Positions 1-64,000 of a stretch of DNA of 64,000 nucleotides are shown piece after piece (within the stretch, counting starts at the first letter, position 1; each line of letters opens with the position of its first letter). Location: positions 1 to 64,000 of the forward strand of contig JAKAHR010000007.1 in NCBI GenBank assembly GCA_021825365.1, given 5' to 3'. This DNA is from Nitrospirota bacterium. Its GTDB lineage: Bacteria; Nitrospirota; Thermodesulfovibrionia; Thermodesulfovibrionales; UBA6898. The position numbers and the translations under genes are program-made. Under the pieces are notes generated by a model. That model was not told the origin of the DNA and did not search any database. It was given only the letters and a program-made list of their open reading frames with translations.

Positions 1-402
1 GCTGTAAATTACCGAAGGCCTGCTGAACAGGCAGCGTATTGTCCCGGCGACTGACGCGAGGATGAACCACGACCAGGTGCTGTCGAGCCTCAGGAATATC
101 TTCTCCAGGAAGTACAGCGGGTAGACCGGAAGGAGCAGAGCAAACTCCCAGAACTTGAACCAGAAACGCCTTGCGGTCACCCTCCGCAGGAAGTGCCTCA
201 CCTCGTACCGTATGCCGGAAGGCGCCGGGGAGAAGATCCGGATGTGCCGCAGCTCCCTGTTGCGGCTGCCGCAGGGAGAGGAGATGAGCGTTGCCTCAAT
301 CCCTTTTTCCCTGAAAAAGATCAGCTTGTCATCGATATGGTGGGCCGGCGCCATCGCGTCCATGTTCGCAAAATACGAGATGATCAGCCAGCGGTCTTTC
401 AT
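1..402 (-). CDS. glycosyltransferase, N-terminal part (runs off window)
   Basis: The reading frame is open from an ATG at 402 to the window edge, giving 134 residues. It begins MKDRWLIISYFAN, a beta-strand typical of the first Rossmann fold of GT-B glycosyltransferases, followed by a region reading DKLIFFREKGIEATLIS, which fits the donor-independent N-terminal domain. A hydrophobic stretch near residues 85-100 may associate with the membrane. Its ATG overlaps the stop of the upstream epimerase gene in an ATGA arrangement, so it is translationally coupled to the LPS/O-antigen cluster. The catalytic C-terminal domain is outside the window, so sugar specificity cannot be judged. Confidence 0.7.
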   Translation of the reverse strand, partial: MKDRWLIISYFANMDAMAPAHHIDDKLIFFREKGIEATLISSPCGSRNRELRHIRIFSPAPSGIRYEVRHFLRRVTARRFWFKFWEFALLLPVYPLYFLEKIFLRLDSTWSWFILASVAGTIRCLFSRPSVIYS

Positions 403-1520
403 GGCAGGGGATGTATTGGAATACTGAGTATGTCCCTGATCCGTATCGCCGCCTTCCCGTCGCCGTAGGGGTTTTTCCGCCTCGCCATGCGGGAATAGGA
501 GGCCCTGTCCTGAAGCAGGGTCTTCGCCGAGGAGACTATCTTCTTTCTGTCCGTGCCGACCAGCAGTGCTGTTCCGGCCTTTATCCCCTCGATACGCTCT
601 GTCACCTCCCTCATCACGAGCACCGGTTTGCCGAGGCCGGGCGCCTCCTCCTGGATGCCGCCCGAGTCGGTCAGGACGAGATAGCATTTCTTCAGGAGCC
701 AGATGAGGTGGGAATATTCAAGCGGCTCCATGAGATGGATGTTCTTCGTGTTTCCCAGCAGCGGAAAGACATGGGCGCGCACGACCGGGTTCAGATGCAC
801 GGGATAGACGATCTGCACATCCTCTTTCGCGAGGTCTCTCAGCGCCCGGCAGATGTTCTCAAAGGGTTTCCCGAAGCTCTCCCTCCGGTGGCCGGTGACG
901 AGGATGATCCTCTTTGAGAAATCGAGGGACCGGAAGTATTCATAAAATCCCCGTTCATCGTCACCAATGATCCCGAGCCCCATGAGCAGCGCATCGATGA
1001 CCGTGTTGCCGACCACATGGATCTGCTCCGCGGGTATGTTTTCCTTCAGGAGATTCAGCCGGGCGGTCTTTGTCGGCGCAAAGTGAAGATCAGCCAGATG
1101 GCCTGCGAGGATGCGGTTCATCTCCTCTGGAAAGGGCGATGCCTTGTTGAAACTCCGCAGCCCCGCCTCGACGTGGGCCACCCTGACCTGCGAGTAAAAA
1201 CCGGCGAGCGCGCCTGCAAACGCTGTTGTCGTATCCCCCTGCACGAGGATCAGGTCGGGACGGTCTGCCCTGATCACGCCTTCAAGGGCGCCCAGGGCCC
1301 GCGTTGTGACCGTGAAGAGGCTCTGCCCCTGCGTCATGATCTTCAGGTCATAGTCGGGCGTTATCGAAAAAAACCGGAGCACCTGGTCGAGCATCTCCCG
1401 GTGTTGTCCGGTGACGCAGACGCCGACGTGGCCGATCTCCCGGAGCCGAAGGATGAGAGGGGCGAGCTTGATCGCCTCAGGCCGCGTGCCGAAGATAAAG
1501 AGGAACCTGCGCCTGTTCAC
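399..1520 (-). CDS. wecB: UDP-N-acetylglucosamine 2-epimerase (non-hydrolysing)
   Basis: The 373-residue product matches the usual length of WecB/MnaA enzymes, which interconvert UDP-GlcNAc and UDP-ManNAc in the cytoplasm for surface polysaccharide synthesis. Family motifs are visible: FGTRPEAIKLAP at the N-terminus, the catalytic region HVEAGLRS with PFPEEMNR shortly after, GHRRESFG in the middle and DSGGIQEEA before the C-terminus. It sits between two glycosyltransferase genes with 4-base overlaps at both ends, so it is part of one LPS/O-antigen operon. ManNAc or a derivative may therefore be a component of this strain's O-chain (inference). Confidence 0.93.
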   Translation of the reverse strand: MNRRRFLFIFGTRPEAIKLAPLILRLREIGHVGVCVTGQHREMLDQVLRFFSITPDYDLKIMTQGQSLFTVTTRALGALEGVIRADRPDLILVQGDTTTAFAGALAGFYSQVRVAHVEAGLRSFNKASPFPEEMNRILAGHLADLHFAPTKTARLNLLKENIPAEQIHVVGNTVIDALLMGLGIIGDDERGFYEYFRSLDFSKRIILVTGHRRESFGKPFENICRALRDLAKEDVQIVYPVHLNPVVRAHVFPLLGNTKNIHLMEPLEYSHLIWLLKKCYLVLTDSGGIQEEAPGLGKPVLVMREVTERIEGIKAGTALLVGTDRKKIVSSAKTLLQDRASYSRMARRKNPYGDGKAAIRIRDILSIPIHPLP

Positions 1521-2284
1521 GACCCTTCCTTTGCACGCTGGATTTCGAGGAGGATCGCGTACTTGAAGAATGTCCCGCCCGCCCTTGTCAGGGCGATGAC
1601 AAAACCGTCGAACCCCTCGATGAAACCCCGTTTCTGTATGTACACCTTGAAGAACATGGCGATGCCGTGCAGAAAAGGGGAGAGGACAGTCGCCCTCCGG
1701 CCTTCGTCATAGAGTTCCTGCGCCATATCCCTGGAGCGCACCTCGAGGACGCGCAGCATGTGGGTGTAACCGGTGAAACTGAAATGTTCGATCGGAAGCG
1801 CAGTGTCGGCAAGAGAGCCGGTCGTCTCCCACCTGCCGTGGGTTATTGCCGTGTACCGGCCCGTATGTTTTCTGAACAGCCTGATGATCCGGTCGGGCCA
1901 CCAGCCGCAGGTGCGTATCCATCTTCCATGGAAAAAGTTCTTCCGGGGAAAGCGGTAGGCATCAGCGCTTGATGGATCGGCGACGATCCTCTTTATTTCC
2001 AGGCCGGTATCTTCCGGGATGCGTTCGTCTGCGTCCAGCACAAGGACCCACTCATGCGAGCACTTGTCTATGGCGCTGTTCTTCTGCGGGCCGTCTCCCT
2101 TCCAGTCCTCGACAAAGACCCTGCAGCCTGCCTGCTTCGCGATCTCGACCGTCCGGTCGGCGCTCCCCGAATCAACCACAACGATCTCCGCCGCAAAGGC
2201 GACGCTTTCAAGAAGCCGGGGCAGGTTCTTCTCCTCATTCTTGGTAATGACCGCAACAGAGAGCGGAACCTTTTCAGTTGTCAC
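1517..2284 (-). CDS. family 2 glycosyltransferase, WaaE/KdtX-like
   Basis: A 255-residue GT-A glycosyltransferase. It starts with the family 2 pattern VAVITKNEEKNLPRLLES and carries VVVDSGSADRT and LDADERIP, the latter being the DXD-type metal and nucleotide-sugar site. The later CGWWPDRIIRLFRK is typical of the WaaE/KdtX branch that adds a hexose to the LPS inner core. I chose the GTG at 2284: the longer frame to 2386 adds a Pro/Ser-rich leader that only shadows the end of the ligase gene. It overlaps the ligase stop by 11 bases. The acceptor cannot be proven from sequence. Confidence 0.8.
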   Translation of the reverse strand: MTTEKVPLSVAVITKNEEKNLPRLLESVAFAAEIVVVDSGSADRTVEIAKQAGCRVFVEDWKGDGPQKNSAIDKCSHEWVLVLDADERIPEDTGLEIKRIVADPSSADAYRFPRKNFFHGRWIRTCGWWPDRIIRLFRKHTGRYTAITHGRWETTGSLADTALPIEHFSFTGYTHMLRVLEVRSRDMAQELYDEGRRATVLSPFLHGIAMFFKVYIQKRGFIEGFDGFVIALTRAGGTFFKYAILLEIQRAKEGS

Positions 2285-3467
2285 GAATCGCCTCCGAAAT
2301 CCCGGTAAAGAGGGGAAGGGCCATGGCTGTGGCAAAGGGCAGCAGCTGGGTGTCGGACAGGCTGCCCACGACGAAGACCGCAGCAAAGGAGAGCACGGAA
2401 AATCCGGGTGCCGAATCCCGGAAGCGCCACCCCTTCCTCAACAGGGCTATGAGCAGCCAGCAGAAGGCGATGAGGCCCGTGATTCCGAAGCTGACCATCT
2501 GGTACAGGAAGCTGTTGTGTGGATGGTCGTAGAAGGGGAGCAAAGGGTCTGCCTTGTGCAGCTCCCACGCCTGCCTGAATCCCGACGTACCGATGCCGAT
2601 GACCGGGTGGCTCCTGATTTCCTCAAGTGCTATCCGCCACATGTGAAAACGGTGGCCGAGAGAAGTGTTGATGTCCCCGCTTTGGTAGCGGGAGATGTCG
2701 GATGCAGCCGCGGCAAAGCGTGACCTTACGACCGGAAAGGAGAAAAGCACGGCGCCCAGGACGACACAGGCGATGAGCGTCACCGCCATGCGGCGCCTGC
2801 CGATGATGTTGTGTATCACCAGAGGGAAAAGGAGGATCAGCGCTATGTAGCCGCTGCGGCCCCCCACAAAGCCGATCGTGGCGAAATACTGCGTAATGAG
2901 CAGGCCGTAGAACAGCCGTTCGTTCCGGGATCCGGCCCTGAAGAAATAGAAGGACGATATGAGTATGCCGGTGGTGAGCAGCAGTGAAAAGGCGATGTGC
3001 GCGGAACTCCCGCCCAGGAGGCCTGTGGTAAGCCCCTTCTTGAGCGGCACGAGGCCTGCAAACTGCAGTATCGCCACCAAGCTGTTGATGAACAATCCGG
3101 CCAGAAAGCCCCGGATAGGGAGGTTACGCTGTCTCATGCCGCAGACCACCGGGGCACAGGCAACGGCATAGAGCCAGTAATGGGATTTCAGCGCAACGGG
3201 CAGACCGTCCGCAGGTACGGGCGTATACAGCAGCCCGACCCACGGCAGGAGGATGAGCAACACGACCGGAAGGGCTGTGTCAGCAGCCCGCCAGGCGGAT
3301 ATATCCCTCAGGAACCGTCCGGAAAAAAGCCAGACAAAGAGCACCAGCAGACCGCAGATCACGGTCGGTGATGTGGCTACGGGCAGGAAGAAGAACATGC
3401 CGCAGCAGCCTGCCTGGAGAATGGCCTCCGCGCTGATCCTTCTTTCCGCTCCTGCTGCACGATGCAT
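2274..3467 (-). CDS. O-antigen ligase family membrane protein
   Basis: A 397-residue polytopic inner-membrane protein with about ten to twelve hydrophobic segments. The large hydrophilic loop near residues 245-310 contains SLGHRFHMWRIALEEI, then GIGTSGFR and HPHNSFLYQ. This is the hallmark of the Wzy_C/WaaL family, where an Arg and a His of the periplasmic loop serve transfer of undecaprenyl-linked polysaccharide to lipid A-core. WaaL ligase, O-antigen polymerase and related bactoprenol-glycan ligases share these features. The location among core transferases and next to msbA favours ligase. Start ATG overlaps the upstream gene's stop as TAATG. Confidence 0.82.
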   Translation of the reverse strand: MHRAAGAERRISAEAILQAGCCGMFFFLPVATSPTVICGLLVLFVWLFSGRFLRDISAWRAADTALPVVLLILLPWVGLLYTPVPADGLPVALKSHYWLYAVACAPVVCGMRQRNLPIRGFLAGLFINSLVAILQFAGLVPLKKGLTTGLLGGSSAHIAFSLLLTTGILISSFYFFRAGSRNERLFYGLLITQYFATIGFVGGRSGYIALILLFPLVIHNIIGRRRMAVTLIACVVLGAVLFSFPVVRSRFAAAASDISRYQSGDINTSLGHRFHMWRIALEEIRSHPVIGIGTSGFRQAWELHKADPLLPFYDHPHNSFLYQMVSFGITGLIAFCWLLIALLRKGWRFRDSAPGFSVLSFAAVFVVGSLSDTQLLPFATAMALPLFTGISEAIRDN

Positions 3468-4264
3468 TATGATCCCCCGGCCTGTTTCCGCAGGCCGTTT
3501 CTGCAGAAGTACTCCCCTGAGGCCATGGCCGCCCGGAGGAGCTGCCGGTTATAGGTGTTGACGCTCTTGTTTGTCGGATGCCACAGGTGGAAACAGACCA
3601 TCATGAAGGGATGGACCTTCTTCAGGAGGCCGTAGGTAAAGAACCTGCAGGCAAGGTCGGAGTCCTCATTGCCCCAGCCGACGAAATCCTCGTTGAATCC
3701 GTTGACAGCCTCAAGGTCTTTTCTGAAAAAGCTCATGTTGCACGACTTGATCCCCTTGAGTTTCCTGTTGCTGACCGCAGGGAAAAAAGGCATCCTGACA
3801 AGATGGTGCACATTCGAGATGCCGCCGGTGGCGGCGAGAGTGATGAGCGCGGCGACGGAATTCGCCGTCCGAAAATCAAACGAGGGGAGGGCCTTCTTGT
3901 TGACCAGTATCCGTTTGCCCTGTATGAAGTGGCCTTTCTCGGCAAGCGCCGCGTGATCTCCCACAAAATAGCGGTTGATGATGCAGTCTCCGTCGAGGAT
4001 GATGATATAGTCCCCTGATGACCGTTCAACGGCCTTGTTGCGGATCATGGCGGCCCTGAACCCCATGTTTTCCTGGCGGACATGCAGCACGGGAAAGGAC
4101 ACCCTGCCGCCGAATGCCCTGACGACCGCTGCCGTCTCTTCTCCTGAGCCGTCGTCCGCAATGACCACCTCATCCGGACGCCTTTTCTGGAAGAGCACGC
4201 TGTCCAGGACCTTCTCCAGAGCAACGGGACTGTTATATGTCGTTATTATGAGCGATGCCTTCAC
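3467..4264 (-). CDS. family 2 glycosyltransferase with galactosyltransferase-like C-terminus
   Basis: A 265-residue GT-A enzyme. The N-terminus reads SLIITTYNSPVALEKVL. It has ADDGSGEET and the metal-binding LDGDCI motif. Near residue 195 there is FVGWGNEDSDLACR, the WGxEDxD motif of the glycosyltransferase 7 C-terminal domain found in beta-1,4-galactosyltransferase-type enzymes. It probably adds a hexose or hexosamine to a core or O-chain acceptor at the cytoplasmic membrane face. The gene lies between msbA and the ligase. Sugar and acceptor are unknown. Confidence 0.82.
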   Translation of the reverse strand: MKASLIITTYNSPVALEKVLDSVLFQKRRPDEVVIADDGSGEETAAVVRAFGGRVSFPVLHVRQENMGFRAAMIRNKAVERSSGDYIIILDGDCIINRYFVGDHAALAEKGHFIQGKRILVNKKALPSFDFRTANSVAALITLAATGGISNVHHLVRMPFFPAVSNRKLKGIKSCNMSFFRKDLEAVNGFNEDFVGWGNEDSDLACRFFTYGLLKKVHPFMMVCFHLWHPTNKSVNTYNRQLLRAAMASGEYFCRNGLRKQAGGS

Positions 4265-4315
4265 TGTCTTGTCTTACCGCACCCCGATGGAATCACGCCG
4301 TCTCCCGGAATCTTT

Positions 4316-6052
4316 TCAGCGCTCCTGACCGCTGAACTGCATCTCGTACAATTTTCCGTATATGCCTCCCCGGCCGTAGAGTTCCTCGTGCGTGCCGGAC
4401 TCGGCGATCCTGCCCCTGTCGATCACGACTATCCGGTCAGCCCTCTTTATGGTGGAGAGCCGGTGGGCGATCACCAGGGTCGTGCGGTTCATCATGAGGT
4501 TTTCCATGGCCCGCTGCACCATCATCTCCGAGGCTGTATCAAGCGATGAAGTCGCCTCGTCAAGGATCAGGATCGGAGGGTTCCTGAGGATCGCCCGCGC
4601 TATAGACAGCCGCTGCCGCTGCCCCCCCGAGAGTCTCATGCCCCGTTCGCCGACGATGGTGTTGTAGCCCTGGGGCAGCTCCGCGATAAAGTCATGGGCA
4701 TAGGCGGCCTTTGCGGCTGAGACTATCTCCTCAAGGGAGGCCTCGGGCTTGCCGTAGGCGATGTTCGCCCGGACGGTGTCGTTGAAGAGCACCACCTCCT
4801 GGCTGACGATGCCGAACTGCCCCCGCAGCGACGGAAAGGTGGCTGTTGATATGTCGATGCCGTCGATGCAGATTTTCCCCTCTGTCGGCCTGAAGAAGCC
4901 GGGCAGGAGGTTCACGAGGGTCGTCTTGCCGCCGCCGCTCTTTCCGACAAAGGCGACGATCTCCCCTTTTCTTATCGTCAGGCGTATCGAATCCAGCGCC
5001 TTGTGTTTCTCCGACGGATAGGTGAATGAGACGTCCTGTATGTCGATGGAACTGCTGATGGCCGGCAGGATGACGTCGCCGTCCTTCTCCTGCGCCTCGG
5101 AGAAGAGATGGTCGATCCGGGCCAGGGGCGCTGTCGCCTGCTGGATGCCGATGTTGATCCGTGCGAGCCTCCGGGCCGGCGTGTAGATGAGGAAGACCGC
5201 GGTGAGGAAAGAGGTGAAATCTCCGACCGTGATGACATTGTTGATGATGAGCCGCGCGCCGTACCACATGACAAAGGCTATGCCGAGCCCTCCCACCGCC
5301 TCCATCATGAGGGACGACGCCTCGGACACCCGCGTTGCGCGCATGTTCTCGCGGTAGAAATCCCTGTTGATCAGGCGGAACCGCTCGGTCTGGTCTGCCT
5401 GGCGGTTGAAGGCCTTGATGATCTTTATCCCGGAAAAGGTCTCGTTCAGGAACTCGGTTATCGAGGATATCTTTTCCTGCGTGCGCCTGCTTATCTGTTT
5501 CATCCTCCTGCCGAGCCTGCCGACAACGTAGAAGGCGCTCGGCAGCACGATGATCGAGATGAGGGTCAGGTCCCACCGCCGCCAGATGGCGACCGCGGTG
5601 AGAGCGATGACGGAGAAGGTCTCGATAAAGAGGTCCTTGATGGTGAGAGACACCAGTTCCTGCAGCACGGCCGTGTCGTTGATCACCCTGGAGATGAGTT
5701 CTCCGCTTGAGTTTTTGCCGTAATAACCCAGCGGCAGGCCGACGGCATGTCCCAGGAGGCGGTTCCTGAGGTTCATGACCATCTTCTGTGCGGCCGAGCG
5801 CATGAGGTATTCGTGAAAAAAGGTCAATATACCCTTGAAGAGGAAGAGGAGAAAGACGCCGACCGGCAGGACGAGGAGCAGGCGCGCGTCCTTGCTGATG
5901 AAGATGTTGTCCATGGCGGGCTTGACCAGCCAGGCAAGCGCGGCATTCAGGCCCGAAACGGCGAGGCTGATGACGGCTGCCGCCGCAACCCGCTTCCGGT
6001 ACGGACCGACGAGGTGAAAAATCCTTTTAAGGTCTTCCATGGATTGCATCAT
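4316..6052 (-). CDS. msbA: lipid A export ABC transporter, fused permease/ATPase
   Basis: A 578-residue half-transporter of the usual MsbA length. Six hydrophobic segments lie within residues 1-310. The nucleotide-binding domain has Walker A GKSGGGKTT, Q-loop VSQEV, signature LSGGQRQR, Walker B ILILDEATSSLD and an H-loop in VIAHRLS. MsbA homodimers flip core-lipid A across the inner membrane using ATP. It heads the LPS gene run and is separated from the next glycosyltransferase by only about 50 bases. The start is ambiguous (ATGs at 6052, 6049 and 6040, with no clear Shine-Dalgarno). Other multidrug half-transporters look similar, but the context favours MsbA. Confidence 0.9.
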   Translation of the reverse strand: MMQSMEDLKRIFHLVGPYRKRVAAAAVISLAVSGLNAALAWLVKPAMDNIFISKDARLLLVLPVGVFLLFLFKGILTFFHEYLMRSAAQKMVMNLRNRLLGHAVGLPLGYYGKNSSGELISRVINDTAVLQELVSLTIKDLFIETFSVIALTAVAIWRRWDLTLISIIVLPSAFYVVGRLGRRMKQISRRTQEKISSITEFLNETFSGIKIIKAFNRQADQTERFRLINRDFYRENMRATRVSEASSLMMEAVGGLGIAFVMWYGARLIINNVITVGDFTSFLTAVFLIYTPARRLARINIGIQQATAPLARIDHLFSEAQEKDGDVILPAISSSIDIQDVSFTYPSEKHKALDSIRLTIRKGEIVAFVGKSGGGKTTLVNLLPGFFRPTEGKICIDGIDISTATFPSLRGQFGIVSQEVVLFNDTVRANIAYGKPEASLEEIVSAAKAAYAHDFIAELPQGYNTIVGERGMRLSGGQRQRLSIARAILRNPPILILDEATSSLDTASEMMVQRAMENLMMNRTTLVIAHRLSTIKRADRIVVIDRGRIAESGTHEELYGRGGIYGKLYEMQFSGQER

Positions 6053-6200
6053 TATAATCGAAGAATAGCAACAATATAAACCTTGGAACTGCCAAAACAG
6101 GCGGATATAAATGCGCGGGGATACCGGCAGTCGCTCGAACTCGGGAGCTGGGTTCTCACTACTACCTCACTACCTCAAATTAGTATAAACATAAGCCAGC

Positions 6201-6268
6201 GTCATTCCCCGGCTTGACCGGGGAATCCAGAAGGCACTGGATGCCCGCTTACAACCTGCGGGCATGAC
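6201..6268. repeat. interspersed palindromic repeat (three-hairpin, GTCAT...ATGAC ends)
   Basis: The segment is bounded by GTCAT at 6201 and ATGAC at 6264. Inside are three inverted pairs: ATTCCCCGG with CCGGGGAAT, ATCCAG with CTGGAT, and ATGCCCGC with GCGGGCAT, giving a cloverleaf-like fold. Elements of this form (a hairpin ending in GGAATCCAG followed by CTGGATGCCCGC) are known as dispersed intergenic repeats in many Gram-negative genomes. It lies in the 239-base divergence-free gap between msbA and the CYTH gene. Only one copy is present in this window. Confidence 0.7.
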
Positions 6269-6291
6269 AGACAATGAAGCTCAGACGGTCA

Positions 6292-6819
6292 CTATGTGCT
6301 CACCTTATAGTGGCGGGCGAGCTGTACTGCGTCCCACGGGAGGCAGTCTTCCTTCCTGAATCCCAGGAGTGAAGCGCAGTCGCGCACCGAAGGGACGTCA
6401 GGCCCCTCGATCTCCAGGAACTCGGGGATGTATTCGTGCTCTCCGTGGTATTTGTCCAGTTCGAAGCGCACCCCGGCCAGGGCGTAAGAGGTCCGGTGTT
6501 TTTCCATCTCGAGCCACGGGGTGAACCCGAGGGATTCCAGGATGGAGCGCATCCCCTCGAAGTCCGACACCGTCACCTCGGTCTCCTGCCGCACCTTGGC
6601 GTCTCTGTCTTCCACATGTCCCTTGTATGTCAGCACAGCGCGCAGCCCCTCTTTCCGCAGCCGCAATGTCCCCTTCTGTTTCCTCACACTCCGGTCCGGT
6701 GAATCATAATAGACGGCATGGATGGGACCGTCGAATACCAAGGAGGCGCCGAGGGATATGAGTCGCTGTTCCACGGCCTTCCTGTTGATCCCGAGTATCT
6801 TGACTTCAGCCTCAAGCAT
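6292..6819 (-). CDS. CYTH domain protein, class IV adenylate cyclase-like
   Basis: A 175-residue protein covering the whole CYTH fold. The N-terminal EAEVKILGI carries the alternating acidic/Lys ExExK signature that binds metal and triphosphate. Basic and acidic strand residues follow in LRLRKEG, LTYKGH and RQETEV, with ELDKY and FLEIEG near the C-terminus, as in CyaB/thiamine-triphosphatase relatives. I preferred the ATG at 6819 over 6837 because GGTGGAG lies just upstream. It may hydrolyse or cyclise a nucleotide or inorganic triphosphate. Substrate cannot be told from sequence and there are no cAMP genes nearby. Confidence 0.8.
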   Translation of the reverse strand: MLEAEVKILGINRKAVEQRLISLGASLVFDGPIHAVYYDSPDRSVRKQKGTLRLRKEGLRAVLTYKGHVEDRDAKVRQETEVTVSDFEGMRSILESLGFTPWLEMEKHRTSYALAGVRFELDKYHGEHEYIPEFLEIEGPDVPSVRDCASLLGFRKEDCLPWDAVQLARHYKVST

Positions 6820-6993
6820 GACGACTCCACCGCGCATTCATGCGATGATTATATCCCATCGCGCTGCTCCGTGAAAACAGATCGATGCGGCCGGCTGCGA
6901 GGGAGGATAATAACCCAAAATGCAGGCATGCTGAGAGGCGGCGCTTTAGGCCGCGGAAGCGCCGTTTTTTCCCGAAAAATGAGCTTTTTGGGC

Positions 6994-7022
6994 TTGACAA
7001 AAAAAAAACTTCTTGATACTGT
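6994..7022 (+). promoter_or_regulatory. sigma-70-type promoter for the HU gene
   Basis: A perfect TTGACA (6994-6999) is followed after 17 bases, mostly adenines, by TACTGT (7017-7022). It lies about 50 bases upstream of the HU start, whose ribosome site is the G-rich AAGGGGGG. The A-tract spacer suggests a strong, intrinsically curved promoter. Confidence 0.7.
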
Positions 7023-7074
7023 TATCAGCAGAGTTCTTCATTAACTAAATAACAAGAAAGGGGGGAAACACTTA

Positions 7075-7350
7075 ATGACCAAGACAGAGCTTATCGACAA
7101 AATAGCCTCAGGCGCGGGTCTCAGCAAGGCTGATGCGAACCGGGCACTTGATTCCACTCTGGATGCCGTTAAGGCGGCGCTTAAGAAGGGACAGAAAGTG
7201 ACTATCGTCGGATTCGGGACCTTTGCAGTGACCAAGAGGAAGGCGAGAAAGGGGCGCAACCCGAGGACGGGACAGGTGATCAATATCCCTGCGGCGAAGA
7301 CGCCGAAGTTTACCGCCGGCAAGGCACTCAAGGACGCTGTCAAGAAATAA
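7075..7350 (+). CDS. hup: HU-type DNA-binding protein
   Basis: A 91-codon gene encoding a standard-length HU/IHF-family histone-like protein. It starts [10 protein letters not shown] and contains VGFGTFAV and RNPRTGQ, followed by the DNA-binding beta-arm with the INIPA motif (Pro for intercalation) and the conserved C-terminal [13 protein letters not shown]. Homodimers bend and compact DNA non-specifically. The gene is monocistronic: it has its own strong promoter upstream and an intrinsic terminator 25 bases after the stop. Confidence 0.97.
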
Positions 7351-7374
7351 GTCTTTTTAGAAATGATATTATGG

Positions 7375-7409
7375 AAAGGGACAAACCGTGTTTGTCCCTT
7401 TTGTTTTCG
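7375..7409 (+). terminator. rho-independent terminator after hup
   Basis: A perfect 12-bp stem, AAAGGGACAAAC (7375-7386) with its complement at 7390-7401, closes a 3-base CGT loop and runs into TTTTGTTTT. It ends the HU transcript. Confidence 0.92.
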
Positions 7410-7701
7410 GCCTTTCTCTGATAAGCTGTTCACATGCGATGACCCGCGCAAAAGGAGGTTGCGATGCTTGTCCAATTCATCTTGCAGTTGCATAAATATC
7501 ATGAAAAGAGGGCGGGTGTGCAGAAAAAGACCCATATCCTGCGCGTACATGCGGACAGTCTTGCCACATATTGAGGATTACACCGGCAGTTATGTCCGCG
7601 ATATCCGTGATCAGAACTGATACTGCCGCCATATATGGGCTTTTTATGCATGCCAGACCTCTTTGGTTTGCAACGTTAGGGTTCAGTAGGCCCCTGAAGA
7701 A
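7410..7701. other. intergenic region, no gene recognised
   Basis: No convincing reading frame is present here. An 85-codon open frame at 7363-7620 begins before the HU terminator and runs through its stem, has no ribosome site or family motif, and was not accepted. The end of the gap must contain the promoter for the stress-protein gene at 7702, but I see no good -35/-10 pair. Confidence 0.5.
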
Positions 7702-8547
7702 GTGACCGGCAGGCCCTGCATACTGGCCGGCATAGATCTCGGCCCTGATACGGAGAAAGTCCTTGCCTATGCGGCATGCGCGGCATCCGCGTCCGGCAGC
7801 CGGCTGCAGCTCCTCTACGTCATCGACTACATGCTCACCCCGCCGGCCTACCTGTCATCCTATATCGAAGAAGAAAAAAGACGGGAGGAGGAGGAGATGG
7901 CTGCGTGGACCTCGCGGCTCGGAGCTGCCGGCATCGAGACGGGGCAGGGTACGGTTATAGGCCGTCTCCATGAGGCCTTTGTGGAGGCGCTCGCCGAGTT
8001 CTCCCCTGACCTGCTCATCATCGGACACCGCAGCCACCTTCTGCGTCCGAGCAGTTCCGAGCGACTCATCAGGTCCCTCTCCGTGCCTATGCTCGTCGTT
8101 CGGGGCAGGGCTGCCGGTGGGGCTTCCATAGGATCGGTGCGCATCAGCAGGATACTCTGTCCCGTGGACTTTTCGGACTGCTCCGCAAAGGCGGTGGCTG
8201 CGGCGCGGAGATATGCGGAGATGTTTTCATCTGAACTGAGGCTCCTGCACGTGATACCCTCTCATATAATGAAGGAGAGACTGGGCAGGCATAACTGCGG
8301 GAGGTTCGAGGACCTCCTCCTGGCCGAGGCGGCGAAAAAAATGGCGGCGCTCTCCCGGCATGCGGAAGAAGGAGAGGCGCTCCACGGCGACCCCTGCGAG
8401 GCGATCCCCGCGGTTGCGGAAGAGCTTGGCGCCGACCTCGTGGTGATGGGGGCCCGGGGCCTCTCCTATCTCAAGGGCATGCTCGTCGGGTCGACCACCG
8501 AAGCGGTGTTGAAGACGTCGCCCTGTCCCGTGCTCGTCGTGCGCTGA
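7702..8547 (+). CDS. tandem universal stress protein (two UspA domains)
   Basis: A 281-residue protein with two UspA domains, roughly residues 1-135 and 148-281. The second keeps the ATP-binding pattern GARGLSYLKGMLVGST followed by CPVLVVR. The first has the degenerate GHRSHLLRPSSSER, so it probably does not bind ATP. Such proteins bind ATP or regulate partners under stress. The start is a GTG with a weak AAGAA site. Its stop overlaps the ATG of the cation exchanger (TGATG), so the two are co-translated and the Usp may sense energy or ion status for the exchanger (inference). Confidence 0.9.
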   Translation: MTGRPCILAGIDLGPDTEKVLAYAACAASASGSRLQLLYVIDYMLTPPAYLSSYIEEEKRREEEEMAAWTSRLGAAGIETGQGTVIGRLHEAFVEALAEFSPDLLIIGHRSHLLRPSSSERLIRSLSVPMLVVRGRAAGGASIGSVRISRILCPVDFSDCSAKAVAAARRYAEMFSSELRLLHVIPSHIMKERLGRHNCGRFEDLLLAEAAKKMAALSRHAEEGEALHGDPCEAIPAVAEELGADLVVMGARGLSYLKGMLVGSTTEAVLKTSPCPVLVVR

Positions 8548-9563
8548 TGATCCTTTCGGGTCTGTTTCTTTTCGGCAGCCTGCTGCTGATCCTGGCGACG
8601 GCGGAGTCTTTTACCAACGGAGTGGAGTCATTCGGCAGGCATTTCTCCTTTTCGCAGGCGGTCGTGGGGAGCATCTTCGCTGCCGTGGGCACTGCGCTGC
8701 CCGAGACGGTCCTGCCCATTGTCGCGATTCTGTTATACGGAGGGAAATCGGCCAAGGAGATTGGCGTCGGCGCCATCCTCGGCGCGCCGTTCATGCTTTC
8801 GACCCTCGCCTTTTTTCTGGTCGGCCTGACGGCAGCCGTTGCGGCCCTCAGGAAGCGGAGAAGGTTTGAGCTGCGCGTGGAAGTCCACTCGGTCAGGCGC
8901 GACCTCTCCTTCTTTCTCATCATGTATTCGCTTGCCATTGCGCTGCCCCTCGTCTTCGGCAGGGTGGCGCTCATACCCCTTTCCCTGGCGCTCGTGGCCG
9001 GCTATGCGGCATATGCCTTCATCACGTTCAGAAGCGAGAGCGCGACAGTGGAGCACGCGGAAGGCCTCTATCTCTGGCGGATGGCGCGGACACTGTTTCC
9101 CCGCGGCCCTGAAACAGCGCCGCTGTCCGTGCTCCTTATCCAGATATTCGGTTCACTGGCGGTTATGGTCAAGGCGGCCCATATCTTCGTGCGGAACCTC
9201 GAACAGGTCTCCCTGAGACTGGGGATGGACCCGCTTCTTTTTGCGCTGCTCCTGGCGCCGGTGGCAACAGAACTCCCCGAGAAGTTCAACAGCGTCACCT
9301 GGACCTGGAAGGGGCGGGACACCCTCGCCATAGGGAACATCACGGGGGCGATGGTCTTTCAGTCCACTTTTCCAGTTTCCGTCGGCCTACTGTTTACGGA
9401 CTGGCGCATAACCGGGATGGCGCTCTTCTCCGCGGTGATCGCCATCACCTCCTCCGTTTTTGTCCTGGGCATGATCGCGGTTCAGAAGAGGCTGTCGCCC
9501 TGGGTGATGCTCCTTTCCGGCAGTCTCTATCTCGTCTACGCCGTCGGGCTCGTTATCAGATAG
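8547..9563 (+). CDS. sodium/calcium exchanger family membrane protein
   Basis: A 338-residue inner-membrane protein of about ten hydrophobic segments arranged as two halves. The first half has the alpha-repeat AVGTALPETVLPIVAIL followed by GAILGAPFML. The second has PVATELPEKFNSV followed by GNITGAMVFQ. The paired (G/A)T-x-(L/A)PE motifs carry the ion-coordinating acidic residues of the Ca2+/cation antiporter superfamily. A loop near residues 105-200 is relatively hydrophilic. It is coupled to the tandem Usp gene upstream. Whether the ion is Ca2+, Na+ or K+ is not decidable here. Confidence 0.85.
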   Translation: MILSGLFLFGSLLLILATAESFTNGVESFGRHFSFSQAVVGSIFAAVGTALPETVLPIVAILLYGGKSAKEIGVGAILGAPFMLSTLAFFLVGLTAAVAALRKRRRFELRVEVHSVRRDLSFFLIMYSLAIALPLVFGRVALIPLSLALVAGYAAYAFITFRSESATVEHAEGLYLWRMARTLFPRGPETAPLSVLLIQIFGSLAVMVKAAHIFVRNLEQVSLRLGMDPLLFALLLAPVATELPEKFNSVTWTWKGRDTLAIGNITGAMVFQSTFPVSVGLLFTDWRITGMALFSAVIAITSSVFVLGMIAVQKRLSPWVMLLSGSLYLVYAVGLVIR

Positions 9564-9564
9564 A

Positions 9565-9846
9565 CTATTTCCTGAAGAGGTCGTTCAGTTTCTTCAGGGC
9601 GTCCGCTTTGTCCGGGGCCCCGGGTGTCTTTCCCTCCCCGAAGACAAAGTAGTCGCAGAAGTTCGCCTTCTCCCGTGACCGCTGGTGTTCAGCCTTCGTT
9701 TCAAGGCATTTATTGTGGGAAGTCTCGGAATAGAAACGGCAGTTACGGCAGATACGCAGATCCCCGCCGCAGTGCGGACAGACTGATTTTTTCGTAAAAT
9801 ACTTGTCAACCTCGATCTCTTTCCGGCACAGTGCGCATATCTTCAT
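9565..9846 (-). CDS. small Cys-rich (zinc-ribbon-like) protein
   Basis: A 93-residue protein. It has three CxxC pairs: ICALCRKE at the N-terminus, VCPHCGGDLRICRNCRFY in the middle, then single Cys residues at NKCLE and NFCDYF. The first two pairs look like a zinc ribbon, and the last part could supply ligands for a second metal. The start at 9846 is set by AGGAGG four bases upstream; a longer frame to 9930 lacks any site. The gene is convergent with the exchanger and separated from it by one base. I recognise it only as a conserved-looking metal-binding protein of unknown role. Confidence 0.75.
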   Translation of the reverse strand: MKICALCRKEIEVDKYFTKKSVCPHCGGDLRICRNCRFYSETSHNKCLETKAEHQRSREKANFCDYFVFGEGKTPGAPDKADALKKLNDLFRK

Positions 9847-9890
9847 GCAACCTCCTCTCAGGAAATAATTATAGCCCAAAACAGGCGCTG

Positions 9891-9907
9891 TCATCTTGTT
9901 CGCCGTG
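9891..9907 (+). repeat. 17-bp direct repeat, copy 1
   Basis: TCATCTTGTTCGCCGTG occurs here and again, unchanged, at 10677-10693. A TTGACA box follows each copy (16 bases on here, 4 bases on at the second copy). The two copies flank the small secreted-protein gene at 10100-10669. Confidence 0.7.
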
Positions 9908-9923
9908 TGTCCACACGAAATGG

Positions 9924-9953
9924 TTGACAAGCTCTGCGACGCTGGGCTATATT
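9924..9953 (+). promoter_or_regulatory. candidate sigma-70 promoter upstream of the exported-protein gene
   Basis: TTGACA (9924-9929) and TATATT (9948-9953) are separated by 18 bases. The next gene start is about 150 bases downstream, leaving a long untranslated leader in which I see no riboswitch or hairpin I can name. Confidence 0.5.
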
Positions 9954-10099
9954 ATCGCCAATTGACACATCCTTAAGCGTGGGAGTCTGTTGATGGGGAT
10001 CAATCATGTGCTCGCTCTTATCAAATCAAATCAGGTCTGTGCCGGCTATTCTCCTTAAACTGACGAGTCAACTATCGACGGCTTTTTGAACCCATTGTG

Positions 10100-10669
10100 A
10101 TGAGACAAGTAAAAGGTTTAATGCTTATCTGTTTCTTTCTCTGCTTGCTGACTCAGGTTCAGGCGGCGACACCATCCTCCGCATATAAGAAGATTTCATC
10201 AATCTTAGACAGAGTTCAACAGACGGCTGATTTGCCGGATACTGTGCACAGGAATCCGCTTGTTCTGGAGGCAGTCGGACTATTTCTGGATATGGCTGAT
10301 ACTGAAAATTTAACAAGAGACAAGATGATCGAAAAGCTTAGCAGGCTTTTTCCGCTCCCGAAATGGAAAGAGGGGATTCCAGCCTTCGAGATCGAGAAAC
10401 TCAAGAGCAGGCAATACCTCGTGAGTATCGGCTACGCGGCTGTTACGCAGGAAAGCAGTCTTTATTTTTTTTATGATAAAGAACGCCTAAAAATCGATTC
10501 CGGTAACGGTGGGCTAATACATATTGAGGATGTAAAAAATGGAGACTCGCGGGTTCAGGTGACTTATTTGCGGACGCCGGGATCAACCCATCCGGAGGAA
10601 ATAACAGCCGTGTTATTCAAGAAGGATGAGATTTGGTATGTGACGCATGTAAACAAGACAGTCAAATAA
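10100..10669 (+). CDS. unrecognised exported protein
   Basis: A 189-residue product with a clean N-terminal signal peptide: a basic start, the hydrophobic run LMLICFFLCLLTQV, then a probable cleavage after AxA-like VQA. The mature part is mixed alpha/beta with no Cys and ends in IWYVTHVNK, a strand-type pattern seen in small periplasmic domains. It is visibly more AT-rich than its neighbours and is bracketed by the 17-bp direct repeats, which suggests it was inserted. No Shine-Dalgarno is seen. A GTG immediately precedes the ATG, so the start is uncertain by one codon. I do not recognise a family. Confidence 0.6.
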   Translation: MRQVKGLMLICFFLCLLTQVQAATPSSAYKKISSILDRVQQTADLPDTVHRNPLVLEAVGLFLDMADTENLTRDKMIEKLSRLFPLPKWKEGIPAFEIEKLKSRQYLVSIGYAAVTQESSLYFFYDKERLKIDSGNGGLIHIEDVKNGDSRVQVTYLRTPGSTHPEEITAVLFKKDEIWYVTHVNKTVK

Positions 10670-10676
10670 GAAGCGA

Positions 10677-10693
10677 TCATCTTGTTCGCCGTG
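10677..10693 (+). repeat. 17-bp direct repeat, copy 2
   Basis: Second identical copy of the sequence at 9891-9907. It lies 8 bases after the stop of the exported-protein gene and just upstream of the promoter of the 26-residue protein gene. Confidence 0.7.
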
Positions 10694-10697
10694 CGTG

Positions 10698-10726
10698 TTG
10701 ACAGACAAAGCATCCTGTGGTATGTT
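10698..10726 (+). promoter_or_regulatory. sigma-70-type promoter for the 26-residue gene
   Basis: TTGACA (10698-10703), a 17-base spacer and TATGTT (10721-10726) lie 32 bases before the start codon at 10758. The small gene also has a strong AAGGAGGAA ribosome site and its own terminator, so it looks like a deliberate single-gene transcription unit. Confidence 0.65.
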
Positions 10727-10757
10727 GAATCAACTTTTGAAAAAAAGGAGGAAGAAC

Positions 10758-10838
10758 ATGGCCTGCAAATCAAAGGGCCCGTGCGGCACGGCGAAGAAGA
10801 CCGCTTCGAAGTCAACGGCCAAGAAGACAAAGAAGTAA
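10758..10838 (+). CDS. 26-residue Lys/Ala/Thr-rich miniprotein
   Basis: The frame encodes 26 residues: a short Cys-containing head (MACKSKGPCG) and a basic tail rich in KK, TA and SK steps (AKKTASKSTAKKTKK). A strong AAGGAGG lies 9 bases upstream, a sigma-70 promoter lies upstream of that, and an intrinsic terminator starts 28 bases after the stop, which together argue for real expression. The tail resembles histone-H1-like basic repeats and the tail of the 71-residue protein at 51346-51561. It may bind nucleic acid, with the two Cys residues binding metal or forming a disulfide (inference). Confidence 0.65.
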   Translation: MACKSKGPCGTAKKTASKSTAKKTKK

Positions 10839-10866
10839 CCGTTCTCTCCTTTGGTCCTGAAACGGG

Positions 10867-10896
10867 AAAGGGATGGCTCCGGCCATCCCTTTTTTT
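10867..10896 (+). terminator. rho-independent terminator after the miniprotein gene
   Basis: An 11-bp perfect stem (AAAGGGATGGC, 10867-10877, with its complement 10882-10892), a TCCG loop and a run of seven T residues. It closes the short transcription unit containing the 26-residue gene. Confidence 0.92.
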
Positions 10897-10939
10897 GTCG
10901 CTGCTGCCCAATCTCACGGCAGTGTGATAATATGTATCC

Positions 10940-12076
10940 GTGTTCGAAAGGGAGCTTGCCGAGCTGAAAAGACGCCACCTTGCGCGGAGGGTGATATCTC
11001 GCGATACGCCGCAGGGGCCGGAGATCAGGATACAGGGCCGCAGGCGACTGAACTTCTCTTCCAACGATTATCTGGGGCTGGCGAACCACCCGGAGGTGGT
11101 TCGGGCGGCTGCGGAGGCAGCGCAGCGATACGGGTTCGGGGCCGGCGCATCCAGGCTCTTATGCGGAGGCAGCGGTCTGCATCGGAGGCTTGAGGATAGG
11201 ATCGCGGCCTTCAAATCCACGGGCGCCGCTCTGCTGTTCAATTCCGGCTACGCCGCCAATACCGGCATCATACCGGCGCTCGCCGCATCCGGCGCGACGA
11301 TCTTCAGCGACGAACTGAACCACGCGAGCATCATAGACGGCTGCGGGCTGAGCCGGGCAAAGACGGTTGTCTATCCCCACCGGGATGTGGGCCGCCTCTC
11401 CTCCCTTCTCGCGAGGGAGAAGGGCCGGAGGATTGTTGTGACTGATTCCGTCTTCAGCATGGACGGCGATATCGCCCCCCTCGGAGAAATCCACGACCTC
11501 TGCCGCAGACAGGGTGCGCTCCTGTATATCGATGACGCGCATGCCACGGGCGTGCTCGGCAGGGGACGGGGAGGGCTCGCTCACTTCGGCATCGACCCGG
11601 ATCCCATGATCCTCCAGATGGGCACCTTCTCAAAGGCGTTCGGGTCTTTCGGCGCCTTTGCGGCCGGCGGTGAAGATGTTATAACATGGCTTCTGAACAC
11701 GGCGAGGAGTTTTATCTTCTCAACAGCATTGCCGGCCCCGGTGATCGCCGCATCCCTGAAGGCTGTTTCGCTTGTTTCACGGCATCCTTCGCTGGTCAGG
11801 AGGTTGTGGGAAAACAGGCAGATGCTTGCGGAAGGGCTCAGGGACATGGGGATCGATATATCGGCGAGTGAAACCCCCATCATCCCGATAAAGACGCAGA
11901 GTGTCAGGGATGCGCTGAGAATGGCAGCCAGTCTCGGGGAGGCCGGGATATATGCGCCCGCTATACGGCCTCCCGCGGTGCGTCAGCCGCGGGTGCGCAT
12001 AACCGTCTCCGCGGCCCATACCGAACGCCACATCAGCCGGCTGCTCTCAGCGCTGCGGCGATATGGGAAGCGATAG
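10940..12076 (+). CDS. bioF: 8-amino-7-oxononanoate synthase
   Basis: A 378-residue PLP enzyme of the alpha-oxoamine synthase family, condensing pimeloyl-ACP or -CoA with L-alanine in biotin synthesis. The N-terminal SNDYLGLA and GAGASRLLCG are family signatures. DELNHASIIDG carries the His that stacks on PLP, DDAHATGVLG carries the Asp/His pair, and TFSKAFGS holds the Schiff-base lysine (K232). It starts at GTG. No other bio genes lie nearby, so it is an orphan copy. KBL and serine palmitoyltransferase are relatives, but the motif details favour BioF. Confidence 0.88.
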   Translation: MFERELAELKRRHLARRVISRDTPQGPEIRIQGRRRLNFSSNDYLGLANHPEVVRAAAEAAQRYGFGAGASRLLCGGSGLHRRLEDRIAAFKSTGAALLFNSGYAANTGIIPALAASGATIFSDELNHASIIDGCGLSRAKTVVYPHRDVGRLSSLLAREKGRRIVVTDSVFSMDGDIAPLGEIHDLCRRQGALLYIDDAHATGVLGRGRGGLAHFGIDPDPMILQMGTFSKAFGSFGAFAAGGEDVITWLLNTARSFIFSTALPAPVIAASLKAVSLVSRHPSLVRRLWENRQMLAEGLRDMGIDISASETPIIPIKTQSVRDALRMAASLGEAGIYAPAIRPPAVRQPRVRITVSAAHTERHISRLLSALRRYGKR

Positions 12077-12080
12077 CCTG

Positions 12081-12725
12081 TCAGTTTGCGGGGATGATAT
12101 AGATGCAGCTTGAGGCGCCCTCGGTCATCGACTGTTCGCGGGTGACATTCCTGTTGATGAGCTCGCGATAGAGTTGCAGTTCATGCCTGCAGACATCTCT
12201 GAATTCGGCTGCAATCCTGTTCACTGGGCAATGATATTGCTTTAGCCGGCACTGGTTCCCGCTTGTCAAGACCTCGACGAAATACCCTTTGGACTCGAGG
12301 AGCCCCTTCAGGGAAGGCAGGAGATCGCCGAGGTCGTCCTTGTTGGCGAGGGCCGCGCTGTAGTCCCTGAAGAGCTGTTCCCTCCGCCACCCGAATATCC
12401 GGTCGATCTTTTCAGCGCCCTCGTGGTCTCTGATCTCCCGCAGGAGACCCAGCGCAAACTCGTCATAGGAACTCGGGAAGAGACCGTCCGCGGCATCGGT
12501 GAGCATGTAGACAAAGCCCGGCCTGCCGATGCCCCGGCGTTTAGGCACGTAGGTGACAAGCCCCTTTTTCTCCAGGGCTATCAGGTGCTGGCGGATGCCC
12601 ATGGGAGTGATGTCGATCACCTTGCTCAATTCATCGATCGACATGCCGCCGTTCTTTTTCAGATGCAGGACGATCATGTTTCTCGTCGAATTTTCGTCGA
12701 TGCACATATTCATGTTAGCCAACAT
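12081..12725 (-). CDS. SufR-like iron-sulfur transcriptional regulator
   Basis: About 214 residues. Near the N-terminus is a winged-helix DNA-binding domain of the DeoR/ArsR type (MSIDELSKVIDITPMGIRQHL as its helix-turn-helix, then a wing with RRGIGRPGFVYML). The C-terminal half has Cys residues in NQCRL, YHCPV, DVCRH and a final SSCIY, a spacing like the [4Fe-4S]-binding repressor SufR that controls iron-sulfur biogenesis. It is divergent from a ferritin-like gene and upstream of an iron-sulfur fumarase, consistent with iron or redox control. Start uncertain (ATGs at 12725, 12713 and 12707; no strong ribosome site). Confidence 0.7.
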   Translation of the reverse strand: MLANMNMCIDENSTRNMIVLHLKKNGGMSIDELSKVIDITPMGIRQHLIALEKKGLVTYVPKRRGIGRPGFVYMLTDAADGLFPSSYDEFALGLLREIRDHEGAEKIDRIFGWRREQLFRDYSAALANKDDLGDLLPSLKGLLESKGYFVEVLTSGNQCRLKQYHCPVNRIAAEFRDVCRHELQLYRELINRNVTREQSMTEGASSCIYIIPAN

Positions 12726-12869
12726 AGCACAAAAAAAAGATTTTGTAAATAAATAAATTAATAAATGTATTCCCAATATCGTGATTTTTTAAACAGGACA
12801 TATTATAGTATGATTGTAGCCATGCCGCATTGTGCGGGGGATTACCCAAGAGCTGCAAAGGAGAGCGAC
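12726..12869. promoter_or_regulatory. AT-rich divergent control region
   Basis: The 144-base gap between the SufR-like gene and the ferritin-like gene is strikingly AT-rich compared with its surroundings, with TAAATAAATAAATTAATAAAT on one side and TATTATAGTATGAT, a plausible -10 region, on the other. It probably holds both promoters and the regulator's operator, but I cannot define the operator. Confidence 0.45.
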
Positions 12870-13364
12870 ATGCTGACAGGAAAAGAGGATCTTCTTCAGG
12901 CACTCATCGAAGCATTTCTCATGGAAAAAGGCACTCGTGAGTTCTATGCGGATGCCGGTCAGAAGGCGCTGGACCCGGAGGCGCGGAAGACCTTCAAGGC
13001 CCTCTCGGCCTGGGAGGAAAAGCATATGGATTACATACGGTCGTTGTATCTCTCCGTCCAGGATGAGAGGGACCTGGAAGGATTTGAGCAGTTCAGCAGA
13101 CATGCCGCGGCGCCGGTCACCGAGGCGGGCATCCCGGTCAAGGACCTGGAGGCGAGCCTTGAACGGCATAGCTTTGTTGACGATATGGGGGCCCTTATAT
13201 TTGCCCTTGAGATAGAGGGGAAGGCGTACAACCTGTACCGGAAGATGTCTGAAAAGGCGGTGGATACGAACGCGAAGGTGGTTTTCAGGGAGATGATGGA
13301 GCAGGAGCTTTCCCACATCGACTACCTGAAGAAGGCACGGACTGCACTTGCTGAAACTCCGTGA
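12870..13364 (+). CDS. rubrerythrin-type ferritin-like protein (no rubredoxin domain)
   Basis: A 164-residue four-helix bundle protein. It has the ferritin-like diiron pattern: EKGTREFY on helix 1, WEEKHMDY (ExxH) on helix 2, EIEGKAY on helix 3 and EQELSHIDYL (ExxH) on helix 4. It lacks the C-terminal rubredoxin CxxC pairs, so it resembles the YciF/YHS-type single-domain rubrerythrins that handle peroxide or iron. The ATG at 12870 follows AAGGAG, and longer upstream starts do not. It overlaps the fumarase alpha start by 17 bases, so it is co-translated with the iron-sulfur fumarase. Confidence 0.85.
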   Translation: MLTGKEDLLQALIEAFLMEKGTREFYADAGQKALDPEARKTFKALSAWEEKHMDYIRSLYLSVQDERDLEGFEQFSRHAAAPVTEAGIPVKDLEASLERHSFVDDMGALIFALEIEGKAYNLYRKMSEKAVDTNAKVVFREMMEQELSHIDYLKKARTALAETP

Positions 13365-14193
13365 CGGCATCGTAGAGCTGTACCGGAAGGTCGCCACCTC
13401 GCTCCCTCCGGACGTTGAAGAGGCGCTCAGGAAATCCCTGTCTCTTGAGAGGGAAGATTCACCCGCGAACTCGTCCCTTGCGGTGGTCCTCGAAAACGTT
13501 CGCATAGCCCGGGACACCGCGCGGCCGATCTGCCAGGACACGGGCGTCCCTGTCTTTTTTGTAAAGGTGCCCATGGGCCTGAGCCAGCTGGAGCTTAAGG
13601 AGACCATCCTCGAGGCGACGCGCACCGCGACCGTGAAGGTGCCTCTCCGGCCTAACGCTGTCGACGTTGTCACGGAACTCAACAGCGGAGACAACACTGG
13701 CGCGGGGTTCCCTGTGATCTATTTCGAAGAGACCAGGGGGAACACGCTCACCATAGACCTGATGCTGAAGGGGGGCGGTTCGGAAAACGCTGGGCAGCTC
13801 TATAAGCTCCCCTCTGAGGAACTGGACGCAGGACGGGACATGGAGGGAGTCAGACGCTGCGTGCTCGACGCCGTGCAGAAGGCCCAGGGCAGGGCGTGCC
13901 CTCCGTATGTCATCGGCGTCGGCGTCGGAGCTGCAAAGGACCAGGTGACCAGACTCTCGAAGGAACAACTGATACGGAAGCTGGGCGATGTCAACAAATT
14001 CGAGCCCCTTGCAGAGCTTGAGGCCCGGCTGTCCGCTGAACTAAACGAACTGGGCATAGGGCCGCAGGGCTTAGGCGGCAGGACAACGGTCATGGCCGTG
14101 AAGATCGGGGCGAACCATCGCCACCCTGCATCGTACTTCGTAGACGTATCGGTCAGTTGCTGGGCCACAAGGAGGGGAAGGCTCATATGGTAG
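13348..14193 (+). CDS. class I fumarate hydratase, alpha subunit
   Basis: A 281-residue protein that aligns with the N-terminal half of class I (iron-sulfur) fumarase/L(+)-tartrate dehydratase. The three cluster cysteines are visible: ARPICQDTG, GRACPPYV and VSCWATRR. Substrate-region motifs NSGDNTGAG and KGGGSENAG are intact. The start is a TTG within the end of the upstream ferritin-like gene. With the beta subunit that follows it would interconvert fumarate and malate in the cytoplasm using an oxygen-labile [4Fe-4S] cluster. Tartrate dehydratase is a close alternative. Confidence 0.9.
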   Translation: MLKLRDGIVELYRKVATSLPPDVEEALRKSLSLEREDSPANSSLAVVLENVRIARDTARPICQDTGVPVFFVKVPMGLSQLELKETILEATRTATVKVPLRPNAVDVVTELNSGDNTGAGFPVIYFEETRGNTLTIDLMLKGGGSENAGQLYKLPSEELDAGRDMEGVRRCVLDAVQKAQGRACPPYVIGVGVGAAKDQVTRLSKEQLIRKLGDVNKFEPLAELEARLSAELNELGIGPQGLGGRTTVMAVKIGANHRHPASYFVDVSVSCWATRRGRLIW

Positions 14194-14780
14194 GTCCCAT
14201 TGTCCTCAGGACGCCGCTCTCCGCCGATGATGTCCGCGGCCTGAAGGCGGGAGATGTAGTCTCGATCTCCGGCGTGATAGTCACCGGCAGGGACAAGGTG
14301 CATGCGTATCTGGTCGAGAAGATGCCGGGGCGGGATGAACTTCCAGTTGATCTTGCCGGCGCTATCCTCTACCATTGCGGCCCGGTGATGAAGGAGACTG
14401 ACGGGGTATTCACCGCAGTGGCAGCCGGTCCCACGACCAGCATGCGCATGGAGATGTACGAACCGAGGGTCATCAGCGGGTTCGGCATCAGGGGGATCAT
14501 GGGAAAGGGCGGCATGGGCAGCCATACCCTTCAGGCGCTGCGGGAGAACGGGGGTGTCTACTTCAATGCCGTGGGCGGAGCCGCGGTCTACCTTGCCGAC
14601 AGGATTGCGCGGGTGATCGGGGTCTGGAAGCTGGAGGAGTTCGGTCCTGCCGAGGCGCTCTGGATCCTTGAGGTGAAGGATTTTCCCGCTGTGGTGACGA
14701 TGGATAGCCATGGCAATGATATGCACCGCGAGATAGAGCAGCGTTCCCTGGGCCGCTTCAGGGAACTTCTGGGGAAATAA
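14187..14780 (+). CDS. class I fumarate hydratase, beta subunit
   Basis: A 197-residue protein matching the C-terminal half of class I fumarase. It contains LKAGDVVSISG at the start, HCGPVM, AAGPTTSMRM and the long GxGIRGIMGKGGMG loop, followed by AALWILEVKDFP-type C-terminal strands. I start it at the ATG at 14187 behind AGGAGGGG; the TTG at 14157 lies inside the alpha gene. It overlaps alpha by 7 bases. Split-subunit class I fumarases are typical of anaerobes and many Nitrospirota, Desulfobacterota and archaea. Confidence 0.9.
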   Translation: MVGPIVLRTPLSADDVRGLKAGDVVSISGVIVTGRDKVHAYLVEKMPGRDELPVDLAGAILYHCGPVMKETDGVFTAVAAGPTTSMRMEMYEPRVISGFGIRGIMGKGGMGSHTLQALRENGGVYFNAVGGAAVYLADRIARVIGVWKLEEFGPAEALWILEVKDFPAVVTMDSHGNDMHREIEQRSLGRFRELLGK

Positions 14781-14782
14781 TC

Positions 14783-15667
14783 GTGATATTCATCGCAGGC
14801 GCAACCGGCTTTGTCGGCGGCCACCTTGTCGATTATCTGCTCGCTAAGGGGGTCGGCCTGAAATGCCTGGCGCGTTCGGACAAGACGGCTGATGCGCTGG
14901 CCCGCCGGGGGGTCAGGGTTCTTCGCGGAGACGTTACCGAACCAGGGACCCTGAAAGATATTCTCGATCCGGATGACATTGTCATCCACCTGGTGGGCAT
15001 CATAGCGGAGCAGGGGAAGGCCACCTTCAGTTCCATACATGTGGACGGCACGGCCAATCTTGTTGCAGAGGCGAGGCGCGCCGGTGTTCGACACTTCCTT
15101 TATCAGTCAGCCCTCGGCGCTGACAGCGCCTCCTTCTCCGGGTATCTCAGGACAAAGGCGGAGGCAGAGGAGATCGTGCGTTCCAGCGGTCTGGGCTGGA
15201 CGATCTTCAGGCCGTCGCTGATCATAGGGCCGTGGGACGGGTTCACGAAAAAGCTGATGGACATGATCAGGCTCTTGCCCGTGCTGCCGATCCCGGGCGG
15301 CGGGGGCGCGCGTTTTCAGCCCGTCAGCATTCATGATTGGCTCAGGTGCGCAGGCGCGGTAATAGAGAACCCGAGCGAATACCGGGCGACCTATGACATC
15401 GGCGGGCCTGAACACCTTACCTACCGGGAGATTGTCGAAACACTGGCAGAGGTCATGGGGCGTCATAAGCTGCGCCTGAGCATACCCATGGGGCTCATGA
15501 AGTTCTCCGCCTCGGTCCTGGAGGCGGCGCTCCCTTCTCCTCCGGTGACCGTGGAGCAGGCGCGGCTCCTCGAACTCGACAATATCTGCGATACCGATGC
15601 GGTCGAGAAGGCCTTCGGGTTCAGGCCGCGGCGGTATCAGGAGGCCCTGAAAGAGTTTGTCCGGTAG
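14783..15667 (+). CDS. NAD(P)-binding epimerase-like protein (NDUFA9/atypical SDR type)
   Basis: A 294-residue Rossmann-fold protein. It opens IFIAGATGFVGGHLVDYLL with the GxxGxxG nucleotide motif, followed by VRVLRGDVTEP and DIVIHLVGIIAE. The catalytic YxxxK of classic SDRs is altered to YLRTKAEAEEIV, as in the atypical SDR group containing complex I NDUFA9 and SDR_a5. It starts with GTG 2 bases after the fumarase beta stop and is probably co-transcribed with it. Function is unknown; these proteins often bind quinone or NADPH at the membrane. Confidence 0.8.
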   Translation: MIFIAGATGFVGGHLVDYLLAKGVGLKCLARSDKTADALARRGVRVLRGDVTEPGTLKDILDPDDIVIHLVGIIAEQGKATFSSIHVDGTANLVAEARRAGVRHFLYQSALGADSASFSGYLRTKAEAEEIVRSSGLGWTIFRPSLIIGPWDGFTKKLMDMIRLLPVLPIPGGGGARFQPVSIHDWLRCAGAVIENPSEYRATYDIGGPEHLTYREIVETLAEVMGRHKLRLSIPMGLMKFSASVLEAALPSPPVTVEQARLLELDNICDTDAVEKAFGFRPRRYQEALKEFVR

Positions 15668-15673
15668 CCGGTT

Positions 15674-16087
15674 TTACTTCACCACGAGCACCGAGCACTC
15701 AGCGTGATCTACGATCTTGGAGGATACGCTGCCGAGGAGAAACCTCCCTGCCCCGTGCCTGCCATGAGAGCCCGTGACAATAACATCGGCCTTCATACCG
15801 CCTGATGCCTTGAGTATCTCCTCCGCGGGGTCGCCCTGCCTGATGCTTGTCTTTACGGACAAGGCGCCTGACCTCTTCCTGATCTTGTCCATCAGCTTCT
15901 TCGCCTCTTCCGAAAGCGCATTCACGATGCGCCTGCGGTCCATCTCCATCAGCTCCGTAAGGTACAGGTCGGGTATGACCGACACGACCACCACAGGAGA
16001 CTTGAACTTTCCGGCGATCTCGAAGGCCTTTTTCAGGGCCTTCTCCGAAGACTTCGACCCGTCGTGGGCAACCAGAATCCGTTTCAT
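15674..16087 (-). CDS. universal stress protein, single UspA domain
   Basis: A 137-residue UspA domain. It begins RILVAHDGSKSSEKALKKA and ends with the ATP-binding pattern TGSHGRHGAGRFLLGS followed by CSVLVVK, so an ATP-binding member is expected. It is encoded on the minus strand convergent with the SDR gene (6 bases apart) and divergent from metK, with GGAGG near the start. It is probably a stress response protein; partner unknown. Confidence 0.9.
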   Translation of the reverse strand: MKRILVAHDGSKSSEKALKKAFEIAGKFKSPVVVVSVIPDLYLTELMEMDRRRIVNALSEEAKKLMDKIRKRSGALSVKTSIRQGDPAEEILKASGGMKADVIVTGSHGRHGAGRFLLGSVSSKIVDHAECSVLVVK

Positions 16088-16196
16088 CGAGCACCTCCTT
16101 TCGTTAGAATTGTAGCAGGGATCAGACTGGTTGTCTTTTATTTTTATCCGAAAAGTTTTAAAATATCTAATTCCATTCCGTGAAAGGAGAAAGCCT

Positions 16197-17348
16197 ATGG
16201 CAAGAAAGGACTATTTCTTTACGTCAGAGTCTGTCACCGAAGGGCATCCTGACAAGATCGCCGACCAGATATCCGACTCCATCCTCGATGCGATACTGGC
16301 CCAGGATCCCATTGCCAGGGTTGCCTGCGAGACACTCGTTACGACAGGACTCGCCTTTGTGGCGGGCGAGATATCCACGACATGCTATGTCCATATACCC
16401 GACATCGTCAGGCAGACGATCAAGAATATCGGCTATACGAGGGCGAAATACGGTTTTGATTACGAGACCTGCTCGGTGATCACCTCGATCGACCAGCAGT
16501 CCGGCGACATCGCCATGGGGGTCGATACCGGGGGCGCGGGGGACCAGGGACTGATGTTCGGGTTCGCCTGCAATGAGACGAAGGAACTGATGCCCCTCCC
16601 GATCATGCTCGCCCACAAGATCGCGATGCGGCTCGCCGAGGTGAGGAAGGACGACACCCTCGCCTATCTCCGGCCCGACGGCAAGTCCCAGGTGACCGTT
16701 GAATACCGAAACGGCAGGCCCTTCCGGATCGATACGGTCGTCGTCTCCTCCCAGCACAGCCCTGATGTGCACCTGAAGGACCTGAAGGAGGACATCATCG
16801 AGAAGGTGGTGAAACCGACGATACCGAAGGAACTCCTTGACGAGGAGAACATAAAATACTACATAAATCCGACCGGCCGGTTTGTGACAGGCGGGCCGAT
16901 GGGCGATACCGGGCTCACCGGCAGGAAGATCATCGTCGACAGCTACGGAGGCGTGGGAAGTCACGGAGGCGGCTGTTTTTCGGGCAAGGACCCCACGAAG
17001 GTCGACCGTTCCGGCGCCTATATCTCGCGCTACATCGCCAAGAATATCGTGGCAGCCGGCCTGGCTGACAGGGTCGAGGTGCAGCTCGCCTATGCGATCG
17101 GCGTCCCTGAGCCGGTCTCGATACTCGTGGATACCTATGAGACAGGCAAGGTGCCTGAGGAAAAGATCGTCCCGCTCATCAGGAAGAATTTCGATCTTAC
17201 CCCCAAGGGGATTATCGATCACCTGAAACTGAGAAGGCCCATCTATAAGAAGACCGCTGCGTACGGACATTTCGGAAAGAGCGACCCTGACTTCACCTGG
17301 GAGCAGACCGACAAGGCGGCCACCATCAGAAAACAGGCTGGCCTGTAA
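16197..17348 (+). CDS. metK: S-adenosylmethionine synthetase
   Basis: A 383-residue enzyme of standard length, making SAM from methionine and ATP. Motifs seen are [12 protein letters not shown] (ATP/metal region), [10 protein letters not shown] (the signature hexapeptide region) and [15 protein letters not shown] (phosphate/K+ loop; the first Cys replaces the common Ala). I chose the ATG at 16197, preceded by AAAGGAGAA, rather than an upstream frame start at 16131. It sits 63 bases before ahcY, so both halves of the methyl cycle are linked. I saw no SAM riboswitch in the short leader. Confidence 0.97.
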
Positions 17349-18671
<1,323 letters not shown>

Positions 18672-18735
18672 CCCGGTCCGTATTGCCCCATGGACGGGTC
18701 TTCTCCGCGACTCGCCTTGGCGAGCATCCTGCCGC

Positions 18736-18772
18736 AAAAAAGGCCCTCCCTGAAATAGGGAGGGCCTTTTTT
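18736..18772 (+). terminator. strong bidirectional-looking terminator after ahcY
   Basis: A 16-bp perfect stem (18736-18751 and 18757-18772) with a GAAAT loop, flanked by six A residues on one side and six T residues on the other. It ends the metK-ahcY unit and could stop transcripts from either direction. Confidence 0.93.
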
Positions 18773-18848
18773 GCGTTACTCAACCTGCCGGCGGAATACC
18801 TTCTGCCCCTTTCTTGTCGCTATCACATAAAGTGTGGTATTTTTAAGC

Positions 18849-19289
18849 ATGTCCGCGAAAGTCATCTCAGTCAATGTCAGCGAAAAAAAAGGCATAAGGA
18901 AAAAGCCGGTTGCAGAGATCGAGGTGAAAGAGTCCTATGGCATCGAGGGTGATGCCCATGCCTCTTCTGCATGGCACCGCCAGGTGAGCCTTCTTGCGAT
19001 GGAGAGCATACAGAAGATGAGGGACAAGGGCCTCGACGTCTCTCCCGGAGACTTCGCCGAAAACATTACTACCGAAGGCATCGACCTCATCTCCCTTCCG
19101 GTCGGCACCAGGATGGGCATCGGCAGCAGCGTTGTGGGCGAGGTGAGCCAGATCGGCAAGGAATGCCACAACCGCTGCGCTATCTACTATCAGGCGGGTG
19201 ATTGTGTCATGCCGAAGGAAGGCATATTCATCACGGTCCTCAAGGGCGGGAAGATCAGGGCAGGTGACACGGTGGAGGTGCTGCCGTGA
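18849..19289 (+). CDS. MOSC domain protein
   Basis: A 146-residue MOSC (MOCO sulfurase C-terminal) domain. It has the characteristic YGIEGDAHA start of the beta-barrel, then WHRQVSLLAMES, SPGDFAENITTEG and the C-terminal KECHNRCAIYYQAGDCVMPK with three conserved cysteines, and ITVLKGG at the end. Such stand-alone MOSC proteins are thought to bind sulfur or a metal-sulfur group for molybdenum cofactor. It overlaps the MogA-type gene by GTGA, supporting a molybdopterin role. The ATG at 18849 is preferred to a GTG at 18834, but no ribosome site is strong. Confidence 0.88.
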   Translation: MSAKVISVNVSEKKGIRKKPVAEIEVKESYGIEGDAHASSAWHRQVSLLAMESIQKMRDKGLDVSPGDFAENITTEGIDLISLPVGTRMGIGSSVVGEVSQIGKECHNRCAIYYQAGDCVMPKEGIFITVLKGGKIRAGDTVEVLP

Positions 19290-19774
19290 TCACCGCTGCC
19301 GTGCTAACCCTGAGCGATAAGGGCTCCCGGGGAGAACGGGAGGACCTCGGCGGCCCTGCCATCAGGGAGATCATCAGCAGGATCGGGGTGGTTGTCTCGA
19401 TCTACGAAGTCATGCCTGACGAGAAGGACCTGATAAAGGCGAAGCTGGTGGAGTGCAGCTCAAAGGTCGACCTGATCATCACTACCGGAGGCACGGGACT
19501 TTCTCCCCGGGACGTTACGCCCGATGCGACGCTGGAAGTCATCGAGCGCGAGGTGCCGGGCATCGCCGAGGCGATGAGGATCGAGGGTCTGAAGAAGACC
19601 GGCAGGGCGATGCTCTCCCGCGCGGTGGCGGGCGTGCGGGGAGAGGCCCTCATCATCAACCTGCCCGGCAGCCCCAAGGCGATACGGGAGGGTCTCGAGG
19701 CGGTGCTTGAGGTGATCCCCCATGCGGTCGAAAAGATAAAGGGAAGCAGCGCGGAGTGCGCTGTGCAGGAGTGA
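19286..19774 (+). CDS. molybdopterin adenylyltransferase / MoaB-like
   Basis: A 162-residue MoCF_biosynth domain protein that adenylylates molybdopterin before metal insertion (MogA), or is MoaB-like. It shows AVLTLSDKGSRGERED, the glycine-rich TTGGTGLSPRDVTPDAT substrate-binding motif and LPGSPKAIREGL. The GTG start overlaps the MOSC stop. Together with the MOSC protein it indicates that a molybdenum or tungsten enzyme is made by this organism. MogA and MoaB cannot be separated on these motifs alone. Confidence 0.9.
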   Translation: MITAAVLTLSDKGSRGEREDLGGPAIREIISRIGVVVSIYEVMPDEKDLIKAKLVECSSKVDLIITTGGTGLSPRDVTPDATLEVIEREVPGIAEAMRIEGLKKTGRAMLSRAVAGVRGEALIINLPGSPKAIREGLEAVLEVIPHAVEKIKGSSAECAVQE

Positions 19775-19778
19775 CGGG

Positions 19779-20501
19779 ATGAAAGACGTATCTTTCCCCC
19801 TGGCCTTTCTTGCGGGACTGCTTTCGTTTCTTTCGCCGTGCGTCCTGCCCCTCATCCCTTCCTACGTCTCCTTCATCACCGGTGTCTCCTTCGAGGACCT
19901 GAAAGAAGGCTCTGACAGGAAGAAGATCCGCTTTCTCACCATTATGAACTCCGCCTCCTTTATCCTGGGATTCTCTTTCATCTTTGTCGCGCTCGGCGCG
20001 TCTTCTTCCGCTGTCGGCAGGTTCCTCTTTCAGTATCAGGACTGGATCAGGAACATAGGAGGCGTGCTCGTCATCTTCTTCGGCCTGTTTGTCTCCGGAG
20101 TCATCAGGCTTGATTTCCTCACCCGGGAGAGGAAATTCCATCTCAGCGGAAAACCGGCCGGGTATATCGGCTCCTTCTTCGTGGGCATGACCTTTGCCGC
20201 TGCCTGGACGCCCTGCATCGGTCCTATCCTCGGGACGATACTCCTGTACGCCAGTTCCAAGGGCTCTGCGTCATACGGGTTCAAGCTCCTTGCGGTCTAT
20301 TCCCTCGGGCTGGGGATACCCTTCTTTGTCTCGTCCCTGATGTTCAATTCCTTCTTGAGCTATTCTGCGAAGATCAGAAGACATATGCGGGTCGTGATGA
20401 TCATCAGCGGACTTCTGCTTATCATCTTCGGAATCCTTCTTCTGACGAACAACGTCCGCCAGCTGACGGTTCTCTTCCCTGACCTCGGCATCAAGTTCTG
20501 A
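19779..20501 (+). CDS. ccdA: cytochrome c biogenesis protein CcdA
   Basis: A 240-residue polytopic membrane protein with six hydrophobic helices. The redox-active cysteines lie in SPCVLPLIPSYVSF in the first helix and TPCIGPILG in the fourth, as in CcdA and the central domain of DsbD. CcdA passes electrons from cytoplasmic thioredoxin to periplasmic thiol proteins such as apocytochrome c maturation factors. It follows the MogA-type gene by 4 bases. No thioredoxin-like partner is encoded next to it. Confidence 0.93.
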   Translation: MKDVSFPLAFLAGLLSFLSPCVLPLIPSYVSFITGVSFEDLKEGSDRKKIRFLTIMNSASFILGFSFIFVALGASSSAVGRFLFQYQDWIRNIGGVLVIFFGLFVSGVIRLDFLTRERKFHLSGKPAGYIGSFFVGMTFAAAWTPCIGPILGTILLYASSKGSASYGFKLLAVYSLGLGIPFFVSSLMFNSFLSYSAKIRRHMRVVMIISGLLLIIFGILLLTNNVRQLTVLFPDLGIKF

Positions 20502-20613
20502 GTCCCCTGCATCCTCTTCTGCCAGGACTGCTTGTGGCGGATTTTCGCCCGGTCTGACTGTGGTATAATACCCCCTGTACGTAGCATTTCGTGCGCATAA
20601 TCACGCGGAGGTC

Positions 20614-23070
20614 ATGGTGGAAGAGCGGTACGACCCGAAGAAGATAGAGCCGAAATGGCAGGCGCACTGGGCGGAGAATAACCTCTTCAGGACGGAGAAG
20701 GACGCGTCCAGGAAGAAGTTCTATTGCCTGGAGATGTTCCCCTATCCGTCCGGCAGGATACATATGGGGCATGTGAGAAACTACGCCATCGGCGATGTGA
20801 TCGCGAGGTACAAGAGGATGCGCGGTTTCAACGTCCTGCACCCGATGGGCTGGGACGCCTTCGGCCTTCCCGCGGAGAACGCCGCCATAAAACACGGCGT
20901 GCATCCTTCGCAGTGGACATATGAAAATATCTCCTACATGAAGGGGCAGCTCAACAAGCTCGGTCTGAGCTATGACTGGGACCGTGAGGTCGCCACCTGC
21001 AATCCGGAATACTACACGTGGAACCAGTGGTTCTTTCTCAGGATGTATGAGAAGGGCCTTGCGTACCGCAAGTCATCATATGTCAACTGGTGCCCCTCCT
21101 GCGCAACGGTACTCGCCAACGAGCAGGTGATCGACCTCAAATGCTGGAGGTGCGACAGTGTCGTCGTCCAGAAACAGCTTGATCAGTGGTTCCTGAAGAT
21201 CACCCACTATGCGGAGGAGCTGCTCCAGGCATGCGACGAGCTGACCGGCTGGCCGGAGAAGGTCGTCACGATGCAGAAGAACTGGATCGGCAAGAGCTAC
21301 GGCCTTGAGGCCGACTTCGCTGTTGAGGGGACGGAGGACGTCATCCGCATCTACACCACGCGGGCCGATACCCTTTTCGGGGCGACCTTTGTCTGCCTCT
21401 CGCCGCCCCATCCCCTCTCGTCGAAACTGGTTGCGGACAGGGCCGAACTGGCAAAGGTGACAGCGCTGTACGGCAAGGCCGAGGAGAAGATAGGTCTCTT
21501 TACCGGATGTTACTGCATCAACCCGGTCAACGGCGAGCGGCTTCCCGTCTATATCGCCAATTTCGTGCTCATGGAGTATGGAACCGGGGCGATCATGTCT
21601 GTCCCTGCCCACGACCAGAGGGATTTCGAGTTTGCGCAAAAGTACGGCATCCCGATCAGGAAAGTGATAGCGCCGGAGGGGGAGACGTCCCGGCCTGAGG
21701 CGGTTGAGGCCTACGAGGATGACGGCATCCTGATCAACTCCGGCCCCTATAGCGGCCTGAAGAGCTCTGAGGCGAGAGAACGCATATCTGAGGAGATGGA
21801 GACAAAGGGAAAGGGAACGAAGAAGGTTAATTTCAAGCTCCGCGACTGGGGCATCTCCCGCCAGCGGTACTGGGGAACGCCGATACCGGTCATCTATTGC
21901 AGCGCATGCGGCATCGTCCCTGTCCCCGACAAAGACCTGCCGGTGATCCTGCCTCAGGATGTGCGCTTTACCGGCAAGGGAGGTTCTCCCCTGGCAGAAT
22001 CTTCCTCTTTTGTCAGCGTCGTCTGCCCGCAATGCGGCGGCCCGGCCCGGAGAGAGACGGACACCATGGACACCTTTGTCGACTCCTCTTGGTATTTCAT
22101 CGCCTACTGCCTCGGGAAGGGAAAGGTCCGGTTCGATGGCGGCCGGCTTCCGCACCCGGATCTTGACTACTGGATGCCTGTTGACCAGTACATCGGAGGC
22201 GTCGAACACGCGGTCCTCCATCTGCTCTATTCGCGGTTCTTTACGAGGGTGATCCGGGACCTGGGGATTATATCCCAGGGTGAGCCCTTTACCAACCTCC
22301 TGACGCAGGGGATGGTGATCAAGGATGGCGCCAAGATGTCGAAGTCAAAGGGCAACGTCGTTGACCCGGACTATCTGATCAACCGGTATGGCTCAGATAC
22401 CTCCCGGCTGTTTTCCCTTTTTGCCGCCCCTCCGGAGAAGGACCTCGATTGGTCCGACAAGGGGGTGGAGGGTGCATTCCGTTTCCTTTCCCGTATATGG
22501 TCGCTGGTCTACAGGAACCTCGGCGCATTGAGTCAGGCCTCGTCCAGGGGAGTTTCGGATGCTGCCGGTCTTTCGGACGAAGGGCGTGCGCTGGTGCGGA
22601 AGGCCCACCAGACGATCAAGAAGGTCACGCTGGACATAGAGCGGGAATACCACTTCAACACCGCCATCGCGGCGCTTATGGAACTGGTCAATGAGATGAA
22701 CGGTTTTATGCCGAAGGACGCGGGCGACATGAACGTCCTGCGGTTCTGCCTCGAGACGACGCTGCTACTGCTTTCCCCCTTTACTCCCCACATAGCCGAG
22801 GAGCTCTGGTCAGCCCTGGAAAACCGGCCGGGGACCTCTGCGCAGGTTTGGCCTTCGTGGAGCGAGGGGCTTGCCCGGGAGGATGAGATAGAGCTGGTCA
22901 TCCAGATCAACGGCAAGGTGCGGGCGAAGCTGATGGTCCCGGCGGGTCTTCCTGAGGAGGAGCTGAAGGCTCTGGCCCTCAACGACAGGAAGACCGCGGA
23001 GTTCCTCGGCGGCAAGGCGGTAAAGAAGGTCATCGCCGTGCAGGGCAGGCTTGTCAATATCGTGGCCTGA
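20614..23070 (+). CDS. leuS: leucyl-tRNA synthetase
   Basis: An 818-residue class I aminoacyl-tRNA synthetase of the bacterial LeuRS type. It has [11 protein letters not shown] (the HIGH motif, about residues 43-53), Cys pairs CPSC and CWRC of a zinc module, a CP1 editing domain with [11 protein letters not shown], and KMSKSKG (about residues 574-580). A second CxxC pair (CSACG) in the insertion, followed by CPQCG, suggests an added zinc ribbon. The ATG at 20614 is followed by a GTG that could also serve. It leads a run with lptE and holA, as is common in this type of genome. Confidence 0.97.
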
Positions 23071-23077
23071 TACGGAT

Positions 23078-23590
23078 ATGCTGAAGAATAGACCGATGAA
23101 GGCCCTCAGGATGGTGATGGCGGCAGCGGCTGTCGCCGGAATCATCACCGGCTGCGGGTACCGCGTCCACGGCAGGCAGTCGCTTCCCTTTACCGAGGTG
23201 AGGATCGCCGCCGTTGAGAATACCACCTATGAGCCGAAGCTGCAGGACAGGCTCCATCGGGCACTGACCGAGGAGTTCCTGAGGCAGGGCGTGCACGTCA
23301 GCAGCGCGGCGGGAAACACGCTTTCCTGCGCAGTGCGTCGCTTTGATATCATCGAGCTCTCCGAAAAGAAGGGCTTTGTCACCGAGTACCGTATCCTCAT
23401 CGATGCCGCCTGCAGGCTGATGGATGCGTCGGGCAAGGTGACCGGAACGGCCGCGGTGACAAGTCCCTTTATCGTCTCCTTCGCCGCCTCAGAGGATTTC
23501 GGCCGGCTGATCTCCGGCAAGGAAGCCGCGGAGGAGAGGGCAACCGCTGACCTGGCGACAGAGATTGTCGGCAATTTCATCTACCGATGA
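23078..23590 (+). CDS. lptE: LPS-assembly lipoprotein LptE family
   Basis: A 170-residue lipoprotein. The signal peptide MAAAAVAGIITGC ends in a lipobox (ITGC), so the mature protein begins at Cys and is lipidated. The mature part starts GYRVHGRQSLPF, then VRIAAVENTTYEPKLQDRLH, which is the LptE/DUF pattern, and ends with EERATADLATEIVGNFIY. LptE plugs the LptD barrel in the outer membrane to deliver LPS. It follows leuS by 7 bases and its stop overlaps the holA start, an order often seen in Gram-negative genomes. Confidence 0.9.
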   Translation: MLKNRPMKALRMVMAAAAVAGIITGCGYRVHGRQSLPFTEVRIAAVENTTYEPKLQDRLHRALTEEFLRQGVHVSSAAGNTLSCAVRRFDIIELSEKKGFVTEYRILIDAACRLMDASGKVTGTAAVTSPFIVSFAASEDFGRLISGKEAAEERATADLATEIVGNFIYR

Positions 23591-24486
23591 GCTATCGCGA
23601 TTTCCTGGTTGAACTGAAGAAGGGTATGCCTGCTTCAGCCTATATCCTCTCTTCGGCAGACCCTTTCCTCCACTCCGAGGCGGCTTCTGCCATCAAGGCC
23701 CTTGTGCCGCCTGCCGAGCGCGACTTCAATTTTCATGTCTTCGACCTCCTGGCCAACGGGGCGACGCCCCTCGATCAGATCCTCGATGTTGCCAATACCG
23801 TACCTTTCTTCTCGGGAAGGAAGTTTGTGATCGTCGAAAACCTCCAGAAGATGCTAAAGAAGGATCTTGCGAAGCTCGGTCAGTATCTCGCATCCCCGTC
23901 CGTCTCCTCGGCGCTGGTCCTCCTGTATGCGGGACAGGTGAAGAAGGAGGCAAAGGACGCCCTCAAGTCCGCCCGTCAGATCGCGCTGGACATCAGCGAG
24001 AGGGATATCCACGGCTGGCTCAGGGATAAGGCGAGGGACAAGGGTGTTGCTCTGTCCGGGAAGGCTGCCGATTATCTCATCGGGATTATCGGCCCTGACC
24101 TGGGGCTTCTCTCCTCCGAACTGGACAAGTGCGCGCTTATGGGGAGGGAGACAGTCGATGTAGACGACGTCATGGAAGTGGTGGAGGGGAGGAGGACGTT
24201 TAACGTCTTCGCCCTCACCGACGCCCTGCGCGCGGGGAACCCGGAGCAGGTCTTCAGGATCTACCATGTACTGCGGGAGACAGAGGAGCCGTACGGGCTT
24301 CTCGGGGCGCTCAACTGGCAGTATGCCCGGTCATTCGGGGAAAGAAATTCCCCCCGGGACCGCGAGTACTACCACAGGGTCTTTACGATGCTGAAGGAAG
24401 CGGATCTGCAGATAAAAAGCTCGGGCGGAGCCTATCCCCTCGAGCTCCTGCTGACTAAACTGATGCAGGTTTCGCGGCAGCGTTGA
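23587..24486 (+). CDS. holA: DNA polymerase III delta subunit
   Basis: A 299-residue clamp-loader subunit. It reads SADPFLHSEAASAIKALV at the start, VEVVEGRRTFNVFALTDAL after the middle (family motif), and LLGALNWQYARSF before the C-terminal KLMQVSR. Delta opens the sliding clamp as part of the clamp loader. Start overlaps lptE as ATGA. Its last 32 bases overlap, on the opposite strand, the end of rpsT. Confidence 0.92.
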   Translation: MSYRDFLVELKKGMPASAYILSSADPFLHSEAASAIKALVPPAERDFNFHVFDLLANGATPLDQILDVANTVPFFSGRKFVIVENLQKMLKKDLAKLGQYLASPSVSSALVLLYAGQVKKEAKDALKSARQIALDISERDIHGWLRDKARDKGVALSGKAADYLIGIIGPDLGLLSSELDKCALMGRETVDVDDVMEVVEGRRTFNVFALTDALRAGNPEQVFRIYHVLRETEEPYGLLGALNWQYARSFGERNSPRDREYYHRVFTMLKEADLQIKSSGGAYPLELLLTKLMQVSRQR

Positions 24487-24751
24487 CCTTCCGGGTAAGC
24501 CGGGATATCTTCCGCGCGGCGTTGTTCTTATGCACGATGCCTTTTGAACGGGCGCTGCTGATGGTCTTCACCGCCTGAAGAAGCGCCTTCTTTGCCGCCT
24601 CTGTATCCGTGCCTTTCAGGGATGTCTCGACTGCCTTCACCATGCTCTTGACCTTTGAACGCTCGACCCGGTTACGCTCGTTTCTCTTCTCGGACTGACG
24701 GGCCCTCTTTAATGCTGATAGATTCTTTTTTACGGGTGCCTTTGCCGCCAA
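24455..24751 (-). CDS. rpsT: 30S ribosomal protein S20
   Basis: A 98-residue basic protein matching S20: AKAPVKKNLSALKRARQSEK at the start, then RNRVERSKVKSMVKAVE, and GIVHKNNAARKISRLTRKVN at the C-terminus. The start codon is TTG at 24751, with AGGAGGAA upstream. UUG is also the start of E. coli rpsT and is linked there to autogenous control, so the rare start is likely functional and not an error. It is convergent with and overlaps holA by 32 bases. A promoter with TTGATT and TTAAAA boxes lies further upstream on this strand. Confidence 0.96.
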   Translation of the reverse strand: MAAKAPVKKNLSALKRARQSEKRNERNRVERSKVKSMVKAVETSLKGTDTEAAKKALLQAVKTISSARSKGIVHKNNAARKISRLTRKVNAAAKPASV

Positions 24752-24837
24752 CGCAGTTTCCTCCTGAATAAATTAGTCTTATTTTTTAACATATTCCGCT
24801 GTTTTAAATCAAGCAGACCCTGTGGTACAATGTTCGC

Positions 24838-25782
24838 GTGAAACGCTACAGGCCGGTTTCCCTGAAGTCGGTGAAGTCATACTCCCTCTGCGGACGCAAG
24901 AGCAAGGTCTCGGTGCGTTCCCTCGCCTTACCCCCTGAAAAGGGGGACACGCTGGGCGACTTTTTCGGCAAACTGCCTGACGTCCTTGCTGCCCGTGACT
25001 TCAGGGACGCGGTCCGGGCGATCGTCAGCGCGAGGAAGCAGGGGAGGCCGGTGGTCCTCGGCATGGGCGCCCATCCGGTGAAACTGGGGCTTTCGCCGGT
25101 CATCATCTCGCTGATGAACGACGGCGTGATTACGGCACTCGCCTCCAACGGCGCCTGTACCATACACGATTATGAACTGGCCCTTGCAGGGCACACCTCA
25201 GAGGATGTTGCCGCGGAACTCTGCACCGGCACCTTCGGCATGGCGAGAGAGACAGGACAGGGTCTAAACCGCGCTATCAACAGGGGGATAAAGCAGGGCT
25301 ATGGCATCGGAGCCTCGGTGGGGGAATATATCGGCAGGGGAAGATTTCCTTTTAAGGAGAGGAGCATCTTCGCTGCGGCCTATGCCCTGGGCATCCCGGC
25401 AACGGTTCATGTGGGCATCGGCACGGACATTATTCACATGCATCCCGAGGCCGACGGGGCTGCCATCGGCAAGGGGAGCATGCAGGACTTCAGGCTTTTT
25501 GCCGCCGTGATTGCCGATCTGGAGGGTGGAGTCTACCTCAACCTCGGCTCAGCGGTCATCATGCCGGAGGTCTTTCTCAAGGCACTTAATGTCGCGAGGA
25601 ACCTCGGCAATCGTGTCGAGGCGATTACGACCATAAACATGGATTTCATCCAGCATTACCGGCCGACGGAGAATGTGCTGAAGCGGCCGACGTCCGGTGC
25701 CGGCAGGAACATCGCCCTTACGGGGCATCATGAGATCATGTTCCCGCTTCTGGCGGCTGCCGTGTGTGAGGAGATGGGATGA
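24838..25782 (+). CDS. deoxyhypusine synthase-like conserved protein
   Basis: A 314-residue protein with a Rossmann-like core. GRPVVLGMGAHPVKLGLSP is followed by NGACTIHDYELALAGHTSED, which is very like the substrate and NAD region of deoxyhypusine synthase, and an ADGAAIGKG segment stands where the DHS catalytic Lys loop lies. The gene starts with GTG, and its stop overlaps the ferredoxin gene (ATGA). Bacteria lack eIF5A, so hypusine synthesis is not expected. These bacterial homologues probably act on another polyamine or aminopropyl substrate, but I cannot name it. Annotation as DHS-like is moderate. Confidence 0.6.
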   Translation: MKRYRPVSLKSVKSYSLCGRKSKVSVRSLALPPEKGDTLGDFFGKLPDVLAARDFRDAVRAIVSARKQGRPVVLGMGAHPVKLGLSPVIISLMNDGVITALASNGACTIHDYELALAGHTSEDVAAELCTGTFGMARETGQGLNRAINRGIKQGYGIGASVGEYIGRGRFPFKERSIFAAAYALGIPATVHVGIGTDIIHMHPEADGAAIGKGSMQDFRLFAAVIADLEGGVYLNLGSAVIMPEVFLKALNVARNLGNRVEAITTINMDFIQHYRPTENVLKRPTSGAGRNIALTGHHEIMFPLLAAAVCEEMG

Positions 25783-25973
25783 AGGTCATCATTGATCAGG
25801 ACACCTGTATCGGCTGCGGCAGGTGTGAAGAGATCTGCCCTGCCGTCTTTCATCTCAACGAGGTTATCGGAAAGGCCGAGGTGATCGATGCCGAGGCATG
25901 TGAATTCGTCGGCTGCTGCGAGGCTGCTGAAGAAAACTGCCCGGTAGAGGCGATCACGGTCAAGGACAGCTGA
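25779..25973 (+). CDS. small 4Fe-4S ferredoxin
   Basis: A 64-residue ferredoxin. One CxxCxxC...CP set is clear: CIGCGRCEEICP near residues 10-21, with the distant closing Cys in ENCPVEAI. The middle Cys pair in FVGCCEAAEE is where a second cluster's ligands are partly kept, so it is of the single-[4Fe-4S] type. It is coupled by ATGA overlap to the DHS-like gene, which suggests that the DHS-like reaction or an associated dehydrogenation uses this electron carrier (inference). Confidence 0.9.
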   Translation: MKVIIDQDTCIGCGRCEEICPAVFHLNEVIGKAEVIDAEACEFVGCCEAAEENCPVEAITVKDS

Positions 25974-26028
25974 CCGGACAGGCCCGGAAGCAAAGCAGCC
26001 CATTTTCCCCGAACAGCGGGGATCGCTC

Positions 26029-26532
26029 CTATTTCTTCCCCGCGCAGACGATGCCGATCAGGGTCGTCTCCCAATCATGCTGCAGGTCTCTCCAGACCGA
26101 CGGGACGTCGCTCTCGGCCGTCTTGACCGAGAATTGGCCGAATTTCTTGTGCTGTATGGTGTTCCGGTAGGTCCGGCGCTGTTTTGAGGCGCAGTCAAAG
26201 TCCACCTGGACGGTCTCCTCTTCGATGTCTTTCATGAAGCTGCCGGTGAATGTATGCACGCCGTAATCTTCGACTGACGTTGCATGGGGAGAGATACCCT
26301 TGTTGACGACACGCATCATTACCCGCTTGTATCCTTCCCCCTCGGTGGTGATGCCCTGAGGGTCATAATAATATATCCAGTTGGCCTTCCTCGAGAAGAA
26401 GACCCATTTCCCGTCCGTCAGGGGGTAGGTGATGGTTTCCTCTGCGGCGGGCTGCACTGATGCCGTATCCGTGCGGCAGCCGAGACTGAGGACGAGGCAG
26501 ACAATCGATATAAACGCGTACAGGTATCTCAT
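26029..26532 (-). CDS. lipoprotein, surface-adhesin E-like
   Basis: A 167-residue precursor. The N-terminus is MRYLYAFISIVCLVLSLGC, a lipoprotein signal ending in LGC. The mature domain contains Tyr/Trp-rich strands (WIYYYDP) and closes with WETTLIGIVCAGKK, similar to the surface-adhesin protein E domain, which ends in a conserved Cys. Start at 26532 is fixed by AAGGAGATATCC. Exposed on the outer or inner membrane leaflet. Adhesion function is known for other family members; here it is only a possibility. Confidence 0.65.
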   Translation of the reverse strand: MRYLYAFISIVCLVLSLGCRTDTASVQPAAEETITYPLTDGKWVFFSRKANWIYYYDPQGITTEGEGYKRVMMRVVNKGISPHATSVEDYGVHTFTGSFMKDIEEETVQVDFDCASKQRRTYRNTIQHKKFGQFSVKTAESDVPSVWRDLQHDWETTLIGIVCAGKK

Positions 26533-26623
26533 GGATATCTCCTTTGGAAAGTGCTGGTCGCTGTGAGCATTCATTTTCCCATAAGGGCGGGACTTATCGC
26601 AAGCGGCGAGGCGGTTGGCCGAG

Positions 26624-26651
26624 GCAAAAAGAAGGCCCTCTGGCGAGGGCC
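26624..26651 (-). terminator. terminator for the DsrE-like gene
   Basis: On the minus strand a GGCCCTC stem (26634-26640 with 26645-26651), TGGC loop, is followed by TTCTTTTTG. It ends the DsrE-like transcript. A further 9-bp inverted repeat with an 18-base loop lies just upstream (26656-26691). Confidence 0.75.
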
Positions 26652-26731
26652 TGAATCCTGAGGGCTGGGGATCGGGGATAAACCCTCAGGAATCCTATGC
26701 GGGCTGGAGGGTAGAATGCCCGCACAGTTTA

Positions 26732-27214
26732 TTATATAAACAAACTGATGTTCGCATCAAGTGCAAAATTAAGGAACTCGGCAGCTCCCGCAACGACGGC
26801 TCCTTCCACGAGGTCTTCTTTCTTGACGCCGGTCATCTCCAGGGTGGGCGTGCAGGCTATGAGCTTGACGTCCATCTCCTTGCAGGCGTCTACCAGCTCG
26901 GGGATGGAAGGCCAGTTGATTTTTTTTATCATGCCGTTCATCATCGTCGTGGCGAGGGAGGTCATCCCCGGCAGCATCCCCAGTATATTCGGGAACGGCA
27001 CGGGCGAAGGCATAGCGGGGTTTGCTATGGGGGCTACCTTCAGGGATGCGTATTTCTTCCTGTTGATGATATCCACGCCGTACAGGGTAAAAAATATCTG
27101 GACCTCCACATCCATGGCAGCAGCCGTTGAGGCCAGGATGAGAGGGGGATAGGCCATATCGAGCGTGCCCTTGCTGGCTATGATAGCCATCTTCTTCTTT
27201 GCCGTATCAGACAT
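26732..27214 (-). CDS. DsrE/DsrF/DrsH-like family protein
   Basis: A 160-residue protein starting KKKMAIIASKGTLDMAYPPLILA and containing FFTLYGVDI, followed by a long insert with PNILGMLPGM. It has a single conserved Cys in LIACTPTLEMTG, the position used for persulfide carriage in the DsrE2/DrsH group. Such proteins transfer sulfur in dissimilatory sulfur oxidation or handle sulfane sulfur in sulfate reducers. It stands alone here, with no other dsr genes. Start has AAGGAGAA upstream. Confidence 0.85.
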   Translation of the reverse strand: MSDTAKKKMAIIASKGTLDMAYPPLILASTAAAMDVEVQIFFTLYGVDIINRKKYASLKVAPIANPAMPSPVPFPNILGMLPGMTSLATTMMNGMIKKINWPSIPELVDACKEMDVKLIACTPTLEMTGVKKEDLVEGAVVAGAAEFLNFALDANISLFI

Positions 27215-27370
27215 CGTCTTCTCCTTTGTCTTAGCCGAATTATATCATGGTTATCCGATGGTGCAATGCCATAATTCTCATTATAAGAGAGGTGAATTTA
27301 AAAGTCAATAAAGTATTAAACTCTGCATTTATAGGGTTGGCTCCAGATACATTTCTGATATACTTCTTAT

Positions 27371-29098
27371 ATGAAAAACTTCGATATTTCGGCTATTTTC
27401 AATAAGATAGCCGACCTTCTCGAGATCAGGGGCGACAATCCCTTCCGGGTCAGGGCCTACAGAAAGGCTGCCTTCAATATTGAAACCCTCGGAAGGGATG
27501 TGTCGGGGCTCTCCGCGGCTGACCTCACGGAGATTCCCGGCATCGGCAGCGACCTCGCCTCAAAGATTGAAGAGTATCTCCGGTCCGGCCGCATTGGCAC
27601 CTACGAGAAATTGAGGCAGGAGGTCCCGGAGGGACTCGCCGATCTTCTGAACGTTCCCGGCCTCGGTCCAAAGACCGTCGGACTTGTCTACCGGCAATAC
27701 AAGGTCAGAAATCTCGACGAGCTTGAACGTCTCGCCCGTGATCACCGGCTGGCGAGCCTGCCGGGGATTAAGGAAAAGACGGAAAGCAATATCATCAAGG
27801 GGGTTGAGATGCTGCGGAGAGCTTCTTCCCGGTATCCCCTGGGCCGGATTCTGCCCCTGGCAGAGGAGATAGGCCGCTACCTGCGGGAGAAGGCCCCTGT
27901 CGACCGCATGGATGTGGCGGGCAGCATCAGGCGCTGGAAGGAGACGGTGAAGGACATCGACATCCTCTCGACATCAAAGGACCCCAAAGCGGTAATGCTG
28001 GCATTCATCCATATGCCCGGAGTCAAAGAGGTGCTTATGAAGGGACCCACGAAATCAAGCGTGGTGACGGAAGAGGGGATACAGGTGGACATCCGGGTGG
28101 TGGAGGAGGACAGCTACGGCTCTGCCCTCGCCTATTTTACCGGCAGCAAGGCCCACAATATCAGGCTGCGGGAAATGGCGGTGAAGGCGGGGATGAAGCT
28201 GAACGAATACGGCATCTTCAGGGAGAAGGGTGGAAAGAAACTCGGCGGCAGGGAGGAAAAGGACATCTACCGGCTGCTCGGCCTGGCGTATGTCCCGCCT
28301 GAACTCAGGGAAGATACCGGCGAGATAGAGGCCGCTGCCGAGGGAAGCCTTCCCTGTCTGGTGGAGCTGTCGGACATCAGGGGCGATCTCCATCTGCACA
28401 CCTCGTGGAGTGACGGAAGTCAGTCGCTGGAAGAGCTTGTCGAGGCATCGATCAACAGGGGGTATCAATACGCTGCCGTGACGGATCACTCCAAAGGGCT
28501 CGGAGTGGCCCGCGGACTGAACGAAGAAAGGATACTCGAACAGATGAGGCACGTCTCCAGCCTGAACAGGAGGCTCAGGTCCTTCCGTCTCCTTTCCGGG
28601 GTCGAGGTCAACATAAAGGCGGACGGCAGTCTGGATTTTGACGCCGGCCTGCTGAGGCGCCTTGATATCGTCGTTGCCTCCGTGCACTCGGGATTCAAAC
28701 AGCCGGGGGAGAAGATTACGAAGCGTATCGTGGCTGCCATGCAGAATCCCTGCGTCTCTATAATCGCCCATCCGTCGGGGAGGCTTATCGGGGAGAGGGA
28801 GGCGTATGAGATGGACATGGACGCGGTGCTTCGGGCCGCCTCCCGGACCGGCACCGCCATTGAGATCAACGCATACCCCCTGAGGCTGGACCTCTCCGAC
28901 TCATACGTGCGGACGGCCCGGGCGCAGAACGTGCCTCTGGTCATCAGCACGGATTCCCATACCGCGGGTCAGTTTCAGAATATGGCGTACGGCCTCGGGG
29001 TTGCCCGGAGGGGTTGGCTCGAAAAGGGCGATGTGGCCAACACGCTCGACAGCGACGAACTACTGAAAATCCTGCAGAAAAAGCGTCCGGCGTCCTAG
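27371..29098 (+). CDS. polX: DNA polymerase X with PHP exonuclease domain
   Basis: A 575-residue repair polymerase. Residues 1-150 form the 8-kDa/HhH region (IPGIGSDLASKIEEYL, VPGLGPKTVGLVY). Catalytic carboxylates of the palm are D195 and D197 in DIDIL and D240 in QVDIR. The C-terminal PHP domain keeps its metal-binding motifs HLHTSWSDG, VTDHSKG, IIAHPSG and STDSHT. In bacteria such PolX enzymes fill gaps and remove 3' ends by the PHP nuclease in base excision repair. Monocistronic as far as seen. Length is standard. Confidence 0.95.
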   Translation: MKNFDISAIFNKIADLLEIRGDNPFRVRAYRKAAFNIETLGRDVSGLSAADLTEIPGIGSDLASKIEEYLRSGRIGTYEKLRQEVPEGLADLLNVPGLGPKTVGLVYRQYKVRNLDELERLARDHRLASLPGIKEKTESNIIKGVEMLRRASSRYPLGRILPLAEEIGRYLREKAPVDRMDVAGSIRRWKETVKDIDILSTSKDPKAVMLAFIHMPGVKEVLMKGPTKSSVVTEEGIQVDIRVVEEDSYGSALAYFTGSKAHNIRLREMAVKAGMKLNEYGIFREKGGKKLGGREEKDIYRLLGLAYVPPELREDTGEIEAAAEGSLPCLVELSDIRGDLHLHTSWSDGSQSLEELVEASINRGYQYAAVTDHSKGLGVARGLNEERILEQMRHVSSLNRRLRSFRLLSGVEVNIKADGSLDFDAGLLRRLDIVVASVHSGFKQPGEKITKRIVAAMQNPCVSIIAHPSGRLIGEREAYEMDMDAVLRAASRTGTAIEINAYPLRLDLSDSYVRTARAQNVPLVISTDSHTAGQFQNMAYGLGVARRGWLEKGDVANTLDSDELLKILQKKRPAS

Positions 29099-29285
29099 CA
29101 GTTCTTACTCCTGAAAAAGCCTTGCTTTATTCGGGGTGATAGGCTATTATCCCCTGTTACTTCCAGGGTGAGGTGCTGACAGAGCCCATGCCGGCTGCGT
29201 TTACACAGAGAGTAAGGCCGCATGATTCCCGTACCGTCCGGCAGAGGATATCTGACCGGATGCGGGCGGGTAAGGGTCTGTCGGC

Positions 29286-31925
29286 ATGAAGCCCCAGGGT
29301 ATATCGACCAGGATTCTCATCCCCATCATCGTCTTCATGCTCCTCCTTGCCGTCTTTGCCGCTCTCCGGTCACGCACCATCATCGGCGCAGTCATGCAGG
29401 ACTATCACTCGGCCATCGTCAGCCAGGAGCGTGAAGAGATCCTCAATATTGTGAAGGAGGATATTCCGGATGCCGAAATCCTTACCGTCCTCAAGAGGCA
29501 TTTTTCGACAGAGAAATTCCGTTACCGGGTGATGAAGGGGGAGCAGGTCCTGATCACCTGCTGCGACTTCCCGGCCACCTTTTCCCTGTCCGGAGACGGT
29601 TCTCTTTCGGCCAGGGACGGCGACATCGTCTACTACGGCAGCCGGATAGCCATCGACAAGTATGGGCTGGTGGTCGACGTCCTGAGAGAATATCCGCAGA
29701 TGTCTACATTCCGGAAGCAGCTGAACTCAACGGTTACGGTCTTTGTCCTGTCCGTCATCCTGATGATACTTTATATCCTTATCGTCCTCAGAAAGAACCT
29801 CATTACCCCCATCCGCACGATCATGGAACGCATACGGCGCGGGGAACGCGCCCCGGTTACCGCTGTCCGCGAGCTGGATGAACTCTGTGAGGAGATGAAC
29901 CGGGCATTTGCGACCGCAGAGGTGAAGAAGACGCACGCAACGACCCTCCACAGTATCGCCGTCTCCCTGAACGAGGACAGGACCCTCGAAGAGATCATGC
30001 AGACGATCGTCGGACAATCCAAGGTCCTGATCGATGCCGAACTCTCCGCCATATCCCTGTATGACGAAAAGGGTGAGTTCAGCAGGCTGAAGGTCTATGG
30101 CGTCGAAGAGGATGAGGTGCTTCGGGCGGTCAGGCGGATGCCGAAGGGGGAGGGCATTCTCAAGCTGCTGAAGCTCTCCCTGGCGCCGGTGAAGATCAAT
30201 GATGTGCCGAACCACCCCGCGTTTTCAGGGAGCTTTCCCGACGGACATCCGGCCATCAGGAATTTCCTGGGGTATCCGATATTTTCGAAGGACGGCCGGC
30301 CGATAGCTGCCCTCTACTTCGCGAACAAGCGGTCAGGGGAGTTTTCTCCCGAAGACGAGGATGTGCTCATGGCGGTCGCCTCTGACGCGGCGGTGGCTAT
30401 CCAGCGGGTGAGCGACACCGCAGACACCCTGCGGTTCAAGAAGATCATCGAGTCGTCCTTTGACGCCATCACCATCACCGACGGCGAAGGCCGCATCACG
30501 TATGTGAACCCGGCCTTTGAGTCGATGACGGGGTATCCTGCCCGGGATGTAGTCGGCAGCAACCCCCGGTTTCTCAAGAGCGGGATGCATGACGAGGAAT
30601 TCTATCGGGCCGTGTGGGGCAGGCTGCGGAGCGGGAGGCCGTGGCAGGGCGAGTTTGTCAACAAGAAGAAGAGCGGCGAGACCTATAACGCTTCGACGGT
30701 CATATTCCCGGTCTTTTCCGATTCCGGGGAGATCGCCAACTTCGTCTCCATACAACGGGACGTATCCGAAGAGAAGCGGCTGCACGGGCAGTTGCTGAGG
30801 TCGCAGAAGATGGAGGCGATCGGCACCCTCGCCGGCGGTATTGCGCACGACTTCAACAACCTGCTGTCAGCGATCATCGGGTACGCGGAGATCATGAAAG
30901 AGGACCTCCCGGAGGAGCATCCCAACTTTCGTCACGTGAGCATCATTGAGCATTCGGCCAAGCGGGGGGCTGACCTCGCGGCCCGCATACTCAATGCCAC
31001 GAAGACGGAGAAGCTGGAACAGCGGGTGGTGAACCTCAATGCCGTTGTCCAGGACACCCTTGAACTCCTTGCGAGGAGCATACCCAAGAGCATCTCCATG
31101 GAGACGCGCCTCGCCCCTGAACTGCACAATATCAAGGCAAGCACCTCCCAACTGCAGCAGGTGATCATGAACCTGGCCGTCAATGCCCGGGACGCGATGC
31201 CCGAGGGCGGATGCCTTCTGATCGAGACAGTCAATGTCGGCCTGTCGGATGTTCCCCTCACCGGCCGCCCCGCTGCCGACGGGTTCGTCCGGCTCTGCAT
31301 CTCCGACACCGGCAGGGGCATGGATGAGGCGATCCTGCACAAGATATTCGATCCCTTCTTTACCACGAAATCGAGGGGGTCCGGCACCGGCCTGGGGCTG
31401 TACATTGTGCACTCCATCGTGACGAATCACGGCGGCTACATCAACCTCGCAAGCGAAGCGGGCAGGGGGACGCGCTTTCACGTCTACTTTCCGGTCTGCA
31501 CCGAGGCGGCCGAGGCCGAGGAATCTCCGGTACAGGAAGACCTTGCAGGCGCCGGAACCGTGCTGGTCATCGAGGACGAGGCTGATGTCCGCTCTCTTAC
31601 CTCGGATGTCCTGTTCCGGTACGGGTATAACGTGATCGCGGCCGCCGACGGGACCGAGGGAGTGGCCGTTTATCGGGAGAAGCGGGCGGAGATCGACCTC
31701 GTGCTCCTTGACATGATCATGCCGATGATGAACGGCACCGAGGTTTTTCAGATCCTCCGGGGCATCAACCCGCAGGTCAAAGTGATCCTCATTTCCGGGT
31801 ACAGCAGCGAGGGGCTTGGCGGGATCAACAGGCTGCTCCGCAGCGGGGCGAAGCGGTTCATACAAAAACCCTTCACGCAGAAGCTCCTGGGACGTGCGGT
31901 GAAGGAGGCGATCTCCGCCCCCTGA
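29286..31925 (+). CDS. membrane hybrid sensor histidine kinase
   Basis: An 879-residue kinase. A first hydrophobic helix at about residues 9-28 and a second at about 145-165 enclose an extracytoplasmic sensor domain with a CC pair. A short HAMP-like link (about 166-215), a GAF domain (about 220-370), a PAS domain (about 375-490) and a HisKA domain with phospho-His H521 (GIAHDFNN) follow. Then come HATPase boxes (NLAVNARDAM, DTGRGM, GTGLGLY) and a C-terminal receiver with D809 (LLDMIMP). It faces the kinase/NtrC pair on the other strand. The output of its receiver is not encoded beside it, so it may cross-talk. Confidence 0.92.
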   Translation: MKPQGISTRILIPIIVFMLLLAVFAALRSRTIIGAVMQDYHSAIVSQEREEILNIVKEDIPDAEILTVLKRHFSTEKFRYRVMKGEQVLITCCDFPATFSLSGDGSLSARDGDIVYYGSRIAIDKYGLVVDVLREYPQMSTFRKQLNSTVTVFVLSVILMILYILIVLRKNLITPIRTIMERIRRGERAPVTAVRELDELCEEMNRAFATAEVKKTHATTLHSIAVSLNEDRTLEEIMQTIVGQSKVLIDAELSAISLYDEKGEFSRLKVYGVEEDEVLRAVRRMPKGEGILKLLKLSLAPVKINDVPNHPAFSGSFPDGHPAIRNFLGYPIFSKDGRPIAALYFANKRSGEFSPEDEDVLMAVASDAAVAIQRVSDTADTLRFKKIIESSFDAITITDGEGRITYVNPAFESMTGYPARDVVGSNPRFLKSGMHDEEFYRAVWGRLRSGRPWQGEFVNKKKSGETYNASTVIFPVFSDSGEIANFVSIQRDVSEEKRLHGQLLRSQKMEAIGTLAGGIAHDFNNLLSAIIGYAEIMKEDLPEEHPNFRHVSIIEHSAKRGADLAARILNATKTEKLEQRVVNLNAVVQDTLELLARSIPKSISMETRLAPELHNIKASTSQLQQVIMNLAVNARDAMPEGGCLLIETVNVGLSDVPLTGRPAADGFVRLCISDTGRGMDEAILHKIFDPFFTTKSRGSGTGLGLYIVHSIVTNHGGYINLASEAGRGTRFHVYFPVCTEAAEAEESPVQEDLAGAGTVLVIEDEADVRSLTSDVLFRYGYNVIAAADGTEGVAVYREKRAEIDLVLLDMIMPMMNGTEVFQILRGINPQVKVILISGYSSEGLGGINRLLRSGAKRFIQKPFTQKLLGRAVKEAISAP

Positions 31926-31942
31926 AGGCGATCCCCTCGCCC

Positions 31943-33283
31943 TCAGGAGATGCCGTAGCGTTTCAGTTTCAGGTAGAGGGTCTTCCTGTCGATGCCGAGT
32001 ATCTGACTGGCCCGTGACTGGTTCCCCTTCGCCTCCCGGAGGACCCTGAGGATATAGTCTTTCTCCATCTCGTCCAGGGAAGGCTGGTCTGCCCGGGCGC
32101 TGAGCGATGTCATCACGGGTATCGCCAGGTCCTGCGGACCGATGTTGTCGGAGTCGCAGAGGATGACGGCCCGCTCGACGACGTTTTCTAGTTCCCGCAC
32201 GTTGCCGGGCCAGTCGTAGGCAGAGAGCATATCGAGGGCTGCCGGCGTGCATCCTTCTATGGGCTTCGATAGTCTGGCCGCATATTTCAGGACGAAGTGT
32301 GAGGCGAGGACAGGAATGTCGTCCTTCCTCTCCCTGAGCGGCGGTATCGCGATGTTGATCACATTGAGCCGGTAATACAGGTCTTCCCGGAAGGAGCCTT
32401 CCTTGACGCGTTCAACGAGGTCCTTGTTCGTAGCGGCGATGACCCGCACATCTACCGTGAGGTTCCGGTTGCTTCCTACCCGCCTGAATTCTCCGGAATC
32501 CAGAAACCGCAGCAGCTTTGCCTGCAACCCCAGCGGCGTCTCCCCGATCTCGTCGAGGAAAAGAGTGCCCTTGTCGGCGACCTCGACGATGCCGTTTTTC
32601 GCCTGGTAGGCGCTCGTGAAGGACCCCTTCTCATGACCGAACAGCTCGGATTCGATCAGGTTCTCCGAAAGGGAGGCGCAGTTGAGGGCGATCAGGGGGG
32701 ATGAGCTGCGCCCGCTGAAGTGCCAGATCGTGTTGGCTACAAGCTCTTTCCCCGTCCCGCTCTCGCCCTGGATGAGGACCGGCGAGTCGGTAGGCGCCGT
32801 CTTCCTGATAAGAGAAAGGACCGCCTTCATCTTGCTGCTGGTGCAGACAAATTCCACGGGCGATTCTTTTCTTACGAGTTCCTGCTGGAGGAGGCGGTTC
32901 TTGACGCTGAGCCTTCCGAACTCGTACGCCCTGTTGACGATGATCACCAGTTCATCGAGTTTGTAGGGCTTTGAGAGGTAGTCGTACGCCCCGTTCTTCA
33001 TCGCCTCGACCGCTGTCTCGACGGTAGCTCTTCCGGTGAGAACGACGATGACAGGGGAGGCGGGATCGTTCTTGAGCCTCTTCATGATGCCGATGCCGTC
33101 GACTCCCGGCATGACGATATCGAGGAGGATGACGTTGAAGACCTGCTCGCGGAGGAGGCCCAGGGCAGCCCGGCCGTCGGCTGCCGTCTCGACGACAAAA
33201 CCCTTACGCGTCAGTTCCTTCTTCAGGAGCCTGCGGAAGGGCTCTTCGTCATCAACTACGAGGACTCTTATCGTCTCGCTCAT
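31943..33283 (-). CDS. sigma-54-dependent NtrC-family response regulator
   Basis: A 446-residue regulator: receiver with phospho-Asp D55 (ILLDIVMP), AAA+ domain with Walker A GESGTGKE (173-180) and Walker B LFLDEIGE, and a Fis-type helix-turn-helix at the C-terminus (RASQILGIDRKTLYLKL). The sigma-54 contact loop reads GSFTSA (220-225) where most members have GAFTGA. It would activate sigma-54 promoters upon phosphorylation by its neighbour kinase, whose gene it overlaps by 32 bases. Target genes are unknown. Confidence 0.95.
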   Translation of the reverse strand: MSETIRVLVVDDEEPFRRLLKKELTRKGFVVETAADGRAALGLLREQVFNVILLDIVMPGVDGIGIMKRLKNDPASPVIVVLTGRATVETAVEAMKNGAYDYLSKPYKLDELVIIVNRAYEFGRLSVKNRLLQQELVRKESPVEFVCTSSKMKAVLSLIRKTAPTDSPVLIQGESGTGKELVANTIWHFSGRSSSPLIALNCASLSENLIESELFGHEKGSFTSAYQAKNGIVEVADKGTLFLDEIGETPLGLQAKLLRFLDSGEFRRVGSNRNLTVDVRVIAATNKDLVERVKEGSFREDLYYRLNVINIAIPPLRERKDDIPVLASHFVLKYAARLSKPIEGCTPAALDMLSAYDWPGNVRELENVVERAVILCDSDNIGPQDLAIPVMTSLSARADQPSLDEMEKDYILRVLREAKGNQSRASQILGIDRKTLYLKLKRYGIS

Positions 33284-35252
33284 GGGCCGGAAGCCGTATG
33301 GTGAAGGTGGTCCCTTTGCCGATCTCGCTCACCGCATCGATCGTTCCGCTGTGTTCCTCCACGATCTTGTGGCAGATGGCAAGGCCGAGCCCTGTCCCTT
33401 CGCCCACCGGTTTTGTCGTGAAGAAGGGGTTGAAGATCTTTTCGATCAGGTCGGCCGGGATGCCCGGACCGGTGTCGGAGATCGAGACGAGGATCCTGTC
33501 GTAGCCGCCGTGGAGCACCGCGCCGGTGCCGCCGGCATCCATCCTGGTCTCGATGGCGATGCTGCCGTGCTTCGGTGTGAAATAGATGGAATTGATGATG
33601 ATGTTCATGAAGAGCTGCCGCAGGCTGCCCGGGTCCGCGTAGAACTTCGGCAGGTCGCGGTTGAGCTTCAAGTCGAGATTGTGGCTGAGCCGCTTTGCCT
33701 TGTGGTTGACCAGGAGGATCACCTCCTTGATCAGCTCATTGATATCGATCTCCCGGAAGGTCCCGCCCGAGGGCCGCGCAAAATCCAGGAGGCTGCGCAG
33801 GATGTCCTTGCAGCGGAATATCTCGTTGTGGATCGTTGAGAGATATTCGGGGAAGTCCTCGAACTCCTGCATCTCCAGCAGGGAATCTGCCCGTGCCCTG
33901 TCGAGAAGCGCCTCGGCATACCCGGCGATGATGCCCAGGGGGTTGTTGATTTCGTGCGCAATGCCGGCGACAAGGGTGCCGAGTGATGCGAGCCGGTCCG
34001 AGCGGATCAACTGCTGTTCGAGCCGTTTCTGCGCAGTCACATCCTTCAGGTAGTGGACGATAGCATAGACGCTGCCCTCCTCATCCTTCAGGGGATAGGC
34101 CCAGAAGTGGTACAGGAATCCCCCCGCCCCCTTAAGTTCCCTGAATGAGGGTTGCTGGTGGGTGAGCGTTTCTGCGCAGAGACACTCCCGGCTGCTTATC
34201 CCGATCTTGTCGAGGATTTCCCAGCACTGCCTGCCGCTGAACTCCACCGCGGAAAAACCGGTGGTCGCCAGAAGCGTACGGTTTGCCCGTATTACCCTCT
34301 GCCTGCCGTCTTCAATCCAGACCATGTCGGTGATGGCGTCAAAGGTCTTCTCCCATTCCTTCTTCTCCCGCGAGACCTCCCCGAAGAGCAGGGCGTTTTC
34401 AAGGGCGATGGATATCTGCTTGGCAGCCGGCAGGAGGATCTCGAGGTCACGCTCCGAGTATCGCGATGTCTCCGTGCTGTCGAGGTTGAAGACCCCGAGG
34501 ATCTTGTCATGAAACAGGGGCAGGCTGATGGTAGAGCGGATTCCCTCCTCATAGAGCTTCCGGTCAAGTGGAAAGGCGGCTTTAGAGAGGTCATCGTTGA
34601 TCCAGGGCCGGTGGTTCCGTATGACCCAGCCTGCGCTCGTCCCCTCTATGGGCGCTTTTACGCCCCTCTTCATGATCGTCTTCATGTCCGTGTCGAGAGC
34701 GAAGATGAGGAGGTTGTCGTCACCCTCGTTATACAGAAGGAGGCTGGCCCTGCTGTAGGCGATGAGCTTCCGTATCTCAGAGACCATGATACGGAAGATC
34801 GTGCCGATGCTGAGGCTTGAATTGATGATGCCGCTGAGTTCGCTCGTCAGATGGAATATTTCGAGTTCGCGGGCCATCTGTGAGGCCCTTTCCCTCAGGA
34901 GGTCTTCTTCGGTCGTGTCGGTGAGCACCACCATCCGTCCCGCATCGCCCGTCGGAATGGAGGAAACCCGGGCAGGGAAGGTCTCACCGCCTTTCCTGCT
35001 GCAGAGAATCTGCTGCGCAGGTTGCGGGACCGCATCGCCACCTGGAGACGGGCAGTCGGCCGGGGCGGAGCATCCCAAAAGATCGGATATCTTCCTTCCC
35101 ACGACCTCTCCGGGGGTGTACCCGAAGGCTGCGAGAGCGGAGCGGTTGCAGGAGCCGATGATGCCGCCGGCGTTTATCAGGATGGCGGGGGTATTGAGAT
35201 GGTCGAAGGTATCGAGGAGCACGGCGGACCTGTCATCAGTGGACACGCTCAT
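33252..35252 (-). CDS. cytosolic PAS/GAF sensor histidine kinase
   Basis: A 666-residue kinase with no transmembrane segment. PAS 1 (about residues 12-115), GAF (about 135-295), PAS 2 (about 300-412, with an unusual Cys-containing CWEILDKIGISSRECLC stretch), HisKA with H433 (AGIAHEINNP) and HATPase with DTGPGIP and GTGLGLAICH. Its stop lies 32 bases inside the regulator gene, so it forms an operon with the NtrC-type regulator and is its likely partner. The Cys in PAS 2 might ligate heme or a cluster, but I cannot show this. Confidence 0.93.
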   Translation of the reverse strand: MSVSTDDRSAVLLDTFDHLNTPAILINAGGIIGSCNRSALAAFGYTPGEVVGRKISDLLGCSAPADCPSPGGDAVPQPAQQILCSRKGGETFPARVSSIPTGDAGRMVVLTDTTEEDLLRERASQMARELEIFHLTSELSGIINSSLSIGTIFRIMVSEIRKLIAYSRASLLLYNEGDDNLLIFALDTDMKTIMKRGVKAPIEGTSAGWVIRNHRPWINDDLSKAAFPLDRKLYEEGIRSTISLPLFHDKILGVFNLDSTETSRYSERDLEILLPAAKQISIALENALLFGEVSREKKEWEKTFDAITDMVWIEDGRQRVIRANRTLLATTGFSAVEFSGRQCWEILDKIGISSRECLCAETLTHQQPSFRELKGAGGFLYHFWAYPLKDEEGSVYAIVHYLKDVTAQKRLEQQLIRSDRLASLGTLVAGIAHEINNPLGIIAGYAEALLDRARADSLLEMQEFEDFPEYLSTIHNEIFRCKDILRSLLDFARPSGGTFREIDINELIKEVILLVNHKAKRLSHNLDLKLNRDLPKFYADPGSLRQLFMNIIINSIYFTPKHGSIAIETRMDAGGTGAVLHGGYDRILVSISDTGPGIPADLIEKIFNPFFTTKPVGEGTGLGLAICHKIVEEHSGTIDAVSEIGKGTTFTIRLPAHERDDKSPRS

Positions 35253-35308
35253 GACCTATTATAACAAAAGCGGCATGCCGCGGCCGGAACCGGAGTGGAG
35301 GGGAAGAA

Positions 35309-35384
35309 TGGTGGACGGTAAGGGATTCGAACCCTCGACTTCCACGTTGCGAACGTGGCGCTCTCCCAACTGAGCTAACCGCCC
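35309..35384 (-). tRNA. tRNA-Ala (CGC)
   Basis: 76 nt with encoded CCA. Acceptor GGGCGGT/ACCGTCC includes the G3:U70 pair that marks tRNA-Ala, A73 discriminator, anticodon loop TTCGCAA (anticodon CGC) and standard GTTCGAATC T-loop. On the minus strand, divergent from the four following tRNAs. Confidence 0.95.
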
Positions 35385-35506
35385 ACGGACAGGACTGGTT
35401 GCGCTGGAAATAGTTAAACAGAAAAAGCCGGTCGCCGTCAACGTCTCCTTGACAGGTTTTCCGGCTACCTCTTATAATCAAAATTCCAGTTGCCTGGCAG
35501 ATACGT

Positions 35507-35583
<77 letters not shown>

Positions 35584-35679
35584 GTATACCCCGCCAGGTA
35601 TCATGACTGTGAGCGACACAGGCCTGCGGTTGACTGTATCAGTCATTTCTGGTTTACTAATACTGTTGTTTTGAGCTGT

Positions 35680-35756
35680 GGTGGGCGTAGCTCAATGGTC
35701 AGAGTACTGGACTGTGGCTCCAGGTGTTGGGGGTTCGAGTCCCCTCGCCCACCCCA
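35680..35756 (+). tRNA. tRNA-His (GTG)
   Basis: 77 nt with encoded CCA. Acceptor GTGGGCG/CGCCCAC plus an encoded extra 5' G opposite C73, the identity signal of tRNA-His. Anticodon loop CTGTGGC (anticodon GTG). Confidence 0.95.
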
Positions 35757-35850
35757 AGAAATGAGAAATCGTTGTCAGGGATCGGTGATGTGAAGATGAT
35801 GCGGCAGGGACCCGATCCGCGATCCGGAGTCGCTTGTTTTTTCCCTATGT

Positions 35851-35927
35851 GCGCCTGTAGCTCAGCTGGATAGAGCATCAGCCTCCGGAGCTGAGGGTCG
35901 GAGGTTCGAATCCTCTCGGGCGCGCCA
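35851..35927 (+). tRNA. tRNA-Arg (CCG)
   Basis: 77 nt with encoded CCA. Acceptor GCGCCTG/CGGGCGC with one T-G pair, anticodon stem TCAGC/GCTGA, loop CTCCGGA (anticodon CCG). Its first 16 bases are identical to those of the upstream tRNA-Arg. Confidence 0.95.
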
Positions 35928-36039
35928 GTTTCCAGGACTGCGGAATATTATCCGTGGTTTACGGAAGACCTGCAGAAAAGTTGACGGAAGGGTCCTGTAT
36001 CTGTTTTACTATGTGTCGGTCTTTTGCCGACAGATGAAC

Positions 36040-36115
<76 letters not shown>

Positions 36116-36126
36116 GTACACAACAG

Positions 36127-36161
36127 GGGCTTGCAGCGATTTCGCTGTAAGCCCTTTTTTT
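36127..36161 (+). terminator. rho-independent terminator after the tRNA cluster
   Basis: A 13-bp stem with one G-T pair (GGGCTTGCAGCGA, 36127-36139, with 36142-36154) is followed by seven T residues. Confidence 0.9.
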
Positions 36162-36362
36162 GCTATGCGGAAAGAGCGCCTGCATCCGCTTCCACCCGTG
36201 GTCATCACTTGTGATAATCCTGCCCTTCTTTGGTGTACAATCTTTCTGAGACTTGGTGCATGCGGTAATGGCTATCGAAATTGATACGGGAACACGGGCA
36301 GGGACTCATCTTGCGGTCGCACCTATTTTTCACGGCATATAAGAAAGAAGGGAAAAAGAAGC

Positions 36363-36779
36363 ATGAAAAAGCTGGTTAGCGGAATATGTCTTGTATTATT
36401 GTTGTCGGGCAATGTATTTGCCGGGAATGACAAGGCTGTCCAGGTTGAAGCACTGGCGAGAACCACTGCAAGCTGGGACGGTAGCCGCCTGCCTGATTAC
36501 CCAAAAGGCGCCCCGGAGGTGACGATTCTAAGAATCAAGATTCCGCCGGGCGGGCAGCTGCCTCTGCATACCCATCCGGTAATAAATGCGGGTATATTAT
36601 TGAGCGGAGCCCTGACCGTTGTAACGGAAGGGAACAAGACATTACACCTTAAGGCCGGTGAGGCGATCGTCGAAGTGGTCAATACATGGCACTCCGGAAA
36701 GAACGAAGGCTTGGAGCCGGCGGAAATTGTAGTCTTTTATGCGGGAGTAGTAGACACGCCGATAACTGTCAGGAAATAG
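36363..36779 (+). CDS. exported cupin-domain protein
   Basis: A 138-residue precursor. Signal peptide KKLVSGICLVLLLSGNVFA with an AxA-type cleavage, then a single cupin barrel. The metal-binding motif is PLHTHPVINAG with a second half HLKAGEAIVEVVNTWHSG, so the His residues for a metal centre are present. A strong A/G-rich site (GAAAGAAGGGAAAAAGAAG) precedes the ATG. It is a periplasmic cupin of unknown substrate; such proteins can bind small signal molecules or metals. It stands alone, 250 bases after the tRNA terminator. Confidence 0.82.
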   Translation: MKKLVSGICLVLLLSGNVFAGNDKAVQVEALARTTASWDGSRLPDYPKGAPEVTILRIKIPPGGQLPLHTHPVINAGILLSGALTVVTEGNKTLHLKAGEAIVEVVNTWHSGKNEGLEPAEIVVFYAGVVDTPITVRK

Positions 36780-36898
36780 ACAACAGTATGCGGCGGAGCG
36801 TAGGCCTCGTCTCTATAGCGCATCGCGAAGCCAACGCGATGGTGTTTTCGTCGCTGTCCCGGGCTCACCGTGACTGCTGCTCTATCAGAATATTGTAA

Positions 36899-37633
36899 AT
36901 GCGGAGGAAAGAGTTGCCTGTTCCCTCAGCTGCTTACCCTTCCTGGTTGCCCGGTTGGATGTCAGCACAGGAAATCGACCTCTGGGGTGGGGCAGGCCTT
37001 CAGGATATTGCCACGCCCCATGACGAAACAGGACGAGGATTTCCCTTTGCCATTTCATGGGCTGTTCGCATGGACCCTCGGATAATGGTCGGCATCCGGA
37101 ACGGCCCTGATCGGGCATACGCTGACGAGTATGCCCGGGTGAACGGCCGTATCAATGAGGTGTCAAGACTGTTGGCAGCTGAGATCAAAGACAGAGGTTT
37201 TCGAGCCGAACCGCTGAAGGCCTCGGAGCGTACCGACCTGATCAATATCAAAGGGGACTTCCCCCACAAGACAGCAGCCACCCGGGCCGGTCTGGGGTGG
37301 ATCGGCCGTAATTGCCAGCTGGTGACGCGCCAATGTGGACCGTGGGTTCGTCTGGGAACAGTCTTTCTTGATATGGACATCCCCTGTTCCACACCGATAG
37401 TGCGGGACTTTTGCGGCCGTTGTAGGAGGTGCGTTGAGGCCTGTCCTGCAAAGGCGTTGAAGGGCAGTGTATGGCAACCGGGTATACCCCGTGAAGAGCT
37501 TTTGGATGCGGACGCCTGCGATCAGTGGAAAAAGGAACACTACTTTCAATATCACGAGGGACACAATTGTGGAATCTGCTCGGCGGTTTGTCCCTACGGA
37601 GTGAAAGGGTTGAAGGGAAAGCGTCATACGTAA
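36899..37633 (+). CDS. 4Fe-4S double-cluster protein, QueG-related
   Basis: A 244-residue protein. The middle (DFPHKTAATRAGLGWIGRNC) is the motif of the epoxyqueuosine reductase-type 4Fe-4S domain, followed by CGRCRRCVEACPAKAL and CGICSAVCPYG, giving two 4Fe-4S sets. QueG's cobalamin domain is about 100 residues longer, so this is a shorter paralogue, perhaps a reductive-dehalogenase-like or unassigned redox protein. Frame is closed upstream by TAA immediately before the ATG at 36899. A second ATG at 36959 starts closer to the conserved part, so the start is uncertain. Confidence 0.75.
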   Translation: MRRKELPVPSAAYPSWLPGWMSAQEIDLWGGAGLQDIATPHDETGRGFPFAISWAVRMDPRIMVGIRNGPDRAYADEYARVNGRINEVSRLLAAEIKDRGFRAEPLKASERTDLINIKGDFPHKTAATRAGLGWIGRNCQLVTRQCGPWVRLGTVFLDMDIPCSTPIVRDFCGRCRRCVEACPAKALKGSVWQPGIPREELLDADACDQWKKEHYFQYHEGHNCGICSAVCPYGVKGLKGKRHT

Positions 37634-37670
37634 GGATACGCGGATCCCGCCGTGACGCTCTGAAAAATAA

Positions 37671-37702
37671 TAGGGAGTGCCGCGGTCCTGCGGCACTCCC
37701 TA
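37671..37702. terminator. 13-bp hairpin downstream of the QueG-like gene
   Basis: TAGGGAGTGCCGC (37671-37683) and its exact complement (37690-37702) enclose GGTCCT. No T-run follows on the plus strand, although AAAAATAA precedes it, so on the minus strand it would be followed by TTATTTTT and could terminate leftward transcripts such as the pseudogene's. Confidence 0.6.
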
Positions 37703-37715
37703 TAGGACGAACATG

Positions 37716-38000
37716 TCAGCACCGCTGGGCGGGCATGGCAGCCAGGTTGATATCTTCGGCAACATAGTTGCCGTTGCTTTCCTGGAAGAACCCTACGGTG
37801 ATGTCATCATCCGACTCTGATGTTGTCAAAGGATGCGGATGCGTCACCCTTCATCACGGTCGCATCATCGCTCCAGGCGAATGTATATTGTCGTTCGAAC
37901 CACATTCGCCCAGTGTCAGGGTCTTTGCATCCCTGTCAATCGCCAGGACCTTGCCGTCAAGGAGACCGAAAAAGAATATCCCGGCAAAAAAGGCCGAAAA
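37716..38000 (-). pseudogene. decayed small exported beta-rich protein (two frameshifts)
   Basis: On the minus strand three successive frames carry a continuous protein-like signal: first DGKVLAIDRDAKTLTLGE, then FAWSDDATVMKGDASASFD and NIRVG, then DDITVGFFQESNG ending VAEDINLAAMPAQRC and a TGA stop at 37716-37718. The frame changes occur near 37875-37890 and near 37801-37812. The pattern (KVxAID..KTLTL, DDATVMKG, VGDDITV) resembles small periplasmic OB-like DUF5666-type proteins. A hydrophobic N-terminal run (FSAFFAGIFFFGLL) suggests a former signal peptide. Sequencing error is the alternative. Confidence 0.55.
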
Positions 38001-38120
38001 AATCCTTTGATTGAGCTATTTTTTTCGAAATGCTCCATCATCCTTCTTCTGGTGACGCTTTCATCAAAATTATTTTTAGGGTAACTTCCTTGTTGTTGTC
38101 GTCCGGTGTTCACTTTTTTC

Positions 38121-38149
38121 TTGACATTAAAAATATATTAGCTGATAAT
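38121..38149 (+). promoter_or_regulatory. strong sigma-70 promoter of the Cys-protein/SOR run
   Basis: TTGACA (38121-38126), a 17-base AT-rich spacer, and GATAAT (38144-38149) 40 bases before the ATG at 38189, which has TTGGAGG as its ribosome site. It probably drives 38189 to 39300 or further. Confidence 0.75.
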
Positions 38150-38188
38150 GCATATCAAAGAATAACACTTCTAATATTGGAGGTTGAC

Positions 38189-38626
38189 ATGTGTGTAGAT
38201 CATACGATGATATGTACATGCGGACAGAACAGCGCCAGCTTTCATTTCAAGGATGAGGTGATGCCTCATGAGGTGGTAGGCGGGCTTTATTGCCCCCATT
38301 GTTTCTCCGGCATCGCCTTTAATCCTGAGAATATGATGAAGGACAACGGCTGGGTCATCGAGTACGACATGGAGGTGGCAAGGTTCATGAGTCAGAAGCT
38401 GCCCCGAACGGACATAACTCCTGAATATCTGTTTGATGAGGGATATTGCACCTGGCGCGGTGTTTATCCGACCGACCATCGGGACTCTGTCAGGGAGAGG
38501 GAGGAACTGGTGCAACTCGCGCGGATCAACCCGAAAAAGTATCTTGTTGAATTCAGACGATGGGGCATCGAGCGCATGGACCGCCTTTCACAGGAAGGAT
38601 GGAGGAAGGCCGATGCCGGGAGATAG
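38189..38626 (+). CDS. unrecognised Cys-containing cytoplasmic protein
   Basis: A 145-residue protein. Cys and His residues cluster at the N-terminus (ICTCGQNSASFHF, then GLYCPHCFSG), giving CxC and CxxC pairs that look like a zinc ribbon. The rest is helical and charged, ending RWGIERMDRLSQEGWRKA, with one more Cys in EGYCTWRG. The promoter and ribosome site upstream are strong. It overlaps the next small gene by 14 bases and heads a run leading to superoxide reductase and rubrerythrin, so a role in redox or metal stress is plausible. I do not recognise the family. Confidence 0.75.
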   Translation: MCVDHTMICTCGQNSASFHFKDEVMPHEVVGGLYCPHCFSGIAFNPENMMKDNGWVIEYDMEVARFMSQKLPRTDITPEYLFDEGYCTWRGVYPTDHRDSVREREELVQLARINPKKYLVEFRRWGIERMDRLSQEGWRKADAGR

Positions 38627-38786
38627 TCCTCAGGGGTTTGGAAAAAGCGCGTGCAGCATGCGGAATGAGGCGTTTCCCGAACTCCTTCGGTGCTCTGCAT
38701 GCGGTGAGGTAGTGGAAGTGTGGTCGGATGAGACGGATGCTACCTGTCCCGGGTGCAGCTGCGGGATCAGGGCAGGAGTTGAATAA
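38613..38786 (+). CDS. 57-residue zinc-ribbon/rubredoxin-like miniprotein
   Basis: A 57-residue protein, too short for many annotation cut-offs. It has two metal-ligand pairs, CSACGEVVEV and ATCPGCSCG, with about 17 residues between them, like a zinc ribbon or a minimal rubredoxin. A GGAGGAAGG site precedes the ATG, which lies inside the end of the upstream Cys protein gene (14-base overlap). Its position just before the superoxide reductase gene makes an electron-donor or metal-handling role plausible. Confidence 0.72.
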   Translation: MPGDSPQGFGKSACSMRNEAFPELLRCSACGEVVEVWSDETDATCPGCSCGIRAGVE

Positions 38787-38817
38787 CGTCCTCTAATAGA
38801 AAGGAGAAAAGCAGACA

Positions 38818-39300
38818 ATGGAAAGACGAGATTTTCTAAAGGCAGCGGCGGTCGGCGTGGTTGCAGCCGGTATTGCGGGAACAGCCCGGGCCGCTGACCC
38901 CTATTATCCTGTCCCCGTTGATCCGAAACTCTTTGGGACGATAAATCGGGTGAAGGATCCGGCGGGCAAGTCCCCTCTGGAAAAGTCCCACGCACCGGTG
39001 GTCAGCGCCCCTCAGCAGGTGAAAGCGGGCGAACCCTTCAGCGTTGAGGTCTCTGTCGGCGAGTCGCTCCACGCCATGGGTCCTGCACACTGGATCGGCT
39101 ATATCGAGCTCCTCATCGGCAATGAGCCGGCAGGGAGGGTTGATTTCCAGCCGAAGGGGTATCTCAAGCCAAAGGCGGTCTTCAGCGTTGTCCTGGGACC
39201 GGAGTTTGCGTCAGCCGGAAAGGCCACCCTGGTGGCCTATCAGCGGTGTAACCTGCACGGCTATTGGCAGGGGGCACTCGATATCAAGGTGATCTCGTAG
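38818..39300 (+). CDS. Tat-exported superoxide reductase-like protein
   Basis: A 160-residue precursor. ERRDFLKAAAVGVVAAG with twin Arg and the cleavage region ARAAD is a Tat signal, used for folded, cofactor-containing proteins. The mature domain carries the superoxide reductase (neelaredoxin-type, class II) iron-site motifs: LEKSHAP with the catalytic Lys and a His ligand, LHAMGPAHWIG with two His, and CNLHGYW with the Cys and last His. The N-terminal desulforedoxin domain of class I enzymes is absent. It would reduce superoxide to peroxide in the periplasm, next to rubrerythrin that could remove peroxide in the cytoplasm. Confidence 0.9.
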   Translation: MERRDFLKAAAVGVVAAGIAGTARAADPYYPVPVDPKLFGTINRVKDPAGKSPLEKSHAPVVSAPQQVKAGEPFSVEVSVGESLHAMGPAHWIGYIELLIGNEPAGRVDFQPKGYLKPKAVFSVVLGPEFASAGKATLVAYQRCNLHGYWQGALDIKVIS

Positions 39301-39366
39301 CAGGACATAGCTCCGGCACCTGGTCAGCACCCCGGAAAATCATATTACGATACGAAAGGAACAGTA

Positions 39367-39861
39367 ATGATGTCATCTGATAAGAATCTTATGGAGGCTT
39401 TTGCAGGAGAATCCCAGGCGAACCGGAAGTACCTCGCCTTTGCAACCAAGGCGGAGCAGGAAGGGTATCTGCAGGTCGCACGGCTCTTCAGGGCAGCTGC
39501 CGCGGCTGAAACAATCCATGCCCACAACCACTTAAAGGAACTGCACGGCATAAAATCGACGAGGGAGAATCTTCTTGCAGCCATCAGCGGCGAATCCTAC
39601 GAGTTTCAGAAGATGTATCCGAAGATGATAGAAGAGGCCGTTGCCGAGGGGCACAAGTCTGCCGAGAGGACCTTCCGTCTTGCGAATGAAGTCGAAAAGG
39701 TTCATGCCGATCTCTATCAGAAGGCCCTGGACAGCCTCGGAAAAAATGCGGAAGCCGACTATTTCGTCTGCCAGGTCTGCGGCTATACCGCCGAGGGAGA
39801 GGCCCCTGACGAGTGCCCTGTCTGCAAGGCCAAGAGACAGTCCTTCAAAAAGGTCGATTAA
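39367..39861 (+). CDS. rubrerythrin
   Basis: A 164-residue protein: a four-helix diiron domain (GESQANRKYLAF, AAAETIHAHNHL, SGESYEFQKMYP, NEVEKVHADLY) followed by a rubredoxin-like domain with VCQVCGYTA and DECPVCKAK, that is four Cys for one Fe. Rubrerythrins reduce hydrogen peroxide with electrons from rubredoxin or NADH systems in anaerobes. It lies 66 bases after the superoxide reductase and is closed by a strong terminator, so the two form a defence unit. The first two codons are both Met; start at 39367 or 39370. Confidence 0.95.
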   Translation: MMSSDKNLMEAFAGESQANRKYLAFATKAEQEGYLQVARLFRAAAAAETIHAHNHLKELHGIKSTRENLLAAISGESYEFQKMYPKMIEEAVAEGHKSAERTFRLANEVEKVHADLYQKALDSLGKNAEADYFVCQVCGYTAEGEAPDECPVCKAKRQSFKKVD

Positions 39862-39877
39862 TAAAAGCGCCCGACGG

Positions 39878-39912
39878 AAACCCCGGACCGATTCTTCGGT
39901 CCGGGGTTTTTC
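39878..39912 (+). terminator. rho-independent terminator after rubrerythrin
   Basis: A 14-bp stem (39878-39891 with 39896-39909), TTCT loop and a T-rich tail. It ends the SOR-rubrerythrin transcript. Confidence 0.93.
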
Positions 39913-39990
39913 CCCTTTTTTCAAGGTGTAACAGATATCCTGTCGATTCCCCGCTGCGCCTGCGTTCCCGTGTCAAAAAAAGTTATTTAC

Positions 39991-40013
39991 AAGGAGGATT
40001 TGATATGTCATAA
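39991..40013 (+). other. strong ribosome site followed by start-stop minigene
   Basis: AAGGAGG (39991-39997), a 7-base spacer, then ATG TCA TAA (40005-40013). The Shine-Dalgarno is ideal but the frame ends after two codons. It lies in the 276-base leader between rubrerythrin and the unknown gene at 40138. It may be a regulatory minigene or the relic of a lost coding region. No other gene was seen in this gap. Confidence 0.5.
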
Positions 40014-40137
40014 TACTCTTTCCGCAGCGGGGAAACCACACCTGCAGGGCGTAGCAGATAGTGGTATATTTTTGTCATGCAGTGTGATAGCCTGTAGTAT
40101 CCGTGACTGCAAGGAACTCAGACGAGAAGGTAACGAA

Positions 40138-40719
40138 ATGACGAAGGAACTGAAGGAAATCATTGACTTGGGAAGGCGCCTCGATGAGCTGTCCTACGAG
40201 ACGTATACCGTATTTGCGAAGCGGGAGGATTTCGATCCTGTCCTCCTCGTCCTCTGGGCGGACATGGCCGACTGGAAGAAGAATCATCTGAAACACTGGA
40301 AGCGGATCGCCAAGACGTTCGTCTACAAAAACCTGTTCAAGAGGAGCACGGACGACCTCAAGACGATCATCAAGCAGTTGAAGAACATCCAGGCAGAGCA
40401 TGTTGAGTTCATGAGACGTCTGCGCAAGAAGAGGATAAGCCAGGAAGAGGCGATCTCGCAGACGATACTCAACGAGTTTTGCCTCGTCACCGATATTTTT
40501 CTCGAGATCTTCTATACGTACGACGAGGTGCTCCAGGACCGCTCCTGCTGCTTTGTGGAAGAGTGCGAATCCCATCTGGTGAAAATGGCGAACGCCCTGA
40601 AGCCCTATCTCAAGCTGAATCCGCTGTATGCGGTCCTGCTGCGGTCCATCGTTGAGATGAAACAGAAATACGACTACCTCCTCACCTCCTCCGGCAAGCT
40701 TAAGAAGGCCGCAGTCTGA
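40138..40719 (+). CDS. unrecognised all-helical protein
   Basis: A 193-residue, predicted all-alpha protein rich in Lys and aromatic residues (LSYETYTVFAKRED, WADMADWKKNHLKHW). Glu, His and Tyr are placed on helices in a way that recalls ferritin-like or hemerythrin-like bundles (AEHVEFMRRL, FLEIFYTYDEVL), but no full metal motif is visible. A Cys cluster CCFVEEC lies near residue 145. I chose the ATG at 40138 because the longer GTG frame passes through the start-stop minigene. It precedes three more unassigned genes. Function unknown. Confidence 0.7.
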   Translation: MTKELKEIIDLGRRLDELSYETYTVFAKREDFDPVLLVLWADMADWKKNHLKHWKRIAKTFVYKNLFKRSTDDLKTIIKQLKNIQAEHVEFMRRLRKKRISQEEAISQTILNEFCLVTDIFLEIFYTYDEVLQDRSCCFVEECESHLVKMANALKPYLKLNPLYAVLLRSIVEMKQKYDYLLTSSGKLKKAAV

Positions 40720-40747
40720 GGCCCCTGCCTGCTGAGAGCGCAGGACG

Positions 40748-41224
40748 ATGGCCGGCACACTCGACATCTCGGGGATCTTCGGCAGCGATCAGGAACTGCT
40801 TGATACCGTGCAACAGCGGCAGATCTGCTATGACGTCGAGCCGTTCTACCGGCCTGACAGGAAGGGCACGCTCCTGCAGATAGGGTTTCAGATAAGCCTG
40901 TACGGGACCCTTCGCGGCGGTGATGAAGAGCGGGGGCCTGACGCGGAGGAATATGCGGCGGTAGAGCGGGATGTCCGGAGGGTCGCCCAGGCTCTGGCGC
41001 AGACCTGTAACCCCCTCCATATGGCCGGGACGACCATCACGGATGTCGGCACGGTCACCTATTCCCACGAACGGGGCATGAGGCCTGATGTGACGGTGCA
41101 TATCCCGGTCTTCGATCAGGAGGACTTCGGACACGCTGTTGATGATCACGTGAGAAAGACACTGGAAGCCGCCGTAGGCCTCCTGCAATCAGTCGGGGTG
41201 AGCAAGTCCAGGTGGCAGGAATGA
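40748..41224 (+). CDS. unrecognised protein in the unknown-gene run
   Basis: A 158-residue cytoplasmic-looking alpha/beta protein with no Cys motif or signal peptide apart from single Cys residues near ICYDVE and TCNPLH. A central strand pair reads VGTVTYSHERGMRPDVTVHIPVF. AGGA lies upstream. It is 28 bases after the helical protein gene and 13 bases before the binding-protein-like gene, so it is probably co-transcribed with both. I do not recognise a family. Confidence 0.65.
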   Translation: MAGTLDISGIFGSDQELLDTVQQRQICYDVEPFYRPDRKGTLLQIGFQISLYGTLRGGDEERGPDAEEYAAVERDVRRVAQALAQTCNPLHMAGTTITDVGTVTYSHERGMRPDVTVHIPVFDQEDFGHAVDDHVRKTLEAAVGLLQSVGVSKSRWQE

Positions 41225-41237
41225 TCCCGCTGTAACG

Positions 41238-42188
41238 ATGGAAGCGATCAGGATAGGCCATCTCTCCACCTTTTATCACACAGCCGTCCTGCTTATGGCC
41301 GACCCACACCTGCCCGGAAGGTTGGGAGTTCCTGTGCACTGGCAGCTCTTCGGCACCGGGCCGGCTATCGTCAACGCTTTTGAGAAGAAGGAGATTGACC
41401 TCGCCTATATCGGTCTTCCCCCTGCCATTATCGGCATGGCCCGCGGGGTACCCATCGCCTGCATAGCCGGCGGGCACATGGAAGGGACGGTTCTGTGCGG
41501 CGGGAGGAACTGGGGCGGCTTTCCGGAGATCGGACGGATAGAGGACATCCTCGGCCAATTTGCCGGCCATGCGATCGGGGTACCGGGAAGCGGCTCGATC
41601 CACGATGTCATACTGAGGGACTATCTGGAGCGTTTTGGTCTTGCAGGCACCGTACAGGTGATCAACTACCCCTGGGCGGACCTGGTCCTGGAGGCGGCCG
41701 TGAAGAAGGAGATTGCAGCAGCTATCGGAACTCCTGCCCTCGCTGTTTCCGTGCAACGCTACGCAGACGGCAAGGTGTTATTCCCTCCTTCCCTGACCCG
41801 GCCGCACAACCCCAGCTACGGTATCCTCGCGAACCGGGATCTGCCGGAAAAGGAACAGCAACTGATCGAGGCCTTTCTCATGCTCCACGAGGAGGCGACC
41901 GCGCTGCTGAGGGATCAGCCTGACGAGGCTGCGCGCATTATTTCGAGCTATGTGGGATTTGTGGACGAGGCCTTTGTCCTTGATACCCTGATGATCTCAC
42001 CGAGATACTGCGCCCAGCTTTCCGATGACTATGTGGCCAGCACCATGGACTTTGTGGGCACCCTCGGCAGACTCGGATATATCATGCGCGAGCTGCAGGA
42101 GGATGAGATATTCGACCGCACGCTGATCAGAAGGATACATCCGGGCAGGGACCATTATGGCTATGACGGAGATCCCTATACATTGTGA
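41238..42188 (+). CDS. substrate-binding-protein-like (NMT1/SsuA fold), no signal peptide
   Basis: A 316-residue protein with the NMT1/THI5-type periplasmic-binding fold: IRIGHLSTFYHTAVLLM at the N-terminus, GTGPAIVNAFEKKEIDLAYIG (ligand-hinge region), RGVPIACIAGG, IGVPGSGSIHDVILRDYL and later GTPALAVSVQRY. These are the features of aliphatic sulfonate/nitrate/pyrimidine-precursor binding proteins. No signal peptide is visible from the ATG, and no permease or ATPase gene is next to it, so it may act in the cytoplasm, as MqnA and THI5-type proteins do. Ligand unknown. Confidence 0.7.
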   Translation: MEAIRIGHLSTFYHTAVLLMADPHLPGRLGVPVHWQLFGTGPAIVNAFEKKEIDLAYIGLPPAIIGMARGVPIACIAGGHMEGTVLCGGRNWGGFPEIGRIEDILGQFAGHAIGVPGSGSIHDVILRDYLERFGLAGTVQVINYPWADLVLEAAVKKEIAAAIGTPALAVSVQRYADGKVLFPPSLTRPHNPSYGILANRDLPEKEQQLIEAFLMLHEEATALLRDQPDEAARIISSYVGFVDEAFVLDTLMISPRYCAQLSDDYVASTMDFVGTLGRLGYIMRELQEDEIFDRTLIRRIHPGRDHYGYDGDPYTL

Positions 42189-42224
42189 ATCTTGGGTTGT
42201 CAGCGATAATAAGGAGGCGACATC

Positions 42225-42803
42225 ATGGCTGAACAGGAAAAACCTTTACCCAGACCTCCCCAGACCCCCTTTGGAATGAAGAGGCGTTTCGGGCAGGAAG
42301 AGAGCCAGTCTCTGATGGCTGATGAGCTGGCGCGGGCTGCTGCAGAAGGCAGGCTCGATGAATATATCAGGCAGGAGGTCCCGGATAGTGAGTATGCACG
42401 GAACCTGGTGTCGATGATGATGGGGATGACCGGCATGGCGGATATGAAACCGCCGGAGGCGCCTGCAGGCATGCGGGCAGGGGAGGCATCAGCAGCGGTC
42501 GGAGGGGAGCCGCAGGGGGCCGATACGCCGGCAGCTCCTTCCCCGGAAGTGCTCGAAGCGATTCAGGCCGGAGACGTTGCCGGCCTCAAGAAGCTGTTGA
42601 AGCAGGAGCATGAAAAAAGGACGGGAGTCACCTCCCCGCAGATTGAAGGGCATCAGCCGGCGGAGGAACTTCCCGCACCGGAAAAAGAGGTGATCGAACG
42701 GCTGATCACCATCGCATCAGACAACGGCCTTACCCTCGACTGGGTTATCTTCAGGGCACTCAAGCTCTATGCGGAGGAGTATGGGAAGACCGGGAGACTC
42801 TGA
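42225..42803 (+). CDS. unrecognised acidic/Pro-Ala-rich protein
   Basis: A 192-residue protein. The N-terminal part begins KPLPRPPQTPFGMKRRF and contains a Met-rich stretch SMMMGMTGMADM. The middle is a Pro/Ala/Gly-rich linker and the C-terminus has PEKEVIERLITIASDNGLT, a helical cap. A GGAGG site lies upstream. Composition suggests an adaptor with flexible linker. It is 36 bases after the binding-protein-like gene. Function unknown. Confidence 0.6.
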   Translation: MAEQEKPLPRPPQTPFGMKRRFGQEESQSLMADELARAAAEGRLDEYIRQEVPDSEYARNLVSMMMGMTGMADMKPPEAPAGMRAGEASAAVGGEPQGADTPAAPSPEVLEAIQAGDVAGLKKLLKQEHEKRTGVTSPQIEGHQPAEELPAPEKEVIERLITIASDNGLTLDWVIFRALKLYAEEYGKTGRL

Positions 42804-42845
42804 GATGGCCTGCTTATTCAGGGGCAGCAGATTCCATCCCGGGGT

Positions 42846-43577
42846 ATGCAGCCGGTGAGACGATATCTTCTGAGGGAATACGGCTCATGGGGCGTCATGA
42901 CCATCTCGTATCTGGCCGGCCTTGGTATCAGCGGCAACGCCGGCATGCCTGCCGTGGCCGGATTCTTCTCCCTCTGCCTCCTCATCAATTCCAAACAGGC
43001 CCTTACCCTCTGGATGAGGGGGGCCGTGCCCGGGAGAAGAACCTCCGGGATTGTCTTCAGCGCACAGGTGGCGGTGGCGGCCTTCCTGCTGGTGCCCCTG
43101 CTCATCGGGTCGGCAAGGCTTTTTCTGCCGTATGTCATTGTCCCCCTGGCGTATCTGGCGCTCCTTTGCTTCGCGGGAGAGCACCATATCCTTACCGAGA
43201 TATCCGGCTTTGGCCTCCTGACACTCTCGTCGCTGATCGGCAGATATATCACCTCCGGGATAGTGGATCACCGGCTGTATGCTGCTGTCGCCCTGTTCTT
43301 CGTCGCCGGGGTCTTCAAGGTGAGGGTGCAGTTCAGGAAGGACCTCGGCCATCGGGCAGGGATGATCCTGTATCTGGCGGCTGCGGCCCTCCTCTATTCG
43401 TGGATGGAACTGCCGCTGGTTGCACTGCTTCCCCTTGCGGAGAACCTCGCCTTCAGTCTGTTGCTGTACCGGATCAGTCAGCAGGCAACCGGTTGGACCG
43501 AGGTCGGCAAGGGACTTCTCTTCCTCGTCCTCCTGGTGAGCAGCTACACGGGGCGGACCTTCTTCACGACGGCCTGA
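42846..43577 (+). CDS. YwiC-like membrane protein
   Basis: A 243-residue protein with seven to nine hydrophobic helices. The start LLREYGSWGVMTISYLAGL matches the YwiC-like family's (K/R)EHGAW motif, and an EHHILTE segment follows in the middle. Function of the family is not known; it is often found near nitrate or anaerobic respiration genes in other bacteria. It ends the unknown-gene run and overlaps the end of the tsaC gene on the other strand by 34 bases. Confidence 0.75.
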   Translation: MQPVRRYLLREYGSWGVMTISYLAGLGISGNAGMPAVAGFFSLCLLINSKQALTLWMRGAVPGRRTSGIVFSAQVAVAAFLLVPLLIGSARLFLPYVIVPLAYLALLCFAGEHHILTEISGFGLLTLSSLIGRYITSGIVDHRLYAAVALFFVAGVFKVRVQFRKDLGHRAGMILYLAAAALLYSWMELPLVALLPLAENLAFSLLLYRISQQATGWTEVGKGLLFLVLLVSSYTGRTFFTTA

Positions 43578-44215
43578 TCCGCCGTAATCTGCTCAGCGGT
43601 CTTCACTATCGATTCGTATGAGACAGCCCCCTCGCGGAGGAGGATGACATGTCCTTCGACGACTTCGATGATCGTGGAGGGTCTGCCGCCGGGCGCTGCA
43701 CCTGCATCAATGAGCATGTCGAGCACTCCATCGAAGTGTCTCAGGACATCCTCCGGATCGGCAGCAGGGGGAGAGCCGGAGATATTGGCGCTGGTTGCCG
43801 TTATGGGGAAGGGGAGTGAACGGGCAAGATCAAGGGCGAAAGACGGTCCCGGGATCCGCACCGCCACCTTGCCGGTGCCTGCGGTAATAAGGGCGGGCAG
43901 ATCATGCCGGGCATCAAGGAGCAGGGTGAGGGGGCCCGGCCAGAATCGCGCCGCAAGCAGCAGGGCGAGAGGATCTGCAGCGCATGAGACGAGGGGGAGA
44001 AGATCCCTGCTGCCGATAATGAGGGGTATCGCCTTGTCTGCAGGGCGGTGTTTGATGGCATAGAGCCGTTGCAGCGCATCGGCGTCATCATACCTCGCCC
44101 CTATGCCGTAGAAGGTCTCTGTGGGGAATGCTATGATGCCCCCCGCGGTGATCCTGTCGCAGGCCTTTGTCACTGCCGCCTGTCGGGCGGCATCGTCCGT
44201 ATGCAGTACGATCAT
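43544..44215 (-). CDS. tsaC: L-threonylcarbamoyladenylate synthase (TsaC/Sua5 family)
   Basis: A 223-residue YrdC-domain enzyme. It has the family motifs GGIIAFPTETFYGIGAR near residue 29, IKHRPADKAIPLI, RFWPGPLTLLL, VAVRIPGP and ATSANISGSPP. It makes threonylcarbamoyl-AMP for the t6A modification of tRNAs that read ANN codons. Single-domain TsaC type; no C-terminal Sua5 domain. It is convergent with the YwiC-like gene. Confidence 0.93.
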   Translation of the reverse strand: MIVLHTDDAARQAAVTKACDRITAGGIIAFPTETFYGIGARYDDADALQRLYAIKHRPADKAIPLIIGSRDLLPLVSCAADPLALLLAARFWPGPLTLLLDARHDLPALITAGTGKVAVRIPGPSFALDLARSLPFPITATSANISGSPPAADPEDVLRHFDGVLDMLIDAGAAPGGRPSTIIEVVEGHVILLREGAVSYESIVKTAEQITADQAVVKKVRPV

Positions 44216-44274
44216 GTATTAAAAATAGTAGCACAGGGGAATTCTCCGGGGAAAGGAAGGCGCATAATTAGTGC

Positions 44275-44303
44275 TTGACAAGACCCCCGGGGCCGAGTAT
44301 ATT
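44275..44303 (+). promoter_or_regulatory. strong sigma-70 promoter of the RRM gene
   Basis: TTGACA (44275-44280), a 17-base spacer and TATATT (44298-44303) lie 50 bases before the ATG at 44354, which has AGGAGGGAG as ribosome site. Confidence 0.8.
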
Positions 44304-44353
44304 TAGGCATATCTCAGATGCCTGCACTGCAGGATGATCTTCCAGGAGGGAGT

Positions 44354-44659
44354 ATGGGTTCGAAGAGACTGTACGTAGGGAATATTCCGTTTAAGGCGAC
44401 GGAGGAAGACCTGCGCGAGCTGTTTGCACAGGCCGGTGAGGTCGTCTCGGTGAAACTGATCAAGGATGCGGCAACCGGCAGGCTGCGGGGATTCGGCTTT
44501 GTGGAGATGTCCTCTGACGAGGACGTGGCAAAGGCGATCTCCATGTTCAACGGAAAATCATTCATGGACCGGTCTATTGTCGTCAATGAGGCCAAACCCC
44601 AGGAGAAGCGGGAAGGCGGATTCAGGGGAAGACCAGGCGGCGGCAGGGGGCCGAGGTAA
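44354..44659 (+). CDS. RNA-binding protein, RRM family
   Basis: A 101-residue single RNA recognition motif. RNP2 is LYVGNI at the first strand and RNP1 is RGFGFVEM at the third, followed by NGKSFMDRSIVVNEAKP. The tail is rich in Gly and Arg (GGFRGRPGGGRGPR), typical of bacterial RRM proteins related to cold or stress response. A strong promoter precedes it. It is convergent with the DUF89 gene by 22 bases. Confidence 0.95.
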   Translation: MGSKRLYVGNIPFKATEEDLRELFAQAGEVVSVKLIKDAATGRLRGFGFVEMSSDEDVAKAISMFNGKSFMDRSIVVNEAKPQEKREGGFRGRPGGGRGPR

Positions 44660-44681
44660 GCCCCGCCAGGGAACCCTAACT

Positions 44682-45527
44682 TTACGACTTCTTAAGGAGC
44701 ATCGAGCCGGCCGAAAGGCCCAAGTCCTTCGACACCACCTCGCACTTGGATTGGAAGAGGAAGAATGTCCTCTTGCGCGTCCCGCAGAGGGTCTCGAAGT
44801 TCCCCTGTCCCTTGCTGACGACGAGATCGGCCTTCTCAAACTCCGCCCTGAATTCCGCTGACGTCCACTCCAGTATGGTGCCAATCGCATCAGAGCCGTT
44901 GTCGGTCACCTCGCAGAGTTCCGGGAGGCCGACCTGCAGGGCATCTTCCATCGTCACGTCATTCAGCACCGCCGAGCCCTTTACCACCGCCTTCACCTTC
45001 TTGCCCGATGCCTGGAGTTCCTCGATAAGGAGCCTGTCAAAGACGATCTCCCCGGCATTGTCCAGCAGATAGAGGATGCTGTCCGTTTCCCTGACGGCTG
45101 CGAGGAAAGAGGGATAGTCATCGACCGCGATGCAGGGCTCAAGCGCCCGGGTGACCGATCCGTTGATGTCGACGGAGGTGAAGATCCCGAAGTCGATGAC
45201 GTTTCCGGCTATGGCAAGACGGGCAGCCGTCCAGAGCGGTTCTGCGCTTTCCCGTACCCTCTCGCGCAGCCTGGGATAGAGACCAAGGGCAAGGCTGTTG
45301 TACGTATGCTTGATGTTCCTGAAGGGGTCTTCACCCAGCCGCTGCCGTATTGCCCGGTGGAGAAAGGTTGTTGTGTAGGCAGGGGGTTTCTCCATATCAG
45401 CGGCGGCGATGACCGGCAGGACCTCCTTGATCATGCGTTCCTGGAGGCCCTCGTCATCCGTCAGTTGCCTGAGGGCGATAATGGTCTGCCTGATGAAACA
45501 GGGGAAACAATCTGCGTATGTCCGCAT
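44682..45527 (-). CDS. DUF89/ARMT1-like damage-control phosphatase
   Basis: A 281-residue protein of the DUF89 family, metal-dependent phosphatases thought to remove damaged sugar phosphates or phospho-metabolites. The N-terminal CFPCFIRQT keeps the CxxC pair of the prokaryotic subfamily. Catalytic-site residues appear in GNVIDFG, DNAGEIVFDRLL and KGSAVLNDVT, with SKGQGNFETL in the C-terminus. It follows purE directly (stop and start are adjacent), so it is probably co-transcribed with purine genes. Substrate unknown. Confidence 0.88.
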   Translation of the reverse strand: MRTYADCFPCFIRQTIIALRQLTDDEGLQERMIKEVLPVIAAADMEKPPAYTTTFLHRAIRQRLGEDPFRNIKHTYNSLALGLYPRLRERVRESAEPLWTAARLAIAGNVIDFGIFTSVDINGSVTRALEPCIAVDDYPSFLAAVRETDSILYLLDNAGEIVFDRLLIEELQASGKKVKAVVKGSAVLNDVTMEDALQVGLPELCEVTDNGSDAIGTILEWTSAEFRAEFEKADLVVSKGQGNFETLCGTRKRTFFLFQSKCEVVSKDLGLSAGSMLLKKS

Positions 45528-46025
45528 TTACGGCTTCTTGGTGATGCGGTCCGCCCTGGCCTCGACCTCTTTCGCCATCTCCGCGCGGTGGGTGCGCAGT
45601 TTTCCCGCGATGCCCGGGTCCTTTATCCCGATGATCTGGGCGGCAAGAATGGCCGCGTTCCGGCTGCCCGCCTTCCCGATGGAGACCGTGGCGACCGGGA
45701 TGCCCGGCGGCATCTGGACGATGCTCAGGAGAGCGTCCAGCCCGTTGAGCGGCGAGGCGTCCATCGGTACGCCGATCACCGGCAGGATCGTATGAGAGGC
45801 GATGACCCCGGGCAGATGGGCCGCCATGCCCGCCCCCGCGATGATCACCTCAACTCCCTGCTTCTCCGCATCCCTGACGATCCGCATCGTCCTTTCCGGA
45901 GTCCTGTGGGCAGAGGCAACGGTCATGCGGTAGGGTATCCCGAAGCGATCGAGGAACGAAGCGGCCTCTTCCATTACCGGGAGATCGGAATCGCTTCCCA
46001 TGATGATCAATACCCGTGGTTTCAT
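45528..46025 (-). CDS. purE: N5-carboxyaminoimidazole ribonucleotide mutase
   Basis: A 165-residue enzyme of purine synthesis. PurE signatures are IIMGSDSDLPVMEEA, VASAHRTPE, IAGAGMAAHLPG and PVIGVPMD. It converts N5-CAIR to CAIR. The ATG at 46025 follows GGAGGAAGCT, while the longer frame to 46052 has no site. It lies between purD, 29 bases upstream, and DUF89. Confidence 0.97.
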   Translation of the reverse strand: MKPRVLIIMGSDSDLPVMEEAASFLDRFGIPYRMTVASAHRTPERTMRIVRDAEKQGVEVIIAGAGMAAHLPGVIASHTILPVIGVPMDASPLNGLDALLSIVQMPPGIPVATVSIGKAGSRNAAILAAQIIGIKDPGIAGKLRTHRAEMAKEVEARADRITKKP

Positions 46026-46054
46026 AGCTTCCTCCGTCAGCTTCTTCGGCATGG

Positions 46055-47326
46055 CTACCTGGTGAGCGCCCTGTCGGCGATGTCTTTCCGAAAGTGCATG
46101 CCGTCGAAATGTATCTTGCCGACCGCGTCATATGCCTTCTTTTTTGCGGAGGCGATGTCCTCTCCCGTGGCGGTGACACCAAGGACCCTGCCTCCGGAAG
46201 TGACGACGGCACTGTCCCTGAAAGAAGTCCCCGCATGAAAGACGTGGACGCCTTCGATGCTGTTCGCCTGATCTATTCCGGTGATCGTGTCACCCTTGCG
46301 ATAGTTCCCGGGGTAGCCCTTGGAGGAGAGGACAACGCAGACGGCCGGGTCTTTTTTCCATTCGATGGAGACATCGCCCAGCCTGCGGTCCGTGATCGCC
46401 ATGGCGATCTCCATGAAGTCGGTCTTGAGTCTCGAGAGGACCGGCTGCGTTTCAGGGTCGCCAAGCCTGCAGTTGTACTCAAGGACATAGGGGACCCCCT
46501 TGTCGATCATGAGCCCCGCGTACAGGATGCCTTTGTAGGGTATGCCCTGGTCCCTGAGGGCCTTGATGGTCGGCCTCATGATCTTTTCGATCGCTATTTT
46601 TTCCAGGTCACCTGTCAGAACGGGAGCCGGGCTGTATGCCCCCATGCCGCCGGTATTGGGCCCCTCGTCATTGTCGAAGATGCGCTTATGATCCTGGGAA
46701 CTCACCATGGGGACGATCGTATCGCCGTCCGTAAAGGCCATGAAGGACGCCTCTTCTCCCTTGAGGCATTCTTCGACCACGACGCGGTCACCGGCCGGAC
46801 CGAAGATCTTTTCCTTCATGATCAGCCTGAGGGCGTCTATCGCCTCATCGAGGGTGGAGGGGATGAATACGCCTTTGCCCGCTGCGAGGCCGTCGGCCTT
46901 GATGACGATGGGGGTGCCCTTGAAGCGGATGTGTTCCTCCGCGTGGAGATAGGAGGTGAACACCTTGTATTCGGCGGAGGGGATGCCGTATGTCTTCATG
47001 AGATCCTTGCAGAAGACTTTGCTGGATTCCAGCTGCGCTGCGGCCTTTGTCGGCCCGAGGATCCTTCTGCCCTCCTTCTCGAAGAGGTCGACGATTCCCC
47101 GCGAGAGGGGATCTTCCGGGCCGACGATGGTGAGGTCGATCCATTCATATTTGACGAAGTCCAGAAGGGCGCTGAAGTCGTTATGGCTGACGTCGATGCA
47201 TTCGGCGAGCGCGGCGATGCCGGCATTCCCCGGGCAGCAGTAGATCTTGTCCACCAGCCTGCTCTGGGAGAGCTTCCAGACGATCGCGTGCTCTCTTCCC
47301 CCTCCTCCTACAACCAGTACCTTCAT
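46055..47326 (-). CDS. purD: phosphoribosylamine-glycine ligase
   Basis: A 423-residue ATP-grasp enzyme, standard PurD length. It shows KVLVVGGGGREHAI, the GPEDPLSRGIVD region, IVIKADGLAAGKGV (ATP-grasp) and DHKRIFDNDEGPNTGGMGA. It adds glycine to phosphoribosylamine in the second step of purine synthesis. It lies just upstream of purE on the same strand. Confidence 0.97.
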   Translation of the reverse strand: MKVLVVGGGGREHAIVWKLSQSRLVDKIYCCPGNAGIAALAECIDVSHNDFSALLDFVKYEWIDLTIVGPEDPLSRGIVDLFEKEGRRILGPTKAAAQLESSKVFCKDLMKTYGIPSAEYKVFTSYLHAEEHIRFKGTPIVIKADGLAAGKGVFIPSTLDEAIDALRLIMKEKIFGPAGDRVVVEECLKGEEASFMAFTDGDTIVPMVSSQDHKRIFDNDEGPNTGGMGAYSPAPVLTGDLEKIAIEKIMRPTIKALRDQGIPYKGILYAGLMIDKGVPYVLEYNCRLGDPETQPVLSRLKTDFMEIAMAITDRRLGDVSIEWKKDPAVCVVLSSKGYPGNYRKGDTITGIDQANSIEGVHVFHAGTSFRDSAVVTSGGRVLGVTATGEDIASAKKKAYDAVGKIHFDGMHFRKDIADRALTR

Positions 47327-47406
47327 CGTCTCAACCTCGCATCAATCAAGTAATAGGGCAGCGCGCACGCCGCGGCGTGTCGTGCCCGAAGAGCCTTTAT
47401 TATACT

Positions 47407-48099
47407 TTATTTGGACTTCAAATACCCCTTCTCCAGCATGCTCGCATACTGTCCGTCGCCGATAATCACGTGATCCAGAACCCTGATACCCAACGTGTCG
47501 CCCGCCGATTCGAGCCGCTCGGTGATCAGAATATCCTCCCGGCTCGGGCTGGGGTCGCCGCTGGGATGGTTGTGGACGAAGATCACCGATGCCGCGGCCT
47601 CCCTCACCGCTGTCCGGAATGCCTCGCGGGGATGGATCAGGGAGGAGGTCAGCGTGCCTTCGGACACCTGCGTCTCTTCCATGAGCCTGTTCTTGACATC
47701 GAGCAGGGCACAGCAGAAGATCTCCTTCTTGAGGCTCTTCATCTTCGGATGGAAATAGGCGTATACCTCTTTCCCGGACGTGAAAAAGGGTCCCCGGGAT
47801 GCCGTCTCCCTGAAAAGCCTCCTGCCCGTCTCCAGAGACGCCTTCACCTGCGCCACCTTCGCCTTGCCGAGGCCCCCGATCCTGCAGCATTCAGTCGTCG
47901 CCGCCTGCTCGATCTTCTCGAGAGAGCCGAACGTGTCGAGAAGCTCCATCGCCAGGTCCATCGCGCTCTTTCCCTTTCCCCCGGTCCTCAGGATGATCGC
48001 GATCAGCTGGGCATCGGACAGGCTTCCCGCCCCGTGGCGCAGCAGCCGCTCGCGCGGACGTTCCTCTTCGGGCCAGTCCTTTATGCTTCTGTAGGCCAT
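47407..48099 (-). CDS. radC: RadC family JAB/JAMM protein
   Basis: A 230-residue protein. N-terminal helix-hairpin-helix region (RPRERLLRHGAGSLSDAQLIA, then IGGLGKAKVAQV), followed by the JAMM motif HNHPSGDPSPSRED. RadC is not a repair enzyme in E. coli as once thought, but is widely conserved and often linked with competence or DNA uptake. I use the ATG at 48099; the longer open frame to 48402 shadows the divergent gspF gene. It is divergent from gspF. Confidence 0.93.
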   Translation of the reverse strand: MAYRSIKDWPEEERPRERLLRHGAGSLSDAQLIAIILRTGGKGKSAMDLAMELLDTFGSLEKIEQAATTECCRIGGLGKAKVAQVKASLETGRRLFRETASRGPFFTSGKEVYAYFHPKMKSLKKEIFCCALLDVKNRLMEETQVSEGTLTSSLIHPREAFRTAVREAAASVIFVHNHPSGDPSPSREDILITERLESAGDTLGIRVLDHVIIGDGQYASMLEKGYLKSK

Positions 48100-48193
48100 A
48101 GGTACCGAGATTGTATCATCAGCAGCCGTGCGGGGTAAAGATGAAAAAACGGTCCTGCTTTGACGATGAAATAGGCGTGTGATAAGATAATTC

Positions 48194-49387
48194 ATGCCGC
48201 TGTACGTGTATGAGGCAGTCGACACTTCCGGCAGGAAGGTCAGGGAGAGCATGGCATATCCCGATGAAGCGGCCCTGAAGGCGTCCCTGCGGGAAAAGGG
48301 CATGATGCCCCTGAGCATCCGTGTTTCGGAATCCCGGTCCTTCTCCCTTTTTGACCGGGTCACCGCCAAGGACCTCCTCGACTTCACCCGCGAACTCGGC
48401 AATCTCCTGGATGCGGGATTGCCGATAGACCGTTCCCTCTACGTGCTTTCAGAGCACGCGGAAAAAAAGGCGATGCGGGCGATCATCAGGGACGTGTACG
48501 TCGACATCCAGAAGGGCAACACCCTTTCCTTTGCGATGGGAAAACACCGCATCTTTCCCCGTGTGTATATCAACATGATAAAGGCGGGAGAGTCCGGCGG
48601 CATCCTCGATACGGTCATCAAGCGGCTCGTCGCCTTCCTCGAGACGATGATCACCTTCAGGGAAGAAGTGATCTCCGCCCTGATCTATCCTTTATTGCTC
48701 ACCACCGTGGGAGGTCTTGCCGTCGCGGTCCTCATGATCTATGTCATCCCCCGGTTCGCGAAGATCTTCGCGGATATGGGACAGTCGCTTCCGCTGCCCA
48801 CCCTGATCCTTATCAACGGGAGCAATGTCTTTGCTTCCTACTGGTGGGCAGGGGCCCTGGTTCTCATCGTATCCGGGATGGCGCTGCGGGGCTATGCGAA
48901 GACGGCCGAGGGAAGGAATACCCTCGATACGATCAAGCTGCGTATTCCTGTCCTGAAGAAGCTCATCATGAAGATGATCATAGCCCGTTTTTCGAGGACC
49001 TTCGGCACGCTTCTTCAAAGCGGGGTGCCGATCATCGAGGCGATCAGGGTCTCCCGCGAGGTGATAGACAATGATGTTGTGTCCGGACGACTGGCGGTCC
49101 TCGAGGAGGGCGTGAGCAAGGGCAAGGGGATGTCGGCACCCCTCCGGGAAAGCGGGGTGTTTCCCCCGATCGTGGCCCAGATGGTCTCGGTGGGCGAGGA
49201 GGCGGGCAGGCTTGAGGAGACCTTCCTCCTGATCGCAGAGCGGTTCGAGACCGAGACGAAGAGTTATATCAAACGGTTCGTGAGTCTCTTCGAGCCGGCG
49301 TTGATACTCCTCATGGGAACGGTGGTAGGGTTTATCGTCATCTCGATGCTCATCGGCATCTTCAGCATCAGCGACATCCCCCTGTAA
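48194..49387 (+). CDS. gspF: type II secretion inner membrane protein GspF
   Basis: A 397-residue T2SSF protein, full length. It begins PLYVYEAVDTSGRKV and has two repeats of the T2SSF domain: LLDFTRELGNLLDAGLPIDRSL in the first and ARFSRTFGTLLQSGVPIIEA in the second. Each half is followed by VYINMIKAGESGGILD and QMVSVGEEAGRLEE respectively, with three hydrophobic helices in all. PilC of type IV pili is the close alternative, but GspG-J follow. GspE and GspD are not in the window. Confidence 0.9.
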   Translation: MPLYVYEAVDTSGRKVRESMAYPDEAALKASLREKGMMPLSIRVSESRSFSLFDRVTAKDLLDFTRELGNLLDAGLPIDRSLYVLSEHAEKKAMRAIIRDVYVDIQKGNTLSFAMGKHRIFPRVYINMIKAGESGGILDTVIKRLVAFLETMITFREEVISALIYPLLLTTVGGLAVAVLMIYVIPRFAKIFADMGQSLPLPTLILINGSNVFASYWWAGALVLIVSGMALRGYAKTAEGRNTLDTIKLRIPVLKKLIMKMIIARFSRTFGTLLQSGVPIIEAIRVSREVIDNDVVSGRLAVLEEGVSKGKGMSAPLRESGVFPPIVAQMVSVGEEAGRLEETFLLIAERFETETKSYIKRFVSLFEPALILLMGTVVGFIVISMLIGIFSISDIPL

Positions 49388-49506
49388 AGGATCCGTGGCG
49401 GCAAGGCCCCTCCGCCGACCCGCCTTCTGCTGTCTGAGAATTTTATTTGACCGGTGAGGTAATATATAAAATTGACGGACAGTGATTGTACCAACAGGAG
49501 GTCATC

Positions 49507-49938
49507 ATGAATAGACGTTTTGACAGGGGGAAAAGGGGAGAGCGGGGTTTTACCCTCATCGAGCTCCTCGTGGTTATGGTCATACTGGGACTCCTGGCTG
49601 CGGTCGTTGCGCCGAATGTCTTCAAGCATGTCGGCACGGCCAACGTAAAGACAACGAAGACCCAGATCGAGATGCTCGGACAGGCCCTCGACGCCTTCCG
49701 GCTCGATACCGGGAGGTATCCGACAACGGCCGAGGGACTCAACGCCCTCGTGACCAATCCCGGGGCCGAGGGGTGGAACGGCCCGTATCTCAAGAAGGGC
49801 ATACCCAACGACGCGTGGAAGAAGCCATACCAGTACCAGGCACCCGGCAGCCATGGCGATTACGATCTCTTCTCCTACGGCGCTGACGGTGCGCCGGGCG
49901 GTGAGGGTGAGAACAAGGACGTTACGAGCTGGGAATAG
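49507..49938 (+). CDS. gspG: major pseudopilin GspG
   Basis: A 143-residue prepilin. The cleavage/methylation site is RGERG followed by FTLIELLVVMVILG, with the Glu at +5. The C-terminal region has WNGPYLKKG and the calcium-binding YDLFSYGADG, typical of GspG. AGGAGG lies just upstream of the ATG at 49507. It is the main filament subunit of the T2SS pseudopilus. Confidence 0.94.
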   Translation: MNRRFDRGKRGERGFTLIELLVVMVILGLLAAVVAPNVFKHVGTANVKTTKTQIEMLGQALDAFRLDTGRYPTTAEGLNALVTNPGAEGWNGPYLKKGIPNDAWKKPYQYQAPGSHGDYDLFSYGADGAPGGEGENKDVTSWE

Positions 49939-50344
49939 GGGCTTTACTCTCCTCGAGACGATCATCGTTCTCTTTATCGCCGGCCTTGCGGTGGCTGTCG
50001 TTATTGTCTCGACGGGACGGCTGAGGGAGAGGTCCCTCTTCAATGCGGAGGCGCGGAAGATCTATCAGACGCTCAAGCGGGCACGGGAGATATCCCTTCT
50101 CGAGCGGAAGGGCGCCGCTGTCAGGGTCGATCCTGAAAAGGGCCGGTACTGGATAGAGTATGACGGAGGGAAACAGCCGCCCCTTTCGGTTCCTGCCGGG
50201 GCCGGCATATCCGGAAAGGACATCTTCTTCTTCCCCAAGGGAAACAGTTCGGGAGGACGCATACTGCTTGTCGATGCCGCGGGCAAGGGATATGCGATCA
50301 GGGTTGACCCTGTCCTGGGAACACCGACCATCAGGCGGTTTTAG
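49901..50344 (+). CDS. gspH: minor pseudopilin GspH-like
   Basis: About 147 residues, with the start uncertain because the frame overlaps the end of gspG; GTG at 49901 or 49907 are candidates and an ATG at 49853 is too far inside gspG. The prepilin site is AGNRG followed by FTLLETIIVLFIAG. The rest is beta-rich (GAAVRVDPEKGRYWIEY). It follows gspG by overlap, as in Gsp operons. Confidence 0.85.
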   Translation: MRVRTRTLRAGNRGFTLLETIIVLFIAGLAVAVVIVSTGRLRERSLFNAEARKIYQTLKRAREISLLERKGAAVRVDPEKGRYWIEYDGGKQPPLSVPAGAGISGKDIFFFPKGNSSGGRILLVDAAGKGYAIRVDPVLGTPTIRRF

Positions 50345-50690
50345 CCTGCTCGAGGTGATGGTGGCGCTGGCGATCCTCGCCACCGCGCTCGTCGCCGTCT
50401 TCCAGCTTTTTTCGATGACCCTCAGGTCTTCGCTGAATGCGGAGAAATACACGAAGGCCGTGTTCTATGCCCGCTCGATGCTGGATGAATCATACACGCT
50501 GCCTGACATTGAAAAAGACTCGCTTTCCCTGACGTTCGACGGCGATTTCAGGGGCAAAAGGGAGGTGACGGTCAGGTCATCCTCGGAGGACGAGCGCGTG
50601 AAGCTCTACGAGATAACCGTGACCGTCACGTGGCCGCCTTCGGGGAGCCTGCGCATGAAGGGGCTGCGGGCGGTGATGACTGATGAATAG
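50292..50690 (+). CDS. gspI: minor pseudopilin GspI-like
   Basis: About 132 residues. The prepilin site is HRPSGG followed by FSLLEVMVALAIL. The frame overlaps gspH by 53 bases, and the ATG at 50292 follows AAGGGA by only a short gap, so TTG at 50304 is an alternative. C-terminal KLYEITVTVTWPPSG is the usual strand pair of GspI. It completes the tip complex with GspJ. Confidence 0.85.
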   Translation: MRSGLTLSWEHRPSGGFSLLEVMVALAILATALVAVFQLFSMTLRSSLNAEKYTKAVFYARSMLDESYTLPDIEKDSLSLTFDGDFRGKREVTVRSSSEDERVKLYEITVTVTWPPSGSLRMKGLRAVMTDE

Positions 50691-51324
50691 ACGGGGCGGC
50701 TTCACGCTCGTCGAAATCCTCCTGGCGATGTCTCTGGCGATCGTCATCATGGTGATCCTCTTCGCCGCGCTGAGACTTGGCTACCGTGCCCAGGAAAGGG
50801 GCGGGGCCAGGGCCGAGGCGACACAGAAGCTCAGGATCATCAACGACCGGATCTCCTGGCTCATCCGCGGCATCTATCCCTATGTGATCAATCAGCCGGA
50901 CATGAAGAAGATCGCCTTTGAGGGGTCCTCGGACCGGATCGGGTTTGTCACAACGAGCGTAGACAACTACGCCGCCGGACCGGAAGACCGGCCAGGGCTC
51001 AAGTGGGTCTCGATCGCTGCCGATAACAAGGGCCTCCGGATACGGGAGAAGGTCTTCTTCCTGTCAGAGATCGTGGAGGAGTCCGGCGGCCGGGACTACC
51101 TGCTTGACCCGGGGGTCAGGAAGCTGGCGTTCTCCTATTACGACCTCAGACCCGAAAAGACCGAGAAGGAAACGGAGGGGGAATGGGTCACCGAGTGGGA
51201 TACTGCAGACAAGCCGTATCTTCCCGCAGCCGTCAAGGTGAAGATCACCCTTGAGCAGGACGGCAGGTACGAAGTCATGCCCGAAATGATCGTCAGGCTG
51301 AACGTCCTGACGACCCTGCAGTAA
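50683..51324 (+). CDS. gspJ: minor pseudopilin GspJ-like
   Basis: A 213-residue prepilin: NRRGGFTLVEILLAMSLAIVI with Glu at +5, followed by a long beta-rich domain with TTSVDNYAAG and VRKLAFSYYDLRPEK, then AAVKVKITLEQDG. It overlaps gspI by 8 bases. A gspK gene, usually next, is absent, as are gspE/D/C. The operon ends here, 22 bases before the convergent Lys-rich gene. Confidence 0.88.
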   Translation: MNRRGGFTLVEILLAMSLAIVIMVILFAALRLGYRAQERGGARAEATQKLRIINDRISWLIRGIYPYVINQPDMKKIAFEGSSDRIGFVTTSVDNYAAGPEDRPGLKWVSIAADNKGLRIREKVFFLSEIVEESGGRDYLLDPGVRKLAFSYYDLRPEKTEKETEGEWVTEWDTADKPYLPAAVKVKITLEQDGRYEVMPEMIVRLNVLTTLQ

Positions 51325-51345
51325 CCGTCTTCCCTTTCGGCTTCG

Positions 51346-51561
51346 CTATTTCTTCTTCATCTGCCGGCCGCAGCAGATGATGTCGCACGTGTCCACGCAG
51401 CCGCAGGTCCTGTCGACCGTGACCGCCAGTCCGCAGACACCACAGACATAGCCGCTGCCCTTCTTTGCTGCCGTCTTCTTTGCCGTTGTCTTCTTTGCTG
51501 TTGTCTTCTTTACCGTCTTCTTCTTTGTCGTTTCCTTTGCCGCCGTCTTCTTGGTCGCCAT
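51346..51561 (-). CDS. 71-residue Lys-rich tail fused to a desulforedoxin-like Cys domain
   Basis: The N-terminal half is a near-perfect repeat of AKKTTAKK-type units, histone-H1-like in composition. The C-terminal half begins VCGVCGLAVTV and ends CCGRQMKKK, with a CGCVDTC insert between. The CxxC ... CCGxxM frame is that of desulforedoxin, which binds one Fe or Zn by four Cys, but the extra three Cys are unusual. AAGGAG precedes the ATG at 51561. It could be a metal-binding nucleic acid protein (inference). Its tail resembles that of the 26-residue protein at 10758. Confidence 0.75.
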   Translation of the reverse strand: MATKKTAAKETTKKKTVKKTTAKKTTAKKTAAKKGSGYVCGVCGLAVTVDRTCGCVDTCDIICCGRQMKKK

Positions 51562-51584
51562 AATAGCTCCTTTTTCTGAGATCT

Positions 51585-51616
51585 CAGGACATGCGTCCTG
51601 TTTACTTCCCAGTATA
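51585..51616 (-). promoter_or_regulatory. promoter -10 and palindrome before the Lys-rich gene
   Basis: On the minus strand a TATACT -10 box (51611-51616) precedes a perfect CAGGAC-ATGC-GTCCTG inverted repeat (51585-51600, plus-strand order), then the ribosome site of the Lys-rich gene. The palindrome lies at the start of the transcript, where an operator or an RNA hairpin would be expected. Confidence 0.45.
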
Positions 51617-51661
51617 GCAGAATATTGTGTAAGATAAAGACGGATCAGCACCGGTGTAATC

Positions 51662-53665
51662 ATGGACCAGGAGAACAGGAAACAACAGGACATAACAGAT
51701 GCCGGCACCGCTATCGGCCGGATGCTGGAGACGCTTGAGGCTGAAGAGCAGAAGGGTGACGGCGCGGGAATTACCCGATGCTGCAACCGCATCGGTGCCC
51801 TGCACCAGGCTACGGGTGATTACGATGCTGCCCTCGCATTTTACCACAGGGCGCTTGAGGCTGCCGAAAGATCCGGGGACGGCGCCGGCGCCTCCCGCAG
51901 CTGCGACCGGATCGGCATGGTCTATCAGAAGCGGGGCGATTATGACAGGGCACTGGAGTTCCACCACAAGGCCCTCGGCATCGCCGAAGAGGTGGGTGAC
52001 GTCGCGGGCATCATCGAGGGGTGCAACCAGATCGGCATGGTCCATCAGAGCAGGGGAGATTATGACACTGCCCTGGAGTTTCACGATAAGGCCTTCCGGT
52101 TGGCTGCGGACGGGGGCGATACGGCCGGCATGGCCAGAAGCAGCAACCAGATGGGCATGGTATATCAGAACCGGGGAGACGCGGCGCGCGCCCTGGAGAT
52201 GGCCGGCAAGGCCCTCGCGGCGGCGGAAATGGCCGGTGATGTTGCCGAGGCCCTCAGAAGTCATAACCAGATCGGCATGGTCCTGCAGGGAAGGGGCGAC
52301 TACGACAAGGCGCTCGAGCGCCATCGCACGGCATTGGGGATGGCCGAAGACATCGGAGACGTTGCAGAGGCCTCTGAATGCTACCACCAGATGGGGGTTG
52401 TCCATCAGCGGCGGGGCGACTACGACAAGGCGCTCGAATTTCACCGCAGGGCGCTGGAAATAGCCCGGAGGATCGGCGATATCGCCGAGGAGGCGAAGTG
52501 CTACCACCAGATGGGCGTTGTCCACCAGAAGCGGGGGGATTATGACACCGCCTTTGAGTTCCACCAGAAGGCCCTCTGCATCAACGAGAAGATCGGCAAT
52601 GTCGCCGCTGTTTCACGGAGCTATAACCAGATGGGTATCGTCTATCTTAACAGGGGCGAATACGACTGGGCACTGGAATACTGCCAAAAGGCGCTGGACA
52701 TAGCCGAACGGATCCGCGACGCTGCCATGGGTTCGGTCGGTTACCAGAACATCGGTATCGTCCACCAGAAGCGGGGCGAATACGACAAGGCCCTGGAACT
52801 GGCGCAGCGGGCTCTCGAGATGAAGGCACACACGGATGATTTCTACGGCATCCTCAGGATCTACGGGCAGATGGGACTCCTGCACAAGCTCAAGGGCGAC
52901 TACGGGAAGGCGCTCGAATACTCCGAAAAGGCGCTTGAACTCGCCGAGAAGATCGGAGACGCTGCCGGCGTCGCGAAGAGCTACAACCAGATCGGCATAA
53001 TCCACCAGAGCCGGGGCGACTACGGCGGTGCGCTGCAGCTTTTTCACAAGGCGCTTGAACTTGCCGAGAAGATCGGAGACGTCGCCGAGATATCCGAGAG
53101 CCATAACCAGATCGGGATCGTCCATCAGAGCCGCGGGGACTACGACCGGTCCCTCGAGTTTTTCAAAAAGGCGCTGGGTATCGCAAAGGGCATCGGCGAC
53201 ATTGCGGGCGTCTTCAAGAGCTACCACCAGATCGGCATCGCACACCAGAACAAGAATGAGTACGACGCCGCCTTCGACTACCACCGCCAGGCGCTTGAGA
53301 TCGCAGAGCGCATCGGGGACATCACCGGCGTGTCGAAGAGCTATCACCAGATCGGGATCGTCCACCAGAGCCGTGGGGACTACGACCGGGCACTCGAGTT
53401 TTACCAGAAGGCGCTCGAGATCGCCAAGCGGGTCGGGGACGTGGCGGGTGTCGCGAGCAGTATCGGCATGGTCGGCAAGGCGATGCAGATGAAGAAGAAC
53501 TATATTGACGCCTTCGTCAACTACCTCGTGTCGCTCGACATATTCGAGAAACTCGGCTCGCCCAATGTGGAGATCGTCCACGGGTTGATCACCGAGCTTA
53601 CCAAGGAGATGGGGGAAGAGGACTTCAGCAAGCTTCTTGAGGAGTTGAAGAACAAGAAGCAGTAG
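51662..53665 (+). CDS. TPR-repeat protein (about 14 tandem 40-residue units)
   Basis: A 667-residue protein. After a 41-residue head, fourteen units of exactly 40 residues follow, each beginning NQIGIVHQSRGDYD and ending in LEIAEKIGDVAGVSKSY-like steps, then a degenerate fifteenth unit and a C-terminal helix EELKNKKQ. The units resemble kinesin-light-chain and Rapsyn-type TPRs, which make protein-binding superhelices. No catalytic domain, signal peptide or membrane segment is seen. The start ATG is preceded by GTGTAATC with no clear ribosome site. It is divergent from the Lys-rich gene. Confidence 0.88.
   Translation: MDQENRKQQDITDAGTAIGRMLETLEAEEQKGDGAGITRCCNRIGALHQATGDYDAALAFYHRALEAAERSGDGAGASRSCDRIGMVYQKRGDYDRALEFHHKALGIAEEVGDVAGIIEGCNQIGMVHQSRGDYDTALEFHDKAFRLAADGGDTAGMARSSNQMGMVYQNRGDAARALEMAGKALAAAEMAGDVAEALRSHNQIGMVLQGRGDYDKALERHRTALGMAEDIGDVAEASECYHQMGVVHQRRGDYDKALEFHRRALEIARRIGDIAEEAKCYHQMGVVHQKRGDYDTAFEFHQKALCINEKIGNVAAVSRSYNQMGIVYLNRGEYDWALEYCQKALDIAERIRDAAMGSVGYQNIGIVHQKRGEYDKALELAQRALEMKAHTDDFYGILRIYGQMGLLHKLKGDYGKALEYSEKALELAEKIGDAAGVAKSYNQIGIIHQSRGDYGGALQLFHKALELAEKIGDVAEISESHNQIGIVHQSRGDYDRSLEFFKKALGIAKGIGDIAGVFKSYHQIGIAHQNKNEYDAAFDYHRQALEIAERIGDITGVSKSYHQIGIVHQSRGDYDRALEFYQKALEIAKRVGDVAGVASSIGMVGKAMQMKKNYIDAFVNYLVSLDIFEKLGSPNVEIVHGLITELTKEMGEEDFSKLLEELKNKKQ
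51785..53458 (+). repeat. tandem 120-bp coding repeats
   Basis: The TPR units are exactly periodic at 120 bases: the I codon of units 1 and 14 lie 1560 bases (13 x 120) apart. Third-position changes show the copies are not identical at the DNA level, but stretches such as ATCGTCCACCAGAGCCG recur. The array makes long open frames on the complementary strand. Confidence 0.85.
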
Positions 53666-53790
53666 CTCCGGATAGTCGGCGGTTTCCGGCAGGGACGCTC
53701 ATGCGGAGCCGCCGCTCTTCCTGACGTGCCGGATGTTCGGTTCTCCGGGATGCATCTGCCTCACAGCCTCCTTCTTCTGAGGACCGGTAT

Positions 53791-54756
53791 CTAGAACCTT
53801 CTCTTGTAGAAAAGCCCGAAGGTCACATCAGGCGCGCCTGCGGTGTTGGGGTCCTCGGTGAGAGAGAGTTCGATGCTGTCTTTTCCGTCGACATACCTCC
53901 CGCCCAGGACCAGGAGCACGGAGGGCCTGTCGATCGCGCCGATATCTGTCTTGGGGAAGGGCGAGCCCTGCGCCATCACCTGCCCCAGGAGAGAGAAGTT
54001 TCTCCATAAGGCAGCCTCGATTCCTGCCCCCGCAAAGAGGAAGTCCCTCAGATGTATCGTCTCATAGGCCTTCAGGTCCCCGGGAAAGACCGCACCGAGG
54101 TTAAGGTATGCCTTGAACTTGTCTCCCAGCTTCTTATCGATGAGCAGCGCCGCCCCCGCGTCGATGCTGCCGCTGCCAAAGCCCTTCTTTGCATCGCCCG
54201 TGGGGAGTTCGGCGCCTGCCCTGACGCTGATTACCGGGTCTGCCTGATGAAGCATGTATTTTGCCGAGACACGGATGTCCCCGATCTCCGGGCCATCGGT
54301 GGTGCCCTTTATCACGGTTCTGCCGTCCCTGCGCACCTCATAGAGGAACTGGTCCCTCGGTCTACTGCTCCTGCCGTAATCCGAAAATCCGAAGGTCTTG
54401 TGATAGCTGTGGAGGAATCCGTCCATCGCGCCGCTGGTGAAGAGGAGCACCGGCACCTCGACATCGACCTCCAGCGGGCCGAAGGCCTTTCTATATCTCA
54501 GGGAGAGTTCTGCAAGCTCTGCATCGATGCCGATGTTCCATGCCGCGGAATTGCGCACCACGTAGACGCTTGAATACGAGACCCCCGCGGTTAGGGAAGT
54601 TTCCGCAGCAGCCGATTCCAGGATGGGCGTATTGATGTGAAGGAACAGGGGGAACTGGTTCTTCACCGCGAGAGGTCCTTCGAAGGGGAATGAAGGGAGG
54701 GGGAAAGCCAGCAGGACAAACAGTGAGGCGTATGCGATGAGTGCCTTTTTTCCCAT
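53791..54756 (-). CDS. DUF3187-family outer-membrane-like protein
   Basis: A 321-residue precursor with a signal peptide (KKALIAYASLFVLLAFPLPSFPF). The mature part begins GPLAVKNQFPLFLHINTP and is made of alternating strands ending in aromatic residues, finishing LFYKRRF with terminal Phe, a signature of outer-membrane beta-barrels. This matches DUF3187. It lies downstream of the ABC transporter genes on the same strand but about 90 bases away with a hairpin between. Function unknown; it may be a porin-like or lipid-related barrel. Confidence 0.82.
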   Translation of the reverse strand: MGKKALIAYASLFVLLAFPLPSFPFEGPLAVKNQFPLFLHINTPILESAAAETSLTAGVSYSSVYVVRNSAAWNIGIDAELAELSLRYRKAFGPLEVDVEVPVLLFTSGAMDGFLHSYHKTFGFSDYGRSSRPRDQFLYEVRRDGRTVIKGTTDGPEIGDIRVSAKYMLHQADPVISVRAGAELPTGDAKKGFGSGSIDAGAALLIDKKLGDKFKAYLNLGAVFPGDLKAYETIHLRDFLFAGAGIEAALWRNFSLLGQVMAQGSPFPKTDIGAIDRPSVLLVLGGRYVDGKDSIELSLTEDPNTAGAPDVTFGLFYKRRF

Positions 54757-54780
54757 GACGGGAATACCTTAGCAATGAAG

Positions 54781-54805
54781 ACCGGGTCCTGTCAACGGAC
54801 CCGGT
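54781..54805 (-). terminator. hairpin after the ABC permease gene
   Basis: ACCGGGTCC (54781-54789) pairs with GGACCCGGT (54797-54805) around TGTCAAC. On the minus strand it follows the ABC permease stop by about 40 bases; no strong T-run is present. Its loop on the minus strand contains TTGACA, which could be a -35 for the DUF3187 gene. Confidence 0.5.
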
Positions 54806-54845
54806 TGATACCGTGAGGACCGATGGACAGGCTCGACAGTCCTTC

Positions 54846-55601
54846 CTATCTCACCAGCCTCTTCCTCATCAGCCGGAAGGGATAGGGCGCAAAGACGATA
54901 GCGACAACGGCGAGCCAGAGGATGTCCCACTTCACTGATGCAATATTTCCGGCTGCAAACGACCTGCAGACATTGACGAGGTGGTACAGCGGCGTGAAGT
55001 ACGCGATCTTCGCCACGATCGGGTGAAACTGGTCCACCGGAAAGAAGATGCCGGAGAAGAGGAACATCGGCGTGATGAGGATGGTGTAGAAGTAATTGAA
55101 GGAGTCGATCCCCGGCACCAGGGCGACAAAGGTCAGGGATATCTCGGCGAGGATGATGCCACTGATGAAAAGCACGGGTATCGCAAAGACGATAAGGCCT
55201 GAGTCAACAAGACCGAAGGCGGATATGACGACGATAATGATCGCTCCGTAGATCATGCTCTTGGTCGCCCCCCACATCATCTCCGCTGCAATGAGATCGT
55301 CCGCATTCACCGGGGTGGCGAGGATCGCGTCAAAGGTCTTTTGGTAGACCATCCGCACGTATGTGCCGTATGAGCACTCATAGGTCGCGGCGAACATGGA
55401 AGACGATGCGATAATCCCCGGGGCCACAAAGTTGATATACGGCATCCCCTGTATCTCCTTCACGTAGACCCCGAGGCCGAGCCCCATGGCAGCCAGGTAG
55501 AGGACCGGCTCGACAAAGTTCAGGGCGATGCTCGACTTGTAGAGCTTCGTGTAGACCTTCAGGTGGCGCTGCCAGACCCGGTATGCCCGCTTAATCCGCA
55601 A
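54846..55601 (-). CDS. ABC-2 type transporter permease (NodJ-like)
   Basis: A 251-residue permease with six hydrophobic helices. It starts RAYRVWQRHLKVYTKLYK and contains FVAPGIIASSSMFAATYECSY with RMVYQKTFDAILATPV, which is the ABC-2 permease pattern of NodJ-type exporters. Stop of the ATPase gene overlaps its start by 11 bases, so the two are made together. It may export an oligosaccharide, lipid or drug. NodIJ-type pairs exist outside rhizobia, so the Nod label is only a similarity. Confidence 0.86.
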   Translation of the reverse strand: MRIKRAYRVWQRHLKVYTKLYKSSIALNFVEPVLYLAAMGLGLGVYVKEIQGMPYINFVAPGIIASSSMFAATYECSYGTYVRMVYQKTFDAILATPVNADDLIAAEMMWGATKSMIYGAIIIVVISAFGLVDSGLIVFAIPVLFISGIILAEISLTFVALVPGIDSFNYFYTILITPMFLFSGIFFPVDQFHPIVAKIAYFTPLYHLVNVCRSFAAGNIASVKWDILWLAVVAIVFAPYPFRLMRKRLVR

Positions 55602-56322
55602 GGGACCTCCCGGTCAGGGAAAGGTAGACGTGTTCCAGGGTGCCGCCGTATCTTTCCATCAGCTGTTCTGGGGAGTCGATCTCCCTGATCTTTCCGGAAT
55701 CCATGATCGCCACCCGGTCGCAGATCTTCTGGGCCTCTTCCATATAGTGAGTGGTCAGGATCAGTGTTGTGCCCCGGGACAGCAATAATTCCATCTTCTC
55801 CCATACGGCGTGCCTGCTGTGGGGGTCTAGGCCGACGGTCGGTTCGTCAAGGATGAGGATATCCGGGGTATTCATCAGCGCCCGGGCAAGCAGGAGCCTC
55901 CGTTTCATGCCGCCGGAAAGGCCCCGGATCGGGGTGTCTGCCTTCCCCGCCAGTTCGACGAAATCCAGCAGTTCCCGGGCAAGGGGGGCCGAGGTCTTTT
56001 TCGGTATATCGAAATACCGTGCGTAGACGACCAGATTCTCGAATACCGAAAGGTCGGGGTCGAGACTGTCATCCTGGGGCATGACGCCGATGCGCGCCTT
56101 TATCTCGCTGGGGTGTTCCCTGACGTCCAGGCCGAAGACCCGGACACTGCCGGCCGTAGGCGGCATAAAGCAGTGGATAACGCCCATGACGGTCGTCTTG
56201 CCCGCTCCGTTGGGGCCGAGAAATCCGAAGCATTCGCCCTCGGCAATGTCGAAGTCCACCGTGTCCACGGCGCGCAGGCTGCCGTAGTCCTTGATAAGCC
56301 CTCTCGCAGAGACGATCGTCAT
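55591..56322 (-). CDS. ABC transporter ATP-binding protein (NodI-like)
   Basis: A 243-residue ATPase: Walker A GPNGAGKTT, Q-loop MPQDDSLD, signature LSGGMKRR, Walker B ILILDEPTVGLDP and the H-loop TTHYMEEAQ. Of the CcmA/NodI drug- or polysaccharide-export type. ATG at 56322 is used; an ATG at 56337 is possible. It overlaps the permease gene. It is divergent from the phosphatase gene, with the two starts about 70 bases apart. Confidence 0.9.
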   Translation of the reverse strand: MTIVSARGLIKDYGSLRAVDTVDFDIAEGECFGFLGPNGAGKTTVMGVIHCFMPPTAGSVRVFGLDVREHPSEIKARIGVMPQDDSLDPDLSVFENLVVYARYFDIPKKTSAPLARELLDFVELAGKADTPIRGLSGGMKRRLLLARALMNTPDILILDEPTVGLDPHSRHAVWEKMELLLSRGTTLILTTHYMEEAQKICDRVAIMDSGKIREIDSPEQLMERYGGTLEHVYLSLTGRSLAD

Positions 56323-56393
56323 GGGGTAGTATACCATTGCGGCTGATGTCTCTTCCCCTTGCAAATATGCCGGAAATCTGTTATCCCATATGC

Positions 56394-57683
56394 ATGGCCG
56401 ATGATTCGCTGGTCACGATTCCCGCCGGTTCGCTGCGGGCGATGGAACGGAAGGTCGAGTCCTTCAAGACCCTCGTCGAGATATCGACGATCATATCCTC
56501 TACGCTTGACCTCGAAGAATTGATGTCTCTTGTCATGGAAAAGGCGAAGGGCGTTATGGGGGCCGAGGCATGCTCCATCCTCTTTTATAACCGCGACCTG
56601 CAGAAGCTCGAGTTCGAAGTCGCTGTCTGCCAGGAGGGGGACGCATCGAACATACTCAAGAAGAAGGTGTTGCTCGATGTCGGCCAGGGGATCGCCGGAT
56701 GGGTAGCCGAGCACCTGGAGCCGCTCATCATCGAAGACGTGAAAAAAGATTCCCGCTTCTTCCAGGGTGCCGACAAGATGACCGGTTTCGAGACGCGGGG
56801 CCTGATCGCCGTCCCGCTCATCGGCAGGCGGGGCCTGATCGGTGTTGCCGAGATGGTGAACCCCGGCAGGTTCGATTTTGACATGGAGATATTCCAGCTG
56901 CTCTGCAGGCAGTTTGCGATAGCCATAGAGAACTCGCTTGCCCACAGGGAATCCCTCCAGCGCGAAAGGCTGAGGCAGGAACTCGACATCGCCTCCGCTC
57001 TGCAGAGGAGTTTTCTCCCTGAGTTCCCCACCCTGAGCCTGGGCGATCTGACTGTCTCTGCGGTCAACATATCGGCCGCCAAGGTGGGCGGGGATATCTA
57101 CGACTTCGTCACGCCCGTGGAGGGAAAGCTCGGAGTGCTCATCGGCGATGTCTCGGGCAAGGGGGTATCCGCTGCCCTGTACATGGCCAAGGCGAGCAGC
57201 GACTTCAGGTATATCTCGAGCCGGGCCGAATCGCCGGCGGCTGTCCTCGACGGCCTCAACACGGCCCTTTCCCGCTACCCCCGTGGCATGTTCCTCACCG
57301 CGATCTACCTGATCGCAAACAGCGCAAATGGCGAGGTGCTGATCTCCAGCGCAGGACATCCGCCCTGCATCTGGATCACGGCAGAGGAGGTCCGGGTGCT
57401 CTCCGTGGCGTCCGGCCCGCCGCTGGGGATTGTCCCGACCGGCTACGAGGCGACCCCTATCGCCCTCGGCAGGGGCGAGCGGCTTATCCTCCTTACTGAC
57501 GGCGTATTCGACGCCAGGGACCGCTCAGGCGCGAGGCTGGGTTTTGAACAGGTGGTCGAATTCATCAGGCGCCACCGGGGCGAGGAGGATATCGTACCGA
57601 AGCTTGTCGATCTGGTGACCGATTTTTCCGACGGAACCGAGCGGGCTGACGACCTCACGATTGTAGAGGTCCGGCGGGGATGA
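56394..57683 (+). CDS. GAF-SpoIIE/PP2C serine phosphatase (RsbU-like)
   Basis: A 429-residue protein. N-terminal helices lead into a GAF domain (about residues 30-185, with FETRGLIAVPLIGR), a coiled-coil link (HRESLQRERLRQELDIA) and a PP2C/SpoIIE phosphatase domain with the metal-binding motifs VGGDIYDF, IGDVSGKGVSAAL, LTDGVFDARD and RADDLTIVEV. Such enzymes dephosphorylate STAS antagonists in partner-switching. It overlaps the kinase gene by ATGA, and that kinase gene overlaps the STAS gene, so its substrate is probably the STAS protein encoded two genes on. Start at 56394 is uncertain, with no strong ribosome site. Confidence 0.9.
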   Translation: MADDSLVTIPAGSLRAMERKVESFKTLVEISTIISSTLDLEELMSLVMEKAKGVMGAEACSILFYNRDLQKLEFEVAVCQEGDASNILKKKVLLDVGQGIAGWVAEHLEPLIIEDVKKDSRFFQGADKMTGFETRGLIAVPLIGRRGLIGVAEMVNPGRFDFDMEIFQLLCRQFAIAIENSLAHRESLQRERLRQELDIASALQRSFLPEFPTLSLGDLTVSAVNISAAKVGGDIYDFVTPVEGKLGVLIGDVSGKGVSAALYMAKASSDFRYISSRAESPAAVLDGLNTALSRYPRGMFLTAIYLIANSANGEVLISSAGHPPCIWITAEEVRVLSVASGPPLGIVPTGYEATPIALGRGERLILLTDGVFDARDRSGARLGFEQVVEFIRRHRGEEDIVPKLVDLVTDFSDGTERADDLTIVEVRRG

Positions 57684-58126
57684 GGCTGCCGAAAGACTCG
57701 GCTGTCATCACCATCCCCTCGCAGCCGAAGTACCTCTGCGTGGTGCGGGAGGCAGCCGCGCGGATGGCTGATATGGGAGGTTTTGACGCCTCTGCGGTCG
57801 AGGATATAAGGCTCGCTGTTGATGAAGCATGCTCAAATGTAATAAAGTATGCATATGGCGGTGACGGCGGAAAGCGGATCACCGTACGGTTCAGAAACAC
57901 CGTGGCAGGATTCGAGGCACTGATCGAAGACAGCGGGCCCCGGACCGACCCAGCCTGCCTGAAGGGGCGGGACCTCGATGAGGTGAGGCCGGGAGGACTC
58001 GGCATACATTTTATCAGGAGAACATTCGATGTCGTCGCTTTCGACGAAAGGAAACGGAACGGCAACCGGCTCAGGCTGCTGAAATACCGCGATCGTGGAC
58101 ATGAAGATAGACATACAGGAACATAA
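57680..58126 (+). CDS. HATPase_c anti-sigma-type serine kinase (RsbW/SpoIIAB-like)
   Basis: A 148-residue kinase of the SpoIIAB/RsbW type. The N-box is ARLAVDEACSN-like (IRLAVDEACSNVIKYAY, with E49 and N53), the G1 box EDSGP and the G2 box GGLGIHFIRR. The domain covers the whole protein. It would phosphorylate the STAS protein on Ser and, in classical modules, bind a sigma factor, but here the STAS gene is inside an Mla operon. It overlaps the phosphatase and STAS genes at both ends. Confidence 0.9.
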   Translation: MRLPKDSAVITIPSQPKYLCVVREAAARMADMGGFDASAVEDIRLAVDEACSNVIKYAYGGDGGKRITVRFRNTVAGFEALIEDSGPRTDPACLKGRDLDEVRPGGLGIHFIRRTFDVVAFDERKRNGNRLRLLKYRDRGHEDRHTGT

Positions 58127-58430
58127 GGGCATCAAGGTCTTCGCCCTGTCAGGGGAGATCGACATGTCGTCCTCGCCTGTGCTCAGGAGCGAGCTCATGG
58201 GGCTCGTCAGCAGGAAGGTGCCGGTCGTATTCGTGGATTTTAAGGACGTCTCCTACATCGACAGCTCAGGCATCGCCACCTTTGTCGAGGGACTGAAGGC
58301 GATGATGCCCTACGGCGGAAGGCTGAAGCTCCTGGGCGTCCCCGCAAAGATCATGGAGATATTCAACTTCTCAAAGCTCGACAAGGTCTTCGAGATATAC
58401 GGGAACGTTGAGGATGCCTTCAAGGGCTGA
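58101..58430 (+). CDS. STAS-domain protein (RsbV/MlaB-like)
   Basis: A 109-residue STAS protein. The phosphorylatable Ser site is YIDSSGIATF with S56 the likely target, in the position of Ser58 of SpoIIAA. Preceding strands VFALSGEIDMSS match the family. Its end overlaps the mlaE start by 17 bases. In Mla systems a STAS protein (MlaB) binds the MlaF ATPase and is needed for the complex; in partner-switch systems the STAS is the Ser-phosphorylated antagonist. Its position fits both. The start could be GTG at 58095. Confidence 0.9.
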   Translation: MKIDIQEHKGIKVFALSGEIDMSSSPVLRSELMGLVSRKVPVVFVDFKDVSYIDSSGIATFVEGLKAMMPYGGRLKLLGVPAKIMEIFNFSKLDKVFEIYGNVEDAFKG

Positions 58431-59220
58431 GACCTTCTTCGGGTTCATCGGAAACCGGGTCCTTTCCCTCAGGAGGGATGTCCACGACGCCGCAGTAATT
58501 ATCAACCAGACCTTCTACTGGAGCACCCTCTCACCGCTCCGGGGCAAACCCATCAGGCTCAGGGCGAGCATTTCGGAGATGGTGAAGGCGGGCTATAACT
58601 CCGTGCCGATCGTTGCGGTCATCTCGCTCTTTGTCGGAATCATCCTTGCCCTGCAGTCCGCCTACCAGCTCAAGCGGGTGGGGGCGCTCATCTATGTCGC
58701 GGACCTCGTGGGCGTCTCGCTCACCCGGGAGCTCAGCCCTATCCTGACCGCTATCATCGTCTCCGGACGCAGCGGCTCGGCCTTTGCCGCCGAGATCGGC
58801 TCGATGAAGGCGGCGGAAGAGGTGGACGCCCTCATCACGATGGGCATCAACCCGGTGCGCTTCCTCGTGGTGCCGAAGCTCATCGCCCTCGTCGTGATGG
58901 TCCCTGCCCTCACGATCATATCGGACGTTATCGGTATCTTCGGAGGGTTTCTCCTATCCATCACCGCGCTGGAGATGAACGCTTTTAACTATTTTCAGGA
59001 GACGATAAACGCGCTGCATATAAAGGACATCATGACGGGCCTGGTGAAGGCGCTGGCCTTCGGCGTCGTGATCACCATCGTCGGGGCCTTTGAAGGATTC
59101 AAGGTGGAAGGCGGAGCAGAGGAGGTGGGGAGGCGGACGACCGCGTCGGTCGTCGCCTCCATCTTCCTGGTGATCGTTTTCGATCTCTTCTTTACCACGC
59201 TCTTTTACTATTTCACATGA
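58414..59220 (+). CDS. mlaE: MlaE family phospholipid transporter permease
   Basis: A 268-residue inner-membrane protein with five or six hydrophobic helices. It contains VAVISLFVGIILALQSAYQLK, ELSPILTAIIVSGRSGSAFAAE and EEVDALITMGINPVRFLVVPK, which are MlaE signatures, and the C-terminal EGFKVEGGAEEVGRRTTASVV. With MlaF and MlaD it forms the inner-membrane complex that moves phospholipids between membranes. ATG at 58414 or TTG at 58408. Confidence 0.94.
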   Translation: MPSRAETFFGFIGNRVLSLRRDVHDAAVIINQTFYWSTLSPLRGKPIRLRASISEMVKAGYNSVPIVAVISLFVGIILALQSAYQLKRVGALIYVADLVGVSLTRELSPILTAIIVSGRSGSAFAAEIGSMKAAEEVDALITMGINPVRFLVVPKLIALVVMVPALTIISDVIGIFGGFLLSITALEMNAFNYFQETINALHIKDIMTGLVKALAFGVVITIVGAFEGFKVEGGAEEVGRRTTASVVASIFLVIVFDLFFTTLFYYFT

Positions 59221-59233
59221 CGGGGAAAGATCA

Positions 59234-60031
59234 CTGAGCGAACCAGCGGGAAATGCGATTCAGGTCGTCGGGCTCCAGACCCATTACGGCACGAGGGAGA
59301 TACTCAAGAACGTCACGGTCGACATCCCGAAAGGGAAGACCACCGTCATCCTCGGCGGCAGCGGCTGCGGGAAGAGCACGTTTCTCAAGCATGTCATCGG
59401 ACTGCTTCGGCCCACGCGCGGACAGATCGTCATCAACGGCAGGGACATAACCGCGATCGGTACCGGCGAGATGGACGAGGTGCGGCGGAAGATGGGTGTC
59501 CTCTTCCAGGGCGGCGCGCTCCTGAATTCGATGACCGTCATGGACAACGTGGCGCTTCCGATACGGGAGCATACTAAGCTGGGCGAGTCCACGATACAGA
59601 TCATGGTGCGCATGAAGCTCGACCTGGTGGGGCTGTCGGGCTTTGAGAACTTCTATCCGTCCCAGCTTTCCGGAGGCATGAAAAAAAGGGCGGGCCTCGC
59701 CCGCGCCATGGCCCTTGACCCGGAGATACTCTTTTTTGATGAACCCTCGGCCGGTCTCGACCCGGTGACGGCCGCCGGACTCGACGAGCTTATCCTGAAG
59801 CTCTGCACCGTGTTCCGGATGACGATCGTGGTCGTAACCCATGAGCTGGCAAGTATATTCACCATCGCTGATTATGTTATCATGCTCGATGCCGGCGCCG
59901 TTCTCTACGCCGGAGATCTGGCGGGGTTGAAGGCATCGGATAACCCCCGGATCAGGATGTTTCTGGAACGCAGACCCGAGACAGAGACCTACTCTCCGGA
60001 CGATTATTTCCGGTTCATCGCCGGGGACTGA
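59234..60031 (+). CDS. mlaF: MlaF ATPase, apparent CTG start
   Basis: A 265-residue ATPase. The coding frame carries Walker A GGSGCGKST (about residues 41-49), Q-loop FQGGALL, signature LSGGMKKR, Walker B ILFFDEPSAGLDP and H-loop VVTHELA. The only plausible start is CTG at 59234, behind GGGGAAAGATCA: no in-frame ATG, GTG or TTG exists between the upstream in-frame stop at 59171 and the conserved start AIQVVGLQTHYG. The first in-frame ATG at 59471 would delete Walker A. An ATGA at 59217 overlapping the mlaE stop is out of frame and ends after six codons, so a single-base indel is the alternative to CTG. Confidence 0.88.
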   Translation: MSEPAGNAIQVVGLQTHYGTREILKNVTVDIPKGKTTVILGGSGCGKSTFLKHVIGLLRPTRGQIVINGRDITAIGTGEMDEVRRKMGVLFQGGALLNSMTVMDNVALPIREHTKLGESTIQIMVRMKLDLVGLSGFENFYPSQLSGGMKKRAGLARAMALDPEILFFDEPSAGLDPVTAAGLDELILKLCTVFRMTIVVVTHELASIFTIADYVIMLDAGAVLYAGDLAGLKASDNPRIRMFLERRPETETYSPDDYFRFIAGD

Positions 60032-60042
60032 CAGGAGGCCAG

Positions 60043-60939
60043 GTGAAAGAGGAGATCAAGGCCGGCATCATCATCGTCACGTCGCTCGTCGTGCTGACGC
60101 TTATCGTCATCCTCATCGGAGGGGGCAGGTTCTACGAGAAGACGGATGTCTACGTCATCAAGGTGATGAATTCCGCGGGGCTGGAGCCAGGGGCGCAGGT
60201 GCGCCTCGGGGGCGTGAGGGTCGGAAAGGTGACGGACATCAAGGGACCCGACGGACCCGGCAAGCCTCTTACCATCGAGATCGGGGTCAAGACAGGGACG
60301 CCTCTTTACAAGGGGACGAAGGCGATGGTGAGCCAGATAGGCTTTGTCGGCGACATCTACCTTCTCCTGACCGTGGACAAGGCCACCGGGGAGAGGATAC
60401 CCCCCGGACAGGAGCTCCCTTCCGAAGAAACGATCGGCTTCAACGAGATCATGGCACGGGTGGACAGTCTTTCCCGGAATGTGGACGGCCTTGTCACGGA
60501 CGTGGACAAGCTCTTCAGCCAGAAGAACATACAGCAGGTGGAACGGCTCGTCGGCAACACCAACGACGCCATCGTAAAGGGCACTGCGAGCGTCGAGAAG
60601 GTGGCGAACTCCCTGAAGGCCACGGCTGAGAAGCTCGAGGTCGTGCTCAACGAGATCGAGGACGTGGTGAAATCCAACAAGGGAGACGTGTCGGTTCTGA
60701 TCAGGAAGGCCCATGAGGACCTGGAGAAGGCAGGCGAGATGATCAAGAGCTTTGAGGAGACCGCCCGTGCGGTCACGAAGACCTCCGGGTCAGTAGACCG
60801 GGCTGTGGAGGCCCAGTCGCGGAACCTCGGCAGCCTGATCGAGCGGATGAACAGGACGACGGAGGACCTGCAGGACCTGTTGCAGGAGATCAAGGTCAAG
60901 CCGTGGAGCATACTTTACAAGGAGCAAAGGGGTGAGTGA
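60043..60939 (+). CDS. mlaD: MlaD/MCE-domain substrate-binding protein
   Basis: A 298-residue protein anchored by one N-terminal helix (AGIIIVTSLVVLTLIVILIG), followed by the MCE domain (about residues 37-115: GLEPGAQVRLGGVRVGKV and VSQIGFVGDIYLLL). The rest is a long helical coiled-coil (NTNDAIVKGTASVEKVANSL), as in MCE proteins that form a tunnel toward the outer membrane. GTG start at 60043. It binds phospholipid in the periplasm and is the partner of MlaE/F. Confidence 0.93.
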   Translation: MKEEIKAGIIIVTSLVVLTLIVILIGGGRFYEKTDVYVIKVMNSAGLEPGAQVRLGGVRVGKVTDIKGPDGPGKPLTIEIGVKTGTPLYKGTKAMVSQIGFVGDIYLLLTVDKATGERIPPGQELPSEETIGFNEIMARVDSLSRNVDGLVTDVDKLFSQKNIQQVERLVGNTNDAIVKGTASVEKVANSLKATAEKLEVVLNEIEDVVKSNKGDVSVLIRKAHEDLEKAGEMIKSFEETARAVTKTSGSVDRAVEAQSRNLGSLIERMNRTTEDLQDLLQEIKVKPWSILYKEQRGE

Positions 60940-60940
60940 T

Positions 60941-61525
60941 ATGCGCAGATGGATCGTCGTTGGGATGATGCTTGCCGTGCTCGGGGGCTGCAGCACGCCC
61001 CGGACGAACATATACAGCCTCTACCTGGGCGGCGACCAGACTGTCCGGGACAGGTCTGCAGGGGCGGACCTTGTCGTGCACACCAGGGCGCTGCGGTATC
61101 TGACCCAGCCCTACATCGCCTGCAGGACCTCACCCTATCAACTTGAAATCTCCCCGTACTCCAAATGGGTGGCATCCCCCGAGGAGATGGTCCGCGATGC
61201 ATTCAGGGAAAGATTCGCCCTCTCCGGCCTTTTCAGGGAGGTTCGTTCTTCATCCTCCGGAGCCGCTGGTTCCCATGTTCTTGAGATCGACCTGAAACGC
61301 TTTGAAAGGACCGACCTTCCTGCCGGGTCGTCTGCAGAAGTCCTGCTGGAATACTCCTTCCTCTCTCCCGAGGGAAAGGAACTCGCCCGCGGGACTGTGT
61401 CGAAGAAGGTGGCGCTTGCCGACAGCGGGTTTCTTGAGCTGGCAAAGGCCCTCAGTGCCGGCCTTTCCGAGGGCATTGACGAGGTCCGGGCCGCTGTTGC
61501 GAAGACGGTTCCTTCAGGCAGCTGA
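60941..61525 (+). CDS. ABC-type transport auxiliary lipoprotein (PqiC-like)
   Basis: A 194-residue lipoprotein. The signal GMMLAVLGGCS ends in a lipobox LGGC, so the mature protein is lipid-anchored. The mature part contains TNIYSLYLGG, the Y-x-L pattern of the ABC_trans_aux family (PqiC/YmbA/MlaD-associated), then PYSKWVASPEEMVRDAFRERF. It is 1 base after mlaD and closes the operon. It probably sits in the outer membrane and receives the MCE tunnel. Confidence 0.85.
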   Translation: MRRWIVVGMMLAVLGGCSTPRTNIYSLYLGGDQTVRDRSAGADLVVHTRALRYLTQPYIACRTSPYQLEISPYSKWVASPEEMVRDAFRERFALSGLFREVRSSSSGAAGSHVLEIDLKRFERTDLPAGSSAEVLLEYSFLSPEGKELARGTVSKKVALADSGFLELAKALSAGLSEGIDEVRAAVAKTVPSGS

Positions 61526-61532
61526 CCGCACG

Positions 61533-62708
61533 TCACAGTCTTCTTCTGAACAGGGCGAAGAAATGCTCTTTCAGCTTCTCGACCAGGGGACGCTGCCTCC
61601 ATGTCTCCAGGGCTATCCTCTCTGACTTCAGCAGGTCATTGAAGAATATCTCGGTCATCAGCCTGCCGAACGCCGGGTCAATAATGCCGACGTTCCCCTC
61701 GTCGTTCCTGCGCAACGATTGGAAATCGAGGTTCGCCGACCCGATGACCGACCAGCAGCGGTCGAAGACAGCGGTCTTGGCATGGAGTATCTCCCCGTTG
61801 TAGGAGTAGATCTCGACCCCGGCCTTCAGGAGACGGGTGAAGAAGGCCCGGGCCGCATAGAAGGCCGCGGTGATGTCCGACTTGCCCGGCAGAAGAAGTT
61901 TTACGTCAACGCCCCGTGCCACCGCCTCCTCGAGGACCTGGATCATCCTCCTGCTGGGCGTAAAATAAGCGGTAGTGAGATAGATGTTCCTTTGCGCACG
62001 GGTGATGCTGTAGTAGAGAAGTTTGCGCATCCGCCTCCTCCCCCTGGCGGTGCTGGCGAAGATCGGGAGCACCGCCAGGCCCCCGGGCAGGGGCTGCACG
62101 TCCCTGTCGAAGGGTATGGGTTCTCCCTTCCAGATCTCCCATGATTTTTTGAAGGTCTCCAGGAGCCTCCGGGCAACGGGTCCTTCGAGGATGATCCCCG
62201 TATCCCGCCATCCCCTCCTTTTTTTCCTGAGACGGTAATACCCCCGGTATTCATTAGCTATGTTCAGCCCACCGGTGAACGCCTTATGGCCGTCGATGAC
62301 GATGAGTTTCCGGTGATCCCGGTGCACATAGTGAAAGGGCGCTCTCCAGGTGAAGGGTCGTGATGCCCGCACCCTGATCCCCGCCTCCTTCAGAGTCTTC
62401 CAGAATTTCATCGGTGTCCCGAAGGAACCGAAATGGTCATAGAGCACATGGACCTTCACGCCCTCTGCCACCTTCCTCCGGAGGATCTCCGCCAGTTCGC
62501 TGCCTGTCTCGTCATTTCTGAAGATATAGAACTCGAGACAGATGATCTCCCGAGCCTCCTCCACCGCATCAAAGATACTGCGGAAGGACTCCTGCTCTTT
62601 CCAGAGAAGCGTTACGGAATTGCCTTCCGTAAAGAATGCGCCGTAGGCCTTCTGGATGCCCTGCTGGGAGAAGACCTCTGTCGTTTCCGTCGCCTCGCCG
62701 ACCTGCAT
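61533..62708 (-). CDS. phospholipase D-type cardiolipin synthase
   Basis: A 391-residue protein with two HKD motifs: HRKLIVID at the first (then FTGGLNIANEYRG) and HAKTAVFD at the second (then VIGSANLDFQSLRRNDE). It is a ClsB-type PLDc enzyme making cardiolipin or related phospholipid at the membrane. No N-terminal membrane helix is obvious, in agreement with the ClsB group. It is convergent with the Mla-type lipoprotein gene by 7 bases, so lipid synthesis and transport are adjacent. Confidence 0.9.
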   Translation of the reverse strand: MQVGEATETTEVFSQQGIQKAYGAFFTEGNSVTLLWKEQESFRSIFDAVEEAREIICLEFYIFRNDETGSELAEILRRKVAEGVKVHVLYDHFGSFGTPMKFWKTLKEAGIRVRASRPFTWRAPFHYVHRDHRKLIVIDGHKAFTGGLNIANEYRGYYRLRKKRRGWRDTGIILEGPVARRLLETFKKSWEIWKGEPIPFDRDVQPLPGGLAVLPIFASTARGRRRMRKLLYYSITRAQRNIYLTTAYFTPSRRMIQVLEEAVARGVDVKLLLPGKSDITAAFYAARAFFTRLLKAGVEIYSYNGEILHAKTAVFDRCWSVIGSANLDFQSLRRNDEGNVGIIDPAFGRLMTEIFFNDLLKSERIALETWRQRPLVEKLKEHFFALFRRRL

Positions 62709-62843
62709 ACTACATCATCGCCGCAACGTGCGGCCCGTGTCAATCCGCCCCCCGCAAACGGGCCCGAAGGCCCGCGGGCTGGCATTTTTGGCCCCGTATA
62801 AGCTACAATGAAAGCGTAGGTTTTTCAGGAAGAGGCGGTATTA

Positions 62844-64000
62844 ATGGATGTCTTTATAAAGAATGCGCGGGAGGCTTCGTGCGCCTGTGACGCCCTCATC
62901 CTCCCGATGACAGAAGCTGGTCCCTCTGCATACGGCAGTCTTGGCCCCTCCGTATCAAAACTCCTCAAGAAGGTCTTTTCCCGGGAATTCAGCGGCAAGA
63001 AGAATGAAGTGCTGCTTGTGCCTGCGTCTGACGATCTGAAGCCAGGGCGCCTTCTTCTGGTAGGTCTGGGAAACAGGGAGGAGATTACCTCTGAAACGGT
63101 AAGGCAGGCCGGGGGCAGGGCGGCGTCGCACCTGCAGGGTGCGGGGATGAAGACCGCCGCCCTTTCGATCAGGGTCCTGTCCGGACTGAAGCTTTCACCT
63201 GCTGATTTCATCGAGGGCTCACTCCTGGGCGCCTACGCATACCGAAGATATAAGAAGGAGAACAATCACAAGGAACTCAGGGCCGTGACGATCCTGTCGA
63301 GGCCTTCGCGGGCTTTGGCAAAGGAGGTTGGCCGTGCGAAGACCGTTGCAGCATCCGTCTCTTTTGCGCGGGACCTTGTGAATACTCCTGCCAATGATAT
63401 GACTCCGTCACACCTTTCCCGGGAGGCGGCAAAACTCCGGGGCAGGAAGATGACCGTCCGTGTGCTGGAAAGGAAAGACGCCGAGAGGCTCGGGATGGGA
63501 ACCTTCCTGTCCGTTGCCAGGGGCTCCCATGAGCCGCCCAAGGTTATCATCCTGGAATACAAGGGCGGAAAAGGTGCGCCGGTGGTGCTCATCGGAAAGT
63601 CGATCACCTTCGACAGCGGAGGTATTTCCCTGAAGCCTGCCGACGGCATGGAAAAGATGAAGTATGATATGGCCGGGGGCGCGGCGGTGCTGGGCGTCAT
63701 GAAGGCGGTCAGTGAGTCCCGCATGCCTCTTCATGTGATCGGCATCCTGCCCGCCACCGAGAACCTTCCGGGCGGTTCGGCAACGAAGCCGGGGGATGTG
63801 GTACGCTCCATAAACGGAACAACCGTCGAGGTGATCAGCACCGATGCCGAGGGCCGCATGGTGATCGCCGATGCGATGGGATATGCCCGGAGGTATAAAC
63901 CTCGGGCGATGGTCGACATAGCGACACTCACCGGGGCCTGTTCCATCGCCCTGGGCAACGAAGCGATCGCCATGATGGGCAATGACCGGGGACTTATCGG
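62844..64000 (+). CDS. pepA: leucyl aminopeptidase (M17), 3' end off window
   Basis: 385 codons are present from the ATG at 62844; the C-terminal part of the usual about 480-500 residues is outside. The catalytic core is seen: GKSITFDSGGISLKP with its active Lys and a metal-binding Asp, KYDMAGGAAVLG with a second metal-binding Asp, and STDAEGRMVIADA (family NTDAEGRL, here Ser first). N-terminal domain begins DVFIKNAREASCACDALIL. It cleaves N-terminal amino acids using two metal ions in the cytoplasm. Found by reading the sequence to the window edge, since it has no stop inside. Confidence 0.92.
   Translation, partial: MDVFIKNAREASCACDALILPMTEAGPSAYGSLGPSVSKLLKKVFSREFSGKKNEVLLVPASDDLKPGRLLLVGLGNREEITSETVRQAGGRAASHLQGAGMKTAALSIRVLSGLKLSPADFIEGSLLGAYAYRRYKKENNHKELRAVTILSRPSRALAKEVGRAKTVAASVSFARDLVNTPANDMTPSHLSREAAKLRGRKMTVRVLERKDAERLGMGTFLSVARGSHEPPKVIILEYKGGKGAPVVLIGKSITFDSGGISLKPADGMEKMKYDMAGGAAVLGVMKAVSESRMPLHVIGILPATENLPGGSATKPGDVVRSINGTTVEVISTDAEGRMVIADAMGYARRYKPRAMVDIATLTGACSIALGNEAIAMMGNDRGLI

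Follow-up and report, generated by a model that had tools for sequence, protein, structure and literature searches.

Identification of the operon

Do the serine kinase and phosphatase encoded directly ahead of an MCE/Mla-type lipid transporter in a Nitrospirota genome control a sigma factor, or do they switch the transporter itself? The locus lies in a stretch of 64,000 nucleotides from contig JAKAHR010000007.1 (the window), where seven genes on the plus strand form one tight operon. It encodes, in this order, a SpoIIE phosphatase, an RsbW-type kinase, a STAS protein, MlaE, MlaF, MlaD and a PF03886 lipoprotein (Table 1). The genes overlap by 4, 26 and 23 nt at the first three junctions and are separated by 13, 11 and 1 nt at the last three. 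This confirms all genes and junctions of the seven-gene operon that an earlier note had described as three overlaps followed by gaps of 1-13 bases. We consider it likely that the locus is a partner-switching module with the lipid ABC transporter as its effector, in which kinase and phosphatase probably turn transport on or off by way of a single serine in a small regulatory subunit.

Table 1 Features of the partner-switch and lipid transporter operon in the window.
Feature	Position	Strand	Supporting detail
GAF + SpoIIE-type (PP2C) serine phosphatase, RsbU-like	56394..57683	+	PF07228 1e-42; GAF PF13185/PF01590; alternative start TTG 56337
RsbW-type GHKL serine kinase	57680..58126	+	HATPase_c_2 1e-25; best PDB match RsbW 6m36
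STAS protein, RsbV-like in sequence and fold, proposed MlaB-equivalent subunit	58101..58430	+	TIGR00377 above cut-off
STAS Asp54-Ser55-Ser56	58260..58268	+	predicted phosphosite Ser55 (58263-58265); motif aligns with RsbV Asp-Ser-Thr
MlaE permease	58408..59220	+	PF02405 2.5e-76; TIGR00056 above cut-off
MlaF ATPase, probable CTG start	59234..60031	+	best PDB matches P. aeruginosa MlaF 7ch8 and other MlaF/MCE ATPases
MlaF C-terminal extension TETYSPDDYFRFIAGD	59981..60028	+	counterpart of the MlaB-contacting E. coli MlaF tail (Tyr261, Leu265, Leu266)
MlaD-type MCE protein, long form, helical C-terminus	60043..60939	+	PF02470 2.6e-12; TIGR00996 7e-21, under curated cut-off
Auxiliary lipoprotein, PqiC-like family	60941..61525	+	PF03886 2.4e-12; alternative start GTG 60932

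The transporter half has the components of an MlaFEDB-type system, namely an MlaE permease, an MlaF ATPase and an MlaD MCE protein, with a STAS gene alongside and a C-terminal tail on MlaF. The mlaF reading frame offers no in-frame ATG, GTG or TTG start; the CTG at 59234, common to the closest relative (locus L037), is the likeliest start.

The switch half combines a sensor-linked PP2C phosphatase, a GHKL kinase with N, G1 and G2 boxes and a STAS protein with a phosphorylatable serine following an aspartate, as expected for a partner switch. The phosphatase motifs GGDxYD (with the metal-binding Asp), GDxSGKG, TDG and DD are kept in 57-58 of 58 relatives. Likewise, the N-box Glu and Asn of the kinase occur in all 58 and the G1 Asp and G2 GGxG in 57. 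No other SpoIIE match is found in the genome. The GAF domain proposed earlier as the input sensor is indeed present on the phosphatase but is only one of the sensors used; another family has a REC domain.

The STAS protein and its phosphorylatable serine

By sequence as well as by fold, the STAS protein is nearer to RsbV than to MlaB. NCBIfam anti-sigma antagonist models match it while no MlaB model does, and its AF2 model (pLDDT 93.5) finds RsbV (6m36) as the best match in the PDB and MlaB (7ch7_E) only at rank 48. The fold includes a fifth strand and a last helix that are absent from E. coli MlaB; neither a family model nor a minimal fold marks the protein as an MlaB.

All three residues of the Asp-Ser-Ser motif are invariant in 58/58 relatives. 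The first serine aligns with both the RsbV phosphoserine and T52 of MlaB, and in the model it opens helix 2 (helix H55-71). The earlier note had assigned the phosphosite to S56; the residue predicted here is S55, the first serine (S55 counted from ATG 58101 equals S57 from GTG 58095).

In E. coli MlaB, T52 corresponds to the phosphosite of SpoIIAA and also lies where MlaB contacts MlaF; the T52E variant binds MlaF less well (PMC7367683). The T52A variant is inactive yet binds MlaF (PMC7367683, PMC5016091), so the residue does more than act as a simple phosphoswitch. Two studies proposed that T52 phosphorylation controls MlaB, without in-cell evidence (PMC5016091, PMC7367683), and the authors of one report no evidence of MlaB phosphorylation (PMC7367683).

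Conservation of the gene order across Nitrospirota

The RsbW-type kinase is present in 59 of 396 Nitrospirota genomes, covering 36 genera and several classes of the phylum. With the window left out, phosphatase, kinase and STAS genes stand in this order in 58/58 loci, and mlaE comes next in 57 of them. Searching in reverse, from close MlaE relatives, placed STAS upstream in 50/50 genomes and kinase and phosphatase as well in 46/50. Chance adjacency was rejected on these counts (57/58 and 50/50). The earlier note had staked its reading on the gene order being kept in relatives, and it is kept.

All seven genes occur in the same order in six named Nitrospirota contigs. A contig scan with a single-protein query recovered six Nitrospirota loci and two distant loci without Mla. 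In one further family, ten of the 11 strong kinase matches (two of the 11 already counted among the 58 loci) show kinase-STAS-mlaE, and the eleventh stops at a contig edge. Searching plasmids with the kinase gave 8 weak records, none above 35% identity and none annotated as mla under the match; no match was found on viral contigs.

Could the STAS protein be a constitutive MlaB subunit, with kinase and phosphatase serving another STAS protein or process and the linkage being historical only? Three further STAS genes in the genome would allow this, as would one genus (4 genomes) in which STAS still adjoins mlaE although kinase and phosphatase are absent at the locus. These four genomes keep the serine, so it has a role independent of this kinase there. 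However, of the other STAS genes, one encodes a SulP transporter, a second adjoins a kinase domain of its own and the third is unassigned. Moreover, the kinase and STAS genes overlap by 11-26 nt in six aligned relatives, the order is strict in the 58 loci, and in another family phosphatase and kinase form a single fused protein immediately before STAS-mlaE (REC-phosphatase-kinase, locus L138). We regard a constitutive subunit with an unrelated kinase and phosphatase as very unlikely.

The MlaF tail accompanies the STAS gene

All 54 MlaFs encoded in operons of this type carry the D-Y tail, against none of 43 further MlaFs in the same family (54/54 versus 0/43), a contrast that does not amount to 54 independent events because the operon-type MlaFs are largely one lineage. 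Nine motif matches from a first count among the other MlaFs sat inside a long fused domain and were left uncounted. The tail is also retained in detached MlaFs encoded away from the operon, and across 48 loci the pairwise distances of the two proteins, STAS and MlaF, show a correlation of 0.92. An AF2 model of MlaF built from a 7-row alignment reached a pLDDT of 55 and was excluded from analysis. The co-occurrence of tail and STAS gene is consistent with the STAS protein binding MlaF.

In a sister MlaE lineage a STAS-like domain is fused to MlaE. These fusions group with the operon type in MlaE and MlaF trees and, like the operon, tie a STAS-like domain to MlaE. In contrast to the operon type, their MlaF lacks the C-terminal tail, and kinase or phosphatase genes were not found in the fetched neighbourhoods.

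Sigma factors and other possible targets

Since the closest relatives of the STAS protein and the kinase are RsbV and RsbW, the operon might encode an ordinary anti-sigma switch: the kinase would sequester a sigma factor encoded elsewhere with STAS as antagonist, and the mla genes would merely be co-transcribed, perhaps as sigma targets. The kinase domain of HsbR/CrsR can bind RpoS (PMC6482189), and RpoD-like factors are available here, as the genome has seven Sigma70_r2 matches (four RpoD-like, two ECF and one 45-residue fragment). Nevertheless, no SigB/F-type sigma factor was found and no intact sigma-70 reaches the SigB/F/G cut-off in this genome, which is about 91% complete. For want of a SigB/F-type target we do not file the system as anti-sigma, although it is partner-switch-like. 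In addition, the module keeps its place beside mlaE, the STAS-mlaE pair persists at loci that lack the kinase, and the MlaF tail goes together with the STAS gene, all of which make a purely transcriptional switch unlikely.

A dual output, with STAS alternating between MlaF and kinase and the freed kinase also binding a sigma factor or other partner, would couple lipid transport to transcription. P. aeruginosa HsbA offers a precedent, as it has several partners set by its phosphorylation state (PMC6482189). A gene for a second partner was not seen adjoining the operon, however, and we consider this option quite unlikely.

Proposed mechanism and comparison with known systems

Gene order and conserved residues support the earlier interpretation, in which a partner switch may act on an Mla transporter. 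The STAS protein would be its MlaB-like subunit, docking on MlaF when unphosphorylated, partly held by the MlaF C-terminal tail, and thereby promoting MlaFED complex assembly and ATP hydrolysis. The RsbW-like kinase would phosphorylate Ser55 and/or sequester the STAS protein, leaving MlaF without its activator and transport off. A signal sensed by GAF, or by a response-regulator domain in another family, would let the SpoIIE phosphatase strip the phosphate and turn transport on again. Kinase and phosphatase presumably act on the STAS protein of their own operon, its phosphorylated form would be the off state, and the cargo is putatively phospholipid.

Similar to E. coli MlaFEDB, the operon codes for homologues of MlaE, MlaF and MlaD and groups a STAS gene with those of the transporter; it also shares a D-Y motif in the MlaF tail and a Ser/Thr at the equivalent STAS position. 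Unlike in E. coli, the STAS protein is RsbV-like with a complete fold, its gene lies upstream of mlaE, and it comes with a kinase and a phosphatase of its own; in addition, MlaD is longer, the operon includes a PF03886 lipoprotein and no MlaC was seen in it. RsbU/RsbV/RsbW and SpoIIE/SpoIIAA/SpoIIAB share the sensor-phosphatase, GHKL kinase and Asp-Ser STAS antagonist, and for the Nitrospirota kinase and STAS the matching structure is the RsbW-RsbV complex (6m36), but here the operon holds no sigma gene and it is a transporter that is conserved next to the switch. HsbR-HsbA-HsbD from P. aeruginosa is likewise a partner switch that acts on more than a sigma factor (here the diguanylate cyclase HsbD), and HsbR unites REC, phosphatase and kinase in one protein as locus L138 does. 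Its outputs are c-di-GMP synthesis, FlgM and RpoS rather than an ABC transporter.

Within the open-licence PMC literature, we found no paper that links partner switching, SpoIIE or RsbW to MlaB or MlaE. With moderate confidence, we propose that Nitrospirota have a class of outer-membrane lipid transporters whose activity is gated after translation by a partner switch dedicated to them, with interchangeable GAF or response-regulator sensors and no sigma factor. As the genes for kinase and phosphatase accompany those for the STAS subunit and transporter, the T52-type phosphorylation proposal is directly testable here. If true, the Ser/Thr conserved in STAS subunits of the MlaB type would be a genuine phosphoswitch, and both the kinase and the phosphatase acting on it would be known. 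This would extend the outputs of partner switching to a lipid ABC transporter and would suggest that the STAS module can move between transcriptional and transporter control.

Gene organization and conservation

The seven genes predicted by the earlier note were all found in the window (contig 17 of a 3.26 Mb genome, ~91% complete, with Nitrospirota MAGs as its nearest named relatives), and the spacing is as tight as described, with overlaps of 4, 26 and 23 nt followed by gaps of 13, 11 and 1 nt. No ATG, GTG or TTG start codon was found for MlaF; a CTG preceded by GGGGAAAG is common to the MlaF of the window and of its closest relative.

Coordinates of the operon, its neighbours and features of other loci
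Feature	Location	Coordinates	Strand	Remark
TPR-repeat protein	window	51662-53665	+	667 residues; long open antisense frames
Operon	window	56337-61525	+	SpoIIE phosphatase, RsbW-type kinase, STAS, MlaE, MlaF, MlaD, PF03886 lipoprotein
CTG codon of MlaF	window	59234		
Cardiolipin-synthase-like PLD protein	window	61533-62708	-	convergent with operon end
AAA ATPase fused to RsbW-like kinase domain	L033 (G000 contig 33)	~4994-8202		
Hanks-type kinase and PP2C phosphatase genes (apparent)	L241 (G083)	1-2063		~4 kb upstream of STAS-mlaE

On six named Nitrospirota contigs the seven-gene order is complete. Using a kinase alignment (E <= 1e-20) we detected the RsbW-type kinase in 59 of 396 Nitrospirota genomes, representing 36 of 170 genera. 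The order was expected to persist in relatives, and among 58 loci from kinase-positive genomes, the window itself left out, phosphatase-kinase-STAS order and strand are kept in 58/58, with mlaE next in 57. In the sole exception (L094, genome G378) mlaE and mlaF are absent and the phosphatase gene is disrupted; the kinase, STAS and lipoprotein genes are still present, which points to either decay or an assembly fault. Five loci (L108, L109, L111, L116 and L120) have phosphatase-kinase-STAS-mlaE without an adjoining mlaF, and their genomes encode a matching MlaF at another site.

STAS as the companion of MlaE

The reverse search of the same genome set with an MlaE alignment (E <= 1e-90) yielded 50 genomes, 45 of them also in the kinase list. 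Four of the other five belong to one genus in which STAS overlaps or abuts mlaE; there neither kinase nor phosphatase was matched at the locus, and the genomes as a whole gave no kinase match at 1e-20; the fifth, on a short contig, encodes in order a phosphatase fragment, kinase, STAS, response regulator and MlaE. STAS thus lies upstream of mlaE in 50/50 genomes and is the invariable companion of operon-type mlaE, while kinase and phosphatase accompany the pair in 46/50. G083 is a complete genome without an RsbW-type kinase at its STAS-mlaE locus (L241); the apparent Hanks-type kinase/PP2C pair there was not seen in locus L240.

Proposed switch proteins and the sigma-factor alternative

Both N-box residues of the kinase (Glu and Asn) and the STAS Asp54-Ser55-Ser56 are invariant across the 58 relatives; the kinase G1 Asp and G2 glycines are kept in 57, and the phosphatase Asp motifs in 57-58. 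In the predicted STAS structure (pLDDT 93.5) Ser55 begins helix 2. Its top PDB match is RsbV of an RsbV-RsbW complex, with E. coli MlaB at rank 48, and the kinase best matches RsbW of the same entry.

GAF is not the sole sensor domain: the phosphatase carries it in the window and in L133, but a response-regulator domain in another Nitrospirota family. Of the 11 strong kinase matches in this second family, 10 lie in kinase-STAS-mlaE, nine of these ten with a phosphatase within the 1.5 kb flank; the eleventh stops at a contig edge. At L138, phosphatase and kinase form a single 574-residue protein immediately before STAS and mlaE, a fusion plan shared with HsbR (PMC6482189).

Such a kinase could instead sequester a sigma factor encoded elsewhere, the mla genes being merely co-transcribed. 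The source genome has one SpoIIE match and seven Sigma70_r2 matches (four RpoD-like, two ECF, one 45-residue fragment), the RpoD-like factors scoring 119-129 bits with the SigB/F/G model (cut-off 234). The alternative keeps some weight because at ~91% completeness a sigma factor could be missing from the assembly and because related kinases have RpoS-like targets (PMC6482189). A second partner-switch-like set, without SpoIIE, occurs at L033, where a STAS gene and a protein resembling GAF/HD-GYP proteins lie next to the AAA-RsbW-like fusion.

Non-sigma outputs of partner switches, including diguanylate cyclases, are already known (PMC6482189). In the open-licence literature MlaB phosphorylation is an open question, and we found no report of a kinase, phosphatase or partner switch at an mla operon.

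The MlaF tail and co-inheritance

The MlaF tail of E. coli (Tyr261, Leu265, Leu266) fills a groove between MlaB and MlaF; MlaB T52, at the SpoIIAA phosphosite position, lies near the middle of the interface, where T52E weakens MlaF binding and T52A retains it with loss of activity (PMC7367683, PMC5016091). A C-terminal tail of 22-30 residues with a D-Y type motif occurs in 54/54 operon-type MlaFs examined and in 0/43 other MlaFs of the same family, a contrast tempered by the operon-type proteins being mostly one lineage. In one family the tail is almost the E. coli sequence (SSKDYREDLLVG versus AGDYHADLLPGS). Detached MlaFs retain it, including those of the genus without kinase; it is thus STAS, rather than the kinase, that the tail accompanies, a reading to be taken with caution as a shorter MlaF extension has been modelled in Veillonella with no MlaB (PMC10665443).

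In midpoint-rooted trees, operon-type MlaE and MlaF group with MlaEs that have a STAS-like domain fused at the N-terminus, to the exclusion of every other sampled paralogue (support 0.50 for MlaE, 0.999 for MlaF). One such domain-bearing protein, the 395 aa MlaE of L031 (G000 contig 28), has a WDSGLLTFL motif in this domain, which is conserved in relatives and has no STAS match in Pfam. Pairwise distances over 48 loci correlate at 0.92 for STAS-MlaF and 0.96 for MlaE-MlaF, as expected for genes inherited together.

Ten MlaFs without a STAS partner (L162, L163, L165 and L172-L178, from related genomes) have a C-terminal extension of ~175 residues. One was scanned, and its extension looks like a degenerate form of the GGDEF domain (Pfam E 0.0018, under the cut-off); the extension suggests another mode of control for lipid transport.
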